In this document: piece by piece, positions 1 through 51,395 of the stretch
Layout of the letters: each line of letters starts with the position of its first letter
How positions within the stretch are numbered: position 1 is the stretch's first letter
IMG/VR virus record: IMGVR_UViG_3300044858_006691
Coordinates: 1-51,395 of that record
Direction: 5' to 3' (one strand)
Source of the DNA: a virus
Length of the DNA: 51,395 nucleotides
Made by a program: the position numbers and the translations under genes
Notes under the pieces: model-generated
Told to the model about the DNA's origin: nothing
What the model saw: the letters and a program-made list of their open reading frames with translations, nothing else
Databases searched by the model: none

Positions 1-426
1 TCAAAAAATGACAGGATGCCGCAGGCAACTCGGTTTTTGAAGGTGGTAGGGATAGAGCCTTACGATCCAGCTCCAAATGCCATGTAAACCGATAAAATCG
101 AAGTCTGGCAAATCTGCTCGGTTGGCAAACTCGGCAAACGCTTCATCATACAATTTGGCATTCGCACCAGAGGCAGCGATTAGGTCTTGGGCAAAAGCCG
201 CTTGGCTCGGATTAAAGTCGGTACCTTGCCACGATGTAACCGAAGCTGCTGCATGCAAACTAGCAGACAATCCCTGCCCAAATCCCAACTCGCAGGCATG
301 ACCAAATTCCGGCACATTTAATCCCGAATTCAAAAATGCCAGCTTCGCACGTAGGGGGTTTAACTCCTGATAATAGCCAAAAGTATAGCCAATGTCGGCA
401 ACATAACCAGCGCTCCAATCACTCAT
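1..426 (-). pseudogene. class I SAM-dependent methyltransferase, truncated
   Basis: The start at 426 follows an AAGGA ribosome-binding site. Residues 1-119 look like the N-terminus of a class I methyltransferase: the ACELGFGQG stretch near residue 44 is the SAM-binding motif I, and GTDFNPSQ and FDFIGLHGIWSW follow in the usual order. Proteins of this type normally run several hundred residues further. Here the last ~20 residues before the stop are unrelated and Arg/Pro/His rich, so the reading frame leaves the family after GIWSW. The cause is either an insertion starting near position 59 or a frameshift. It lies downstream of the S-layer-like gene, where modification enzymes are common, but a link in function is inference. 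Confidence 0.6.
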
Positions 427-449
427 CTTGATTCCTTATTTAGTTGAAC

Positions 450-555
450 GGGGTCAGACTCGATTGGTTTTTCAATCAAGTCTGATCCATTAGTCTTATT
501 GTAAGTCGAACCGAAACACACTCGATAGAAATTTCCACCCATCGAGTCTGACCCC
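450..555. repeat. REP-like inverted repeat element (GGGGTCAGACTC family)
   Basis: GGGTCAGACTCGATTG at 451-466 faces CAATCAAGTCTGATCC at 473-488 and forms a hairpin. A third copy, ATCGAGTCTGACCCC, lies at 541-555 in inverted orientation. Short elements bounded by GGGGTCAGACTC are scattered in many beta- and gammaproteobacterial genomes and resemble REP sequences mobilised by RAYT transposases. No transposase is present here. The element sits between the broken methyltransferase and the S-layer terminator. Confidence 0.6.
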
Positions 556-563
556 ATTATACG

Positions 564-594
564 AAAAACCCCACCCCCTTGTGAGGGGTGGGGT
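564..594 (-). terminator. intrinsic terminator of the S-layer-like gene
   Basis: ACCCCACCCC (568-577) pairs perfectly with GGGGTGGGGT (585-594). On the minus strand the stem is followed by five Ts (complement of 564-568). It lies about 55 bp beyond the stop codon at 649 and fits rho-independent termination of that gene. Confidence 0.85.
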
Positions 595-648
595 ATCAAG
601 TGGCTTTGATTGGCGCCCTGACCGTTAAGTCAAGGCGTCAACTTTCAA

Positions 649-3600
649 TCAAGCAATGTAGAGCGTATCAGCATCAGAGCTGAACGATGCAGTGCTCAGG
701 TCAACCAAGCCGGTGATCTTGACAATCACATCGGAGTTGTTCAGGAAGGTCACACCGCCGGGTTGAGCATGCTCAACCACGAAGGTGTTGCCACCGTATT
801 GGAACCAGGCCACATCACCTTGCGAACCGTTGGCGATGGCAGCGTTGGCCAAATCCTGGAACACGGCTGTGTCACCCAGAGTCACCTTGGCAGGCAGGAA
901 TTTGGCAGCAACAGCACCAAACTTGATGGCATCGCCAGATGCCAGGTCGGTGATGGTCGCATAGCTGTTCACGTTGGTTGTGGCATCGGCCACATCAAAC
1001 GTGTCGTTGCCTGCGCCGCCAGTCAAAACGGCCAGGTCACCGGTCACAACCAATGTGTCAGCACCGGCGCCACCATTGAGCTTCTGGCCGCTGCCTGTGG
1101 CAGTCAGGCTGTCAGCAGCAGAACCACCAGTAACTTCGGCGGCTGTCACTGCAGTGCTGAAGCTCAGTTTGCCTGTCAGAGCAGATGCATTGACAGAAGT
1201 CAGCACTGTGCTGGCAGCAGTCAAGTCCAGGTTGGCATTGCCTGCGACCACGATGGCTTTAGCAGCTGCGTCGGTCACAGTCAATGTGGCTTTGCTGATC
1301 GTTGCGAGACCTGTCGTGTCGTCAACTGGCGTTGTGTCAGTCACTGTCAGATTGACAGTTTCCACACCTGCAACAGCCACAGCACCGAAGTCAACGTTAG
1401 CGGCATCCACCTTTGTGACAACGTTGAAGCTGTCGGCGGTACCGGTAGCGTCTGTCATGGTCACAGTGGATGTGGTGGCGGCAGCTGTCAATTCCAGTGT
1501 GCCGTTGTTGGCCATTTCGGTAACAGTCAGACCGGAGGCTTGTGTAGCAGAGAATAAAGTGGCCGTAGCGCCCGTAACATCAAGGTGGCCGGAGTTGCCG
1601 CCATTAACAGCCAATGTCACGCCGTTCTGCAGAGTACCGGTCCTGGTAGCGCCAGCCACTGATCCACCCGTAATGACGCTGACATATTGTGCAGGCGTCA
1701 GAGCAACGGTCGTGGAAATGGTCAACCCGTAAATAGACAACGTGGAGTTTGCAGGCATGTTGACGTTGAACAGCAGAGTGGAAGTCGTGCCGTTGATAAT
1801 AATGTTGTTGTGAAGAACCGTATTGCTGCCAGCAGCTGCGCCGGCACTCACAACGTAGTCAATACCATCAAGATTGGCGAGGTTGACCGATACCACGCTG
1901 GCTGCCTGACCCAAGCTCAGCTTCTCGAAACCATCAATTTTTGTCTCGAAAGTATCGGTGGTCGAAACCGATGCCGCGTCTGCTGCAGCCATCACCAGGG
2001 TGTCTGTGCCTTCGCCGCCAGCCACATTGGCTGTCAAAGCCGATGTGCCTGTAGCCAGAGTCACGCTGTCATCACCAGCGCCAGTGCTCACGGCTTTAGT
2101 CACTGTGGTGGACGACAGTGTCACTGCGTCAACGCCAGCACCGCCGGTGTAAGTGGCTTTGGATGCATCAACCGTTGCTTTGACTTTGCCGGTGGTGCCG
2201 GTGGTATTCACGGCAGTCACTGTTGAGCCAGAAGCGTCGATGGTCAGGCCAGCAGCACCGGTCACCGTCACTGTTTTCAGTGCCGAGAGTGTGGAGCCGG
2301 TCAAGTCCAGAGCGACATCGCCCGACACGGTGAGGGCAGTCACCGCTGCAGCGGTCAAAGCCGTGGCCGATTTAGTGCCCGTTGTGCTGACGTTCAAAGC
2401 GGTGTATTTGCCAGCGGCGTTAGTAGCACCGTCCAAGCTCACTGCGCCAGTGACTTTGTCCAGGGTCAGACCCAGGGTTGTTGCCGTGTTGTTCCATGCA
2501 GCGAACGAACCTGCGCTGTTTGCCAGCGACAAGGTGGCCAACGCATCAGACTTAACGAAGCTGGTTGCAGCATAACCGGACAAAGTGGCTGTGGTGATCG
2601 AATCGGCTTTGGCCGCGTCAGCGTAGCCATAATCGATCACTTGAACCACACCACCTGCAACACCCATCTTGCCTGTCATTGCGTCGAATGCAGCGACACC
2701 AGCGGTCTTGTTGGCAGAAGCAATGTTGGCAGTAACAGTGATTGCTGTGTTGCCAGCCGCTGCAGTAGATGCTGTGGCGTCCACTTTAGAAGCAGAGTTG
2801 GCGGTGGTCACTGCACCAGTGGTGTAAGTACCAAATGTGCCTGAATAAATGCCGTTACCAGCGGGTGCAGCACCATGGGTGGCGCCTGCGCTCAGGTTTG
2901 CAAATGCCGCAGCAACTTCAGCAGCTGTCAGGGCTTTTGCAGCCGTGAAAGTCAAACCACCCACAATCACGGACTCTGTGGCAGCCAATGCGATGAAGGT
3001 CACTGTATCCACTTGCTTGACACCAGTGACAGCTGGTACTGCGTCAACAGCAGAAACAGCAGACGATTGGCTGACAGTCACGGCCGTGGTGGACGTGCCA
3101 CCCGTCACGGTCACAGCGCTCTGAGTCACGCCGTGGCCGGTGTTGGTTGTATCAGTTGCGGCGGCAGCCGAAGAAGATGTGGCTGTTTGAGTCACAGTCA
3201 CGGTTGTGCCGCCAGTTGTCTGGATTGCACCGCGTGTAGCCGCAGTATCGGCAGCAGCGTATGCAGCGCCAGTCGTTGTCACGGTGATCGCGCCAGAGGG
3301 CTGATCCGTAGCGTCACCGCCCTGACCCACAGTCACAGTGCCCGAGGTGGCTTTGGAAGCAGTGACGCCCACTGTCGTGCCGCCGTCGATGGCGATGTTG
3401 CCAGATGTTTGATTGGTGTGCGTCACAGACACTGCACCAGCGCCCACAGTGGTGGCACCGATGGTCACAGCTTGGGTTGCAGTTGCGGCTGCTACGGTGG
3501 CAGAGGCTCCACCATTCAATGTGACAGCGCCTGTTGCACCAGCCACCGACACGTCAGTGGTGTTGGCGGCTGTCAGTGATACAGCAGCACCTTGAGTCAC

Positions 3601-3882
3601 ATTCAAGCCCGTCAAACCAGTCCAAGTCGAAACGTTGGCTGTCAAGTCAACTGCCGAGCGCACATTGGCGGTTTCAACATTTTTGACGGAAATGACAGGC
3701 AAAGCAGTCACGGCTGTGCCAGCAACGCCAGCGCCGTTGAGAACATTCAGAGTCAAGGTGTCATTGCCAGCGCCGCCATCAATGGAGTCCAGCGTTGTCA
3801 TGGTCGTTGCAACTGCGTTAGTTGTGCCGTCAACAATGGCATTCACCGTGTCATTATCGGCACCGCCAACCCATGTATCCAC
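649..3882 (-). pseudogene. S-layer/RTX-like type I secreted surface protein, 5'-truncated
   Basis: The 1077 residues are dominated by Ala, Thr, Val and Gly with almost no Cys. They consist of beta-strand repeats punctuated by calcium-binding-like motifs (GGAGNDTLTL near the start; GGAGADTLVV and GGAGNDTFDV near the end). The C-terminal ~100 residues, ending DADTLYIA, resemble the uncleaved secretion signal of RsaA-like S-layer proteins exported by type I systems. The only available start is a GTG without a Shine-Dalgarno. Upstream the frame stays coding-like (LAITLTPGV) for nine codons to a TAG. Related proteins carry an N-terminal anchoring region of 200 or more residues before such a TLTTGVDTF-like junction. 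The N-terminal region therefore appears missing, and the gene is probably inactive or part of a split gene. Confidence 0.7.
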
Positions 3883-4125
3883 ACCAGGAGTGAGCGTAAT
3901 AGCCAGCTACTCTGCAATCCCTTTATAAGTCAAAGACTTACGCGAGTTTTTAAGCCCTCGAAGCACCCACTTCCGACCACTTTCCTACCGCAAAAGGCAT
4001 ATTTTCAGTCTGATCGGATATTTCTTTTGTCTTTTCAAAGACTTAGCCGCGTCACCTACCTATATAGACGCAATTTGCAGCCAATCCGACGTACCAACTA
4101 CCTACCAACCGAAGCCATCTAGTGC
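3883..4125. other. AT-rich intergenic region with short repeats
   Basis: No gene is recognisable in this stretch. It holds the perfect dyad TAAGTC-AAA-GACTTA (3926-3940). The 11-mer TCAAAGACTTA occurs twice in direct orientation, at 3930-3940 and 4035-4045. Such a small dyad with a 3-nt centre has the shape of a tyrosine-recombinase core site, but no partner repeat can be located in the window. Confidence 0.4.
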
Positions 4126-4160
4126 AAAGGCCACCCAATGTGTCTCATCAGGTGGCCTTT
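4126..4160 (-). terminator. intrinsic terminator after the UDG-like gene
   Basis: AAAGGCCACC (4126-4135) and GGTGGCCTTT (4151-4160) form a perfect 10-bp stem with a 15-nt loop. It lies about 30 bp beyond the stop of the minus-strand gene ending at 4191. The symmetric A and T ends could let it work in both directions. Confidence 0.75.
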
Positions 4161-4190
4161 GTGCCTTTTGGGCGGCTCGGGATGCTGTGC

Positions 4191-4760
4191 TCATTGTGGC
4201 GCATCAGGCGGATTTTGTGCCTGCAGCATTCGGAAAACGGCGATGTTCTCAGTGGCTGCCCGGGCGTTCGCTTGCTGTGCGCGGGCGGAGGTATGGTGAC
4301 ACGCAAGTATCCGTGCCCGGGTGATCGTGGACAAGAAAACGTGCGCTTTGCGCGCGGCCGAGCCAACCAAGACGATGGCTTCGAGTCTCGGTAAGGCGGC
4401 AAGCAGCTGCGGCAGATACGCCATGCCTCGACGGACGTCCTCGCCGGTCGCTGCACGAATCGATGCGCAATCAGGCGTGCCGAGGTACCAGGGCACAATG
4501 TTCCACACGGCAATCTCCCCACGCTGGACACCCGCCTCCTCCAACTGTCGTTTGAAGTTGCAGGCGGATGGGTCGGGGTTATCAAAGGAGATTTTTCCAG
4601 TTTTCAATGCCTGAGGACCTGGCGCCTCCAGCAGGAAAAGAAACTTCGCCTGCTCGTTGCCATTCAACGGGTCGAATCCGGGCACCGCCTCGGGTTCGCC
4701 AAGGTCAGACCGGATCTTGCTGACGAACTGCTCCAGAGCCCCAGTCATTGGGGTACTCAC
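4191..4760 (-). CDS. uracil-DNA glycosylase superfamily protein
   Basis: The 189 residues carry the hallmarks of the UDG-like fold: FLFLLEAPGPQ (about 40-50) at the position of motif A, the NIVPW core strand (87-91), and HHTSAR (155-160), which matches the HPS-type motif B that holds the flipped base. Family members remove uracil or act on other damaged bases; the substrate here is unknown. The GTG start overlaps the stop of the upstream regulator by 4 nt (GTGA), so the two genes form an operon. An ATG at codon 5 is an alternative start. It could be a host gene or element cargo. Confidence 0.75.
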   Translation of the reverse strand: MSTPMTGALEQFVSKIRSDLGEPEAVPGFDPLNGNEQAKFLFLLEAPGPQALKTGKISFDNPDPSACNFKRQLEEAGVQRGEIAVWNIVPWYLGTPDCASIRAATGEDVRRGMAYLPQLLAALPRLEAIVLVGSAARKAHVFLSTITRARILACHHTSARAQQANARAATENIAVFRMLQAQNPPDAPQ

Positions 4761-5011
4761 TGCTGCGCGCCACTCGGCGCGCTAGTGGCTTTGAGAATGA
4801 CGCCAATCGCCCCGTCATCGCGGGTGACGAATTCGATGCCGGCCAGGGTCAGGGCCTTGGCCACCTTGTTGAGCGTGGAGCCTCGGCTGTCAGCCAGCGC
4901 CCCTTCCATGCGCAGCAGCGCTGACATCGAGATGCCCGAGGCCTTGAGCAGGTCGTCCCGGCTCCAGCCCAGCATCGCGCGTGCGGCGCGGATCTGTCTT
5001 CCGTCGATCAT
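4757..5011 (-). CDS. XRE-family helix-turn-helix regulator
   Basis: The start is set at 5011 because AAGAAGGAG lies 6 nt upstream; a longer frame to 5080 lacks a ribosome site. The 84-residue product begins MIDGRQIRAARAMLGWSRDD and contains a Cro/CI-type HTH (about residues 5-55: RAARAMLGWSRDDLLKASGIS, then ALLRMEGA). A short tail matches small XRE proteins in which an extra strand (GIEFVTRDDGAIGVIL) follows the HTH. It is divergent from the integrase gene 110 bp away and could regulate both itself and the integrase. Its partner downstream is the UDG-like gene. Confidence 0.8.
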   Translation of the reverse strand: MIDGRQIRAARAMLGWSRDDLLKASGISMSALLRMEGALADSRGSTLNKVAKALTLAGIEFVTRDDGAIGVILKATSAPSGAQQ

Positions 5012-5083
5012 GGTCGACTCCTTCTTGGGTAGGTAAATATTCTGATCTATTAGACGCTTTTTATGTCCTTTCCGGCGCATTGT

Positions 5084-5123
5084 ATCGTAGTATGACCCTC
5101 AATAGATAGAGGAGCACTACGAT
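5084..5123 (+). promoter_or_regulatory. stem-loop covering the integrase ribosome site and start
   Basis: ATCGTAGT (5084-5091) pairs perfectly with ACTACGAT (5116-5123). The right arm includes the first two bases of the int start codon, and the 24-nt loop contains its GAGGAG Shine-Dalgarno (5109-5114). In mRNA this would place the start codon in a helix and could restrain translation of the integrase. Confidence 0.5.
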
Positions 5124-6315
5124 GCCAGCACAAGCGTTGACGACCGAATTCCTGGCCACGCTGCCAGGTCGCGAGCCTGCCTCCGGGGCTGTGAGTTACT
5201 TCGATACGGAGATCAAGGGCTTCCTGCTGGAGCATCGCGCCAGTGGCGGGGCGACCTTCTATTTCCGCTACCGCGATGCGGCCGGCAAGGTGCGGCTGAA
5301 CCGGATTGGCCGGGCTGATGAGATTTCGGTGTCGGACGCCCGGGCCAAGGCGCACAAGATGAAGCAGATGGTCACCGAGGGTGGCGACCCAAAGGTGGAG
5401 AGCCACCGCTTCAAGGATGTGCCGACCTTCGGGGATTTCGTGGCCGAGCGTTACCTCCCCTACGCCAAGACCCGCAAGCGCAGCTGGGAGACGGACGAGA
5501 CGATGCTGCGCAACCATCTGCTGCCGGTGTTTGCCGAGTTCCGGATGAACCGGATCACCCGCTCCGATGTGGTGGCCTTCCACCACGCGGTGTTCGAGAA
5601 GGGCTACGCGGCGGGCACCTGCAACCGGATGATCGTGCTGATGAAGTTCATCTACAACTGCGCGATCCGCTGGGACATCCTGCCGCCCAAGAGTAACCCT
5701 TGTGATGGCGTCGAGCCCTTCGAGGACCACGGTGCGCGGGAGCGGTATCTGACCACCGACGAGGTGCAGCGGCTGTTTGATGAACTCGACACCAACCGCA
5801 ATGTGCAGGTGGGCCAGGTGATCCGGCTGCTGCTGTACACCGGTGCCCGCAAGCGCGAGATCCTGGATGCGCGGTGGGACGAGATCGATTTCAACCGGCG
5901 GATGCTGACGGTGCCGGCGGCGCGCTCGAAGTCGAAGAAGCCGCGTCACATTCCGCTGTCGGACGCGGCAGTGGAGTTGCTGCTGTCGCTGCCCCGGCAG
6001 GAGGACATTCCCTGGGTGTTCTTCAACCCGAAGACCAAGAAGCCACCGGTGTCGATCTTCTACGCCTGGGACTCGATCCGCAAAAAGGTCGGGCTGGAAG
6101 AGGTACGGCTGCACGACCTGCGCCACAGCTACGCCAGTTTCCTGGTCAATGCCGGGCGGTCGCTGTACGAGGTGCAGAAGCTCCTCGGCCACCACGATCC
6201 CAAGGTGACGATGCGCTACGCGCATCTGTCACCGCAGGCGATGCTCGAGGCGGTCAATGTGGTGGGGAACGTCGTGGGGCGGCGGCCGGTCGCAGCCAAC
6301 ACCGGCGCACCTTAG
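5122..6315 (+). CDS. int: phage tyrosine-type site-specific integrase
   Basis: This 397-residue tyrosine recombinase catalyses phage integration and excision. The N-terminal ~95 residues match the DUF4102-like arm-binding region (YFDTEIKGFLLE...FYFRYRDAAGK). A core-binding SAM-like domain follows (about 100-205), then the catalytic domain with R243 (TGARKREI), the H331-x-x-R334 box (HDLRHSYAS), H357 (LLGHHD) and nucleophile Y366 (MRYAHLS). All catalytic residues are present, so it should be active. The start has GAGGAG 7 nt upstream. It is on the opposite strand from nearly all phage genes and marks the element edge. Confidence 0.95.
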   Translation: MPAQALTTEFLATLPGREPASGAVSYFDTEIKGFLLEHRASGGATFYFRYRDAAGKVRLNRIGRADEISVSDARAKAHKMKQMVTEGGDPKVESHRFKDVPTFGDFVAERYLPYAKTRKRSWETDETMLRNHLLPVFAEFRMNRITRSDVVAFHHAVFEKGYAAGTCNRMIVLMKFIYNCAIRWDILPPKSNPCDGVEPFEDHGARERYLTTDEVQRLFDELDTNRNVQVGQVIRLLLYTGARKREILDARWDEIDFNRRMLTVPAARSKSKKPRHIPLSDAAVELLLSLPRQEDIPWVFFNPKTKKPPVSIFYAWDSIRKKVGLEEVRLHDLRHSYASFLVNAGRSLYEVQKLLGHHDPKVTMRYAHLSPQAMLEAVNVVGNVVGRRPVAANTGAP

Positions 6316-6322
6316 GTGGCGG

Positions 6323-6811
6323 CTATGGCGTGACCTGCTGGCCCGCCGCATCAGCGCGGAAGTAGCTGTCCCAAAATTTCAGCGCCTCATCGAACAATTC
6401 GTTCAATGGGCGCTGCTCCCCTCCCTCCAAGGTCACGACGTACTCAGCTGGATGTTCGGAAACAGGACCACCTGGGCCGAAGTAGAACGTTGCCCCCAGC
6501 ATCTCCACATCCGTAGCCATCACATTCCCTTGCGGCCTGGTCATTCGAGCGTGCTTGTACAGCGTGGTGATGTCGTGCATCACCCCCAAGGCCGGGCACT
6601 GCTGTCGCAAGGTAGCTTGAAGATCGGACTTCTGCTGGCGCTGCGGATTCAAGCGTGGGTCCTCGAAGATCCAGTCGATCAGGTGCCACAGCGACGCCGC
6701 CAAGTTGAAGGCTTCCCTGGCCGTTGGATGCTGGCGGTAGTGCAGCGCGTTCGGGAGCACCACCTCCTGCCAGTATTGCGCCGGCGACTCGATGCCCAGT
6801 ATCGATGCCAT
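6323..6811 (-). CDS. unknown partner of the HEPN/Abi-like protein
   Basis: A protein of 162 residues with no motif I can name. It is rich in Trp, His and aromatic residues early on (YWQEVVLPNALHYRQ, LWHLIDWIFED). Its ATG at 6811 shares one base with the upstream stop (TGATG), so it is translationally coupled to the Abi-like gene. The tight coupling and position beside the integrase suggest a two-component defence or toxin-antitoxin-like cassette in which this could be the antitoxin, sensor or second effector. That assignment is inference. A GTG at 6814 is an alternative start. Confidence 0.6.
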   Translation of the reverse strand: MASILGIESPAQYWQEVVLPNALHYRQHPTAREAFNLAASLWHLIDWIFEDPRLNPQRQQKSDLQATLRQQCPALGVMHDITTLYKHARMTRPQGNVMATDVEMLGATFYFGPGGPVSEHPAEYVVTLEGGEQRPLNELFDEALKFWDSYFRADAAGQQVTP

Positions 6812-7527
6812 CACACCGCCTTGATGTTGGGCATGCCACCTGGGCCGGCCGCGTGGATGCTGTGGAAGCGATCCAGCAGACTGTGCAAGCGGGCGATATC
6901 GGGATTCAACCAGAGGAGCCAGGTTTCCGACTCCCTGACCAATGCCGGCAAGTTGGGCCAGTGCCAGACAGGTTCATGGTGGAACACCCGGTTACGCAGG
7001 GTGCGCAACTGTGCCGCATAAGGAGACTGATCTTTTCGGGTGCGCAGCTTGCGGGGCGCGTTGCCGAAAATCTTCGGCGCCATGACTGGCCAGAGAACCC
7101 GACTGCGCTCGTAACGAACATCCAGCAAGCTGGTCCAGAACCCAAACGTCAACTCCGCCACCACGCGCCCGGGGGTCGGACTCAGCCGGTGACGAGCGAT
7201 CTTTTGCTTGGCCTCCAGAACCTTGGAGGCATCCCGCTGATCCAGCCACGCGTCGTCGTACCAGTCCTGTCGCTGGAAATGCTGGCTGAGCACCTGATGG
7301 AACCGATTGCGCAACGTGATTTCACTCAGGTTGAGCAAGGGATACAGACTCTCACACAGTGCGATGTTCCAGAGGTAGAGCGCCACGGCCAAGTCACGGT
7401 CACCGCCCGCGTGGTTCAGGTAAGGCGCCAAGCGCTCGGGCGCGAAGGCTGCCTCGAGCTCCGACCAGGTGATCGTCGTGCCCGAGGGGGTCGGTGCTGC
7501 TTGGCTGCCGGAGCCTGTTTGTTGCAT
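6811..7527 (-). CDS. Abi-like abortive-infection protein with HEPN RNase motif
   Basis: The 238 residues match the Abi-like (Abi_2/AbiD-F type) family. The family region runs from LYLWNIALCESLYPLLNLSEITLRN-type helices (about 50-78) through VAELTFGFWTSLL (about 123-135) to LRNRVFHHEPVW (about 177-188). The last part contains the HEPN ribonuclease signature R178-x4-H183 (RNRVFH), with an extra His at 184. Proteins of this family stop phage growth, probably by cleaving RNA in infected cells. It is located directly after the integrase on the opposite strand, as cargo defence genes often are. GAGAGGG precedes the ATG. Confidence 0.85.
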   Translation of the reverse strand: MQQTGSGSQAAPTPSGTTITWSELEAAFAPERLAPYLNHAGGDRDLAVALYLWNIALCESLYPLLNLSEITLRNRFHQVLSQHFQRQDWYDDAWLDQRDASKVLEAKQKIARHRLSPTPGRVVAELTFGFWTSLLDVRYERSRVLWPVMAPKIFGNAPRKLRTRKDQSPYAAQLRTLRNRVFHHEPVWHWPNLPALVRESETWLLWLNPDIARLHSLLDRFHSIHAAGPGGMPNIKAV

Positions 7528-7742
7528 GGATTGCCCTCTCTACCTCGCCGTCAAGGCACAGCGGGGACTGGCAATCGGTGGCGGAGGTGTGTTATATTTC
7601 GTCTGCAGTCCCCGGGCTATTCCTCTCCCAGTCTCCAATGAGTCTGGTGATGAACCCGGGGTTAGTCTTTTCTGGGGTCGGAAAATCACAAATCCGTCCC
7701 CTGTCCAAGCCGTCATTTTACCGGCGCGCCCCACTACAAAGC
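7528..7742. other. intergenic region, no gene seen
   Basis: Between the Abi-like gene and the terminator of the late operon I see no coding sequence with a ribosome site. It should hold the promoter of the Abi-like/partner operon; an AT-rich TATAAC on the minus strand near 7590-7600 is a possible -10, without a clear -35. Confidence 0.35.
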
Positions 7743-7790
7743 AAAAATCCCCCGACCCCACCACCGGCGAAGGCAGTGAGATCGGGGGAT
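7743..7790 (-). terminator. terminator of the phage late operon
   Basis: ATCCCCCGA (7747-7755) pairs perfectly with TCGGGGGAT (7782-7790). On the minus strand five Ts follow the stem. It lies about 35 bp beyond the last lysis gene and would end the long right-to-left structural transcript, insulating the Abi-like cassette. Confidence 0.85.
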
Positions 7791-7824
7791 CGTCGTTTCA
7801 GGTTGTCGTGTTCGGCGGGACGGA

Positions 7825-8253
7825 TCAGCGGACCGGCCCTCGCCACTTGTCGAAGCTGCGCGCCCCGGTGTAGCCCAGATACCCGGCACCGAACAGCCAC
7901 CACAGGCTCTCGGGAACCGCACCCAGCAGCTTGTTCAGGTTCTCCGCTGCCTGGAAAACGTGGGTCGGCCACCAGATGCCGATGATGGCGCCCATCACGC
8001 ACAGCAAGATCACGCCGTAGATCACGTACAGGAAGGTCGGCCGCGCCCGGCTGGTCCAAGGGTCGGGCGAGTTGGCTTCGGCCAGGATCGCCGAGAGACT
8101 TGTCTGCATCTCTTGCAGTGCCAACTGCCCCTCGGCCTGCAGCAACGCGAGCTTGGCTTTTTCCCGCTCTGCCGGGTCCGGCACCAGGCGGTCGATCAGG
8201 CGACTTCCGGCATCGAGCAGACCCGGAGCCAAGGTGGTGAGTAACGGAGTCAT
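7825..8253 (-). CDS. holin of the 3-TM (HOLIN_3TMs) family
   Basis: The 142-residue product starts MTPLLTTLAPGLLDAGS. It has a charged coiled region (about 20-60), the RARPTF motif typical of this family at about 75, then two clear hydrophobic helices (FLYVIYGVILLCVMGAIIGIW; LWWLFGAGYLGYTGA) and a short basic tail. Holins of this type permeabilise the inner membrane to time lysis. The ATG at 8253 overlaps the endolysin stop by 4 nt. A longer upstream frame is composition noise, since it is the out-of-frame lysozyme region. Confidence 0.85.
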   Translation of the reverse strand: MTPLLTTLAPGLLDAGSRLIDRLVPDPAEREKAKLALLQAEGQLALQEMQTSLSAILAEANSPDPWTSRARPTFLYVIYGVILLCVMGAIIGIWWPTHVFQAAENLNKLLGAVPESLWWLFGAGYLGYTGARSFDKWRGPVR

Positions 8254-8768
8254 ACCGTGCCCTCCACGAATTCCGCCATGCGGTTCATCCAGCCCGCAGC
8301 AAAAGCAGACTGCTTGGGGTCGTTGGTGATCAGCCGTCCGAGATGGCGAAGGCGCTGGCCCAGCACCTTGCCGTAGAGCACACCTTGGTCGGTGGCCGCG
8401 AGTGCTGCGCGGGTCTTGGGACCGATCACGCCGTCGGCGATGACGCCCAGCGCTGCCTGCAGCCACTGCACCGCCCGCTTCGGCCCGGAATGCACCCCGG
8501 CGTCCACTAGCAGATGCAATAGAGCCGGATGGGTGATGGCCTCGAAGCCGGGACCGGTGATGTACTGCTGGCGGTAGATGGCGCGGGCTTCGGTTTCCGT
8601 TAGCGCTTGCACCTCAGCCGCCGTGGCCGGACGGCCCAGCTTGCGCCAGCTACCCAGCGTCTGTGCGGTAATGCCGAAGTTCGTTGGCCCACCCCGGTCG
8701 GACGGGTGATTCACGTAGCCGCCTTCCCGGCGGATGATTTCGTCGAGGATGTTGTCGATAGCGTTCAT
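8250..8768 (-). CDS. endolysin, glycoside hydrolase 108 muramidase
   Basis: The 172 residues begin MNAIDNILDEIIRREGGYVNH. E15 in the REGGYVNHPSDRGGPTNFGIT signature is the expected catalytic glutamate of GH108 (N-acetylmuramidase) endolysins. The second half (VDAGVHSGPKRAVQWLQAALG...DGVIGPKTRAAL) is the peptidoglycan-binding PG_binding_3 domain. No signal peptide is visible, so release depends on the neighbouring holins. The ATG at 8768 overlaps the upstream gene stop (ATGA). Confidence 0.95.
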   Translation of the reverse strand: MNAIDNILDEIIRREGGYVNHPSDRGGPTNFGITAQTLGSWRKLGRPATAAEVQALTETEARAIYRQQYITGPGFEAITHPALLHLLVDAGVHSGPKRAVQWLQAALGVIADGVIGPKTRAALAATDQGVLYGKVLGQRLRHLGRLITNDPKQSAFAAGWMNRMAEFVEGTV

Positions 8769-9085
8769 GACCGCTCCTTGCCCAGACGCGACTGCGCCCA
8801 GCGCTCCAGTTGGTAGATGGCCTGGCTGCCCATGTGGCCGGAGATGCCAACCAGGGCGGCAGTGACCAGGGGATTGAACTGCGCGGCCTCGCACAGCCAG
8901 AAGGTGATGAGGCCGGCGAAGGCCGAGGTGGCGATCTCGCCGATCAGCTCCACCACGTTGAATGCCCGGGTCTCGCCGGACTTCACCTTGCGGTAGAAAT
9001 TGACCAGGCCACCCCAGGCGGCCAGCCCGGTCACCCAAAGGTAGGTGATCAGGCCGTAGGTTGAAGGGTCTTTGTCAGGGGTCAC
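8765..9085 (-). CDS. phage holin (LydA-like)
   Basis: A 106-residue membrane protein with three hydrophobic segments: YGLITYLWVTGLAAWGGLVNF, IATSAFAGLITFWLCEAA and PLVTAALVGISGHMGSQAIY. It ends in a charged tail (ERWAQSRLGKERS). The layout and the YRKVKSGE...FNVVELIGE linker match P1 LydA-type holins found in P2-like phages of Burkholderiales. The start is a GTG with AAGGAG 10 nt upstream. Together with the endolysin and second holin it forms the lysis cassette directly after tail gene D. Confidence 0.85.
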   Translation of the reverse strand: MTPDKDPSTYGLITYLWVTGLAAWGGLVNFYRKVKSGETRAFNVVELIGEIATSAFAGLITFWLCEAAQFNPLVTAALVGISGHMGSQAIYQLERWAQSRLGKERS

Positions 9086-9098
9086 AGTGCTTGTCTCC

Positions 9099-10184
9099 TT
9101 ATCTGTTGGATTCGGTGGTGGCTGTAGTCGGCGTGTCAGTCACTGGCACGGGCGAAGCGGTGAATCGCTCGCACTCGACCTGCGTCGTGTAGCCCTGGGC
9201 ACCAAGGCGGTGCTCGACGCGCTTGATGCGCCAGTCGGTCGGGATGCCGGGTCGCAGAGCAATGGACAGCCGACCTTCGGCGGCCAGCCTCGGGTCACTG
9301 GGTAGGCTGAAACTGAGTTCCCCTTGTCCCCGCTCCCCAGTGTTCTTGCGGGTGGCTGCGGCGGCCTTGGCCTCGGCTTCCGTAGCGTGGACGTAGCGGA
9401 TTTCCTCGAACGGTGGCTGACCAGTGGTCACTTCCCGGCGCTCACCTTTCTCGAAGTCCCACCAGTACGCGCGTGTGCCACCGGTTGCTGTCGTCGGTGG
9501 TGTCGAAGTGTCGCGGTCACTGGTGGAGCCACTCCCGCCGGGTTTGCGCGCCGAGTGCCGGTAGCGCCACTCCGCCAGATCACTCCCTGAGAGCTTGATC
9601 GTTGGCATCACCTGGCCGGTGATGGTCTTGATCGCCCCTTGCCTGGCCAGTACGAAAAACCCTGCCACAGGCTTGGCCACCGCATCGTGCTTGGCGGCCA
9701 GTCGGGTGATCAGCGCCATGTCCGACTCGGCCGTCTGGTCCAGATGCGGGATGGCAATGGCGCCGAGTTCTGGATCGATCCTGGCCTCGTACCGATGCTC
9801 GGCAGCGATGGCCTCGACCAGTTGGCCCAGCGTGGTCGCATCCCAGGAGCGGGTCTTGGGACTGCGAAACGGCCCGACCATATCGGCCGCTTTGGCTGAG
9901 ACCGTCAGCGTAGCCGGAGGCGAGCGCATCTCGACCTCGTCGACGATGAAGCGCCCCATCGACACCAGCCGGGTTTCGGCATAGCCCAGCGACACCGTGA
10001 GCACCGTGCCGATGCGCGGCAGCTGCGCAATCGCGCCGTCCTCACGGCGGCGATCATCGAGGGTCAGTTTCAGCTCATCGGACTGGATGCCGGCTTCGTC
10101 GGTGACCACCAGCTCGATCAGCCGGTCGCGGATGGCAGCGGTGATCTCTTGGCTGTCGGCGTAGAGACGGAAGATCGGTTGCAT
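9099..10184 (-). CDS. D: tail protein D, baseplate hub (P2 gpD-like)
   Basis: The 361 residues match the phage late control D family, the gp27-like hub that sits under the tail tube. The N-terminal half has the P2 D pattern (LIELVVTDEAGIQSDELKLTLDD; GRFIVDEVEMRSPPATLTVSAKAAD; KTRSWDATTLGQLVEAIA). A Ser/Thr/Gly linker (about 215-240) precedes the C-terminal beta domain ending in a conserved Gly-Tyr-Thr-Thr stretch. It is the last gene of the P2-type tail order. GGAGG precedes the ATG. Confidence 0.93.
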   Translation of the reverse strand: MQPIFRLYADSQEITAAIRDRLIELVVTDEAGIQSDELKLTLDDRRREDGAIAQLPRIGTVLTVSLGYAETRLVSMGRFIVDEVEMRSPPATLTVSAKAADMVGPFRSPKTRSWDATTLGQLVEAIAAEHRYEARIDPELGAIAIPHLDQTAESDMALITRLAAKHDAVAKPVAGFFVLARQGAIKTITGQVMPTIKLSGSDLAEWRYRHSARKPGGSGSTSDRDTSTPPTTATGGTRAYWWDFEKGERREVTTGQPPFEEIRYVHATEAEAKAAAATRKNTGERGQGELSFSLPSDPRLAAEGRLSIALRPGIPTDWRIKRVEHRLGAQGYTTQVECERFTASPVPVTDTPTTATTESNR

Positions 10185-10194
10185 CGATGCCTCC

Positions 10195-10413
10195 TCATGA
10201 CCACAGCCGGATCACCGGCGCTTCTGCCGGCAGCGGCAACTCAGGCAACTCGATCACCAGGCCAGCGCTTAGGACTGGGGGGAACTGCGCCAGTGAGGGA
10301 TTGGCCTCGAGCACGGCAGCCAGTACATCGCCTCGCCCGTAGTGCTGCCAGATGAGGTCATCGAGCACATCCCCATCCCGGGTGATCACGCGTTTGAAGA
10401 TGGGTAAGGTCAT
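10195..10413 (-). CDS. X: tail protein X (P2 gpX-like)
   Basis: A 72-residue LysM-like protein: TRDGDVLDDLIWQHYGR, followed by ANPSLAQFPPVLSAGLVIELPELP. This is the short form typical of P2 gpX, thought to help assemble tail tube and baseplate. It overlaps the end of gene U (ATGA at 10410-10413), as in P2-type tail operons. Confidence 0.93.
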   Translation of the reverse strand: MTLPIFKRVITRDGDVLDDLIWQHYGRGDVLAAVLEANPSLAQFPPVLSAGLVIELPELPLPAEAPVIRLWS

Positions 10414-10808
10414 GGCTGATCCTCCCCGTAGGCCTTGAGCCTGATGCGAAATTCGAGCTTTCTGGGCTGGCCGTCATCCGCAAACAGGGTGCGGGTGTCG
10501 CCGATCTCCGTGATCACCCAGGCGCCCCAGATGCGGCCGAGACCATCGACCAGTTGCAGCGGCTTGCCTGCGTCAGCAAGGGATCTCATGGCTTCGATCT
10601 GCCCCAGGCCACCCTTGAAGCTCGGGTAGATCACGCCGTCGAGTTCGATCTCGCCAACGTTGCGTCCGACGAACTGCAGGGCCGGGTCACGCTTGATGCG
10701 CGCCTGCTCCTGCCAGCGCCAGGACTGGTTGAGTGAGAATTTTTGGTAAGCGAGCGTGGCGATTTCAAAACGAAACTCGCCCAGGCCCAACATCACCCGT
10801 TCGGCCAT
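10410..10808 (-). CDS. U: tail completion protein U (P2 gpU-like)
   Basis: The 132 residues match the phage P2 GpU family (MLGLGEFRFEIATLAYQKF; RVG-type core with FVGRNVGEIELDGVIYPSFKGGLGQI; KLEFRIRLKAYGED at the end). gpU lies between the tape measure gene and X/D in P2 and caps or completes the tail. The same order is kept here. Confidence 0.92.
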   Translation of the reverse strand: MAERVMLGLGEFRFEIATLAYQKFSLNQSWRWQEQARIKRDPALQFVGRNVGEIELDGVIYPSFKGGLGQIEAMRSLADAGKPLQLVDGLGRIWGAWVITEIGDTRTLFADDGQPRKLEFRIRLKAYGEDQP

Positions 10809-10853
10809 GGCACACCTCGGTAAAGAATGAAAAAAGGAAACGTCTGATCAGAA

Positions 10854-13658
10854 TCAGTCGTACATCGCCGCTGCCGGACTTCGGGTGGTCTCGCGCATCA
10901 GCGCACGCAGGCGCGACTCGATGAGCGCTGCGATCTCGCGCGCATCCATTCCGGGTGGTGCGTTGACGGTGATCGGGGCCGACAGCGACACACTGGTGTT
11001 GCCGCGCGCAGCCAGCGGTTGAGCAGGCATTGCCATCGGCCGGGTGTTTGCTACTGCCGGACTGCCCGCTGACATCGGCGTGATGCCAACCGGCGCGGTA
11101 CCGACAGCTGGACGCGGCGCAGCCAGAGCGGCAGTGCCACCCATAGCCGCTGGACGCGAGAATGTTGGTGCCGTGGATGTCGGCACAGCCTGCTTCTCGC
11201 TGCCGAAGAGCGAACCGAACCAGTCGCCGACCTGCTTGCCAGCGTTGATCACCCAGCCGATCTTGTTGGCTATCCAGTCGATGGCTTGACCGACGGTGGC
11301 GGTGATACCCGACCACAGACCGGTCATGAAATCCGCCACTGGCTGCCAAGCGGCGCTGATCTTGGCCAGGGATGAGAAGGACACCAGGGCCGTAAAGCCG
11401 TTGATCACCCACCCCACCAGCGTGCCCACGGCACGGATCGGCAGGGTCAAGACAGTAAAAGCTGTGCTCAACACACCACCGATCACCGCCCCGAGCGATT
11501 GACCCGAGGCCGAGAGCGAAGCGAACTTGTCTTGGGTGAGTGTCACCGGCGCAAGCAGCTGCCCAATCCAGCCCACCACCCGGCTCACGCCATCGGCGAT
11601 GAAGCCGAAGACGTTGGCAATGGCCGTCCCTATGGGCGCGAGTGGCGCCAGTGCTGTGGAAAGACTGCTGATCGCCGGCTGCACGGCGGAGCGAATGCCC
11701 TCGAACACGCCACCGACGTAGGCCGCGATGGGGTCCCAGTACTTACGGATCACCAGCGCGAGGCCAGCGACCACCGCGCCAATGCCCGCCACGATCCAGG
11801 TGATCGGATTGGCGAGCAAGGCTGCCGTGGTGGCACCAATGGCCGGCAGCATCGACCAGAAGGCCAACGCTGCCGATTTGAGCGGAGCAATCAGACCGAG
11901 GGAGCCGGACTGCAGCCGCTGCCAGGCAATCGACAGAATGCTGGCGCTCGCCCCAGTCGTAGCCGCCTGCACCTGCAGCAGTGCCAAGCCTGCCCGTGCT
12001 GACTGGAACGCCACCTGCGCTCCAAGAATCGGCCCCTTCACGAAGGTCCAGGCATAGCCCAGGGCAATGGTCGCCACCTTCAAGGCCAGCACAGCACCAA
12101 CGGTGCCCACCACCACTTGCGTGACGATGGGGAAACGTTCTGCCAACGCTGTGATGCCTTCGATGGGCGCCATCAGTGCGCCCACCAAGTTGTTCAGGGC
12201 CGGCAGCAGTGCATTGCCCACCGTGATGCCCAGCCGGCTCATCTGGTTCTTCAAGAGCTGCAGGTTGTTGGCGGTGGTGGCCGAGCGTGCTTCGTACTCT
12301 GCCTGCATCGAGCCGGCATAGGCGGTCTGATCAGCGACCAGACCCACCGCCTTCTCGTAGGTGTCCATCGAACCCACCAGCTTGGCGATGTCGTCGGCGT
12401 ACTCCATGCCGAAGAGATCCGAGAGCGTGCCCATCAGGTCGGGGGCGTTTTTGACCTGGCGCAGGAAGGTGGTCAGCGCCCCTTGGGCATCGCGGCCGAT
12501 CATCTCTTTCATGACCTCGGCCGACAGCCCGATGTCCTGCAAGCCCTGCTGGAAGCGCTCGTTCTGTTTGTCGGCAGTTGCCAACTTCATCAAGAGCGCA
12601 TTTATGCCGGTCGCAGCGACCTCGGGTGGGGTCTTTAAGGCGAGGAAGGTCGCGCCCAGGGCGTTGAGCTGTGCGCCGGACAGGCCGAAGAGTTTGGCTG
12701 TCGAGCCCGCCCGGTTGGCGATGTTGAGCAGATCGGACGCCTTGGCATCCATGTTGTTCGAGAGGTGGTTGATGGCGTCTCCGAGTTTCACCACCTCGTC
12801 CTGGGTGAGGCCAAAGATCGAGCGCAGACCCGTCATCGCCGCACCCGCCTGCTGGCCCGACAGATCGAAGGCCACGCCCATCTTGGCGGCATCCTCAGCA
12901 AAGCGCAGGAGTTCTTCCCGGGCGATACCGGCTTGACCGGCAGCCGCGACGATGGCCCCAATGCCGTCGGCCGCCATCGGGATGCGCGTCGACATCAAGA
13001 GCACATCTTTGGACATCTGCCCGAACTGCTCGGGAGTGTCGAAGTTCACCACCTTCTTGACGTCGGCCATGACTGACTCGAACTGGACCGCCGGCTGCAC
13101 CAGACCATAGAGCGCACCGCCCAGCGCCACGGCGTCCATCATCTGAGTGCGGTAGGCGCTGCGGTTCTCCAGATTACGGGCCTGGGCCTGCTGGGCACGC
13201 GTCAGGGCTTCGGTGCGAGAGCGCAGGGTCTCCAACTGGCTGCCCAGGCGTGCCGACTCGGTGCCCATGGCGCGGGTGTTGACCCCTGCGCGCTGCAGCG
13301 ATCCCGAAAGTTCATCCACGGCCGAGCGCTGGCGACGGTAGGCCTCTTCTGCCCGAGCGGCGGCGGCACGGGCACGCTCCAGTTCGCGGGCCTGCTTGGC
13401 ACTGGGTTCACCACCCTGGTTGGCCATGTTCCCTTCCAGGCCGGCGACTTTCTGTTGCGCCGCGCGCATGGCCAGTGCCGCATCTCGAGCTTGGCTGCGC
13501 AGGGTCTCCAGCTGACGGATGCCCGACTGCTTGTTGCCCAGCTCCGCCATGGTCGAACCCAGCTGATTCAGCTGAGCCTGGGCACCGCGCACGGCCGAGC
13601 CGAGCGAGGCCGCCAGCGTGGCACCGATACTGATCTGAACGGGATGCGCTGTGGCCAT
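10854..13658 (-). CDS. T: tail tape measure protein (P2 gpT-like)
   Basis: 934 residues. An N-terminal coiled-coil of ~160 residues (QLNQLGSTMAELGNKQSG...ARAAAARAEEAYRRQ) is followed by the conserved TMP core (FESVMADVKKVVNFDTPEQFGQM; VAAAGQAGIAREELLRFAEDAAKMGVAFD; PPEVAATGINALLMKLA). Hydrophobic segments at about 500-680 probably act in DNA passage through the host membrane. The C-terminal ~120 residues are Ala/Pro rich. Its length sets tail length; at about 0.15 nm per residue this gives roughly 140 nm. It directly follows the E/E' frameshift gene, as expected for its chaperones. Confidence 0.95.
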   Translation of the reverse strand: MATAHPVQISIGATLAASLGSAVRGAQAQLNQLGSTMAELGNKQSGIRQLETLRSQARDAALAMRAAQQKVAGLEGNMANQGGEPSAKQARELERARAAAARAEEAYRRQRSAVDELSGSLQRAGVNTRAMGTESARLGSQLETLRSRTEALTRAQQAQARNLENRSAYRTQMMDAVALGGALYGLVQPAVQFESVMADVKKVVNFDTPEQFGQMSKDVLLMSTRIPMAADGIGAIVAAAGQAGIAREELLRFAEDAAKMGVAFDLSGQQAGAAMTGLRSIFGLTQDEVVKLGDAINHLSNNMDAKASDLLNIANRAGSTAKLFGLSGAQLNALGATFLALKTPPEVAATGINALLMKLATADKQNERFQQGLQDIGLSAEVMKEMIGRDAQGALTTFLRQVKNAPDLMGTLSDLFGMEYADDIAKLVGSMDTYEKAVGLVADQTAYAGSMQAEYEARSATTANNLQLLKNQMSRLGITVGNALLPALNNLVGALMAPIEGITALAERFPIVTQVVVGTVGAVLALKVATIALGYAWTFVKGPILGAQVAFQSARAGLALLQVQAATTGASASILSIAWQRLQSGSLGLIAPLKSAALAFWSMLPAIGATTAALLANPITWIVAGIGAVVAGLALVIRKYWDPIAAYVGGVFEGIRSAVQPAISSLSTALAPLAPIGTAIANVFGFIADGVSRVVGWIGQLLAPVTLTQDKFASLSASGQSLGAVIGGVLSTAFTVLTLPIRAVGTLVGWVINGFTALVSFSSLAKISAAWQPVADFMTGLWSGITATVGQAIDWIANKIGWVINAGKQVGDWFGSLFGSEKQAVPTSTAPTFSRPAAMGGTAALAAPRPAVGTAPVGITPMSAGSPAVANTRPMAMPAQPLAARGNTSVSLSAPITVNAPPGMDAREIAALIESRLRALMRETTRSPAAAMYD

Positions 13659-13670
13659 GAAGAAACCTCA

Positions 13671-14059
13671 GGAGGATGGAACGGCAGACAGGCGTCGCGC
13701 CAATGACAAGGCCTCGACCAACTCACTCACCTCCAGGGCGAGCAACTCGGATCGAGGCCAGTGGGTATAGAGGGCGAGCTCCACCACGAGGGCGGAGAGC
13801 TCACCCGGATTCACTGCAAAAAACCGCCCAGCACCTTCTGCAAGGCAGCGTAGTCCTTCATATCGAGCTGGTGGATCGCAGCCGGCGGCAGCTCAGCGAG
13901 GTTGGCAATCAGCCGGATCTCGCGCTCGGCATCGGTCCCCGCCGACTTCTGCGCGGCCAGGTGGTCTCCCACGGTGGGACGGCGCAGGGCAATATCGGCA
14001 ATGGGGACGCCATCGTGCTCGATGGGAAAGTTGAGTTTGATGCGTTCGGCAGTGCTCAT
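13671..14059 (-). CDS. tail assembly chaperone E+E' (via -1 frameshift)
   Basis: Gene E ends ...GGT TTT TTG CAG TGA. The heptamer T TTT TTG at 13817-13823 is the same slippery type used in phage P2. After a -1 shift the reading continues for about 47 codons (VNPGELSALVVELALYTHWP... to ...SAVPSS) and stops at 13671. This extension has the WP-x-SEL-x2-L pattern of the GpE (E') family. The fusion product would be about 129 residues and, with the short E protein, act as a chaperone on the tape measure protein. The extension ends 13 bp before the tape measure start. Confidence 0.85.
13811..14059 (-). CDS. E: tail assembly protein E (unshifted product)
   Basis: The 82-residue 0-frame product begins MSTAERIKLNFPIEHDGVPI, with GGAG 9 nt upstream. 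It matches the phage tail assembly chaperone E family (P2 gpE-like): LRRPTVGDHLAAQKSAGTDAEREIRLIANLAEL. It stops at 13811, one codon after the slippery site that yields E+E'. A longer upstream frame to 14101 lies outside a plausible ribosome site. Confidence 0.88.
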   Translation of the reverse strand: MSTAERIKLNFPIEHDGVPIADIALRRPTVGDHLAAQKSAGTDAEREIRLIANLAELPPAAIHQLDMKDYAALQKVLGGFLQ

Positions 14060-14081
14060 TCGATGTTCTCCATGTCGTTCA

Positions 14082-14594
14082 TCACAAACCAATCGCGGCA
14101 CGAATGGCTTCCATCTGATCGGTACCGCCCACCTTGCGTACCAGGTTGATGGCGTCGATCTCGATCAACTCCTCGTCATCGATGGTCAGCTTGTAGTAAC
14201 TGGCGGCCACCGAGACCTTGAGGGTGCTTTTGTCACCGGGCTTCCAGGTACCGGCGTCGAGCTCCTTCCAGCCACCGCGCAAATTGACGATGACGGGCTT
14301 GGCTTCCGATCCCTGCGCCTGGATGGCGCCCCGGATGGTGATTTGCGTCGCGGCGTTATCCAGCAGGCCGAAGAGCTTGAAGACCTCGGGATCGTGATCG
14401 GCGATCGTCAGCTCGGCTTCGAGCTTTTCCATACCGAGGTCGATCTCCACCGGCAGATCCATGCCGCCGGCGCGGTGCTCCTCGGTCTTCAAGGTCAGTT
14501 TGGGCAGTTGAATCTCGTCGATACGCCCGGCGTAGCCTCGGCCGTCGACGAAAAGGTTCATGTTCTTCAGCACGCGGGGCAGTTCGATAGCCAT
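14082..14594 (-). CDS. FII: major tail tube protein FII
   Basis: 170 residues matching the P2 FII tail tube family (LPRVLKNMNLFVDGRGYAGRIDEIQLPKLTLKTEEHRAGGM...; LEAELTIADHDPEVFKLFG). It polymerises into the tube surrounded by the FI sheath. The start codon overlaps the sheath stop by one base (TAATG), a coupling expected for proteins needed in equal amounts. Confidence 0.95.
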   Translation of the reverse strand: MAIELPRVLKNMNLFVDGRGYAGRIDEIQLPKLTLKTEEHRAGGMDLPVEIDLGMEKLEAELTIADHDPEVFKLFGLLDNAATQITIRGAIQAQGSEAKPVIVNLRGGWKELDAGTWKPGDKSTLKVSVAASYYKLTIDDEELIEIDAINLVRKVGGTDQMEAIRAAIGL

Positions 14595-15793
14595 TACAGA
14601 ATTTCCTCCAGATAGTCATCAACCAGGTGCGAGCGGAAGATGATGTGCTCGGCCGGATACGGCGGGGTGAAGTCGAAGTTGAAGTAAATCTTCCCGTCCG
14701 CAATCGAAGTCGGCGAGTTCAGATCCGGGTCGGCCCAGCACTTGCCACCGAGGATGGCGCCCTGGGCTTTGAGTTGACGCAGATAGGCATTCACGCCTTC
14801 GGTCACTTCCTCGACGTAGGTCTTGGTGATGTTGCGATCCACCGCCCAGAGGTGTGCTCTGAGCAGCGACTCGTTGATCATGTCGGCGGTGCGCCGCACC
14901 GAAAGGAACGCCCACTTGGGGTCCGAGGAGCAGGTGCGGTTGCCCCACAGGCGGTAGCCATCCTCCTGGATTATGGTGGCCACCTCGTTCTCGTTGAGCA
15001 GGTTCGCCCGGGCGTTCGGATCGCCCAGCGCAAAATCCACCGGCCGGTGGCTGCCGACGATGCCGTTGATGACGTTGTTCGAAGGGCTCCACCAGAAGCC
15101 TCGGTCGTTGTCGATCTTGGCGATCAGACCGGCAACACGGGCGGAGACCGGCTCGGTCACCACGGCGCCGTTCTTCATCACCTTGACGTGCGGATCGACC
15201 ACGTAGATGCGCGGTGAACCCCAGTCCTCGCGGTAGTCAATGGCAGCAGCGTCCGTCGTGTTGGGGCCATCGGCGATGATCACCGCGCGCAGGCGCTCGG
15301 CAATGCCCAGCAGTTCCGCCACGGCCGGGTTCGCCAGTTGGCGGGTCTCGTCATCGGGATAGTCAGGGTCTTGGGGGCGCTGATGCGTAAAACCCGGGGC
15401 GATCAGGATGCGCGGTGTGACTTTGGCCACCGACTGAGCCGCCAAGAGTGCCTGCAGGCCGAGGTACTGGCCGTCCGCATCGACGCCACCGAGGACATTC
15501 GTTTGCGTTTCGGCCTCCGTTGCGCCTTCAGCCACACGGATCACCACCACCAGCGCGCCGGCCTGATCGAAGATGCCGTCGATGGCCATCGGCAAGGTGC
15601 CGGTAGCACCCAGCTTGGCTGCTTCCAGGCGCGAGCCGGCAATCAGCACCGGGGTGTTCAGCGGGAAGGATGTTTCATCGGCATCCGGTGCGGTGCCGAC
15701 AAGGCCGATCACCGAAGATCGGACAGTACGAATGGGACGCGGGCCGTTGTCGATTTCAACGACCTCGACCCCGTGTAAAAAATGATCTGCCAT
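14594..15793 (-). CDS. FI: contractile tail sheath protein FI
   Basis: The start is placed at 15793 (MADHFLHGVEVVEID, GGAG 9 nt upstream), giving 399 residues, the normal length of P2 gpFI. Conserved features include an N-terminal VRSSVIGLVGTAPDAD, DWGSPRIYVVDPHVKV mid-protein, PVSARVAGLIAKIDNDRGFWWSPSNNVINGI, and the C-terminal IIFRSHLVDDYLEEI handshake segment. Its presence shows that the virion has a contractile (myovirus) tail. Confidence 0.95.
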   Translation of the reverse strand: MADHFLHGVEVVEIDNGPRPIRTVRSSVIGLVGTAPDADETSFPLNTPVLIAGSRLEAAKLGATGTLPMAIDGIFDQAGALVVVIRVAEGATEAETQTNVLGGVDADGQYLGLQALLAAQSVAKVTPRILIAPGFTHQRPQDPDYPDDETRQLANPAVAELLGIAERLRAVIIADGPNTTDAAAIDYREDWGSPRIYVVDPHVKVMKNGAVVTEPVSARVAGLIAKIDNDRGFWWSPSNNVINGIVGSHRPVDFALGDPNARANLLNENEVATIIQEDGYRLWGNRTCSSDPKWAFLSVRRTADMINESLLRAHLWAVDRNITKTYVEEVTEGVNAYLRQLKAQGAILGGKCWADPDLNSPTSIADGKIYFNFDFTPPYPAEHIIFRSHLVDDYLEEIL

Positions 15794-15863
15794 GGGTGGG
15801 CTCCAGAAGTAAAAAATCCGCCAGCGGCGGATCGGGGAATACGGGGGTGACGGCTCGACAGAA

Positions 15864-16181
15864 TCAGGCGATGGGTTTGCCCTCATCAGGCTCTATGGAC
15901 TTCTCGCAGTGGTTCGGATCGAGTCGGTCGAGCAGTCGGCACAGCACACAGGCCCAGCGCTTGCCTTCGCGCGCGGCCTTGCCGGCACGGCTGGAGAGCG
16001 TCTCGTCCTCGTGACCGCCGAAGGCGGCGTTGGCCAACTGGTCGTGGGCGACCGCCAGGGTCCAGGCACGTCGACTGCCCATCAGCGCAGCGATGAGCAT
16101 CCAGACGGAAGCGATCACCGCCGCGATCTGGCACAGCAGCCAAATCGCCAGCATCGACAGACGGTGTTGGATAGCCGCCAT
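15864..16181 (-). CDS. phage small membrane protein, unknown role
   Basis: 105 residues with an N-terminal transmembrane segment (LAIWLLCQIAAVIASVWMLIAALMG). A conserved-looking soluble tail follows, with GGHEDETLSSRAGKAAREGKRW...LCRLLDRLDPNHCEKSIEPDE. Similar proteins are widespread in tailed-phage genomes near tail or lysis genes, but I know no established function. Its ATG at 16181 shares one base with the upstream stop (TGATG). Confidence 0.65.
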   Translation of the reverse strand: MAAIQHRLSMLAIWLLCQIAAVIASVWMLIAALMGSRRAWTLAVAHDQLANAAFGGHEDETLSSRAGKAAREGKRWACVLCRLLDRLDPNHCEKSIEPDEGKPIA

Positions 16182-16636
16182 CACTGCAACACCTCCTGCA
16201 CCCGTATCTCGGTCAGCAGACCGCTGGCAGCGAGTGCCTGCAGGCCGCTGATGGTCTGGGCATCAGTCAGATTCACCTCCTCGGCGAGCTTCAACTTGTC
16301 GAGGAACACCTCGACCAGAACCTCGGTCTTGGCGGCGGTGTAGATCGCGGCCAGCTCCTCCATCGTGAAGCGATTCATAAAGGCGAGCTTGGTGATCACT
16401 TTCTGAGGTAAGGGAGCTGCGGGCGCCTGCGCCGCCTGCTCCGCTGCGATGAGGGCCAGCACTTCCTCATCGGTTTTGCCGGGGAAGCGCTCAACCGCCT
16501 TGCCGTCTTGCAGGGCATAGCGCAAGGCCAGTGTGGAGGTGGCTTTGCTGGGTGCGGGCAAGTAGCCCTCCAGGGGTTCGGTGGCGATATCGCGCACCAC
16601 CCCGTTGTCGTGAAATGCAATGTAGAGCTTGGGCAT
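16181..16636 (-). CDS. phage protein of unknown function in the fibre block
   Basis: 151 residues: a small beta-rich start (PKLYIAFHDNGVVRDIATEPLEGYLP), an Ala/Pro linker (about 70-82), and a helical C-terminal half (KLAFMNRFTMEELAAIYTAAKTEVLVEVFLDKLKLAEEVNLTD). The FMNRFT...E...IY pattern recurs in small phage proteins that follow tail-fibre genes. A role in fibre assembly is only a guess from position. Confidence 0.55.
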   Translation of the reverse strand: MPKLYIAFHDNGVVRDIATEPLEGYLPAPSKATSTLALRYALQDGKAVERFPGKTDEEVLALIAAEQAAQAPAAPLPQKVITKLAFMNRFTMEELAAIYTAAKTEVLVEVFLDKLKLAEEVNLTDAQTISGLQALAASGLLTEIRVQEVLQ

Positions 16637-16647
16637 CGGTATCTCCT

Positions 16648-17994
16648 TTAGATCTTCCAGTTCTCAACGGGCATCAGGCAGGGGTAGTTGGTGCTGGTGT
16701 AGCCGGTATCGATCCAGTAACGACTGGTCGACAAACTGACCGCTCCCCCATTGGCCAGTACCCCCGTGGTCTGGAATCCCGTCCCCGCAAAATCCATCAG
16801 TCCAACGTTCAGCCCCTGGCTGGAGTCGGCGTTGTTCTCGTGGAAGGAATAGGCAAAGGCGCTCGCCCGGATCGGGAGGATCGACACACCGCAAGAGCTG
16901 CTGCTGTAGGACAGCCGGTAGTAGCGTGTCGGGTCGTCGGTGTTGACGACAAAGCCCGACAGGCCCGAGCCGTAGTAGTAATAGGGCGCAAAAGCCGCCA
17001 CCCACTGGTTGTCCCAAGTGATCTGGTGACGCATCCCGTAGTAACTGCCCTGCTCGATGCCGTAGGACGTGGTGCAGGACACCGTCGTGAAGTTGGTGTC
17101 CAGCGCGCCGGTGTTGCCGCTGCCTGGGGTGAGCACGGCCATGTGCGAGCAGTTGCTCGGCACAAAACGCACCAGGGCGATCTTGCCGCTCTTGGTCGGG
17201 ATGACCCGCATCCGGTACTGGCTCTCGGTATAACTGGTCGAGCCGTTGGCATTCCAGCTGAAGTCGACGTACTGATAGCTGGCCCCGTTGGTACCGGCCT
17301 TGGCCTCCAGGATGAACTGGTTGAGCTCGCCGGGTTTGCCCGAGAGCTTGGCACTGGGGTGCTTCCAGATGTGGGCGCGGTAGTTGCAGCTCGCATCGCG
17401 CGCCTCGATCAGCACCAGGAGCCCGGCGGCCCAGTGGTAGCCCACGGCGCTGCGCATATTGGTGTTGGCCCCGGCCCAGGTGGCCGCCGAGACAGTTGCC
17501 AGGCCGGTGGTCAGTTGATCGAGCTGGGCAAAGCCACCGCGTGTGTATTGGCGCAAGGTGGTACCGGAGAACCACAGCGACATCGGCTGGCGGTAGCCTT
17601 CGGGACCCACAACCACCCCAAAGTTGGCCATGAAGCTGCCCATCTGGTCGGGCTGGCGCATCGCCATGCCCCCGTTGGCCGACAGACGCAGCAATTGGTG
17701 ACCGTCGACCGAGTAGCAGGGTGTGGCCTTGACCCAATAGGTACCTGCCGCGCTCGAGCTCACCTGGCCATTGGTGTAATTCCAGCCGGTGTAGTCTGAC
17801 CAGATCTCGCCCGAGGTCGCCCAGGCGTTGCCGGCATTGGTCTGGTTGGCCCGGCTGACCAGATTGAAATCCGAGTCGTAGATGCTGCAGTCCGGGCTGT
17901 TGTTGTATGAGGAGAACACGCCCACCAACGGCAGCGGCTGCTTCTCATAGGCCGGTGCGGTCTCCACCGGCAGCGTGCGCAAGAATCGTCCCAT
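16648..17994 (-). CDS. putative tail fibre / receptor-binding protein
   Basis: 448 residues with no family I can name. The composition is that of a surface fibre or tip protein: rich in Tyr, Trp, Ser, Gly, Asn and Thr, few charged residues, several Cys, and short repeated strands such as YRLSYSSSSCGVSILP and DFSWNANGSTSYTESQY. It lies inside the block that replaces P2 genes H and G, between the baseplate genes and the sheath gene. Receptor binding is the expected role but is inference. TAATG coupling joins it to the preceding gene. Confidence 0.6.
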   Translation of the reverse strand: MGRFLRTLPVETAPAYEKQPLPLVGVFSSYNNSPDCSIYDSDFNLVSRANQTNAGNAWATSGEIWSDYTGWNYTNGQVSSSAAGTYWVKATPCYSVDGHQLLRLSANGGMAMRQPDQMGSFMANFGVVVGPEGYRQPMSLWFSGTTLRQYTRGGFAQLDQLTTGLATVSAATWAGANTNMRSAVGYHWAAGLLVLIEARDASCNYRAHIWKHPSAKLSGKPGELNQFILEAKAGTNGASYQYVDFSWNANGSTSYTESQYRMRVIPTKSGKIALVRFVPSNCSHMAVLTPGSGNTGALDTNFTTVSCTTSYGIEQGSYYGMRHQITWDNQWVAAFAPYYYYGSGLSGFVVNTDDPTRYYRLSYSSSSCGVSILPIRASAFAYSFHENNADSSQGLNVGLMDFAGTGFQTTGVLANGGAVSLSTSRYWIDTGYTSTNYPCLMPVENWKI

Positions 17995-18305
17995 TACGCC
18001 ACCTCCTCGATGCCCCAGGCGTTGAAGCTGACGCTGGCGGCGCTGGCCTGCACCACGATCTTCTGGCCAGCGGCCAAGGAGAGCGCAGTGCGTTCCAGCA
18101 CCTCGGTCGCCGCCAGACTCACATCGAATTCAATGAACTCGCTCTCGGCCGGCGTGGCGGACGCGGTCAGCGCCACGCGCAGCTTGGCGGCTGCCGTGCC
18201 CTTGTTGCAGGCCGCGACATTGACCACGGCGCGGCGGCCGGTGGGCACTTCGTAGAGGGTCGCCAGCGTGTTGGCGGCTGGCAGCGCCGTTCCCAGAATG
18301 GACAT
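17994..18305 (-). CDS. small beta-sandwich-like structural protein
   Basis: 103 residues without a recognised domain. The pattern is that of a compact beta-sandwich (TLYEVPTGRRAVVNVAACNKGTAAAKLRVALT...EVLERTALSLAAGQKIVVQASAASVSFNAWGIEE). Comparable small proteins accompany tail fibres in many phages and may decorate or join them. It sits between the coiled-coil protein and the putative receptor-binding protein and overlaps the latter by one base. Confidence 0.55.
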   Translation of the reverse strand: MSILGTALPAANTLATLYEVPTGRRAVVNVAACNKGTAAAKLRVALTASATPAESEFIEFDVSLAATEVLERTALSLAAGQKIVVQASAASVSFNAWGIEEVA

Positions 18306-18317
18306 CGAAGAGGCTCC

Positions 18318-18878
18318 TTAGAGTTGGGCAAGGAAGAAGGTCTTGCGCCCCAGCACCAGTTGCTGGGTGACGCTGTTGGCAGCGGCCTGAGCCGTGGCCA
18401 CGGCCTGATCGGCTGCGCTACTGACGGCCGCAATCGCCTGATCGCGGGCACTGGCAGATTGCTGGATCGAACTCTGCGCGGCAGCATTGACGGTAGCCAC
18501 CGTGCTGGTCTCGGTCTGCGCCATCACCGCCAAGGCAGCTTCCTTGGTCTGGGTGACCGAGGCTTCTGCGGCCGTCTGGGTCGCTGTGATGGAACTCTCA
18601 GCAGCGGTCTTGGTGGCCGTGACGTTGGCAATGGCCACATCAGCCGCCGTGGCAATGGTGTCCAGCGTCGCGGTCTCGACGGCATTGGCGTGCGCCGACA
18701 TCTCCGCCATCTTGATGTCGCCCATCTCCTCCACTTCGAGGACGGTGGCGCGACCACCGATGCGGTCGATGGCTGTGCCTAGATAGGCAAGCTCTTCCGG
18801 TGTGGCGATCTCGGCGGCGGTTTCGATCTTGGCTTTGATCGCGCGCACCGCATCGCGCAGCAAGGGGTCTTTGGCCAT
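18318..18878 (-). CDS. alanine/threonine-rich coiled-coil protein
   Basis: 186 residues. The first 50 form a charged helix pair (LLRDAVRAIKAKIETAAEIATPEELAYLG). Residues ~60-170 are an almost uninterrupted Ala/Thr/Ser/Gln helix with few aromatic residues (TATKTAAESSITATQTAAE and similar), predicted to be a long coiled-coil shaft. Such proteins commonly trimerise as fibre stems. It likely connects baseplate to the fibre tip encoded downstream; the assignment is from composition and context. Confidence 0.6.
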   Translation of the reverse strand: MAKDPLLRDAVRAIKAKIETAAEIATPEELAYLGTAIDRIGGRATVLEVEEMGDIKMAEMSAHANAVETATLDTIATAADVAIANVTATKTAAESSITATQTAAEASVTQTKEAALAVMAQTETSTVATVNAAAQSSIQQSASARDQAIAAVSSAADQAVATAQAAANSVTQQLVLGRKTFFLAQL

Positions 18879-18890
18879 GGGGTGTGCTCC

Positions 18891-19097
18891 TTAAAAGCCG
18901 AACTGGTGAAACACCCGCAATTGCTGGCGGTGCAGCCGTTCGGTGAGTTGGTCTTGGCCCTGCTCAGAGGACGCGGCCTGCGCAGCCACATCCGCATCGA
19001 TGCGAGTGATGGCTTCGCGCAGGTTCAAGACGTCTTCAGAGAGCAGGTGCTCTGGGTGCGGCAAGGGGTAGCCGCGCGGCGTGCGCTCGAGATGCAT
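18891..19097 (-). CDS. small phage protein of unknown function
   Basis: 68 residues, mostly charged and helical (LLSEDVLNLREAITRIDADVAAQAASSEQGQDQLTERLHRQQLRVF). It starts just 12 bp after the DUF4815 gene and ends 12 bp before the coiled-coil gene, so it is embedded in the fibre operon. No family recognised. Confidence 0.5.
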   Translation of the reverse strand: MHLERTPRGYPLPHPEHLLSEDVLNLREAITRIDADVAAQAASSEQGQDQLTERLHRQQLRVFHQFGF

Positions 19098-19109
19098 CGC
19101 TCACCCCCA

Positions 19110-22100
19110 TCAGGTCACGATCACGCGCAGATTGCGCACGAAAGGCCGGTGTTGAGGATTGCCGGACAGGGCCAGCTTCACGCGCGTGGTGCGATCTGCA
19201 CCGACACCGACGAGGCTGTTGGCCTTGTAGGTGCGCTCAACCCAGCCGTTACCCACCTCAACCCCCGAAGACAAGGAGAGCGCCTGGAAACTACCCGGCG
19301 TTCCCGACTCGGCCTGCACTGCCACGCTGGACGTGCCGGGCGTGAGTGCATCAAAGGTCACCGACACATTGAAGGTGGCGGCAGCTGGAATCGCCCGGGA
19401 CAGGTAGTCCCCCGCCGCCTCCAGCGTGCCGAACACCAACTGCGTGCCCGGATACAGGATTGGGCTTGCCGTCTCGGTACCCGTCAGCTTGGCCGACACC
19501 GCCAGGTTGCCCGAGAGCTTCTCGCTCAAGGCCAGCCCCTGGTCCTCCGACAGGGTGTAGATCCGCCCTTGCGCATCGGTCACCAGAAACTGCACGTCGG
19601 TGCCAGCCGCCGGACGCTCGACGCCTGCGAGCGCCATCACATCCGACAGGTTGGTCACCGTGTACTGACCCAGAGATACTGTCTTGGACTGCTGCGAGAA
19701 GCGGCACCCCAAGAGCCGGAAGGTCAGGTCCTGCGTCTGGTGCGGGGTCCAGGTGATCCCGTTGGAGGACGAGAGCAGCACGCCGATCTGGTAGGGCTGC
19801 GCGGTGACCCAGCCGGTACGCGGGTCGTACTTACCGAGTTCCGCCACCGAAACCGCGTGGTTCGCATCGTCGGTGAGGACCACGAGGGCGTACTCGCGGT
19901 TGGCCTCCAGCGCGACCGGGTCGAGGGTGATGCGCGTGGCGTTGCCATCGGTCTTGATGTCGGCGGCCAGCAACCGGCCTTCGGTCAGCACCGTGGTGGT
20001 GGGCATCCCGACCTGTGTTTCGCGGATCTGCACGATGACCGGTGCCGATCCCCCTTTGGTGGTGAACCACAGCTCCAGACCACCGATCACCCGGCGCTCG
20101 GGCAGCGTGAAGGTCTGGGCCAGCGGGTCCCAGCGACGCACTACGGTGGTCAGGATGCGACGACGCGTCTCGGTGACGATCTGGCCGCGCCCGACGTAGG
20201 TGGCTGAACCGTAGCTGCCGCCCGCACCGAGAAACTCCACCAGCTTCGCCCCGGCCGGAATCGCCTGCGGGATCTGGAAGCTGCCCGTGAGCAGTCCCGA
20301 GGCATTGGCCGCCGTGCCCGCAGGCTGGCTGATCCCGATGCCATCAAAGCGCAAGGCGGACAGCGCTTCGCTGGGGCCGAAGCCTTCCACCCGATAGGCC
20401 ACCTGCAGCGCGCGCAGGAACTGCGCTTCCTCGCTGGAGGACGCCAGCACCTGCTCTGAACGACGGGTCTCGACCACTTGCTCCAGGACACCGCTGCCAG
20501 TGATCAGCCGCTCGGTCACGTCCGAAGCCCAGGTGGTGTTGGTCACCGTGAACTGGTCGACAGCCGGGTTCAAGGTGACCCGGGCCGGCACCGGCTCGAA
20601 GGCCTGGTAAGGGTTGATCTTCATCGACCCGGTGCGGGCCAGCTGCTCGATCACTGGAGCCAGGGTGTAGTCCAGGGTCAGCAGTGCATTACCGTTGTCC
20701 TTGGCGTGCTGGGCGGAAGCCGTGATCGGCAGCGTCAGCACCCCGGCCACAATCGCGCCCGTCTGCGCCACGCCCTGATCGCGCAGGTCGTCGTCCAGAA
20801 AGTTGTCGACGAACAGCCCCTTCTTGGCGGCCGGCTCGCGGATGTTGGCATCCACGCGCAGGCGCTCCAGGGCCATCAGATCGTAAAGATCGGCGATCTG
20901 GCGCTGCATCGCGGTGAGCTCCGAGACCTTGATGGTGCGGATCGCAATGTTGCGCACGACCGGCTCCGAGCCACTGCGCCAGTCGTAGCCGATCTCGGCC
21001 AAGGCCAGGCGCGAAGCCGGCACCGTGGGGGCGACGGGATTGCGCACTTGGCTGATGCCCTTGATGCGCTCGACTTGGCCATCAGCGGTGAGTGCCAGCA
21101 CATCGACGCGCGGCAGCTTCCACTGGTAGTCGATGTACATCGTCGACCCCTGCACGACCCCGGTCACCTTGAAGCCGGTATCGGTCAGATCGGTGGGGGT
21201 GATGCTGGCGATGTACTGGTAGGTTACCTGGTAGCTCGATCCTGGTGCGGGCTCAGCGCCACCGGGCGACCAATCGATCTCATCGCCGACGACCTTGTAG
21301 TCGGTGCCCTGGATGTAGGTGGTGGCACCTTGCTGGATGGTGAGCACGGCCACCACCGTCGGCTCGGTCAAGACATCGCGGCTGCCAGTGAAGGCGCCAT
21401 GGACCACGGTCTCGGTCTTGGCTTGCGTCACCTTGATGTCGATCACCTGGGCGAGCGGTGGCCGGTTGATGGTCACCACCATGGAGCCATTGCCCGAATC
21501 GTTGAACACCTGCGGCTCCGATGACACCCGCTGAACATCCGGACCGATGGGCAGACGCAACCGTTGCGATTGGCTGCGCTCAACCTTGAAACCGTCGATG
21601 TTGGCGCGGCCCTCGGCGACCGAGAAGATGTGCTCTTGGGCATCGGTATCGATACTGAGGAATCGGACGCCCAGCCCTTCGGTCACGTAGTGGCCGTTGG
21701 CGTCATAGTCGTAGCGCGCCAGACTCGCAATCACGCCATCGAGCACGGGCGGCTGACGGCGGTTCTTCAGGATGCCGTTGTCCAGCGCATAGACCGCGTG
21801 GAAGTCTCCGGACTGACCATCACTGGTGCCAGCACCCTCCCAGCCCCAGGCGAGGGTCTCCTGCAGACGGCCGGCACCGGGCTCCTGATAGTTGCGCACG
21901 CCGACGGCCGGCTCGCGCAGGTTGGGGTCTTCGAGTTCGGTGACCGTGCGGGTGGTGAAACGCACACCGACAGCAATGCGGCCCTCGACCGGCACGGTGA
22001 AGGTGGCAGATGGCACTTCGCGCACGGCGCCGCGCAGATAGACGCGACCCGCTTCGAGTGTGACGAGCCCTGTATCGGCATCGATCTGCAGGTTGGCGCC

Positions 22101-22271
22101 GCTGACGATGTCGCCATCCTTCAACAGCGCATCAGCCACGCCCTGCAGGCGGTGGATCAGGGTCGTCTGGATTTCGTTGAGTTCTCGGGACTGCAGGCCA
22201 TCGCCGGCACGGAACAAGAGCTGGGTGTAGTGCTTGGCCGGGTCAAACAGGTTGTAGTAGCGCTCGATCAT
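19110..22271 (-). CDS. DUF4815 tail/baseplate protein
   Basis: 1053 residues. The N-terminal ~550 residues match DUF4815, starting with the characteristic MIERYYNLFDPAKHYTQLLF and RAGDGLQSRELNEIQ. The remaining half is beta-rich (VIVQIRETQVGMPTTTVLTEGRLLAADIKTDG; repeated adhesin-like strands) and ends in a VRNLRVIVT strand. DUF4815 proteins occur in large tailed phages as baseplate or tail structural proteins; the molecular role is not established. Here it takes the place of the P2 tail-fibre gene H. It is the largest virion protein in the window. Confidence 0.85.
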   Translation of the reverse strand: MIERYYNLFDPAKHYTQLLFRAGDGLQSRELNEIQTTLIHRLQGVADALLKDGDIVSGANLQIDADTGLVTLEAGRVYLRGAVREVPSATFTVPVEGRIAVGVRFTTRTVTELEDPNLREPAVGVRNYQEPGAGRLQETLAWGWEGAGTSDGQSGDFHAVYALDNGILKNRRQPPVLDGVIASLARYDYDANGHYVTEGLGVRFLSIDTDAQEHIFSVAEGRANIDGFKVERSQSQRLRLPIGPDVQRVSSEPQVFNDSGNGSMVVTINRPPLAQVIDIKVTQAKTETVVHGAFTGSRDVLTEPTVVAVLTIQQGATTYIQGTDYKVVGDEIDWSPGGAEPAPGSSYQVTYQYIASITPTDLTDTGFKVTGVVQGSTMYIDYQWKLPRVDVLALTADGQVERIKGISQVRNPVAPTVPASRLALAEIGYDWRSGSEPVVRNIAIRTIKVSELTAMQRQIADLYDLMALERLRVDANIREPAAKKGLFVDNFLDDDLRDQGVAQTGAIVAGVLTLPITASAQHAKDNGNALLTLDYTLAPVIEQLARTGSMKINPYQAFEPVPARVTLNPAVDQFTVTNTTWASDVTERLITGSGVLEQVVETRRSEQVLASSSEEAQFLRALQVAYRVEGFGPSEALSALRFDGIGISQPAGTAANASGLLTGSFQIPQAIPAGAKLVEFLGAGGSYGSATYVGRGQIVTETRRRILTTVVRRWDPLAQTFTLPERRVIGGLELWFTTKGGSAPVIVQIRETQVGMPTTTVLTEGRLLAADIKTDGNATRITLDPVALEANREYALVVLTDDANHAVSVAELGKYDPRTGWVTAQPYQIGVLLSSSNGITWTPHQTQDLTFRLLGCRFSQQSKTVSLGQYTVTNLSDVMALAGVERPAAGTDVQFLVTDAQGRIYTLSEDQGLALSEKLSGNLAVSAKLTGTETASPILYPGTQLVFGTLEAAGDYLSRAIPAAATFNVSVTFDALTPGTSSVAVQAESGTPGSFQALSLSSGVEVGNGWVERTYKANSLVGVGADRTTRVKLALSGNPQHRPFVRNLRVIVT

Positions 22272-22286
22272 GGATGGCCTCGCGGA

Positions 22287-22979
22287 TTAGAAAGTGACAA
22301 CGAATTCGAAGGTCTCGCGCGTGCTGGGCTGGCGCACGATGGGCACCGAGTTCTGCAGCACGAGAAGGATTCCGGCATCCGTGATCTGGGCCGGGATGAA
22401 GAACTTCTGCCCGAGGGGTAACTCGGAATCGGTCTGGGTGCCGACGAAGAGACCTTGCTCGCGCACGACGGACGTCGCGGCATCCTCGAAGTCGAAGCGC
22501 ACCCGGATGAACAGGTGGTTGGTGGGCTCGGTCACCAGGCGATAGCGCCCGGTCGGCACCACGATCTCGCCCTCGGGGTCGGCGGCAACGAAATGCACCT
22601 CGTCCACCACCCGTCGGCCGACTTCGCGCAGCAGCGCCGTCTGGCCGATGGACTCGGGCGGGTGCGAAACCTTGAAGTGGACCGTGACGTCACCGCCTTC
22701 GGGGATGGCGCTGACCGGCAGACGGCGGATCACGCCCTCACGGGCATTGGCGCTGTAGTCGATGTCGAGCGCGTACTCGGTCTGGTCATCCAGCGAGGTG
22801 ACGCGGATGTCGGCCAGGTGCGTAAAGCCCAGCTCAATCACCCCAGCCTCGTTAAAGGGTGTGCTGATCGCCTTGGTGGTGTCCCACAAGGGATCGCCCT
22901 CGCCCAGGGCGAGGTGAAGGGTTTGTTCTTTGATCGCAGCAGCAAGCGCAGCGCGACCGCTGGCAGTCAGAATCGCCAT
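22287..22979 (-). CDS. phage tail-collar fibre-like protein
   Basis: The start at 22979 (MAILTASGRAALAAAIKEQT) has GGAG 8 nt upstream and yields 230 residues. The beginning resembles tail-collar fibre proteins (LTASGRAALAAAIKEQTLHLALGEGDPLW, then EVGRRVVDEVHFV further on). The VIELGFTHLADIRVTS and TVHFKVSHPPESIGQTALLREVG segments fit the same family. It lies between gpI and DUF4815 and probably attaches fibres to the baseplate. Confidence 0.6.
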   Translation of the reverse strand: MAILTASGRAALAAAIKEQTLHLALGEGDPLWDTTKAISTPFNEAGVIELGFTHLADIRVTSLDDQTEYALDIDYSANAREGVIRRLPVSAIPEGGDVTVHFKVSHPPESIGQTALLREVGRRVVDEVHFVAADPEGEIVVPTGRYRLVTEPTNHLFIRVRFDFEDAATSVVREQGLFVGTQTDSELPLGQKFFIPAQITDAGILLVLQNSVPIVRQPSTRETFEFVVTF

Positions 22980-23013
22980 CGGGTGCTCCAGAAAATGAAT
23001 GGGGTCAGAAAAA

Positions 23014-24588
23014 TCAGGGCTGCGTGCTGTGGCCGCTGCCAATCAGCTCGCGGGTGTCGGTCCAGCTCGAACTCGGCCAGCGCACGCCGGCCCAGGTCTG
23101 GCCGCACCAGCCGGCATGGGTACTGGCCAAGGCAATGCGTGATGGCGAGGCCAACGCGCTGGTGTTGCGCTCGGTGCTTCGGGTCAGCAGGCGCTGCAGG
23201 TTGGAGGGTGTTTCCTCAAACCCGTAAGGTGCCACATCGGTGAAGCCCGAGACGACGATGTGCATCTCGGTCAGCGTTCGCCACTCGACCTCGGCCAAAT
23301 CACCCAAGGTGAGATCGCCCAGCGTCGGCAGCGAGCGGGTGCGCAACAGTGCTCGCCGGGGCGTGCGGGTATTGACCCCGCCCAAAATGACTTCACTGAG
23401 CACCACCTGCGCCCGTTGGTAAAGGCGCGGCTGCCAGCCAGCGGCATTGGGCAAGGCCGGGTTGCCTCGGGTGTGATCCCGCTGCACGAAGCCCCGGTCC
23501 AGGCTCGGCACCGATTCGCCCAAGGCCCACATCCCCAGCGCCTGATCGGCACGGGCCTGGACGCGATGGACAGCGATAGCTTCGCGATGGGCCTGCAGAC
23601 TCAGGGTCGGCACCACCAAGTCTCCCGGGTGTCCACGAAGGTTGCGCTCCAGCACTTCGATGTGGATCAGCCGATGCGGTGTGGCGGAGAGCTTGTCACG
23701 GCCACCGAGGGTGATCGCCTGCCCCTCTTCACGCCAGGCAAAGCGCGGCAGGTTGGCATTGATGTCACCCAGGGGTGTGCTGTCGGAGAGCACCACCATC
23801 GCTCGTGCGAAGCGACGCTCAGGCAGCCATGACTGTGCCTCCGGCAGTCCCCGCGCATTGGCCAGCGTGAAGAGGTGCGAATGCAGGATCTCCTCGTTGC
23901 GCGTATGCCCGGCATCACCCAGAGCCGAGAAGTCGAGGAGATACCGGTCGATCAACCTCGCCACCGCAAAGCGAGTTGCCTCGCGCGTGGGCGTCAGCAC
24001 GATGTCGGTGGTTAGGTTCACCCATTGGCGGACCCGGCCAAACGACAACTTGGTCTGCCCGTCCCGCCAGAACACGCCGCTGTGGTCTGACAACAGCGCG
24101 TCGCCCAGTCGACTCTCATCGAGCACCACCCGGCGCAGGTCATGGCCGTGGTAGATCCGTGACAGGCGGCTTCGGGCCGGTGCCGACAGTCGGGCAATGG
24201 CGATCAGGTTGGCAATCGCCTTGTCGCTGTCGAGCACCTGCCCCGGATCGAGCTGGAACTCGGCGAAGTGAACACCGGGCGGTTCCTGCTCGACCGTGGC
24301 GCCCATCCCGATCCAGGACAAGGCCGTCGACAGTGCGGCTGGTGTGCCGCGCAGGCGCTGCCACAGAATCCCTTCGGCAATCGCCTGTCGTGGCTTCGGC
24401 AAATACGGCAGCAATTCTCCCAGTCCGTACTCCCAGATCAGCCAGGGCAAGAGCGGATCATTCGGATCGGTCTTGAACTGGCGGATCGCGTCCGCCGGCA
24501 GTGCCAGCCTGGAAAGCGGATCGGTCGTTAGGGATAGCGCCTGCTCCAGCGGTGTGGCATTGGCGGGCAGCAGATGGTCAGCAGTCAT
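23014..24588 (-). CDS. I: tail protein I with long C-terminal extension
   Basis: The first ~180 residues match P2 tail protein I: LLPANATPLEQALSLTTDPLSR, then LPWLIWEYGLGELLPYL and EGILWQRLRGTPAALSTALSW. gpI in P2 is about 176 residues; this one has 524, so ~340 residues of beta-rich sequence are added, containing repeated LSEVILGG/LGDLTLGDL-like turns. The extension may carry a fibre-docking or tip domain. The order J-I is conserved. Confidence 0.85.
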   Translation of the reverse strand: MTADHLLPANATPLEQALSLTTDPLSRLALPADAIRQFKTDPNDPLLPWLIWEYGLGELLPYLPKPRQAIAEGILWQRLRGTPAALSTALSWIGMGATVEQEPPGVHFAEFQLDPGQVLDSDKAIANLIAIARLSAPARSRLSRIYHGHDLRRVVLDESRLGDALLSDHSGVFWRDGQTKLSFGRVRQWVNLTTDIVLTPTREATRFAVARLIDRYLLDFSALGDAGHTRNEEILHSHLFTLANARGLPEAQSWLPERRFARAMVVLSDSTPLGDINANLPRFAWREEGQAITLGGRDKLSATPHRLIHIEVLERNLRGHPGDLVVPTLSLQAHREAIAVHRVQARADQALGMWALGESVPSLDRGFVQRDHTRGNPALPNAAGWQPRLYQRAQVVLSEVILGGVNTRTPRRALLRTRSLPTLGDLTLGDLAEVEWRTLTEMHIVVSGFTDVAPYGFEETPSNLQRLLTRSTERNTSALASPSRIALASTHAGWCGQTWAGVRWPSSSWTDTRELIGSGHSTQP

Positions 24589-24615
24589 ATGCCCTCCAGC
24601 GCAAGATGGGGGACG

Positions 24616-25458
24616 CTATCGATCCCGCCCGGCAAATTCCAGATTCAGATGCATCAGCCGCACCGCCTGGTTGGAATTGGCACGGATGTCGGTCGTGGGT
24701 GAATGCAGCTCGACCTTGTGCACGCCAGGACGCTGCAACTCGCCAATCACCCAGGACGGTGTCAGATCCCAGCCCAGGCCCGACTGCGCCGCCAATGCGT
24801 CCGTGAAACGGGGGGCGATGGCCTCGAAGGCGGCCATTGGTGTGTCGGGATAGAGCCAGATGCGCGCGGTGACGGTGACGGGAATCAACTCGGCCGCCAC
24901 CACCTCGACGGTGTCGGTGAGCACCCGGATGTCGTCGCGCAGCACCACCGAACGGACAGCCTCCAGCACGGCATCCGGTACCGTCTCCTCCTCTCCCTTG
25001 GCCAGCACGCTGATGCGCACCCGCCCGGGTTCCGGGCTGTCGACCTCGACATCAGCGACGCCGGGGGAAGCCGAGAGCGCCCAGTAGCGGTAGTGCGCCG
25101 CGCCGCCGGCATTGGCAAAGCCAATGATGCGTTGGCGGGTGCGCAGCCGAAGCGCCTCGTCGGTCTCATCGACCAGGCGCGTGACACCGTAGAAAGCCGC
25201 CAGGTGATCCAGATCGCTGCCGGTGGCAAAGGCCAAGAGGGACGCCTTGGCCGCTGCATTGATGCGGTTCCTCAGCAATACCTCCCGATAGGCGGCGACC
25301 TCCAGCAACTTCACCGCCGGGTCCGAGGCCAAGAGCGCCGAATAGTCCGGGTAGCGCGATTGAAACTCGGTTTGCAGTTGCGAGAAGATCGTGTCGAAAG
25401 ACAAGGGCTCGATGACGGCCGGCGTGGGCAGGCTCGCCAGATCACTCAGGGTCGTCAT
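24616..25458 (-). CDS. J: baseplate assembly protein J
   Basis: 280 residues matching the baseplate J family (P2 gpJ): FDTIFSQLQTEFQSRYPDYSALLASDPAVKLLEVAAYREVLLRNRINAAAKASLLAFA is the diagnostic N-terminal stretch. YRYWALSASPGVADVEVDSPEPGRVRISVL follows in the centre. It forms baseplate wedges with W and I. It begins next to the stop of W, in the usual W-J-I order. Confidence 0.95.
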   Translation of the reverse strand: MTTLSDLASLPTPAVIEPLSFDTIFSQLQTEFQSRYPDYSALLASDPAVKLLEVAAYREVLLRNRINAAAKASLLAFATGSDLDHLAAFYGVTRLVDETDEALRLRTRQRIIGFANAGGAAHYRYWALSASPGVADVEVDSPEPGRVRISVLAKGEEETVPDAVLEAVRSVVLRDDIRVLTDTVEVVAAELIPVTVTARIWLYPDTPMAAFEAIAPRFTDALAAQSGLGWDLTPSWVIGELQRPGVHKVELHSPTTDIRANSNQAVRLMHLNLEFAGRDR

Positions 25459-25794
25459 TCACACCTCCAGGCCGGTGAGCACGGCTGCTTTGCCATCGGG
25501 CAGGTAGATGCCTTCCAGATCGAGCACGACTTGCCCGACCGTGGCCGAAGCAATGCGCACGCGGGTGAGTTTGAAACGCGGCTCCCAGCGGGCCAGAGCC
25601 TCGGCGGTCGCCGAATACAGGTCCATGGCGAGTCTCGGGGTCATCGGGTTGTCGACCAGCGCGGGCAGACGCGAGCCATAGTCACGGCGCATGACCCGAG
25701 TGCCGATACGGGTGGTGAGGATGTCGCGGATGCTCTGGCGCAAGTGATCAATGCCCGCCAAGGGCTGGCCGGTTTGGGCGTTGATTCCAAGCAT
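25459..25794 (-). CDS. W: baseplate assembly protein W (gp25-like)
   Basis: 111 residues with the GPW/gp25 pattern: LAGIDHLRQSIRDILTTRIGTRVMRRDYGSRLPALVDNP and later FKLTRVRIASATVGQVVLDLEG. The EPR-type motif of gp25 lysozyme-like proteins appears here as WEPRF near residue 72. It is a baseplate wedge component. Confidence 0.95.
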   Translation of the reverse strand: MLGINAQTGQPLAGIDHLRQSIRDILTTRIGTRVMRRDYGSRLPALVDNPMTPRLAMDLYSATAEALARWEPRFKLTRVRIASATVGQVVLDLEGIYLPDGKAAVLTGLEV

Positions 25795-25800
25795 CGTTGA

Positions 25801-26085
25801 TTACCCTGCATAGACATTGGGTGACCCTTGGGCCACGCTCGACCCACAGGCCACCGGATCACCGATCCGTCCGACGGCCTGTCCCTCGGCAAATACACTG
25901 AGACTGCCTTCCGCCAGCACGCTGGCGTGGCAGGCGGGACCACAGCAGTGGGTCGCCCAAGCATCCCCCACCCGGTGCACCGCGATGCCATTGATGAACA
26001 CCGAGGCCGCCGCCGAGGTATTGGGGCGTGCCGGAAAGCAACCATGGCCGGTGCATTGGTCGCCCAAGCGCGTGATGGCTGGCAT
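25801..26085 (-). CDS. PAAR-repeat baseplate spike tip protein
   Basis: 94 residues with PAAR features: MPAITRLGDQCTGHGCFPARP, then VFINGIAVHRVGDAWATHCC and GRIGDPVACGSSVAQGSPNVY. Several Cys and His could bind a metal at the tip. PAAR proteins sharpen the gpV spike. The gene is inserted between V and W, as in several P2-like phages. Confidence 0.9.
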   Translation of the reverse strand: MPAITRLGDQCTGHGCFPARPNTSAAASVFINGIAVHRVGDAWATHCCGPACHASVLAEGSLSVFAEGQAVGRIGDPVACGSSVAQGSPNVYAG

Positions 26086-26096
26086 GGCAACCTCCT

Positions 26097-26573
26097 TCAG
26101 TTCAGATCAATCCGGGGAGCGGTCAGCCGCGCGCCCTGATCGCTGAGCTCCAGTTTGGTGGGACCAATCTCCAGCACGATCCTGCCGCCCGCTGGTACCG
26201 CCAAGCGCCAGTGGTGCTGAGCACGGTCGTACTCCATCACCGCACCATCCTTGAACAGGGTGCGCGAGACATCTTCTGAGTCGGCCGGAGCCGGATGCTC
26301 TGCCCGGTAGAGCGAGCCCACCACCACGCCCTGGTTGAGATCACCGCCGGGGGCAACCAGCAGCACCTGCTCCCCCAGCTCGGGCGGATGCCAGGTTCGA
26401 TCCGGTCCAGCACGCATCGTCGCAAAGGGCAACCAGCCGGTGGTGATCGGGCCGGCCTGCACCCGCACGCGGGCACGCACCGTGTCGAGCGCTACCACCT
26501 GGCCCATCAGCGCCACATTGCTAATACGCCGCTCGGCCTCGGTCATGTCCTGGTGTAGGTTGCGCTCGCTCAT
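26097..26573 (-). CDS. V: baseplate spike protein V
   Basis: 158 residues matching the GpV family: an OB-like N-terminal domain (VALMGQVVALDTVRARVRVQAGPITTGWLPFATMRAG; PPELGEQVLLVAPGGDLNQGVVVGSLY) and a C-terminal beta-helix-like part (GRIVLEIGPTKLELSDQGARL). It forms the membrane-piercing spike with the PAAR tip. This is the first gene of the P2-type tail module and overlaps the preceding gene by 4 nt. Confidence 0.95.
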   Translation of the reverse strand: MSERNLHQDMTEAERRISNVALMGQVVALDTVRARVRVQAGPITTGWLPFATMRAGPDRTWHPPELGEQVLLVAPGGDLNQGVVVGSLYRAEHPAPADSEDVSRTLFKDGAVMEYDRAQHHWRLAVPAGGRIVLEIGPTKLELSDQGARLTAPRIDLN

Positions 26574-27124
26574 GAACTTGGCTCCCGGTAGTGAGTACCA
26601 ACCGGCTGATAGCTGTGCTCATGGCTGACGCCGATCTCCGGCACCCAACTCACCAACACCTGCAGGGGCAGCACCCCGTCATCGATCACGGGCTTGGTCC
26701 AGTAGCTGACTTCGAATGACAGACGGACCGCCAGCACCGGCGTGTCGCCCTCGCCACCCTGATCGACCTCGGTGCGGGTCAGGCGGGTGCCTTCGACCAG
26801 CAGCCCCAGGGTTTCGTCCGCATCCAGGATGGCCTCCACGGCCTGCGCAAGGACATCGGCCTCTTCGGCGGCGACGTCGCCACTGGCGATGATCTCGACC
26901 GACAGTTCCAGCTTCCGATAACGCAGACCCGGATCGGCGTTGGGCTGATCCTCGATGCGCTCATCGCGGGTGTAGATCAGAACGGCCGGCAGCTTGGCTT
27001 GAAACAGCGGTGTGCTGCGGTGGATGCTGATCCGGTTGGCGCTGATGCGCGGATCAATCGCCGGCAACTGCGCCACCAGTCGCTCCTTGACCGCGTCACG
27101 GATCAGGGTGCGTGGGTGTTTCAT
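26570..27124 (-). CDS. minor tail / tail completion protein (Z-like)
   Basis: 184 residues: helical start (HPRTLIRDAVKERLVAQLPAIDPRISANRI), YTRDERIEDQ, KLELSVEIIASGD and later AEEADVLAQAVEAILDADETLG, VDQGGEGDTPVLAVRLSFEVSYWT. This is the pattern of lambda Z/U-type tail terminator or completion proteins found at head-tail junctions. It overlaps V on one side and the joining protein on the other, at the seam between lambda-type head and P2-type tail modules. Confidence 0.65.
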   Translation of the reverse strand: MKHPRTLIRDAVKERLVAQLPAIDPRISANRISIHRSTPLFQAKLPAVLIYTRDERIEDQPNADPGLRYRKLELSVEIIASGDVAAEEADVLAQAVEAILDADETLGLLVEGTRLTRTEVDQGGEGDTPVLAVRLSFEVSYWTKPVIDDGVLPLQVLVSWVPEIGVSHEHSYQPVGTHYREPSS

Positions 27125-27461
27125 GGCCGCCCCCTCCCTGCGTACCCCTATGCAACATCAGTTTCAGAAAGCCATGGCCATCGGGGCGCACCCCGACGAT
27201 CAGGTAGAGCACACCTTGCACCGTGACGGCATCGCCCTCGGTCGGTGTTGCTGGAAGATCGGCCTGCCGCACCTCCAGCACCGGCTGCACCATGGACACC
27301 GGCACACCGGTGCTGGCATCGACCTCCTGGTGGGTGGCGGTGAAAACGCCCCGCCCCGGCAGCGCCTCGGCTTGCCCTTCAAGGTGAAACACCACCGGCT
27401 CCCCGAAAGTGGTGAGCACGATGGCGGACATGGCCCGGGTCAGGTCACCAAAAACCGTCAT
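27096..27461 (-). CDS. head-tail joining protein (lambda FII-like)
   Basis: The ATG at 27461 has GGGAGG 5 nt upstream and is preferred over an in-frame GTG six bases earlier; the product has 121 residues. It fits the Phage_attach/head-tail joining family (MSAIVLTTFGEPVVFHLEG; GVLYLIVGVRPDGHGFLKLML). The stop lies 29 bases inside the next gene, so the two overlap in different frames. The position right after the capsid gene matches lambda order. Confidence 0.7.
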   Translation of the reverse strand: MTVFGDLTRAMSAIVLTTFGEPVVFHLEGQAEALPGRGVFTATHQEVDASTGVPVSMVQPVLEVRQADLPATPTEGDAVTVQGVLYLIVGVRPDGHGFLKLMLHRGTQGGGGHETPTHPDP

Positions 27462-27479
27462 GGTCACCTCCCATCACGA

Positions 27480-28508
27480 TCACCAGCCATTACTGGAGAA
27501 GAGACGCACGGTCAGCGCCGGGCGCTTCACGATGGGCAGCGGATTCGACTGGGTGTAGATGTCCACGCCGGTGCCGTTGGGGCGGGCCAGCTGGTGGGCG
27601 TAAAGCTCCTGGCCATAGGTGCCCACCGCTTCCATCAGGTTCGCCGGGGCGAAGTACGTCCGGAAGGTATCCAGCGTGCCCAGCGGGAAAGCCACCCCTT
27701 CGCGCGGCGGAATCAGGCGCACGGATGTACCGTTGGCCAGCGTCACCGTGCCGAAATACTCCTCGAACAGGATCGAGCCAAAGCGGAAACCACGGCGCAC
27801 ATCGTCGCGCAGCGGGTTGGTGCCAGCGGTGCCCTGGTAGAAGGTGTAGGCTTCCTTCACGGTCTTGTGCTTGACCAGGGCATCGAAGAACTCAGGGCTG
27901 ACCAGGGCGTGGATGGTGGTCATCATCTCGCCCTTCAAGTTCTCCTCAATATGCCGGGCGACCTGGGTGCAGTGGATGACCATGTCCTCGGTGCCACCAA
28001 ACACAAAATCCACCTCGGGCTTCTGGATGTCGAACTCGTCGTGCCAGTCGTAGAGGGTGTTGCCAGCACCATCCTTGGTAATCCCCAGCAAGGCGTTCAC
28101 ACGCATGTACTCCAACGTCTGCGCGTGCTTGGCGCGCATTCGGGCGAGTTTGCGGGTCATCACAGTCACCAGCGGGTCTTCGCCGGAGGCCAGGCCCAGC
28201 CCCCGGATGCCCTGGATCTCCTCGGGCAGCACCACATCGTTGTGCGGGATGTGGGGTACGGCAAACGAGCGCACCGAACGCTTGTCGGTGGTGCCGACGG
28301 TGGCCGGCGCCCCGGGCGCCACGGCGGGCAGCAAGCGCAGTTCGCCTTCGATGGACTCGATGGTGACGTTGCGCTGCGAAATCGGCTCGGGCGCGAACAG
28401 CCCCAGCTGGCCGACGCGGCCATAGGGGTTGGGCAGCATCTGGATGGCGGCCGACATCTCGGCCAGCGTGAAGCCGCCCGCATCGAAAGGATTGACGATC
28501 ACGGTCAT
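27480..28508 (-). CDS. major capsid protein (lambda gpE family)
   Basis: 342 residues matching the phage major capsid protein E family: NPFDAGGFTLAEMSAAIQMLPNPYGRVGQLGLF, IPHNDVVLPEEIQGIRGLG, LVSPEFFDALVKHKTVKEAYTFYQG and the C-terminal DIYTQSNPLPIVKRPALTVRLF. The family has the HK97 fold and normally works with a decoration protein, which is encoded immediately upstream. Confidence 0.95.
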   Translation of the reverse strand: MTVIVNPFDAGGFTLAEMSAAIQMLPNPYGRVGQLGLFAPEPISQRNVTIESIEGELRLLPAVAPGAPATVGTTDKRSVRSFAVPHIPHNDVVLPEEIQGIRGLGLASGEDPLVTVMTRKLARMRAKHAQTLEYMRVNALLGITKDGAGNTLYDWHDEFDIQKPEVDFVFGGTEDMVIHCTQVARHIEENLKGEMMTTIHALVSPEFFDALVKHKTVKEAYTFYQGTAGTNPLRDDVRRGFRFGSILFEEYFGTVTLANGTSVRLIPPREGVAFPLGTLDTFRTYFAPANLMEAVGTYGQELYAHQLARPNGTGVDIYTQSNPLPIVKRPALTVRLFSSNGW

Positions 28509-28531
28509 GGAAGAACTCCTGCGAATGTGGT

Positions 28532-28924
28532 TCAGGCAGCGGCGCGCACGACGATGCCGTGGGCTGCCAGTTGCTGGTGTTTGAGGGATTGGGCGGCGGC
28601 GTCCGCCACCGAGGCATCGAAGGCCAAGGCGCGGTCAGCGACGATGACCTGGCCTCGGGCGATCACCACTGCTTGGGTGTCGGTGTCACTGGCGGCGACC
28701 GGGTGCAGCAGGACGGCCGATGCGATCTCAGCGCCTTCCAGCCCGGTGGTGGAGGCCGCAGGTGAAAACGCATAGACGCCGGTCGCGGTGATGCGGCCGA
28801 GCACGGCACCCAGCGGGTAAGCCGTGCCGGCCTTCAAGGTCACGGTCTCGCGGGTGTAGTCCGGGTCGGACTCGCGTTTGATCAGATCACCCAGCGTCGC
28901 GGGAGAAATCAAAGGTGTGCTCAT
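28532..28924 (-). CDS. head decoration protein (lambda gpD family)
   Basis: 130 residues. The core YTRETVTLKAGTAYPLGAVLGRIT and the later VVIARGQVIVADRALAFD match lambda D-type capsid-stabilising trimers. The ATG overlaps the protease/scaffold stop by 4 nt (ATGA), keeping the lambda order C-Nu3-D-E. Confidence 0.9.
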   Translation of the reverse strand: MSTPLISPATLGDLIKRESDPDYTRETVTLKAGTAYPLGAVLGRITATGVYAFSPAASTTGLEGAEIASAVLLHPVAASDTDTQAVVIARGQVIVADRALAFDASVADAAAQSLKHQQLAAHGIVVRAAA

Positions 28925-29307
28925 TTACGGGCTCCATAGGCTTGGGCCGCTTTGACCAAGGGGCTGTCAGCGACGGATTGAGGTTTGGTAGAGGCAGGTG
29001 CCGGTGCTTCGGCCACGATGTCTTGCGCCACATCACGCTCAGCGGCCTGCTGAAGGACTGACTGGCGCAGCGCATCCGGGGTGACGCCACGGGCAAGGGC
29101 CTGGGCCGGATCGACCGTGACACCCAGTCGCTTGGCCTGGGCAGCGATTTCGGAGAGCTCGGCGAGTTGGCGTCGTAGACGCTGCTCGACTTGGGCCGTG
29201 ATGGCCGCTTCATCGAGCGGCGGCGGGGTCTGCGGTGACTGCGACTGGGCCGGGGCTGTGTTCTCTTCGGTTTCGTCCACCGGCGTGACGGGGTTGTGAT
29301 CATTCAT
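28921..29307 (-). CDS. nested scaffolding protein (Nu3-like)
   Basis: An in-frame ATG inside the protease gene (MNDHNPVTPVDETEENT) is preceded by AAGGAG with 6-nt spacing, one of the strongest ribosome sites in the operon. The 128-residue product would be the scaffold domain alone: an acidic Pro/Gln N-terminus and a coiled-coil (EQRLRRQLAELSEIAAQAKRLG). Lambda Nu3 is produced in the same way from gene C. Confidence 0.8.
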   Translation of the reverse strand: MNDHNPVTPVDETEENTAPAQSQSPQTPPPLDEAAITAQVEQRLRRQLAELSEIAAQAKRLGVTVDPAQALARGVTPDALRQSVLQQAAERDVAQDIVAEAPAPASTKPQSVADSPLVKAAQAYGARK

Positions 29308-30237
29308 GGAGATCTCCTTCGGGGATGGTTGGGATCGGGAAGTGGTGCGGGTGGCCGACAGCGAGGCGGCCTTGTTGCGCAGGCTGCGGCTGGCACTCAT
29401 GGCGAGCTGCCGTTGCAGAGCGGTCAGTGCCTCGGAACGGGTGCCGATCTGATCGGCGAGGCCCGTCTGGATGGCCGCCTCACCGCGATAGACGCGCGCC
29501 TCGGTGTCGCGGATGGCCTCCACCGTCAGGCGCCGAAATCCGGCGACCAAGGCGATGAACTGGTCGTGCAACTGATCGATGTCGGCCTGGATGTCGGCAG
29601 CGACCGGCGCCGGTAGCGGCGCGTGCGGATGGCCATCGACCTTGTGGGCGCCGGCGTGCAGAAAGGTGTAATTCAGGCCCGCCTTGGCATCGGCCACCGA
29701 CTCATCGACGTGCACCGCGACCACCCCGATGGAGCCCACCTCGGCGGTGCGGGTGAGCCACAGGCGGTCGGCCGCACAGGCAATCGCGTAGGCGGCGGAG
29801 AGTGCGGCTTCATCGGCGATGGCCCACAGCGGTTTGCCCGATGATTGCGCCAGCTGTCGTAGGCGCTGGGCCAGATCGAACACCCCGCCCGCCTCGCCGC
29901 CGCTGGAGTCGATCTCCAGCAGCACCGCGCGGACCTCGGGATCGGCAAAGGCCTGTTCGGCCATGGCCTCGATGTCGTGGTAGCTGGTCAGGCCACTGGC
30001 GGCGCCGATATACGAAGAGCGACGCACCAGCGTGCCGAGGACCGGGAGGACGGCGATGCCCTCCAGAATCTGGAAACCACCCGACATCGATACATCCAGG
30101 GTGGTGGGCGGTGGCGTGGCGAGCGTGTCGCCCGCCATCTTTCTGGCCACTACACCGAGGATCACTTCGAGTTTCGGGCGCGCAATCAGGAGCGGCGTCC
30201 CGTACAGGCGGGACGCCAGGTAGGGCAAATCAGTCAT
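28921..30237 (-). CDS. capsid maturation protease, S49 family, fused to scaffold
   Basis: 438 residues. Residues 50-270 form a ClpP/SppA-like S49 domain (VRAVLLEIDSSGGEAGG; DEAALSAAYAIACAADRLWLTRTAEVGSIGV) with predicted nucleophile S147 and general base K199 (GAHKVDG), equivalent to the lambda C protease pair. Residues ~310-438 are a charged helical scaffold region (ITAQVEQRLRRQLAELSEIAAQAKRLGV). It processes the prohead and then itself. An internal start (29307) makes the scaffold separately. Confidence 0.93.
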   Translation of the reverse strand: MTDLPYLASRLYGTPLLIARPKLEVILGVVARKMAGDTLATPPPTTLDVSMSGGFQILEGIAVLPVLGTLVRRSSYIGAASGLTSYHDIEAMAEQAFADPEVRAVLLEIDSSGGEAGGVFDLAQRLRQLAQSSGKPLWAIADEAALSAAYAIACAADRLWLTRTAEVGSIGVVAVHVDESVADAKAGLNYTFLHAGAHKVDGHPHAPLPAPVAADIQADIDQLHDQFIALVAGFRRLTVEAIRDTEARVYRGEAAIQTGLADQIGTRSEALTALQRQLAMSASRSLRNKAASLSATRTTSRSQPSPKEISMNDHNPVTPVDETEENTAPAQSQSPQTPPPLDEAAITAQVEQRLRRQLAELSEIAAQAKRLGVTVDPAQALARGVTPDALRQSVLQQAAERDVAQDIVAEAPAPASTKPQSVADSPLVKAAQAYGARK

Positions 30238-30246
30238 CGAGATTCC

Positions 30247-31665
30247 TCAGTTCGAGGGCGGAGGCACAGGCTCACGCCCAAAGCGCAGCCCTAGGCTGTC
30301 CTCGCGCCGGTGATCACCGGCGATCTCGGCATCGACCATCGCGGCGTCGAAGCCCCGCTCGGCAATCGCCTGGGTGCGCGACTTGAGCCCGGCCTCGATG
30401 GCGTTGATTTCGGCGCGGATGTCTTTGAGAGGATCAACCCAGTCCCAGCGTGGCGGTAGCCAACTACAGTCCAGGTAGTCGGCACGCTTGCGCTCGTAAT
30501 CAGGCAAGTCGAGCTGGCCAGACAGCACCGCCGTATCCATCCAGCGTGCCCACACCGCCCGGCACAGCTGAAACACCAGCACCGAATGCTGGAAGGCTTC
30601 GATGCGTCGGCGGAACTCCAGGAGCGCTGCCCGGGTGTTGGAGTAGTTGGCCTTCAACATATCGGCCGAGAGGTTGGCGTAGGGCAAACCCAGCGCGGCG
30701 GCGACCTGCAAGAGCGTGCGGTACTGGAAGGACTCGTAGTTGCCGCCGACATCGGCCGGCGTCGAGAAGGTGATGTCCTCGCCGTCGTCCAGGATTTGGA
30801 GCTGGCCAGGTTCGAGCGGCAGCAGCGGTTCGCCCCGGTCGTCGGTTTCACCACCGTTGTCGAAATCGCGCTCCGGCCGGCGCACGAAGCCGACGAACAT
30901 CGCCGCGACCTTCTTGCGATCCAGCTCGGCGTCGTCGTACTGGTCGAGCAGGAACAGCTTCACCAGCGCCGGCGAGAAGCGCGAGACACCGCGCAACTGC
31001 CCGGCATCGACCGGATCGACGATGTGCAGCACCGACTCGGCCGGTACGCGAACGGTTTCCCCGGCCAGCCCCGGATCGGTGATGTCGCCCGGGTGGCGGC
31101 GCAGGAAGTGGTAGGCGACGCGCCGACCGATGCGGTCGAACTCGATGCCCTGGCGGATGCGGTGGCCGTTGTCGAGTGCCTGGTTGTGATTCAAGGGCAG
31201 CATCTCGGCCGGCAGCATCTGCAACTGCAGCGGGACCGACAGGCCATCCTCTGGACGGCGCGGACGAATCCGAAAGAACACCTCGCCGGCGATGAACAGT
31301 TCTCGGGCGGCGCGGCGTTGCTGACCATAGAAATCGGTCAGCCCTTCGGCATCCGACTCATCGGTCCAGCGCAGCCACAGGCGTTGCACCCGCTCCTTGA
31401 GCACAGCATCACCGATGCCCGACGAGGGCTTGATGCCGGTGCCCACCGCATTGCCCGCCCAGGACTCGACCGCATTGGCGGCATAGCCGTTGTTGCGGAT
31501 CAGGTACCGGGCACGGGCGGTCATGTCGGCGCCAGCGGCCTGAATCAGGGTGTTGACGTGCGCGCGGCTGGCGGCAAAGGTCTTGAGGCGGCGGGCGGAC
31601 AAGCCCCCTTCGAAGCCACCGATCATCGCGCCTACCTTGCGGCGCAGGTTCTTGAGCATCCCCAT
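30247..31665 (-). CDS. portal protein (lambda gpB family)
   Basis: 472 residues matching lambda-type portals: ARARYLIRNNGYAANAVESWAGNAVGTGIKP, LFIAGEVFFRIRPRR, ESVLHIVDPVDAGQLRGVSRFSPAL and NYSNTRAALLEFRRRIEAFQ. The dodecameric portal forms the DNA entry channel and contacts TerL. The ATG at 31665 overlaps the W stop by one base (TGATG). Confidence 0.95.
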   Translation of the reverse strand: MGMLKNLRRKVGAMIGGFEGGLSARRLKTFAASRAHVNTLIQAAGADMTARARYLIRNNGYAANAVESWAGNAVGTGIKPSSGIGDAVLKERVQRLWLRWTDESDAEGLTDFYGQQRRAARELFIAGEVFFRIRPRRPEDGLSVPLQLQMLPAEMLPLNHNQALDNGHRIRQGIEFDRIGRRVAYHFLRRHPGDITDPGLAGETVRVPAESVLHIVDPVDAGQLRGVSRFSPALVKLFLLDQYDDAELDRKKVAAMFVGFVRRPERDFDNGGETDDRGEPLLPLEPGQLQILDDGEDITFSTPADVGGNYESFQYRTLLQVAAALGLPYANLSADMLKANYSNTRAALLEFRRRIEAFQHSVLVFQLCRAVWARWMDTAVLSGQLDLPDYERKRADYLDCSWLPPRWDWVDPLKDIRAEINAIEAGLKSRTQAIAERGFDAAMVDAEIAGDHRREDSLGLRFGREPVPPPSN

Positions 31666-31877
31666 CACAAGCCCTTCCCGGCATAGGTGCGGATGCGACG
31701 GGCACGCTGGCGGCCTTCGGCTTGGGCGATCTCGCGGTCAAGGTCATGGAGGGCCGACTGCAGTTCGGCGTCCGACTTGTAGGTGACCCACTTGTCACCG
31801 GCCTTCACCGTGAGCACGCCATTGAAGCGCGCGCCCTGCAGGGCTTCCCGCTGGGCCTTCAATTGTTCGAGGGTCAT
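31665..31877 (-). CDS. head-tail joining protein W (lambda gpW-like)
   Basis: 70 residues beginning MTLEQLKAQREALQGARFNG, with VKAGDKWVTYKSDAELQSALHDLDREIAQAEG following. Length, helix-hairpin-helix pattern and position between TerL and portal are those of lambda gpW, the plug that joins head and tail. The longer upstream frame runs out of phase into the terminase gene and is not used. Confidence 0.9.
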   Translation of the reverse strand: MTLEQLKAQREALQGARFNGVLTVKAGDKWVTYKSDAELQSALHDLDREIAQAEGRQRARRIRTYAGKGL

Positions 31878-31912
31878 GGACAGCACTCCCGGCCAGCGAG
31901 AGGCTGGCGGTA

Positions 31913-33775
31913 TCAGAGGTAGTTGGAAGAAATGGCCATACGGCGACGGCGCGGGCTGGCGCTCATCGGTACCGCCACGGGGGTGGCGTTGCTGGCCGGC
32001 TTGCGATTGGTCGGCACCGGCGGTAGCGCCTCGACCCGCCTGTTCAGGTTCAGGCCCATCGACAAGAGGCCATGCAGCGCGGCGTAGGCATACACCCGGC
32101 AGTCCAGTGCTTCGTTCCTGCGTCCGTCGGGCTTCCACCAGAAACGTTGTGGGAACCCTTTCACATACCGGGTGCGAATGCGTTCGGCGGTCAGCTGCTC
32201 GAAATACTGCGCATCCCGATCCAGCGGGAAATGCATCGCGCCCGGACCACCCTCGGCCTTCTTGAGGCGCGCGTAGATCGCCTCCTTGGCGGCATCCACC
32301 CCGACGGTGAAGAGGTTGACCTTGCCCTTATTGGCCTTGCTCGGGCGCTTGGGCCAGATCGGCCGTTTGCCCGAGCCACCCTTGATCGCCCAGATGCGTT
32401 TGCGCTCCCGGCCTTTGCAGAAGGCATAGGCCGCCAAGGTGTGGTGACCACCGGTGTCGAGACACGCGGCTTCGATGGTCAGGCCGTTGGCCAGCGTCTC
32501 GTGCTCGAAGCGGTTGGTGAGATACGCATCGAGCTGCGACCAGGTGTCCGGCGCTGAGGGGTCGCCCCACAGCACCTTGTAGTCCACCGACCAGGACTCC
32601 TCGTCGCGGCCCCAGCCGACCACTTCGAGTTCGAGCCGGTCGTCCTGCACGTCGATGCCGCAGGTGAGCAAGGCCACCTCGGCCGGAATCGCCGACCCGT
32701 AGGCTTCGCGGCGCTCCATCAGGCCTTCAGCGTCCAAGGTCTCCCCCTCCCGGTCTTCCCAGGTCTCGGCGAGCTTCGTGTTCACCCACACCTTCAACCG
32801 GACCGGGTCGTCCTTGGCGGCGTGGTGCTCCTGGGCGATCTCACCCCAGGTCAGCCACGGGCTGTAGAGGCTCGACAGGTGAAAGCCCACCGTCTTGCCG
32901 TCACCCTCAGCTTGTGATGTCCAGCGGCCATTGGCGAGCAGCGCCGGCTTGCGATACTCAGGGTGAATACCGTCGCAGTGTGGGCAGTGCCAGGCCGCCT
33001 CGGCCATCTTGTCTTTGGGCCAGCGAATGTCACGCCACTGAATCTGGCTGTGCATCCCGCAGTGATCGCAGGGCACTTCGAACACCCGCTGGTCACTTTC
33101 CAGATACGCCGCCTCGATCCGCGAGAAGCCTTTCAGCGTCGGCGTTGAGCACAGATAGACCTTGCGATTGACGAAGGTGGCCGCGCGCTGCACGGCGAGT
33201 GCCACCGGATCGCCTTCGCCATCGGCGTCGCCCGGATAGCCGTCGACCTCGTCCAGAAACAGGTAGCGCACCGGCATCGAGCGCAGACCCACCGCCGAGT
33301 TGGCGCCGGTCATGATCAGCACGCCACCGGGGAATTCCTTCATCAGCTGGGTGTTGCCTGAATCCCGGCTTCTGGGGTCCTTCACCCGGCTGGCCAGTTC
33401 CGGACTGGCTTCGATCAGCGCATCCACCCGCTGCTTGGAGACGCGCTTGGCGCCTTCGACCGTGGGCTGCACCAGCAGCATCGGGCCGGGGGCGTGGTGG
33501 ATGACGTAGCCCAGCCAGTTCAATCCAGCTTCAGTTTTGCCAATCTGCGCCCCGGCCATCAACACCACGCGCTCCACGCGCGAGGTGGCCGACAGCGTTT
33601 CCATCACCGCCTTCAGGTACGGCGTGCGGCTGGTCGACCAGCGCCCAGGCTCAGCGGAAGCCACCGAGGAGAGCATCCGGTGGCGGTTGGCCCAGTCATC
33701 GACGGTGAGGATCGGGTCAGGGGCCAGGCCCCGTTTCCAGGCCGATTCGACGAGGGATTCAACAGTGTCGGACAC
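31913..33775 (-). CDS. terL: terminase large subunit (lambda GpA family)
   Basis: 620 residues. The ATPase domain has a Walker A-like GAQIGKT (75-81) and Walker B LFLDEVD (172-178). A zinc-ribbon-like insert is marked by CDHC (236-239) and CPHC (264-267). The C-terminal nuclease region contains TCGIDVQDDRLELEVVGWG and the D-G-G-H type stretch CLDTGGHH. It cuts and pumps DNA into the prohead. The start is a GTG. The small subunit lies 4 kb upstream, separated by an inserted cassette. Confidence 0.95.
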   Translation of the reverse strand: MSDTVESLVESAWKRGLAPDPILTVDDWANRHRMLSSVASAEPGRWSTSRTPYLKAVMETLSATSRVERVVLMAGAQIGKTEAGLNWLGYVIHHAPGPMLLVQPTVEGAKRVSKQRVDALIEASPELASRVKDPRSRDSGNTQLMKEFPGGVLIMTGANSAVGLRSMPVRYLFLDEVDGYPGDADGEGDPVALAVQRAATFVNRKVYLCSTPTLKGFSRIEAAYLESDQRVFEVPCDHCGMHSQIQWRDIRWPKDKMAEAAWHCPHCDGIHPEYRKPALLANGRWTSQAEGDGKTVGFHLSSLYSPWLTWGEIAQEHHAAKDDPVRLKVWVNTKLAETWEDREGETLDAEGLMERREAYGSAIPAEVALLTCGIDVQDDRLELEVVGWGRDEESWSVDYKVLWGDPSAPDTWSQLDAYLTNRFEHETLANGLTIEAACLDTGGHHTLAAYAFCKGRERKRIWAIKGGSGKRPIWPKRPSKANKGKVNLFTVGVDAAKEAIYARLKKAEGGPGAMHFPLDRDAQYFEQLTAERIRTRYVKGFPQRFWWKPDGRRNEALDCRVYAYAALHGLLSMGLNLNRRVEALPPVPTNRKPASNATPVAVPMSASPRRRRMAISSNYL

Positions 33776-33820
33776 ACGCCACCCCCGCTGAAGAATTGTT
33801 CAAAAAAATAAGCAGAACCC

Positions 33821-33860
33821 GCTTGGCTTCTGTTGCGAACAGAGCGTGAATGGACCCATC
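33821..33860 (+). promoter_or_regulatory. repeated promoter-like block, copy 1
   Basis: GCTTGGCTTCTG...CGAACAGAGCG, followed by TGAATGGACCC. TTGGCT (33823-33828) as -35 and GTGAAT as -10 are 17 nt apart; the -10 is weak. Between them TCTGTT-GCG-AACAGA (33830-33844) is a perfect dyad, which looks like an operator. It precedes the gene starting at 33889. Copies 2 and 3 stand upstream of two further plus-strand genes. Confidence 0.5.
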
Positions 33861-33888
33861 GACACACGCTTTTGAAAGGAGCACCGCC

Positions 33889-34248
33889 ATGAGCCACCAC
33901 CACCCCAATAGCCCGGAGCAAGCCCTGCTGATCGATGAGCTGCGCGACATCCAGAACGAATTGCTCGATGCGGTGCAGCGCGCCGAATGGCTGCTCAAGC
34001 AGTCCAGATTCGACGGCGCCCGGCAGCGTGCCGAGGCTTACTGGATACCGCACATCGTCTGTGCGCTGTCGCGTGATCACGGTTACCTGGGCGGCTCGAT
34101 GGTGACCTTTGAGGACACCATCCAGGAGATCGCTGAGGCCTTGGATGAAGAGGACGGCGATGACCCGGAGGCCGACCCGCTCACCGAAACCCTTGGCGAA
34201 GACGAAGCAAGAAGCGATGCAGAAATAGATGCTGAAACGCTTGAATGA
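33889..34248 (+). CDS. cassette protein of unknown function, acidic tail
   Basis: The ATG at 33889 follows AAAGGAG; an earlier in-frame ATG at 33850 lies inside the promoter-like block and is rejected. The 119-residue product has a helical core (LLIDELRDIQNELLDAVQRAEWLLKQSRFDGARQRAEAYWIPHIVCALS) and a very acidic C-terminus (LDEEDGDDPEADPLTETLGEDEARSDAEID). No family recognised. First gene of the plus-strand cassette lying between the terminase subunits. Confidence 0.6.
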   Translation: MSHHHPNSPEQALLIDELRDIQNELLDAVQRAEWLLKQSRFDGARQRAEAYWIPHIVCALSRDHGYLGGSMVTFEDTIQEIAEALDEEDGDDPEADPLTETLGEDEARSDAEIDAETLE

Positions 34249-34290
34249 GCTTGGCTTCTGCGCCGAACAGAGCGTTCATACAGACACGCC
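34249..34290 (+). promoter_or_regulatory. repeated promoter-like block, copy 2
   Basis: It starts right after the stop of the first cassette gene: GCTTGGCTTCTG, CGAACAGAGCG, TTCATACAGAC. TTGGCT (-35) and TTCATA (-10) are 18 nt apart. The block is nearly identical to copy 1 over about 30 bp. The 46-nt leader to the next gene is A/C rich. Confidence 0.5.
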
Positions 34291-34336
34291 CACACAGCCA
34301 AACAAGCACCTAACAAACACCTAAGCGGAGATTGAA

Positions 34337-34564
34337 ATGCCCCAGACCACCACCCAGAAAACCCGCCGCAACCGGGCCGAGACACTGGATGCGCTACTGA
34401 CCCGGATCGCCCAGGAACACCTCTTCATCGACACCCTGGAAACGCGCAACAGCGACTCGATGGACTTCCACGATGTCAGCGTCTGGGGCGTCAAAGAGGC
34501 GCTGCTCGCCGCCTACCAAGCCGGCCTGGCCGCCAGTCAAAAAGCGGCCCAGAAAGCCGCCTGA
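34337..34564 (+). CDS. DUF6900-like small protein
   Basis: 75 residues: basic start, then LDALLTRIAQEHLFIDTLETRNSDSMDFHDVSVWGVKEALLAAYQAG, the pattern I associate with DUF6900, found in phages and plasmids of proteobacteria. No activity is known. GGAG lies 8 nt before the ATG. It follows promoter-like copy 2 and is followed by the DUF3489 gene 30 bp later, so both probably share a transcript. Confidence 0.65.
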   Translation: MPQTTTQKTRRNRAETLDALLTRIAQEHLFIDTLETRNSDSMDFHDVSVWGVKEALLAAYQAGLAASQKAAQKAA

Positions 34565-34593
34565 GCCCACCCACCCCTAAAGGAGAAACCACC

Positions 34594-35166
34594 ATGAGCA
34601 ACCAGATTGCCCCCATCACCGAACGCCAGCTTGACCTGATCACCCGCGCCCACTGCGATGCCAATGGCCTAATCGAGCCGCTGCTCGAACTCAAAGGTGG
34701 CGCCAAACTGAAGATGATCGCCAGCCTTGCCAGCCGAAACCTGATCGAACAGGCCGAAGGCCAGTGGCGCCTCACGCGCACAGCGCTTGCCATCATCAAG
34801 GGCGAGGCCAAGCCCGAGGAGGTGTTGCCCAGTCCCTTGACAGCAGATGACACGACCGACCAGGCAGCGATGCCCACCACAGCTGCAGCGCCCTTGGTCA
34901 GCCCAGCGAGCGACCCGACCCCTGGCGGTCGCGGCCACAGCAAGCAGGCGCTGGTGATCGAGATGTTGAAACGTCCCGAGGGCGTAACCATTGCGCAGAT
35001 CTGTGATGCGACTGGCTGGCAGGCGCACACGGTGCGCGGCACCTTTGCCGGCGCGCTCAAGAAGAAGCTGGGCCTGAACATCATCTCCGAGAAGATCGAA
35101 GGCCCTGCCGGCACGCCGGGTGCGGGTCAGCGCCTCTACCGCATCACTGGGGAGGTCAGCGCATGA
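34594..35166 (+). CDS. DUF3489 winged-helix-like protein
   Basis: 190 residues. The N-terminal ~70 (ITERQLDLITRAHCDANGLIEPLLELKGGAKLKMIASLASRNLIE) look like a small HTH-type domain. After a Thr/Ala/Pro linker comes the DUF3489 domain: SKQALVIEMLKRPEGVTIAQICDATGWQAHTVRGTFAGALKKKLGLN, ending RLYRITGEV. This is a winged-helix fold likely to bind DNA, though no target is known. An AAAGGAG site precedes the ATG. It may regulate the repeated promoter blocks, which is speculation. Confidence 0.8.
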   Translation: MSNQIAPITERQLDLITRAHCDANGLIEPLLELKGGAKLKMIASLASRNLIEQAEGQWRLTRTALAIIKGEAKPEEVLPSPLTADDTTDQAAMPTTAAAPLVSPASDPTPGGRGHSKQALVIEMLKRPEGVTIAQICDATGWQAHTVRGTFAGALKKKLGLNIISEKIEGPAGTPGAGQRLYRITGEVSA

Positions 35167-35522
35167 GCACCATGACCCTCACCATCGAGCGCACCCCGCG
35201 CACCCTGACGATCAATGGCCAGGGGGTGACCGTGGAGGAGCTGGGCGTGCGCCTGCCCTTTGCCCGCAAGCCGGTCGATCTCGATGAGGTCGGCGGTCAT
35301 GGCCAGACCAAGGTCTTTGTGACTGAGACGCGGACGATGACCCCAGCCGAGTTCGATGCCTTTGCGCGCAGCCTGATGGCCTCGCGGGATTGGCTGGCCG
35401 GCAAAGGCGGCGGTGTGGAAGGTGGCTACCTCTGTGTCGAGGTCACAGCCCCTGGTCGCCCCTACCTCTACGTCAATCCCGAGGGCAGCGATTACGCCCG
35501 CTACGTGGCGCGCTTGGGCTGA
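35163..35522 (+). CDS. cassette protein of unknown function
   Basis: 119 residues, beta-rich at the start (MTLTIERTPRTLTINGQGVTVEELGVRLPF), then ETRTMTPAEFDAFARSLMASRDWLAGKGGGVEGGYLCVEVTAPGRPYLYVNPEGSDYARYVARLG. I do not recognise the family. The ATG overlaps the DUF3489 stop by 4 nt, so the two are translated together. Confidence 0.6.
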   Translation: MSTMTLTIERTPRTLTINGQGVTVEELGVRLPFARKPVDLDEVGGHGQTKVFVTETRTMTPAEFDAFARSLMASRDWLAGKGGGVEGGYLCVEVTAPGRPYLYVNPEGSDYARYVARLG

Positions 35523-35585
35523 GGTGAAGGGAAAGGGATCGTTGATGCTGTCGCCCAGCCCCAACTTGATCAAAAAACAGTCGAT

Positions 35586-35626
35586 CTTCTGCTTGCCATT
35601 CCATCCGGGTAGAGCGTTCATAGACC
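35586..35626 (+). promoter_or_regulatory. repeated promoter-like block, copy 3
   Basis: CTTCTGCTTGCCATTCC, then GGGTAGAGCGTTCATAGACCC. TTGCCA (-35) and TTCATA (-10) are 18 nt apart, as in copy 2. The shared part is AGAGCGTTCATAGAC and the preceding CTTCTG. Like copy 1 it follows a short A tract (CAAAAAACAG). The next gene starts at 35657 with AAGGAG. Confidence 0.45.
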
Positions 35627-35656
35627 CAACGCAACACCACCTGCAAGGAGCTCAAA

Positions 35657-36025
35657 ATGAACGCCACTAGCCCGACCCCCGCCACCCATAACGAGTCGTG
35701 GGGCTTTTACGGCACGATGAACGAACAGGCCGAAGCCGCTTGGCCGCTGGCCATGACCGCGATCTCGGATGCCACCTGCCAGCCGCTCGAGTCGGTCCGC
35801 GCCTTCCTCGACAGCCGCCACGGCCGTCACTTTGCCGACGATGTGCACAACGGCCTCTTTGCCGGCGCCACCCTGAGCGATGCGATTGAGCAAGCCACTC
35901 AGCGCTGGATGGGCTGGACGATTGGCCGCAGCTCCAGCAAGGAGTACGGCATCCCCAAGGGCCTGCCCTACCTCACCGGCTTCGTGATCCACTGCGAGAT
36001 CATTGAAGAATCCCTGGCGGCTTGA
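35657..36025 (+). CDS. cassette protein of unknown function
   Basis: 122 residues starting MNATSPTPATHNESWGFYGT, with AAGGAG 8 nt upstream. Visible features are WGFYGTMNEQAEAAWPLAMTAISDAT, FLDSRHGRHFADDVHNGLFAGATLSDAIEQATQRWMGWTIGR and a hydrophobic end. The pattern recurs in small plasmid and phage proteins of proteobacteria, but no function is known to me. Separate transcription from promoter-like copy 3 is likely. Confidence 0.55.
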   Translation: MNATSPTPATHNESWGFYGTMNEQAEAAWPLAMTAISDATCQPLESVRAFLDSRHGRHFADDVHNGLFAGATLSDAIEQATQRWMGWTIGRSSSKEYGIPKGLPYLTGFVIHCEIIEESLAA

Positions 36026-36028
36026 GCC

Positions 36029-36289
36029 ATGACCCGCACGGTGCGCGCCCTGCGCTTCGATGCCAACCAGCGGCCACGCGGCTTCTGCCTGATCAATCTG
36101 GAGTGGCGCGGTCGAACGATTGCCGCTGTCACCCACCAGGAACGCCGTTACCTGCCCACTGGCAGAACGGCCACCCGCCCCACCGGCGAGTCAGTCATCG
36201 AGATGATGGCGCGGGAATACTTTGTGGAGCGTCTGTGGCTGAGCACCGATGGCACAGTGCTGTGGGAGCAGCAGCCACTGGCACTCTGA
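36029..36289 (+). CDS. cassette protein of unknown function
   Basis: 86 residues: MTRTVRALRFDANQRPRGFC, WRGRTIAAVTHQERRYLPTG, then ESVIEMMAREYFVERLWLSTDGTVLWEQQ. Basic first half, aromatic second half, no known domain. It starts 3 bp after the previous stop. Its last 95 bases overlap the end of the DUF7220 gene on the other strand, with no terminator between them. Confidence 0.5.
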   Translation: MTRTVRALRFDANQRPRGFCLINLEWRGRTIAAVTHQERRYLPTGRTATRPTGESVIEMMAREYFVERLWLSTDGTVLWEQQPLAL

Positions 36290-36497
36290 CCCGCCAGGCC
36301 TCGAAGGCGCGGCGCAGTAGGTAGCTTCGAATCAAGGAGACGACGGTGAAAATTAGGCCGATCACCAAGTTCTCCTGCAATGTGGCGTGCAGACCGAAGA
36401 GCGGGAACACCACCCACTGGGTCGCTACCGCCACGCCATAGCCGACCAGCACATTGGTCACGGCTTCCACCAGCGACATCCAGCGCGACTGTTTCAC
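36195..36497 (-). CDS. DUF7220 membrane protein
   Basis: 100 residues. The first 70 match DUF7220: MKQSRWMSLVEAVTNVLVGYG, a transmembrane pair (VLVGYGVAVATQWVVFPLFGL; LVIGLIFTVVSLIRSYLLRRAFE). The last 30 (rich in Ala, Cys, Ser, Pro) lie in the region that overlaps the plus-strand gene and look non-conserved. Such proteins are common in phages and integrative elements near methyltransferases; the role is unknown. Start overlaps the methyltransferase stop (ATGA). Confidence 0.8.
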   Translation of the reverse strand: MKQSRWMSLVEAVTNVLVGYGVAVATQWVVFPLFGLHATLQENLVIGLIFTVVSLIRSYLLRRAFEAWRVRVPVAAAPTALCHRCSATDAPQSIPAPSSR

Positions 36498-37774
36498 TGG
36501 GTCTCCTCAACGTCGGCATCGACCTCGTCGGCGGTCTCTGCCGTGCCGACCAGGTCATCAAATCGCACCCCATCCGATTCCCGAACCGCCTGCGCACCGG
36601 CATACGATTGCCATCGGCGAACGATCACATCGACGTACTTCGGGTCGAGCTCAATCAGCCGTGCCTGGCGATCGGACTTCTCTGCGGCGATCAGCGTAGT
36701 GCCGGAGCCACCGAAGGGGTCGAGCACGATGTCACCCGGCCGGCTGGAATTGCGGATAGCGCGCTCGACCAACTCCACCGGCTTCATCGTCGGATGCAGG
36801 TCATTTACGCGTGGCTTGTTGAAGTTCCAGACATCGCCCTGATCCCGGTCACCGCACCAGTGCCGGGTAGCGCCCTCGGGCCAACCGTAGAGGATCGGCT
36901 CGTACTGGCGCTGGTAGTCCGAGCGCCCCAGTGTGAAGGTGTTCTTTGCCCAGATGATGAAGGTCGACCATTTGCCACCGGCAGCGCGGAAGGCGGCTTG
37001 CAGGGTATCGAGCTCGCTGGACGACATCGCCACGTAAATGGCACCCGAGCAATGCGCCAGAGTGGGCTTGAAGGCGTTGAGTAAAAAGTCCTGAAAACCA
37101 TCGCTCAGGTTGTCGTTCAGGATCGGGCGGTTCGTGCCGCGCATCTTGTCCTTGGCGCTGTTGGCGTAGTCGACGTTGTACGGCGGGTCGGTGAACACCA
37201 TGGTGGCCTTCTCGCCGGCCATCAGCAGGGCAAAACTCGCAGCATCGGTGCTGTCGCCACAGAGCAGTCGGTGCTTGCCCATGATCCAGACGTCACCCGG
37301 TTTCGACACCGGGGCAACCGGCACCTCTGGGGCGGCGTCCTCATCGGTATTACCTTCGGTGGTGGTCTCCTCACCGGCCAGCAGTTCAGCGATCTCATCG
37401 TCATCGAAGCCGGTGAGCGCCAGGTCGAAGTCATCGAGCTGCAGCTCTTCCAGCTCCAGTCGCAGCAGGTCCTCATCCCAGTCGGCCCAGGTAGCAGAGC
37501 GGTTGGCCAGGATGCGAAACGCCTTGATCTGCATCTGCGTAAGGTCATCGGCCAGCACCACCGGCACCGTCTCCAGTCCGAGGTGCAGCGCGGCCTTGAG
37601 CCTCAGATGCCCGTCGACCACCTCACCGGTGCTCTTGGCGATGATCGGGATGCGAAATCCGAATTCCTGGATGGCACCGGCCATCTGTTCGATGACGTGG
37701 TCGTTCTTGCGTGGATTGCGTCCGTAAGGGATGAGTTTGCCCACCGGCCAGTGGTGCAGTTCGATGTCTTGCAT
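36494..37774 (-). CDS. ParB-domain DNA adenine/cytosine-N4 methyltransferase
   Basis: 426 residues. Residues 1-100 are a ParB/Srx-like domain (IPYGRNPRKNDHVIEQMAGAIQEFGFRIPII...VDGHLRLKAALHLG). The rest is an N6/N4 methyltransferase with motif IV DPPY (196-199) before motif I DPFGGSGTT (352-360), the beta-class order. The two together are a common phage solitary methyltransferase; no restriction gene is nearby. It may protect phage DNA from host restriction or mark it. It lies directly downstream of TerS. Confidence 0.9.
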   Translation of the reverse strand: MQDIELHHWPVGKLIPYGRNPRKNDHVIEQMAGAIQEFGFRIPIIAKSTGEVVDGHLRLKAALHLGLETVPVVLADDLTQMQIKAFRILANRSATWADWDEDLLRLELEELQLDDFDLALTGFDDDEIAELLAGEETTTEGNTDEDAAPEVPVAPVSKPGDVWIMGKHRLLCGDSTDAASFALLMAGEKATMVFTDPPYNVDYANSAKDKMRGTNRPILNDNLSDGFQDFLLNAFKPTLAHCSGAIYVAMSSSELDTLQAAFRAAGGKWSTFIIWAKNTFTLGRSDYQRQYEPILYGWPEGATRHWCGDRDQGDVWNFNKPRVNDLHPTMKPVELVERAIRNSSRPGDIVLDPFGGSGTTLIAAEKSDRQARLIELDPKYVDVIVRRWQSYAGAQAVRESDGVRFDDLVGTAETADEVDADVEETQ

Positions 37775-37816
37775 AGGGGTCTCTCAAAGGTGTGCTGATC
37801 CGATCCGCAACCCGAC

Positions 37817-38350
37817 CTATCGAGAAAGCTCCTCGAGGGCCTGGCGGATTTCGTCGTCCAGTCGTTGTTCGATCACGCGCGGGTCTTGCTCGGCCGCCAA
37901 GGCGGCTGCGAGTCGGCGGGGCAAGGTCTGCATCCGGTCACGCAGGCGGCGCGCCAGGTTGAAGGTGCGCATCTCCACCTCATCGCTGCTGATCAGCTTG
38001 GCCGTTCGCTCCTCGTACTCGAGCTTGGCCAAGCGCGCGGCGTAGGCTTCGCGGATCGCGCGACTGGTTTGATAGTCGGGGGCATTGACTCGGGTTTCCA
38101 GTGGTGCGGAAACCTCCCGGTTGGAAACCGGAGTGGAAACCGGCGGAGTTGCCAGGTTCGCAGGTGAGTTGCCAGCGTTAGTATTCAGGTTCTGCGAGGG
38201 CAGCGTGTTGCTCGCCCACTGGGCGTCGGCCTTGGCCGGATCAATGCTGCCGTCTGGCTCTTTGCTGATGCGCCCGGCCTTGATGGCCTTGGCCACAGCG
38301 GTGTGGCTCACGCCACGGTGTTGGGCATAGGCCCGGATGGACAGTCCCAT
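37817..38350 (-). CDS. terS: terminase small subunit (Nu1-like)
   Basis: The start at 38350 has GGAGG close upstream and gives 177 residues. The N-terminal winged HTH (MGLSIRAYAQHRGVSHTAVAKAIKAGRISKEPDGSIDP) is the DNA-recognition domain typical of Nu1-type small terminases. The C-terminal half is helical (REAYAARLAKLEYEERTAKLISSDEVEMRTFNLARRLRDRMQTLPRRLA), the oligomerisation and TerL-binding part. It binds near cos and hands DNA to TerL. Confidence 0.85.
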   Translation of the reverse strand: MGLSIRAYAQHRGVSHTAVAKAIKAGRISKEPDGSIDPAKADAQWASNTLPSQNLNTNAGNSPANLATPPVSTPVSNREVSAPLETRVNAPDYQTSRAIREAYAARLAKLEYEERTAKLISSDEVEMRTFNLARRLRDRMQTLPRRLAAALAAEQDPRVIEQRLDDEIRQALEELSR

Positions 38351-38528
38351 CGCATTCCTCCGGGCCGGGCGGGTCAATCAATCAGTCGTCAGCGGTGGAT
38401 CACCTCGGGGTGGAAACTGGCAACCTCTTTTTGTCGCTGGCGCTAGGCAAGCCGGGGGGTTGGCGCGTCCCCCGCTTTTTAGATCGCCCGGGAGGACCCG
38501 TCAGATGTGTCAGATGCGTCAGCCACCA
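38351..38528. other. intergenic region upstream of TerS, candidate cos region
   Basis: In lambda-like phages cos lies just upstream of the small terminase gene, which here is this 178-bp gap. It holds a GC-rich dyad GGGGG-N10-CCCCC around 38455-38474 (within GGGGGGTTGGCGCGTCCCCC) and, at 38500-38522, GTCAG three times at 9-bp spacing. The dyad could be the cut site and the GTCAG copies TerS or repressor sites. Neither can be decided from sequence alone. Confidence 0.35.
38500..38522 (+). repeat. three GTCAG boxes at 9-bp spacing
   Basis: GTCAG occurs at 38500, 38509 and 38518 with intervening ATGT and ATGC. The same unit (GTCAG-N4-GTCAG) appears twice more, in opposite orientations, around 40932-41014. 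Regular 9-bp spacing suggests a protein-binding array. Confidence 0.6.
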
Positions 38529-39107
38529 TCACTGGGCCTTCGTCATTTCTTCCCGCAGCGCCCGTTCCATCTGCCGCTGGTACTCGCGCAAGGCCACGCT
38601 CCTGACCGTCTCGGCCATCCCGAAGCGCGGCTGCACCTTGATCTGGGCCTTGGGCCGCAGCAGGTACAGCGCCAGGATGCGTCGCTCGTCACGGCGCTCG
38701 AACAGCATCCCCGCCCGGTAGAAGACGGTGGGTTTGTTCTTGACCTGATCAAGCCACTGGCTCTTGGGGATGACGCGGGTCTGTGCCATCTCGCGCAACC
38801 GCCCGGCCGGAATGGGCCGCGCATCGGGATGGCTGCCGCCTGTCTCCTGTGCCGCCATGAAGCGATCCCGCGACCAGACCTCGGCCATCAGCGTGCGGGG
38901 CTTGGCCGGTGTCACGCCAATGCCCCGGCTGATCCACCGCCGGCGCAGAGTGAAGCGCTCGGGCAGGCCATCGCGCACCGCATCACGGGCATCGAAGGCC
39001 GTGCGGCTCAGTGCGCGGGCGGCGGCGTGCGGAACGTGCTGCTGAGCCAGGTCCGACAGATGCTCGGTCGCCTTGGTCACATCGGCGGTGACCTCAAGTT
39101 TCAGCAT
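38529..39107 (-). CDS. phage morphogenesis / minor tail-like protein
   Basis: The start is set at 39107 (MLKLEVTADVTKATEHLSDL), giving 192 residues. The rest is basic and helical: AARALSRTAFDARDAVRDGLPERFTLRRRWISRGIGVTPA, then GRLREMAQTRVIPKSQW and REYQRQMERALREEM. This pattern resembles lambda Z/HK97 gp10-type minor tail or completion proteins. It sits upstream of TerS rather than among the tail genes, which is odd for that role. The start overlaps the previous gene by 14 nt. Confidence 0.55.
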   Translation of the reverse strand: MLKLEVTADVTKATEHLSDLAQQHVPHAAARALSRTAFDARDAVRDGLPERFTLRRRWISRGIGVTPAKPRTLMAEVWSRDRFMAAQETGGSHPDARPIPAGRLREMAQTRVIPKSQWLDQVKNKPTVFYRAGMLFERRDERRILALYLLRPKAQIKVQPRFGMAETVRSVALREYQRQMERALREEMTKAQ

Positions 39108-39297
39108 CGGCAGGCTTTCGGCGGCGTGGGGTAGCAGGTACTTCAGTCGGGGCGGAAGGCTCGACCGCAATGCCAGCTTGTTGCGCCAGGATCTGTTCGG
39201 CAGTGGTGGCATCGACCTCGACCGTCAGGCCGGGGGCGAACGAGCGCGCACCGCCAGCGCCGGTGAGGATCACCGGGCGGGTGATGAGAAGTTTCAT
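39094..39297 (-). CDS. small phage structural-type protein
   Basis: 67 residues: KLLITRPVILTGAGGARSFAPGLTVEVDATTAEQILAQQAGIAVE, then a Pro/Arg/Lys tail. Proteins of this form (VILDG...PG..VEVD..TA..LI..G.A) are common small companions in head or tail operons of phages and lack a known function. It is the first gene after the structured leader at 39298-39401. Confidence 0.55.
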   Translation of the reverse strand: MKLLITRPVILTGAGGARSFAPGLTVEVDATTAEQILAQQAGIAVEPSAPTEVPATPRRRKPADAET

Positions 39298-39312
39298 AGG
39301 GGGAGTCTCCAA

Positions 39313-39379
39313 GGCTGGGCAAACGGGCGAGCGCCCAGCCCAGAAACGACAACGCCCACCAAGGTCTCCCCGGTGGGCG
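39313..39379 (-). promoter_or_regulatory. leader with two stem-loops
   Basis: CGCCCACC (39353-39360) pairs with GGTGGGCG, and GGCTGGGC (39313-39320) pairs with GCCCAGCC. Neither stem is followed by a strong T run on the minus strand. Lying between a promoter-like pair (39402-39430) and the first gene, they could be an attenuator or an antitermination target. Confidence 0.4.
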
Positions 39380-39389
39380 CAGCTATCAG

Positions 39390-39430
39390 CAGTACGTGAA
39401 TACTGTACTTTGTGTCCGGACGGGATTCAA
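39390..39430 (-). promoter_or_regulatory. candidate promoter with dyad operator
   Basis: On the minus strand TTGAAT (39425-39430) and TACAGT (39402-39407) are exactly 17 bp apart. The dyad CAGTA-N6-TACTG (39390-39405) covers the -10 and the likely start point, as expected for a repressed promoter. It would drive the downstream packaging and structural genes. Confidence 0.45.
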
Positions 39431-39484
39431 TCAGGTTTCGGAAAACAACCTCAAAAAAAATTTCAGGCGATTTCGAATCCGATT

Positions 39485-40075
39485 TCAGGTTGCTACCGCT
39501 TCGCTGGGTTTGGACCGGTGACGGCCGTGCCCACCTGAGCGCTCGTACCCATAGTGCCGAGCCAGCATTCCGAGCGCCGCAAGCAGAATGCCCTTGGCCT
39601 CGTTCTTCTCGACACGCTTGCCGTTCCATCCGTCACGCAGTGCCCAATCCCGAATCGACATCTGCAGCCCAGCCACGTACCACAGCGCCGAGCCCGCCGG
39701 ACTACCACTGCCGCCCACCGCCTCCAGCGCATCCCTGACCGCACGCGCAGCGCCAGCGTTCTTCTCGACCATCATCTGCCCAGGTGCCGTGCCGCCCGGC
39801 AGACCATCGAGCTTGGGGCTGGCGACACCACTGCCAAACGCCCGGGCGAAGTCCTGTGAGAACTGCTGCCCCGCATCGTGCATGGCACCGGTGATGCTGC
39901 CGTTTCTGAGCATCAGCGCCAGCGTGTCCACCGTCCGGTAGTGATCGACGGGCTTCTGGTCGTCGTCCTCCTCGCGCACATAGCGGATCACGCTGCAATC
40001 GGGGCGGATCAGCTCATGGCCGATGGGCGGTTTGCGTTCAGCGCGTGCCTTGGCGCGTTGCGTCTTCTTGGTCAT
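39485..40075 (-). CDS. phage protein of unknown function, regulator-like position
   Basis: 196 residues. Basic start (MTKKTQRAKARAERKP), then VDTLALMLRNGSITGAMHDAGQQFSQDFARAFG, AARAVRDALEAVGGSGSPAGSALWYVAGLQMSIRDWALRDGWNGKRVEKNEAKGILLAALGMLARHYGY. The second half resembles a small helix-turn-helix-type domain, similar in outline to DUF6456 proteins, but I am not certain. It is the last gene before the promoter/operator at 39390-39430, where lambda-like phages encode their late regulator. Confidence 0.55.
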   Translation of the reverse strand: MTKKTQRAKARAERKPPIGHELIRPDCSVIRYVREEDDDQKPVDHYRTVDTLALMLRNGSITGAMHDAGQQFSQDFARAFGSGVASPKLDGLPGGTAPGQMMVEKNAGAARAVRDALEAVGGSGSPAGSALWYVAGLQMSIRDWALRDGWNGKRVEKNEAKGILLAALGMLARHYGYERSGGHGRHRSKPSEAVAT

Positions 40076-40434
40076 GGCCGGCCCTCCCCAAGTTGCCCGA
40101 GGGTCGCCAGCGCACCGTCAAGGTCACGCTGTACGGTGATCGACTTAGCAGTGGTCGCCACCACAGTCCAGGTCTCGCCATCACCCCGGTCGATCACCTC
40201 GCCCTCGGCCCAAGATGTGCTCTTGCGGGACGCGGTGGTGCGTGCGCCGTAGAGCTTGGTGGCGATGCCGGTCAGGAACGCACGATCCCAGTCGTCGTAG
40301 ATGTCATCAAGCGGCACCACGACGATGCCTTGTTTGTGCCAGGTAGCGGCGCGCATCGCCCGCAGCTCCTCGGCGTTGGCCGGTGACTGCGGTGCCATCC
40401 TGCCCAAGGAGCAGGGAATCGAGGGTGAGCTCAT
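40072..40434 (-). CDS. phage protein of unknown function
   Basis: 120 residues if the ATG at 40434 is used, which overlaps the resolvase stop (ATGA); an ATG at 40440 is also possible. Visible sequence: AEELRAMRAATWHKQGIVVVPLDDIYDDWDRAFLTGIATKLYGAR, then DRGDGETWTVVATTAKSITVQRDLDGALATL. Similar small proteins follow RuvC-like genes in other phages. No function known. Confidence 0.6.
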   Translation of the reverse strand: MSSPSIPCSLGRMAPQSPANAEELRAMRAATWHKQGIVVVPLDDIYDDWDRAFLTGIATKLYGARTTASRKSTSWAEGEVIDRGDGETWTVVATTAKSITVQRDLDGALATLGQLGEGRP

Positions 40435-40904
40435 ACGCATGCCACACCCCCTTGAGCCATCGCCCAATCCAGCAGCGCCAGCGCATCGGCGTGGTTGTCG
40501 TCGACCGGATCAAAGCCGCGTGCCTTGGCCGCTGCGATCATCTCGGCCTTGCCAGCGTTGCCCTTGCCCGTCGCGTGCTTCTTGATCGTGCCCACCGGCA
40601 CGCCCTGGTACGGGATCTGGTGGTGCTCACACCAGGCGGTAAGATGGGCCATGAAGCCACCATAAGCATGGGCGGCATCGACCCCGGCGTGCTTTCTCAC
40701 TTCTTCGAACACCACCCAGTCGAGCCCATCGGCACACTGCTTGAGGTCGGTGAGCCAGCGCTTGAAGCGCAGGTATCTCATTCCGCCACCTTCGAAGCGC
40801 TGCGGCTTGAAGGATTCGCTGCCGCCGTTGATCAGTCCGTCGCGGCCAATCAGTGCCCAGCCGGTGGTGGTGCCCAGATCAAGGGCCAAAATCGTTGTCG
40901 TCAT
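40431..40904 (-). CDS. RuvC-like Holliday junction resolvase
   Basis: 157 residues starting MTTTILALDLGTTTGWALIG. The RNase H-like fold residues are D9 (ALDLGTTTG), a Glu pair in WVVFEEVRKH, and the C-terminal acidic motif in DDNHADALALLDW. An active enzyme would cleave branched DNA before packaging. It starts after a 157-bp region carrying an inverted repeat. An in-frame extension to 41075 runs through that region and lacks a ribosome site, so the shorter start is used. Confidence 0.85.
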   Translation of the reverse strand: MTTTILALDLGTTTGWALIGRDGLINGGSESFKPQRFEGGGMRYLRFKRWLTDLKQCADGLDWVVFEEVRKHAGVDAAHAYGGFMAHLTAWCEHHQIPYQGVPVGTIKKHATGKGNAGKAEMIAAAKARGFDPVDDNHADALALLDWAMAQGGVACV

Positions 40905-40931
40905 GTTCGTCAGTCCTATTTTTTGGGCGGT

Positions 40932-41014
40932 CTGACGCAACTGACTCGGTTTACCTATTACTCCTTCTTCTTTGTATATAGAGGGTAATCTAGTAATTGA
41001 GTCAGATACGTCAG
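40932..41014. promoter_or_regulatory. inverted GTCAG repeats around an AT-rich promoter-like core
   Basis: CTGACGCAACTGACTC (40932-40947) faces GAGTCAGATACGTCAG (40999-41014); 13 of 16 positions match as an inverted repeat. Each arm contains two GTCAG boxes 9 bp apart. The 51 bp between them are AT rich and include TATATA. The layout is that of a promoter flanked by operators, controlling the resolvase operon. Confidence 0.55.
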
Positions 41015-41061
41015 AGCCGCGTCGATTCAATGAAGTGGTTGGGGCGATTTCCGGCGCAAAA

Positions 41062-43392
41062 TCAGTCGTCGGCATAGGGATACCTCTGCTTGGGAATCTC
41101 CTTCAGGCCGATGCCCTGGTAGCCGCGAATGCCCATGCTGTTGCGCCATTTCTCCAGCCCCTTGCTCAACAACAGGTCGGAGAAGCGCCGCTGCGAGCCG
41201 ATGAATTCGCCGCTGGCGTCCGCCCACTGTTTCCAGTCGTTGAAGAGTTCGGCGGTCAGGGACTTGGCATTGGCGTGCAGGACGCAGCGCTCATCCATCC
41301 AACGGCCAATCGCATCCTCTGCCTCGAAATATTCAGCAGTTGCCTTGAGCACTGACTCGGGTGGTTGCAGCCCCTCGCGCTGCCAAATCAAGCAGCCCTC
41401 CAGCGCCCAATTCAAAATGCCGTCCCGCTCGGTGAGCAGCTTGGCCTGCAGTTGCCGGTCACGCCGCTCGGCGGGGATGGTCACGGTGAAGGGCACCAGA
41501 TGCATCCGCCGCTTCATTGCCTCGTCGACGTTGCGGATCGAAGGCTTGTGATTGCCGGAGATCACCAGCTTGAATTGCGGCGAATAGGTGAAGTAATCCT
41601 GGCGCATGAAGCGCGCCGTGACCCGATCCCCGCCGGTGATCTCCTTGATCTTGGCCTCGTTCCAACGCCGCCCCTGTTCGGTTTCGGTCGCCGTCACCAA
41701 CCGTGAGCCACGCAGTCCCGCCAGATCCGTCGGGTGACGCTCAGTCCGCGTTTCCATGAAAGTCTCCATGGGCGCGTTGGCGGCGTAGTCACCGAGGATG
41801 GTGAACAGCGTATTCACAAACACCGACTTGCCGTTGCTGCCGGTGCCGTAGAAGAAGAACAAAGCGTGCTCTTGCGTCGATCCCGTCAGGCAGTAACCCG
41901 CCACCCGTTGCAAATAGGCCTGCAGTTGCGCATCGCCGCCTGTGATTTCCTTGAGAAAGGTCAGCCACTGAGGACACTCGCCACGGGGCGTAGCGGTACT
42001 GATCTTGGTCATCCGGTCCACACGCTGATGCCCACGCATCGAGCCGGTGCGAAGATCAATCACCCCGCCGGGGGTGTTGAGCAACCAGATGTCGGCATCC
42101 CACTCATCGACCATGGCCGCGTGATTCGGGTCTGCCCGGGTGATGCGTTCCACTGCGGCAATGGTCGACGCGCTGGCAAGCTTGGCCTTGAGTCGTGGGC
42201 TGTCTGCCTTCATGGACGCCGCTCGGCAAACGCCACGCGCCAGATGATTGAGGAACAGCACCTGATCCTCATTCCAACGCTGCCCGGTCCATACGAACCA
42301 CTTGCTCCACTGCGCGCAGTAGCGCCAGTCCTGTCCATAGCGGCGGGTGAAGGCACTGGCCAGGCCGTCTTCGGTTCCCCAGGAGACCCCCTCCATCAGA
42401 TCGCCAGGACTGTCCTCCAACACGGGCGTTTCCATGTCACGCACAACAGGCATTCGCTGCCCAGAGGTGATGAAGCCGAACACATCAAAGGGCAGCGGGT
42501 CTTCGTCGGTGCGATCAGCCAGCGCATCAGCCAAGGCATCCGCTGCATCCCAGCCCTCCGGCTTGGTGTCAGGGGGCATCAGGATGTCGCAACTGACCGC
42601 GCCCACCTGTAGTACGGCCCTGGCTGCATTTTCCGCGTAGGCCCAGCCAGGTTTGTCCTTGTCAGGCCAGATGAGCACCGCCTTGCCGGCCAGCGGTGAC
42701 CAGTCGGTCTTGTCGACCGGCGCATTGGCCCCGTGCATCGCGGTGGTCGCGCTGATGCCCGCCTCGATCAATGCCTGCGCGCATTTCTCGCCCTCGACCA
42801 GGATCACCTGCTCGGCGATGGCAATCCCTGGCTGGTTGTACAGCGGACGCGGCTCGGGCGGGGCCATCTTGCGGCGCTTGGCGTCCCAGGGGCGGAACTC
42901 CTTCCGGCCCGGTGCCGGGTCGTAGCGGTAGACGCAGGCGATCAGGTTGCCGGCGGCATCCAGATAGTCCCACTTGGCGGTGGCCGGACCCAGCTCGTCG
43001 ACCGGGGCCTCCGGCTTCTTGCGCTTCGGGGGATGGCTGGTGGCACGTCCGACCAGTTGCCCGGCGATCTCCAACACCCGGGCGAAGTCCGCCTGGGTGT
43101 CGAGACCGTGGTGGGCTGCGATCAGATCGAAGATGTCACCACCTTCACCCGTGGCATGGTCGTGCCACAGACCGGTTGTTTCACCCTTAAGCGACACCTC
43201 CAGGCTATCGCCCGGGCTGCCCAGCACATCGCCGACCAGGTATTTCTGGCCACGCTTCTTGCTGGCCGGCAGCAGCGTCATCAGCACGGACTCCAGCCGG
43301 GCCAGCAGATCGGCTCGGATGGCATCGCGTTGTGCGTTGAGATCACCGCCCGTGGCGTTGGCCACCGGCGGCACCGAATTGAAATCAAGCAT
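41062..43392 (-). CDS. phage primase-helicase (Toprim + SF3 helicase)
   Basis: 776 residues. A Toprim-like primase region contains VILVEGEKCAQALIEAG (E200) and IWPDKDKPGW (about 241-250). A D5-type N-terminal domain and SF3 helicase follow, with Walker A GTGSNGKS (516-523), TATETEQGRRWNEAKIKEITGGD and SGNHKP as sensor. It should unwind and prime phage DNA at the origin. It is the last gene of the early operon and overlaps the previous gene by 8 nt. Confidence 0.93.
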   Translation of the reverse strand: MLDFNSVPPVANATGGDLNAQRDAIRADLLARLESVLMTLLPASKKRGQKYLVGDVLGSPGDSLEVSLKGETTGLWHDHATGEGGDIFDLIAAHHGLDTQADFARVLEIAGQLVGRATSHPPKRKKPEAPVDELGPATAKWDYLDAAGNLIACVYRYDPAPGRKEFRPWDAKRRKMAPPEPRPLYNQPGIAIAEQVILVEGEKCAQALIEAGISATTAMHGANAPVDKTDWSPLAGKAVLIWPDKDKPGWAYAENAARAVLQVGAVSCDILMPPDTKPEGWDAADALADALADRTDEDPLPFDVFGFITSGQRMPVVRDMETPVLEDSPGDLMEGVSWGTEDGLASAFTRRYGQDWRYCAQWSKWFVWTGQRWNEDQVLFLNHLARGVCRAASMKADSPRLKAKLASASTIAAVERITRADPNHAAMVDEWDADIWLLNTPGGVIDLRTGSMRGHQRVDRMTKISTATPRGECPQWLTFLKEITGGDAQLQAYLQRVAGYCLTGSTQEHALFFFYGTGSNGKSVFVNTLFTILGDYAANAPMETFMETRTERHPTDLAGLRGSRLVTATETEQGRRWNEAKIKEITGGDRVTARFMRQDYFTYSPQFKLVISGNHKPSIRNVDEAMKRRMHLVPFTVTIPAERRDRQLQAKLLTERDGILNWALEGCLIWQREGLQPPESVLKATAEYFEAEDAIGRWMDERCVLHANAKSLTAELFNDWKQWADASGEFIGSQRRFSDLLLSKGLEKWRNSMGIRGYQGIGLKEIPKQRYPYADD

Positions 43393-43864
43393 GGATCAGT
43401 CCTCCCTGTGGCTGATGGGTTTGGGCTTGGCAGGTGATGGAATGCACCGGAGCGCTGCTGGCGCTGACGACCGGTTCGGTGGGCGCAGGCGTCACCGGCA
43501 CCTTGATCGGTACCTTCTGCCAGTGCGCCTTCTCATCGGCGAGGTAGCCGGCCTTGCGGGCAACGAAGCGCACGAAGTCGGGATGCAGTCCCACCAGGTC
43601 ACACCAGAGCGTCAAGTCGTCCCCGAGCAGAAAGCGCCGCGCCTCGCGCCGCATCCGGCGGTTGGTCAGACTCAAGCTGTCGTGGATGGCACGGGCGAGC
43701 ACGGCCACCACCAACCGGGATTCAGGGCACACGAGAAAGGTGTGACGGTTGAGCACCTTCTCGATGGCCTGCAGCCCGACCAGGGGCTTGGGTGGCGACC
43801 AGCGCTCGACCCATACCGTCTGGGTGGTCTTGGCCGGTTTGCGCTGTTTGAAAGCTGTGCTCAT
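43385..43864 (-). CDS. phage protein of unknown function
   Basis: 159 residues from the ATG at 43864 (GGAGG upstream; TGATG overlap with the nuclease gene). Basic N-terminus (MSTAFKQRKPAKTTQTVWVERW), a helical centre (VLARAIHDSLSLTNRRMRREARRFLLGDDLTLWCDLVGL) and a Pro/Val-rich tail. No family recognised. Its place between nuclease and primase-helicase suggests a replication or recombination helper. Confidence 0.55.
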   Translation of the reverse strand: MSTAFKQRKPAKTTQTVWVERWSPPKPLVGLQAIEKVLNRHTFLVCPESRLVVAVLARAIHDSLSLTNRRMRREARRFLLGDDLTLWCDLVGLHPDFVRFVARKAGYLADEKAHWQKVPIKVPVTPAPTEPVVSASSAPVHSITCQAQTHQPQGGLIHA

Positions 43865-44619
43865 CACACACCTCCCCAGCAGCGCTGCGCATACGAGCAG
43901 AACTTGCACTCGAAGTGGCTGGCCTCGGCAAAGGCGCGAGGCAAGAGCTCGCCTGCCTCAGTCGCCTGGATCACCCGCACGGCGCGGTCGGACATCTTCT
44001 GGGCGAGGGCCGCATCAAAAGGCACCAGCTCAAACCACAGCTCCTGGGTGTCCTTGTTGATAGCGGTGAAGAGCGCCGGGTTACGGCTGATGCCTTCGAC
44101 CGTGCCCTCCATGTAGGCCTGGTAGGTCGCCATCTGCGCGGCATAGACCGGTTTGGTGACCGTTACCCCGGACTTGGTACAGGCCTTCCAGTGCTTGTCG
44201 GCCATGGTCTTGCATTCCCACAGCATCGGGAACGACAGCCCCAGCTCTGGTGGTGCCGCCGTGATGATCCCGTCGACGTGACCCTTGATCCGGCCACCCG
44301 CCACCGAGAAGCCGAACTGACCACCGCTGGCCTTCTGGTTGTGCAGCTCGAAGCCAGCCATGCGCAGCCAACGCACGGCCAGGTCCTCCAGCACATGGCC
44401 AACCTCGAACACCCGCAGGATGCGGCCGGAGAAACCCCGGCCGGGATCGACCGGCGCACCGGCGTACTCGTACTGCAGCGCCTGTTCGCAGGCCACGCCC
44501 AGTCGGGAAGCACCGAGGTAGTCGCGCGGGGTCTGCCCCGCACGCTCGACATCCAGGGCGGCATCGATAAAGCCCGTCACCCGCTCGTGGAAGGCGGGGC
44601 GATGATTGAAATCCAGCAT
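43864..44619 (-). CDS. PD-(D/E)XK nuclease with Cas4-like Fe-S cysteines
   Basis: 251 residues. The nuclease core is D116 (GHVDGII), E135-x-K137 (MLWECKTM) and Q162-x3-Y (AAQMATYQAY). Cysteines C44, C238, C241 and C247 have the C-xn-C-x2-C-x5-C arrangement of Cas4/AddB-type [4Fe-4S] nucleases. No CRISPR array or cas1 is present, so this is a phage recombination exonuclease, paired with the Sak4-like ATPase upstream. The ATG at 44619 overlaps the previous stop (TGATG). Confidence 0.85.
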   Translation of the reverse strand: MLDFNHRPAFHERVTGFIDAALDVERAGQTPRDYLGASRLGVACEQALQYEYAGAPVDPGRGFSGRILRVFEVGHVLEDLAVRWLRMAGFELHNQKASGGQFGFSVAGGRIKGHVDGIITAAPPELGLSFPMLWECKTMADKHWKACTKSGVTVTKPVYAAQMATYQAYMEGTVEGISRNPALFTAINKDTQELWFELVPFDAALAQKMSDRAVRVIQATEAGELLPRAFAEASHFECKFCSYAQRCWGGV

Positions 44620-45011
44620 CACTTCGCCCTCCCACGCTGAGTGCCCTTGGCGGACACCGGCTCCCCGGTCTCCCAGGGCAGGTCGTCCTCCAGATCCGCG
44701 AAGGGATTGGCCGGATCGAAGGTTGCTGCCGGCGAAGGCGCGGCTGCAGTAGCTGGCTCCAACTTGGCCACTGGCTGCGGCGCCTGCGTCTCATAGGGCT
44801 CGATGCCGCGCACCAGCGGGTACTTCGCCTGCTGGTGATGAGCCGCCATCGCTTCCGTCCAACCGGTGACGATGGCCTCGATCACCTGCAAGGCCTCGGC
44901 CTCGCTGTAGTGTCCGAGCGGTTTGTCAAAGCCGATCTCGCCGGCCGCCTCGCCGAACCACTTCAGACACTGGCGCATAGCCGCACGCTCGAATTCGGTC
45001 GCATCAACCAT
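44619..45011 (-). CDS. DUF6511-like phage protein
   Basis: 130 residues from the ATG at 45011 (AGGAGG upstream). The first 60 (ATEFERAAMRQCLKWFGEAAGEIGFDKPLGHYSEAEALQVIEAIVTGWTEAM) fit DUF6511, a small helical domain of recombination operons in phages. A long Ala/Pro linker and the acidic end PFADLEDDLPWE follow; the DDLPW-type tip is like the acidic tail of SSB proteins, which docks partners. Confidence 0.65.
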   Translation of the reverse strand: MVDATEFERAAMRQCLKWFGEAAGEIGFDKPLGHYSEAEALQVIEAIVTGWTEAMAAHHQQAKYPLVRGIEPYETQAPQPVAKLEPATAAAPSPAATFDPANPFADLEDDLPWETGEPVSAKGTQRGRAK

Positions 45012-45023
45012 GAGCACGTCCTC

Positions 45024-45200
45024 CTACCTGGGGTCGGTTCGGAGCCACTGGCCATAGAGCGCGTGAAACGCGTCCTGACAGCGGCGGCTGCAGAAGACCC
45101 AGTCCATCGGATACCGGCGGGGTTGCCCCACCTTGAAGCGGTTGTCGCTGTGGCCGAGACCACGGGCCTGCCGCTTGCAGACCCAGCATTGGCCGGCCAT
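45024..45200 (-). CDS. 58-residue cysteine-rich (zinc-binding-like) protein
   Basis: A short gene fitting exactly between P63C and the DUF6511-like gene. It starts MAGQCWVCKRQARGLGHSDN with the CWVC pair and continues RRYPMDWVFCSRRCQDAFHALYGQW with a second CSRRC pair. Two Cys pairs of this spacing suggest a small zinc finger. It begins one base after the P63C stop, so the two are coupled. Function unknown. Confidence 0.7.
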   Translation of the reverse strand: MAGQCWVCKRQARGLGHSDNRFKVGQPRRYPMDWVFCSRRCQDAFHALYGQWLRTDPR

Positions 45201-46058
45201 TCATTGCCCTCCCTCCAGCGCACCGATGAAGAGGGTCATCTGCAGCGGCTGGCTGCCGAAGGCCGTGGCGCAGCGGGTGTCGAAGTCCCGGTAGGTCATC
45301 GACGAGCGCGCGATCATGGTCACCGCATGGATCTGCTTTTCCAGCAGGGCGAGACCACCCTCGGAGAGCCATTGGTGTGCCTTGTCGGAGAGGCGTTTGC
45401 GGTTACGGATCTCCTCGATGATTTCGCGGGGCATGATCACGTCGTACACCCAGCGCAGAGTGATCTGGCCGATCACCGCTGGCGGGTTTTGCTGATGGCC
45501 CTGGTAGTGCCAACCGAAGAGGCGAAACAGTGCCCTGTAGTAGTCGGGGCTAAAGCGCCGTTCCCAGCTGGCCACGCGCTCGCGTAACAGCCGCGAGATC
45601 AAGGCCTGCAGCGCATCGGGGGCACGGTGGTACTGGTAGCCAGTGGCCTCGTCGATCAGCGCGACTTCACCGCTCTTGGCCAGGGCTTTTAGGATGCGCT
45701 GGCAGTTGGGCACCAGATGCTGGCGCTTGCGGTGCAGACGGCCTTCGAGCGCGGCATCGATCACGCCCGAGGCGACCTCGCTGATCACCCCAGCCGGAAA
45801 GAAGGCCGTGGTCTGGCCCGAGGGCAGGCGGATGCTGCAGGCGTTTTCCTGCAAGACCTCCGCTGCACCGGGGGCGACATCCGACAGCAGCGTTTTGAGC
45901 TGACTGCCCCGGCGCGATTCGTGCAGGCCGATAGCTGTGGCCAATTGGCGCTGGACATAGCCCCGGGTGCCGTCTTCCAGCACCACGGCTTCCACCGCCA
46001 GGTCACCGAAGCGCACCACGCCGTAGTGGCTGGTCGTGAGAATAGGTGTGCTCATCAT
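45201..46058 (-). CDS. P63C domain-containing protein
   Basis: 285 residues from ATG 46058. The N-terminal part resembles a phage antirepressor-like region (VVLEDGTRGYVQRQLATAIGLHESRRGSQLKTLLSD). The C-terminal half is the P63C domain (YRALFRLFGWHYQG; LRWVYDVIMPREIIEEIRNRKRLSDKAHQWLSEGGL). P63C proteins occur in many phages and islands and are often called antirepressor- or DNA-binding-like, without a proven activity. It sits between recombination genes. Confidence 0.85.
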   Translation of the reverse strand: MMSTPILTTSHYGVVRFGDLAVEAVVLEDGTRGYVQRQLATAIGLHESRRGSQLKTLLSDVAPGAAEVLQENACSIRLPSGQTTAFFPAGVISEVASGVIDAALEGRLHRKRQHLVPNCQRILKALAKSGEVALIDEATGYQYHRAPDALQALISRLLRERVASWERRFSPDYYRALFRLFGWHYQGHQQNPPAVIGQITLRWVYDVIMPREIIEEIRNRKRLSDKAHQWLSEGGLALLEKQIHAVTMIARSSMTYRDFDTRCATAFGSQPLQMTLFIGALEGGQ

Positions 46059-46072
46059 CGTCACGCCCTCCC

Positions 46073-46729
46073 TCACTGCGCCCAGGCGGGCTTGCCGCTG
46101 GGGACGGTGGATTGGGTAGGACGCGATGACGTAGTGTGGGCAGCCGGGGGCGTGTAGCTCGGCGCTGCGACGGCTGCTGGCGCTCCGGAGTTGCCACCCG
46201 GATTGCCAGTCCCCGTTTTTGGTGCCACGCCCATGACCAAGGCGTAGTCGCGGTGATCCGGCTCGATGGCTGCCTTGACGGTGTTGCGGTCCTCGCCCCT
46301 ACCATCCTTCTCGATGTCGATGCGTGCGGCGAACTCCAGGCCATCCAGATCGCCGAAGCCACTGATGCGACGGGCGGTCTGGGCCTGGGGGCTGTTGTCA
46401 GACGGGTGGACATTGCGCGCGGAGTTGAGCGCAGCGCGGATGAAGGTGCGCCCCATGTTCCCCCAGGTCGGCCCCTTGGGACTGTGCAGGCCAACGTTCC
46501 ACCAGATCTTGCGTTTGGCGAATGGGCCTTCCATCACCACGCCTTCGCAGGCCAGGTAGACCGCGCCAGTCTCGAAGGACTGGGTGGCCCAGCCACCGGT
46601 CCAGCCCTGTGCCGGGTCATCGAAACCGCCTGGCTTGATGGTCAGGCGCAGCTTGGCCGCCGTGTTGCGCGGGATGAGGTCGAAGGACTGCTGCTGTTCA
46701 GCGTCGTTGAAATCGTTCCAGTTGGACAT
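46073..46729 (-). CDS. unknown phage protein, SSB-like candidate
   Basis: 218 residues. The N-terminal 150 are compact and beta-rich (PRNTAAKLRLTIKPGGFDDPAQGW, YLACEGVVMEGPFAKRKIWWNVGLHSPKGPTWGNMGRTFIRAALNSA, FAARIDIEKDG). A Pro/Ala/Gly/Thr linker of ~60 residues follows, ending KPAWAQ. The globular domain plus flexible tail is the layout of single-stranded DNA-binding proteins, which Sak4-type ATPases need. That role is inference; no signature motif is present. Confidence 0.55.
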   Translation of the reverse strand: MSNWNDFNDAEQQQSFDLIPRNTAAKLRLTIKPGGFDDPAQGWTGGWATQSFETGAVYLACEGVVMEGPFAKRKIWWNVGLHSPKGPTWGNMGRTFIRAALNSARNVHPSDNSPQAQTARRISGFGDLDGLEFAARIDIEKDGRGEDRNTVKAAIEPDHRDYALVMGVAPKTGTGNPGGNSGAPAAVAAPSYTPPAAHTTSSRPTQSTVPSGKPAWAQ

Positions 46730-46735
46730 GGCGGG

Positions 46736-47605
46736 TTACTCCTGAAATTCGTTGGCGGTCGGGAAAGCGGGACTGGTCTGCACGGCAGTCGCAGTTGGGC
46801 GAGCTGCGGCATCGCGGCCGAGGCACTTGGCGATGAGCTTTCCGAGGTGGGGTTCTTCGATGGGGTCGAGCCGGCCGCTGCGGTCCTTGCTCGGGAAACC
46901 CCAGGTGTTGTCCGCGCCGGTGACAAAGGCGCGGTAGGGAGTGCCGTCATCGGCCTTCAAGATGGCCAGCGTGATGACTTCATCGAGCACGCCGGGCAGC
47001 TCGGCCGAGGTCTTGGCGCCTTCGAGTTGCAGCTGGTAGATGCGGCGATTGAAATCGTCGAGCTTCTCTTCCAGGATGCAGACGTAGATGACGTGCTTGT
47101 CCCGCACGTGCTGCAGGTGGGTGAGCGCGCCGATCATTTCGGTACCCAAGAGGCCGTAGGCGCCCCGCGTGTCGGGCTTGCCGGTCTTCTCGGAGAAGGC
47201 CGCCGGCTGGGTCTTGCACCAGGCCAGGCACATCCGCGAGAGCACGGTCAGGCTGTCGACGAAGTAGGTGTCGTACTTGGCCAGCTGCGCTGGATCACCG
47301 TACTTCTGGCAGACGTGATCAAAGTGGGCCTGAGAGAAGGCCTGGTCCGGATTGGCGCTGGGGCTCGGCCCGGCGAGGAACACCACCAGGTCCTTGAACT
47401 CGGGCCAGGTGCGCGGACGCAGGGTGTCGCCGGCCCAGTCGAGGATGGACAGATCGCCCGCCTCGGTGTCCACCAGCAAGGTGCTGGTGGCGTTCAGGGT
47501 GCGGATCTGGGAGGTCTTGCCGGCACCGGGCACGCCCACGAGAGCGACCTTGGCGCAGCGTTTTTCGGCGAGGCGCTGGTCGGCGCTGATGATTGGGAGT
47601 GCCAT
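46736..47605 (-). CDS. Sak4-like RecA-fold ATPase, phage recombinase
   Basis: 289 residues. Walker A is GVPGAGKT (24-31) and Walker B is in YDTYFVDSLT. VDTEAGDL follows the first strand, as in Sak4 and related short RecA-like proteins. The C-terminus carries an Ala/Thr/Pro linker. Such ATPases promote single-strand annealing with an SSB partner. ATG at 47605 shares one base with the preceding stop (TGATG). Confidence 0.85.
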   Translation of the reverse strand: MALPIISADQRLAEKRCAKVALVGVPGAGKTSQIRTLNATSTLLVDTEAGDLSILDWAGDTLRPRTWPEFKDLVVFLAGPSPSANPDQAFSQAHFDHVCQKYGDPAQLAKYDTYFVDSLTVLSRMCLAWCKTQPAAFSEKTGKPDTRGAYGLLGTEMIGALTHLQHVRDKHVIYVCILEEKLDDFNRRIYQLQLEGAKTSAELPGVLDEVITLAILKADDGTPYRAFVTGADNTWGFPSKDRSGRLDPIEEPHLGKLIAKCLGRDAAARPTATAVQTSPAFPTANEFQE

Positions 47606-48144
47606 CACTTGCCCTCCCCAACGAGTGCCAGGCGGAAGGCCGGTTTGGCGGGTTTGAGGGTGCGAGCCGCCTCGAAGGGACGGCGCAGGGTTTCGGGCCA
47701 GGCAGCGAACTTGCGCTCGGAGACCGAATACTTCACGTCGATGTATTCGGCTGGGTCGTCGCCATTGCTGGCGATGCGCTGAGCGATGGCAGCCAACTCA
47801 TCCTGATCCCAGGCGACCGACTTCTTGATCTCGACGGTGATGGCCAGCTCGCCATCATTCAAGTGCGTGGTGCCGGTGTCCTTGCCCGCGTCGAGCAATT
47901 GCGCGCGGGCGGCGTCGCCGTAGAGATCATCGAGCGCAGCAGTCAGCTGCTCACGGGCGTGGTCGATGGCGCGGTCCATTCCAGCGAGCAGGACAGAGAG
48001 TTCCTGCAGTGCTGGCTTGGGCAGCGCCTTGATGCGCTCGCGCGTCAGGTCTTCGAGTTGGAGAGGGAGACTGCCGATGTCGATAACGGGGGCAGTCGGT
48101 TGATGGGTGGCCGCGAGGGCCGTTTGCATTGTGTTTTGGGTCAT
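47605..48144 (-). CDS. first gene of the early operon, unknown function
   Basis: The ATG at 48144 (MTQNTMQTALAATHQP) has AGGAG 8 nt upstream, giving 179 residues. It is helical in the centre (LEDLTRERIKALPKPALQELSVLLAGMDRAIDHAREQLTAALDDLYGDAARAQLLDAGKDTG) and beta-rich later (LNDGELAITVEIKKSVAWDQDELAAIA). No family recognised. Located 76 bp downstream of the TTCCGCA array, it is the first product after the presumed early promoter. Confidence 0.6.
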   Translation of the reverse strand: MTQNTMQTALAATHQPTAPVIDIGSLPLQLEDLTRERIKALPKPALQELSVLLAGMDRAIDHAREQLTAALDDLYGDAARAQLLDAGKDTGTTHLNDGELAITVEIKKSVAWDQDELAAIAQRIASNGDDPAEYIDVKYSVSERKFAAWPETLRRPFEAARTLKPAKPAFRLALVGEGK

Positions 48145-48220
48145 GAAAATGCTCCTGGAAAAGGTTGCTGGTTTCGGCCCGTCGCGCGCCGTGCCTTGTT
48201 GCAAACTTTCCCAGCCGGGG

Positions 48221-48386
48221 TTCCGCAAACCGTTCCGCAGATTCCGCAGACTGATTCCGCAAACTCACATTGGCATTTGCGAAATCGCCGTCCCCATGCC
48301 TGTGTTCATGCCGCTTCGCGCCCCATGAGGCGTTCCGCAACAGGTTCCGCAAACTTGCGGAATCCCCTGCGGAATCACTTGCGGAA
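48221..48386. repeat. array of nine TTCCGCA heptamers
   Basis: TTCCGCA lies at 48221, 48233, 48242, 48255, 48333 and 48345 on the plus strand, and its complement TGCGGAA at 48356, 48368 and 48380. Spacing is mostly 11-13 bp, about one helical turn. A degenerate copy (TTGCGAA) lies in the 78-bp gap. No gene covers the region (48145-48495). It lies between the repressor operon terminator and the early operon, fitting operators or origin iterons. Confidence 0.75.
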
Positions 48387-48407
48387 CGCTCCCCGATCAG
48401 CCAACGC

Positions 48408-48438
48408 AAAAAGCCCGGTCTGGTCAAACCAGCCGGGC
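48408..48438 (-). terminator. terminator of the repressor operon
   Basis: GCCCGG-t-CTGGT (48413-48424) pairs with ACCAG-c-CCGGGC; on the minus strand TTTTT follows. It lies about 60 bp beyond the stop at 48496 and would keep repressor-operon transcription out of the early genes. Confidence 0.85.
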
Positions 48439-48495
48439 GCTCGGGATTATTCGGATTGGCGTCTGCTCAGGTGCAGAGCGCCAGGGTGTGGGGCT

Positions 48496-49503
48496 TCAGA
48501 TCAGCCAGCTGCGATCCTCGGGCGGAATCTGCAGCTGATAGCGACCATCTTCGCGCAGGAAGCGGATGAAGGTGCGATAGACGTGGGGCTTGCGATCAAA
48601 GACCTTGCTAGGGCTGAACTTCTCGGCCACCGATCCGACCTTGTCACGCAAGCTGGCATTGTCCATCTCGTGGTCCAGATCATCGATGAGCGCCATCAGC
48701 AAACTGCGCTCGCGTGGCTCGAGCTTGATGGCCTCACCATCGATGTAGACCAGCCCCTTGGGCTTGAGGTATTGCAGGGATGTGCCGGGCGCAGCCTCTT
48801 CCAGGCGCTGCACACCGGGTGCCGGATGGCGATCCGGGAAGAAGGTGAAGCTGTGCGCTTCGATCTGACCGACGGTGAGCAGGCTGCGCACCTCAAAGCC
48901 TGACAGTGGCGACGTCCTAGGCAGCGGCACTTCGCTGCTGGTCAGGATCACGCACGATTGCAGGGACTGATCGGCGGCGATCTGCTCGTGCAGGCGCAAT
49001 GCCACCTCCATCCGATGCAGGTGGCGAGCGAAATACCAGGTCACACCCTTGCCGCGCTTGGCGGTACCCGTGCCAAGCCGCCATAGCTGCCAAGCGCGTT
49101 CATCCTGGATGGCATCCTTGTCGATGGCCTTCATCCCGTTCGGGCTGAAATTCAAGCCTACCAGGAGCTTGGTGATCAGGCGAGGCAGCGCCAGGCGATA
49201 GGTCTGACGAACATAGGCGGGCGCGACAATGGGGCCGCACTCCGGGCACATTTGCAACACCTCACCCTCTCCTACCGAGTAGGACTTGGGCGGGTCTTCA
49301 ACCACGCGCGCCAATTCGACCCAGCAGTCGTAACAAGTCGCCGAGCTCAGATCCTCATCACTGATCAGCAAGCCCGCCTCCATCAGCGTCTGGGCTGCTG
49401 TCGACCATTCACCCTCAAAGACCGTCTTGCCATTGAACCGCTGCTCATGAAAATCCAGCAACCGACACAGGAGCGCCGTCGCCTCTATCTGGGCTGTGCT
49501 CAT
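48496..49503 (-). CDS. zinc-motif and winged-helix protein in the repressor operon
   Basis: 335 residues. Residues ~57-90 hold two Cys pairs (CYDC and CPEC) that could bind zinc. A central domain (AIQDERAWQLWRLGTGTAKRGKGVTWYFARHLHRMEVALRLHEQI) is not recognised. The C-terminal ~90 residues (YIDGEAIKLEPRERSLLMALIDDLDHE...SLRDKVGSV...VYRTFIRFLREDGRYQLQI) look like an OmpR/PhoB-type winged helix. It may be a transcription regulator; no phosphoacceptor domain is visible. It overlaps the previous gene by 4 nt. Confidence 0.6.
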   Translation of the reverse strand: MSTAQIEATALLCRLLDFHEQRFNGKTVFEGEWSTAAQTLMEAGLLISDEDLSSATCYDCWVELARVVEDPPKSYSVGEGEVLQMCPECGPIVAPAYVRQTYRLALPRLITKLLVGLNFSPNGMKAIDKDAIQDERAWQLWRLGTGTAKRGKGVTWYFARHLHRMEVALRLHEQIAADQSLQSCVILTSSEVPLPRTSPLSGFEVRSLLTVGQIEAHSFTFFPDRHPAPGVQRLEEAAPGTSLQYLKPKGLVYIDGEAIKLEPRERSLLMALIDDLDHEMDNASLRDKVGSVAEKFSPSKVFDRKPHVYRTFIRFLREDGRYQLQIPPEDRSWLI

Positions 49504-50771
49504 ACCGCCAGTGCGGCCTGATCAGCCTCAGAACCCGGCGCAACCGTCGGCACGGGCTCATCGGCATCGACGACATTCAAGGCGCGCAGTACCGCCTGGG
49601 CCATGGGCTGATGCGGGACCGGCAGGTTCTTGATGGTGGACGAACCCGATGAAAAAACGTTGAAGCTGAAATGGCCGCGACGGATTTTTTCAGTCGGATA
49701 GACCATCAGCGTGGCGCCGTCGAGGTTGTACTCGGCCTCGAAGGCGTGGCTGACCTTCAGGCGTGCACGGGCCACGGTCAAGGCATCGGGTTCGGACTCA
49801 GCTTCTGAGGCTTCCAGGTGAATAGTCTCCCCATTGCTGTTCATCGGTTTGAACTGGGCACGACGCAGACGCACCTTGCGGATACCGTAGCGCCCCCAGT
49901 CCTCGAAGGGGTCCAGCCCGTCACGCAGCGCATTGAGCCGGTAGCGCTTGGGTTCGATCTCTTCGGGTTTGATCTCGTGACCGACCAGGTGTTGGCCGAA
50001 GAGCTGCAGCACTGCCTTGTGGTTTTTGGCGCCACCTTTGACGATGGTCTCCACGAGTCCGGTTTGTGGATCGTAGAGCAGCGCCGTCTCCAGGGCGATG
50101 CGGGTGGTGATGCGACTGAAATGGTTCTGGCTAAAGTGCGCCAGGGCCGTGACCGGGCCTTCGACGTAGAGCGTGATCTGAATCTGGTGCTCACGCTGGC
50201 TGACCTCGATGTGGGTGGCCTTGCCGGCACCGGCCTTTTTGTAGATGTCGGCCACCGCTTGGCTAAAGGCCTCCAGTGCCGCACGATCCGCAGTGGGATC
50301 AAGCCCGGCTTCGATGCGGTGCTTCTTCCAGTACTTGCCATTGGTCTTGGCCAGGAAGGACAGGTGCAGCTCGGTCTGGCGGAAGGCCTCATCGCGGAAG
50401 GTGAACATCCACATCGCCTTCTCGCGGTCGTCACGGTCAGCGAATGCGGCCAATACCTCGTCATCGTCGGCGCACTTGAGCAAGAACTCCTCTGCTGCCA
50501 GCGGGTTGGCCATCAGGTGGCAGCGGCGCAAATCGTCGTACCAATATCCGAGGGCATCAGCGATGGCTTTGCGCGCTTCCGTGGTCATCTCGCGTGACGG
50601 CAGTTCGGTGGCCAGAGTTTCCACCGCCTGGCTCACCATCGCCGGCAGAGCCGCTTCATCCAGGGTCCAGTCCAGCGTCAGGTGCGGCCCCAGCAGATGG
50701 GCCTCGGTGAACTCGCGCAACGTTGGCATGCCAATGTGGCGCAGGAAATGGGGTGGATTGAAGATGCTCAT
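49500..50771 (-). CDS. large protein of unknown function in the repressor operon
   Basis: 423 residues without a domain I recognise. Helical N-terminus (PTLREFTEAHLLGPHLTLDWTLDEAALPAMVSQAVETLATEL), then IQITLYVEGPVTALAHFSQNHFSRITTRIALETALLYDPQTGLVETIVKGGAKNHKAVLQLFGQHLVGHEI. The following segment ends in a strand-rich region (FSFNVFSSGSSTIKNLPVP). No transmembrane segment or signal. It follows the repressor by 40 bp and is coupled to the next gene, so the three form a unit. Confidence 0.6.
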   Translation of the reverse strand: MSIFNPPHFLRHIGMPTLREFTEAHLLGPHLTLDWTLDEAALPAMVSQAVETLATELPSREMTTEARKAIADALGYWYDDLRRCHLMANPLAAEEFLLKCADDDEVLAAFADRDDREKAMWMFTFRDEAFRQTELHLSFLAKTNGKYWKKHRIEAGLDPTADRAALEAFSQAVADIYKKAGAGKATHIEVSQREHQIQITLYVEGPVTALAHFSQNHFSRITTRIALETALLYDPQTGLVETIVKGGAKNHKAVLQLFGQHLVGHEIKPEEIEPKRYRLNALRDGLDPFEDWGRYGIRKVRLRRAQFKPMNSNGETIHLEASEAESEPDALTVARARLKVSHAFEAEYNLDGATLMVYPTEKIRRGHFSFNVFSSGSSTIKNLPVPHQPMAQAVLRALNVVDADEPVPTVAPGSEADQAALAV

Positions 50772-50810
50772 GCTCGGCTCCTTGCTTGTTGTTATTCGCA
50801 GAACCGAACT

Positions 50811-51395
50811 TCAGCGCGCGATCTTTCGGGTCAAGCCGACCACCACGCCCACGATGTTCAGTTCACCGTCTGGCAGGATCAAGGGATAGGCCGGGTTGTG
50901 GGCTTTGAGCGCCCTGCGGCCCTTCTCGATCACCAACTCCTTGAGCGTGAACTGATCATCGACGCGTGCCACCACGAAATCCCCCACCGAGGCATTGCGT
51001 GAGGTATCGACAACAGCCAGGTCACCGTCATCGATGTGGGCGTCCGTCATCGAGTCACCCTTGACCCGAATCAGCAGCGTATCCGCCGGCGAGTCGATCA
51101 GGTGTTCGTCGAGGAAAAACGGCTGCGTCGCCACGTCAGCCACCTCGGTCGGCAGGCCCGCCTGTACAGCGCATTCCGCCAGGGGGCGCTCAAAAAAGCG
51201 CTTGGCCGGAATCCAGACGCCGTCGCCGTTCTTTTCGAGAAAGCCCTGCTTGGCCAGGCGCTCGAGGATGGTCTTGACCGCCGAGCGTGCTGCCACCCCC
51301 AAGACAGGCAGGAGCTTGTCGTAGGATGGAAAGGCGTGCTCTTTGGCGTAGTGGCGCTGCAGAGTGGCCAGATACTCCGGGTCGCGTTCGTTCAT
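50811..51395 (-). CDS. LexA/UmuD-type S24 self-cleaving repressor
   Basis: 194 residues. The N-terminal ~65 form a winged HTH (PSYDKLLPVLGVAARSAVKTILERLAKQGFLEKNGDGVWIP). A hinge holds the A79-G80 cleavage site (CAVQAGLP). The S24 catalytic domain has S115 (VKGDSMTDAHIDDGDLAVVD) and K152 (FTLKELV). It should keep the prophage silent and cleave itself after RecA activation. The start codon is the last three bases of the window, so an upstream extension cannot be excluded. Unlike in lambda, it is read in the same direction as the early genes. Confidence 0.9.
   Translation of the reverse strand: MNERDPEYLATLQRHYAKEHAFPSYDKLLPVLGVAARSAVKTILERLAKQGFLEKNGDGVWIPAKRFFERPLAECAVQAGLPTEVADVATQPFFLDEHLIDSPADTLLIRVKGDSMTDAHIDDGDLAVVDTSRNASVGDFVVARVDDQFTLKELVIEKGRRALKAHNPAYPLILPDGELNIVGVVVGLTRKIAR

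Follow-up and report, generated by a model that had tools for sequence, protein, structure and literature searches.

Layout of the locus between the lysis genes and the integrase

The window (the whole stretch of 51,395 nucleotides that was analysed) is itself a virus record, and the two genes considered here, an Abi-like gene and the gene immediately downstream of it, lie on its minus strand between the stop codon of the integrase gene at 6315 and the intrinsic terminator at 7746–7791, which is the placement between integrase and late terminator given in the first-pass annotation. Both open reading frames described there are present, and they overlap as TGATG. The features of the locus are as follows:

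5122–6315, plus strand: tyrosine integrase (Pfam PF00589, E 1.9e-30), one flank of the cargo slot, convergent with the downstream gene
6323–6814, minus strand: downstream gene, 163 aa from a GTG start or 162 aa from the ATG at 6811
6811–7527, minus strand: Abi-like gene, 238 aa, predicted AbiD/AbiF-like (PD-T4-5-type) HEPN protein with the motif R178-N-x3-H183
7604–7662, minus strand: conserved hairpin 5′ of the Abi-like gene
7746–7791, minus strand: intrinsic terminator of the lysis genes, a strong hairpin behind the holin gene
7825–8241, minus strand: holin with three transmembrane segments (Pfam PF11351, E 8.6e-24), the second flank of the cargo slot

On the other side of the integrase, a gene for a uracil-DNA glycosylase superfamily protein (4191–4760, minus strand) overlaps that of an HTH regulator.

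The Abi-like gene and the hairpin upstream of it

Judged by its sequence and its predicted structure, the Abi-like gene belongs to the AbiD/AbiF-like HEPN group, with a conserved motif and an AbiF-type helical fold. In profile searches the protein matched the PADLOC model PD-T4-5 (PDLC04038) with an E-value of 1.8e-18, a match that covers residues 48–189 only and includes the region of the HEPN motif, and it matched Pfam PF07751 (Abi_2) with an E-value of 0.0048 and 17.6 bits, below the curated cut-off of 25.6 bits. The best fold match of the predicted model (pLDDT 90) was PbAbiF bound to its ncRNA (8vz6), with a Z-score of 13.2 over 204 residues at about 15% identity, and the next match scored 4.9. 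The HEPN RNase motif that had been claimed from the letters is present as R178-N-R-V-F-H183, and because R178, N179, R180, H183, H184 and E185 are invariant among 19 divergent homologues, it is unlikely to have arisen by chance. The spacing of the arginine and the histidine is the same as in PbAbiF and in AbiF-Cd of C. difficile, where the structurally aligned residues are R210/H215 and R202/H207, respectively, and the R210/H215 double mutant of PbAbiF is inactive (PMC12373285). Moreover, the gene is under purifying selection in all comparisons between phages (NG86 w 0.07–0.08), and w stays at about 0.08 whether the downstream gene is present or not. Homologues are also found outside phages, with tblastn matches in 1,091 plasmid records; a gene of the downstream family was absent from the three plasmid neighbourhoods that were viewed.

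PD-T4-5 itself is a plasmid-borne gene of E. coli that provides abortive defence and was described as a distant relative of AbiF/D (PMC9519451); it resembles the present gene in being a single gene on a mobile element and differs in size (238 aa here against a model of 309 positions) and in setting, phage cargo here and a plasmid there. AbiF/AbiD (Abi_2) proteins such as PbAbiF and AbiF-Cd share the fold, the R-x4-H spacing and the position by prophage lysis genes, and for Abi_2 genes a location downstream of the lysis module of phages was already reported (PMC12373285). The present gene is set apart from these systems by the low identity to PbAbiF, by the Abi_2 score under the cut-off, and by the RF03085 motif (the AbiF RNA motif, an RNA antitoxin), which was not found upstream of the Abi-like gene at E-values up to 10, nor in the relatives that were scanned. 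Nevertheless, because of the PD-T4-5 match, the PbAbiF fold, the spacing of the catalytic motif and the published Abi_2 and PD-T4-5 precedents, we regard the Abi-like gene as an already known kind of gene.

Upstream of the coding sequence, 112 nt at 7585–7696 differ from phage L008 by one mismatch (an identical run of 111 nt), whereas the Abi-like coding sequences of the two phages differ at 56 of 717 positions. A 55-nt hairpin (folding z −3.8) is kept in six phages (the window, L007, L008, L240, L037 and L026), which carry two unrelated cargo types with diverging flanks, and the substitutions in L026 preserve the pairing of the stem. In L026 and L037 the same hairpin stands directly behind an unrelated gene of 387–388 aa and reads as the terminator of that gene, which is the simpler role there. 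The hairpin at 7604–7662 is possibly a relic of a terminator, a regulatory element or an ncRNA. An attP function is unlikely, because the hairpin is absent from sister phages whose integrases are 97–99% identical.

In known AbiF systems the partner of the protein is an upstream RNA. By analogy with AbiF-Cd/RCd22 and PbAbiF, an ncRNA made from the structured region that precedes the Abi-like gene might bind and silence the protein here as well. The closest solved fold being an AbiF–ncRNA complex, the near-identity of the 112-nt block beside a diverged coding sequence and the stability of the hairpin are in favour of such control; but RF03085 went undetected in the window and the scanned relatives, the hairpin reads as a terminator behind an unrelated gene, and recent local recombination could equally have produced the upstream identity. 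We consider RNA control rather unlikely. It refines, and overlaps with, the reading that we prefer, a single-gene abortive-infection RNase, which is compatible with more than one way of silencing.

The downstream gene and its relation to the Abi-like gene

As the first-pass annotation had stated, the downstream protein is of no known family: it has no match in Pfam, NCBIfam, PADLOC or PHROGs. Its gene is under purifying selection (NG86 w 0.10–0.27), and relatives come from 39 genomes of bacteria and an archaeon. In an alignment of 21 sequences of the family, H44, D47, W48, L76, D81, K87, H88 and W148 are invariant, so that by its sequence the protein is a member of a widespread, unnamed HxxDW...DxxxxxKH family. 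The predicted model is mainly helical. Its best matches at a second look are HEPN toxins (Z 8.0, 7.5 and 7.3), and because hemerythrins score close behind (Z 6.8; Foldseek E > 1), an HEPN-like fold is only suggestive. The family lacks R-x4-6-H and conserves D..KH, and the expected position of the arginine is occupied by alanine in most relatives and by threonine in the window, so any such HEPN-like protein would be without the catalytic arginine. A profile–profile comparison with the Abi-like family gave no link, a sequence search of solved structures with the downstream family returned only artefacts of the coiled-coil type, and a viral fold library gave nothing for the downstream protein.

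The two genes had been proposed to form a partner-dependent Abi-like system, and the comparison with related loci argues against this. Four known virus contigs besides the window carry the same Abi-like gene. The first (IMGVR 3300044948_000961) matches the window without a difference over 1,560 bp. In L002/L007 the downstream gene carries an internal stop codon, and in L008 it is replaced after the first codons, with a remnant of the start codon left; the Abi-like gene is intact in both. The fourth contig ends inside the Abi-like gene. Of the three other phages with a complete locus, two thus have an inactivated downstream gene, the remaining one being identical to the window, and the intact pair is seen only in the window and that identical record. 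The downstream gene also occurs behind other modules: in four sister phages (L003, L004 (=L042), L022 and L033) it comes after an operon of TIGR04255, HTH and 283-aa genes, to which it is joined as TAATG, and in L158 (a Comamonadaceae MAG) it comes after a module of an ATPase and a 168-aa protein, which brings the different cargo modules that it accompanies to three.

Beyond the phage group of the window the two families were never found adjacent in the loci checked. With flanks of 1.5–4 kb (shorter at contig ends), the HMM of the downstream family had no match beside 34 other phage Abi-like loci, three plasmid loci or the genome loci from the PD-T4-5 search, and the HMM of the Abi family had none beside downstream-family loci found outside the phage group of the window. 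In a set of 399 genomes from one bacterial order, the downstream family was present in 7 and PD-T4-5 in 14; both occurred in 2, never on the same contig. Because the pairing is lost in sister phages and absent elsewhere in the loci examined, the proposed partnership is not supported; both genes are constrained, and they are real but separable. On these sequence comparisons the downstream gene is not a dedicated partner of the putative Abi-like RNase but a separate passenger gene. An antitoxin role is disfavoured, because intact Abi-like genes persist without it.

A two-gene toxin–antitoxin or partner-dependent Abi system, in which the downstream protein would bind the HEPN RNase and restrain or activate it, is accordingly improbable. 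The TGATG coupling, the constraint on both genes and the position of some downstream-family genes beside restriction and other defence genes (at most 9 of 53 neighbours match PADLOC, a count that has no baseline) would fit such a system, and heterodimerisation is conceivable because the downstream protein is possibly HEPN-like. However, two phages with an intact and constrained Abi-like gene have a disrupted or deleted downstream gene, sister phages carry the downstream gene behind two unrelated modules, and the two genes are not co-located outside the phage group of the window in the loci and genomes searched. HEPN-MNT (type VII) toxin–antitoxin pairs are similar in that an HEPN gene adjoins a small coupled gene; here, in contrast, the downstream protein has no MNT match in the libraries, its predicted fold is mainly helical and the pairing is not conserved. 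Gene overlap by itself does not define a two-gene system. It is about equally improbable that the proteins of the downstream family are portable HEPN-like modulators without catalytic activity, able to join several unrelated defence modules (the AbiF-like RNase, TIGR04255-HTH and the ATPase) and to act within the slot as a common regulator or immunity protein.

An exchangeable cargo slot and its present content

Comparison with related phages that share the holin and the integrase shows that, for most of the other cargo variants, homology on the lysis side breaks off at about 7738, immediately beyond the terminator (BLAST breakpoints). At least six other cargos occupy the slot in sister phages, several of them from known defence or toxin–antitoxin families: AbiEi/AbiEii; RES with a KAP ATPase and AbiEii; an AAA ATPase with RloB (AbiL-like); ImmA/IrrE (RmrA-like) with a PIN-like protein; a pair of 387 and 124 aa; the TIGR04255-HTH-283 aa operon; and an ATPase module. 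Nearly identical phages thus show a sharp-bordered slot in which defence and toxin–antitoxin modules are swapped, and from these alignments an interchangeable order of holin terminator, cargo and integrase is well supported. The accessory position and likely defence role suggested at first reading agree with this.

The reading that we consider probable is that the slot currently holds one abortive-infection effector of the AbiD/AbiF HEPN group, a single-gene AbiF-like RNase that is possibly RNA-controlled, together with an independent passenger gene. The Abi-like protein would most likely be a homodimer in which the paired R178/H183 residues form the RNase site. In the lysogen it would be silent, perhaps because it is little expressed or because an RNA from the 5′ hairpin region restrains it, and infection by another phage would lead to RNA cleavage, by which the cell would be stopped or killed. 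The downstream gene would be passed on together with the integrase side of the slot, would become linked to any cargo that recombination brings in upstream, and would not be a required component of the RNase. Against this reading, the TGATG overlap and the purifying selection on the downstream gene would be compatible as well with a functional pair in the lineage of the window, the Abi_2 score is below the cut-off and RF03085 was not found; moreover, just four further phage contigs with the Abi-like gene are known, of which one has the same sequence as the window and one breaks off inside the gene. Decayed or neutral cargo without a defence role is very unlikely: the downstream gene is broken in sister phages and a promoter consensus scan gave no match at the locus, but w of the Abi-like gene is 0.07–0.08 over several phages and the slot is repeatedly filled with intact defence or toxin–antitoxin genes.

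Some of the cargo to which the slot draws attention has been less studied, including the unnamed HxxDW...KH family and the TIGR04255-HTH-283 aa operon (L003:1693–3989, also in L013–L015 and L243–L252), whose three genes are conserved together on chromosomes as well as plasmids. Searches of Pfam, NCBIfam and PADLOC gave no match for the 283-aa protein, and TIGR04255 is not mentioned in the literature searched; the operon is a candidate for an undescribed mobile defence or toxin–antitoxin operon. The pair of 387–388 and 124–130 aa (L026:6595–8134 and L037), with weak PADLOC matches to PDC-M32A and PD-T4-10_A, is possibly an undescribed two-gene cargo. In L158 and in IMGVR_UViG_3300045074_000028 (L029, L032), a single contig carries two units of lysis genes, cargo and integrase in tandem, and in L158 one of the integrases is truncated; cargo may accumulate via recombination between homologous flanks.
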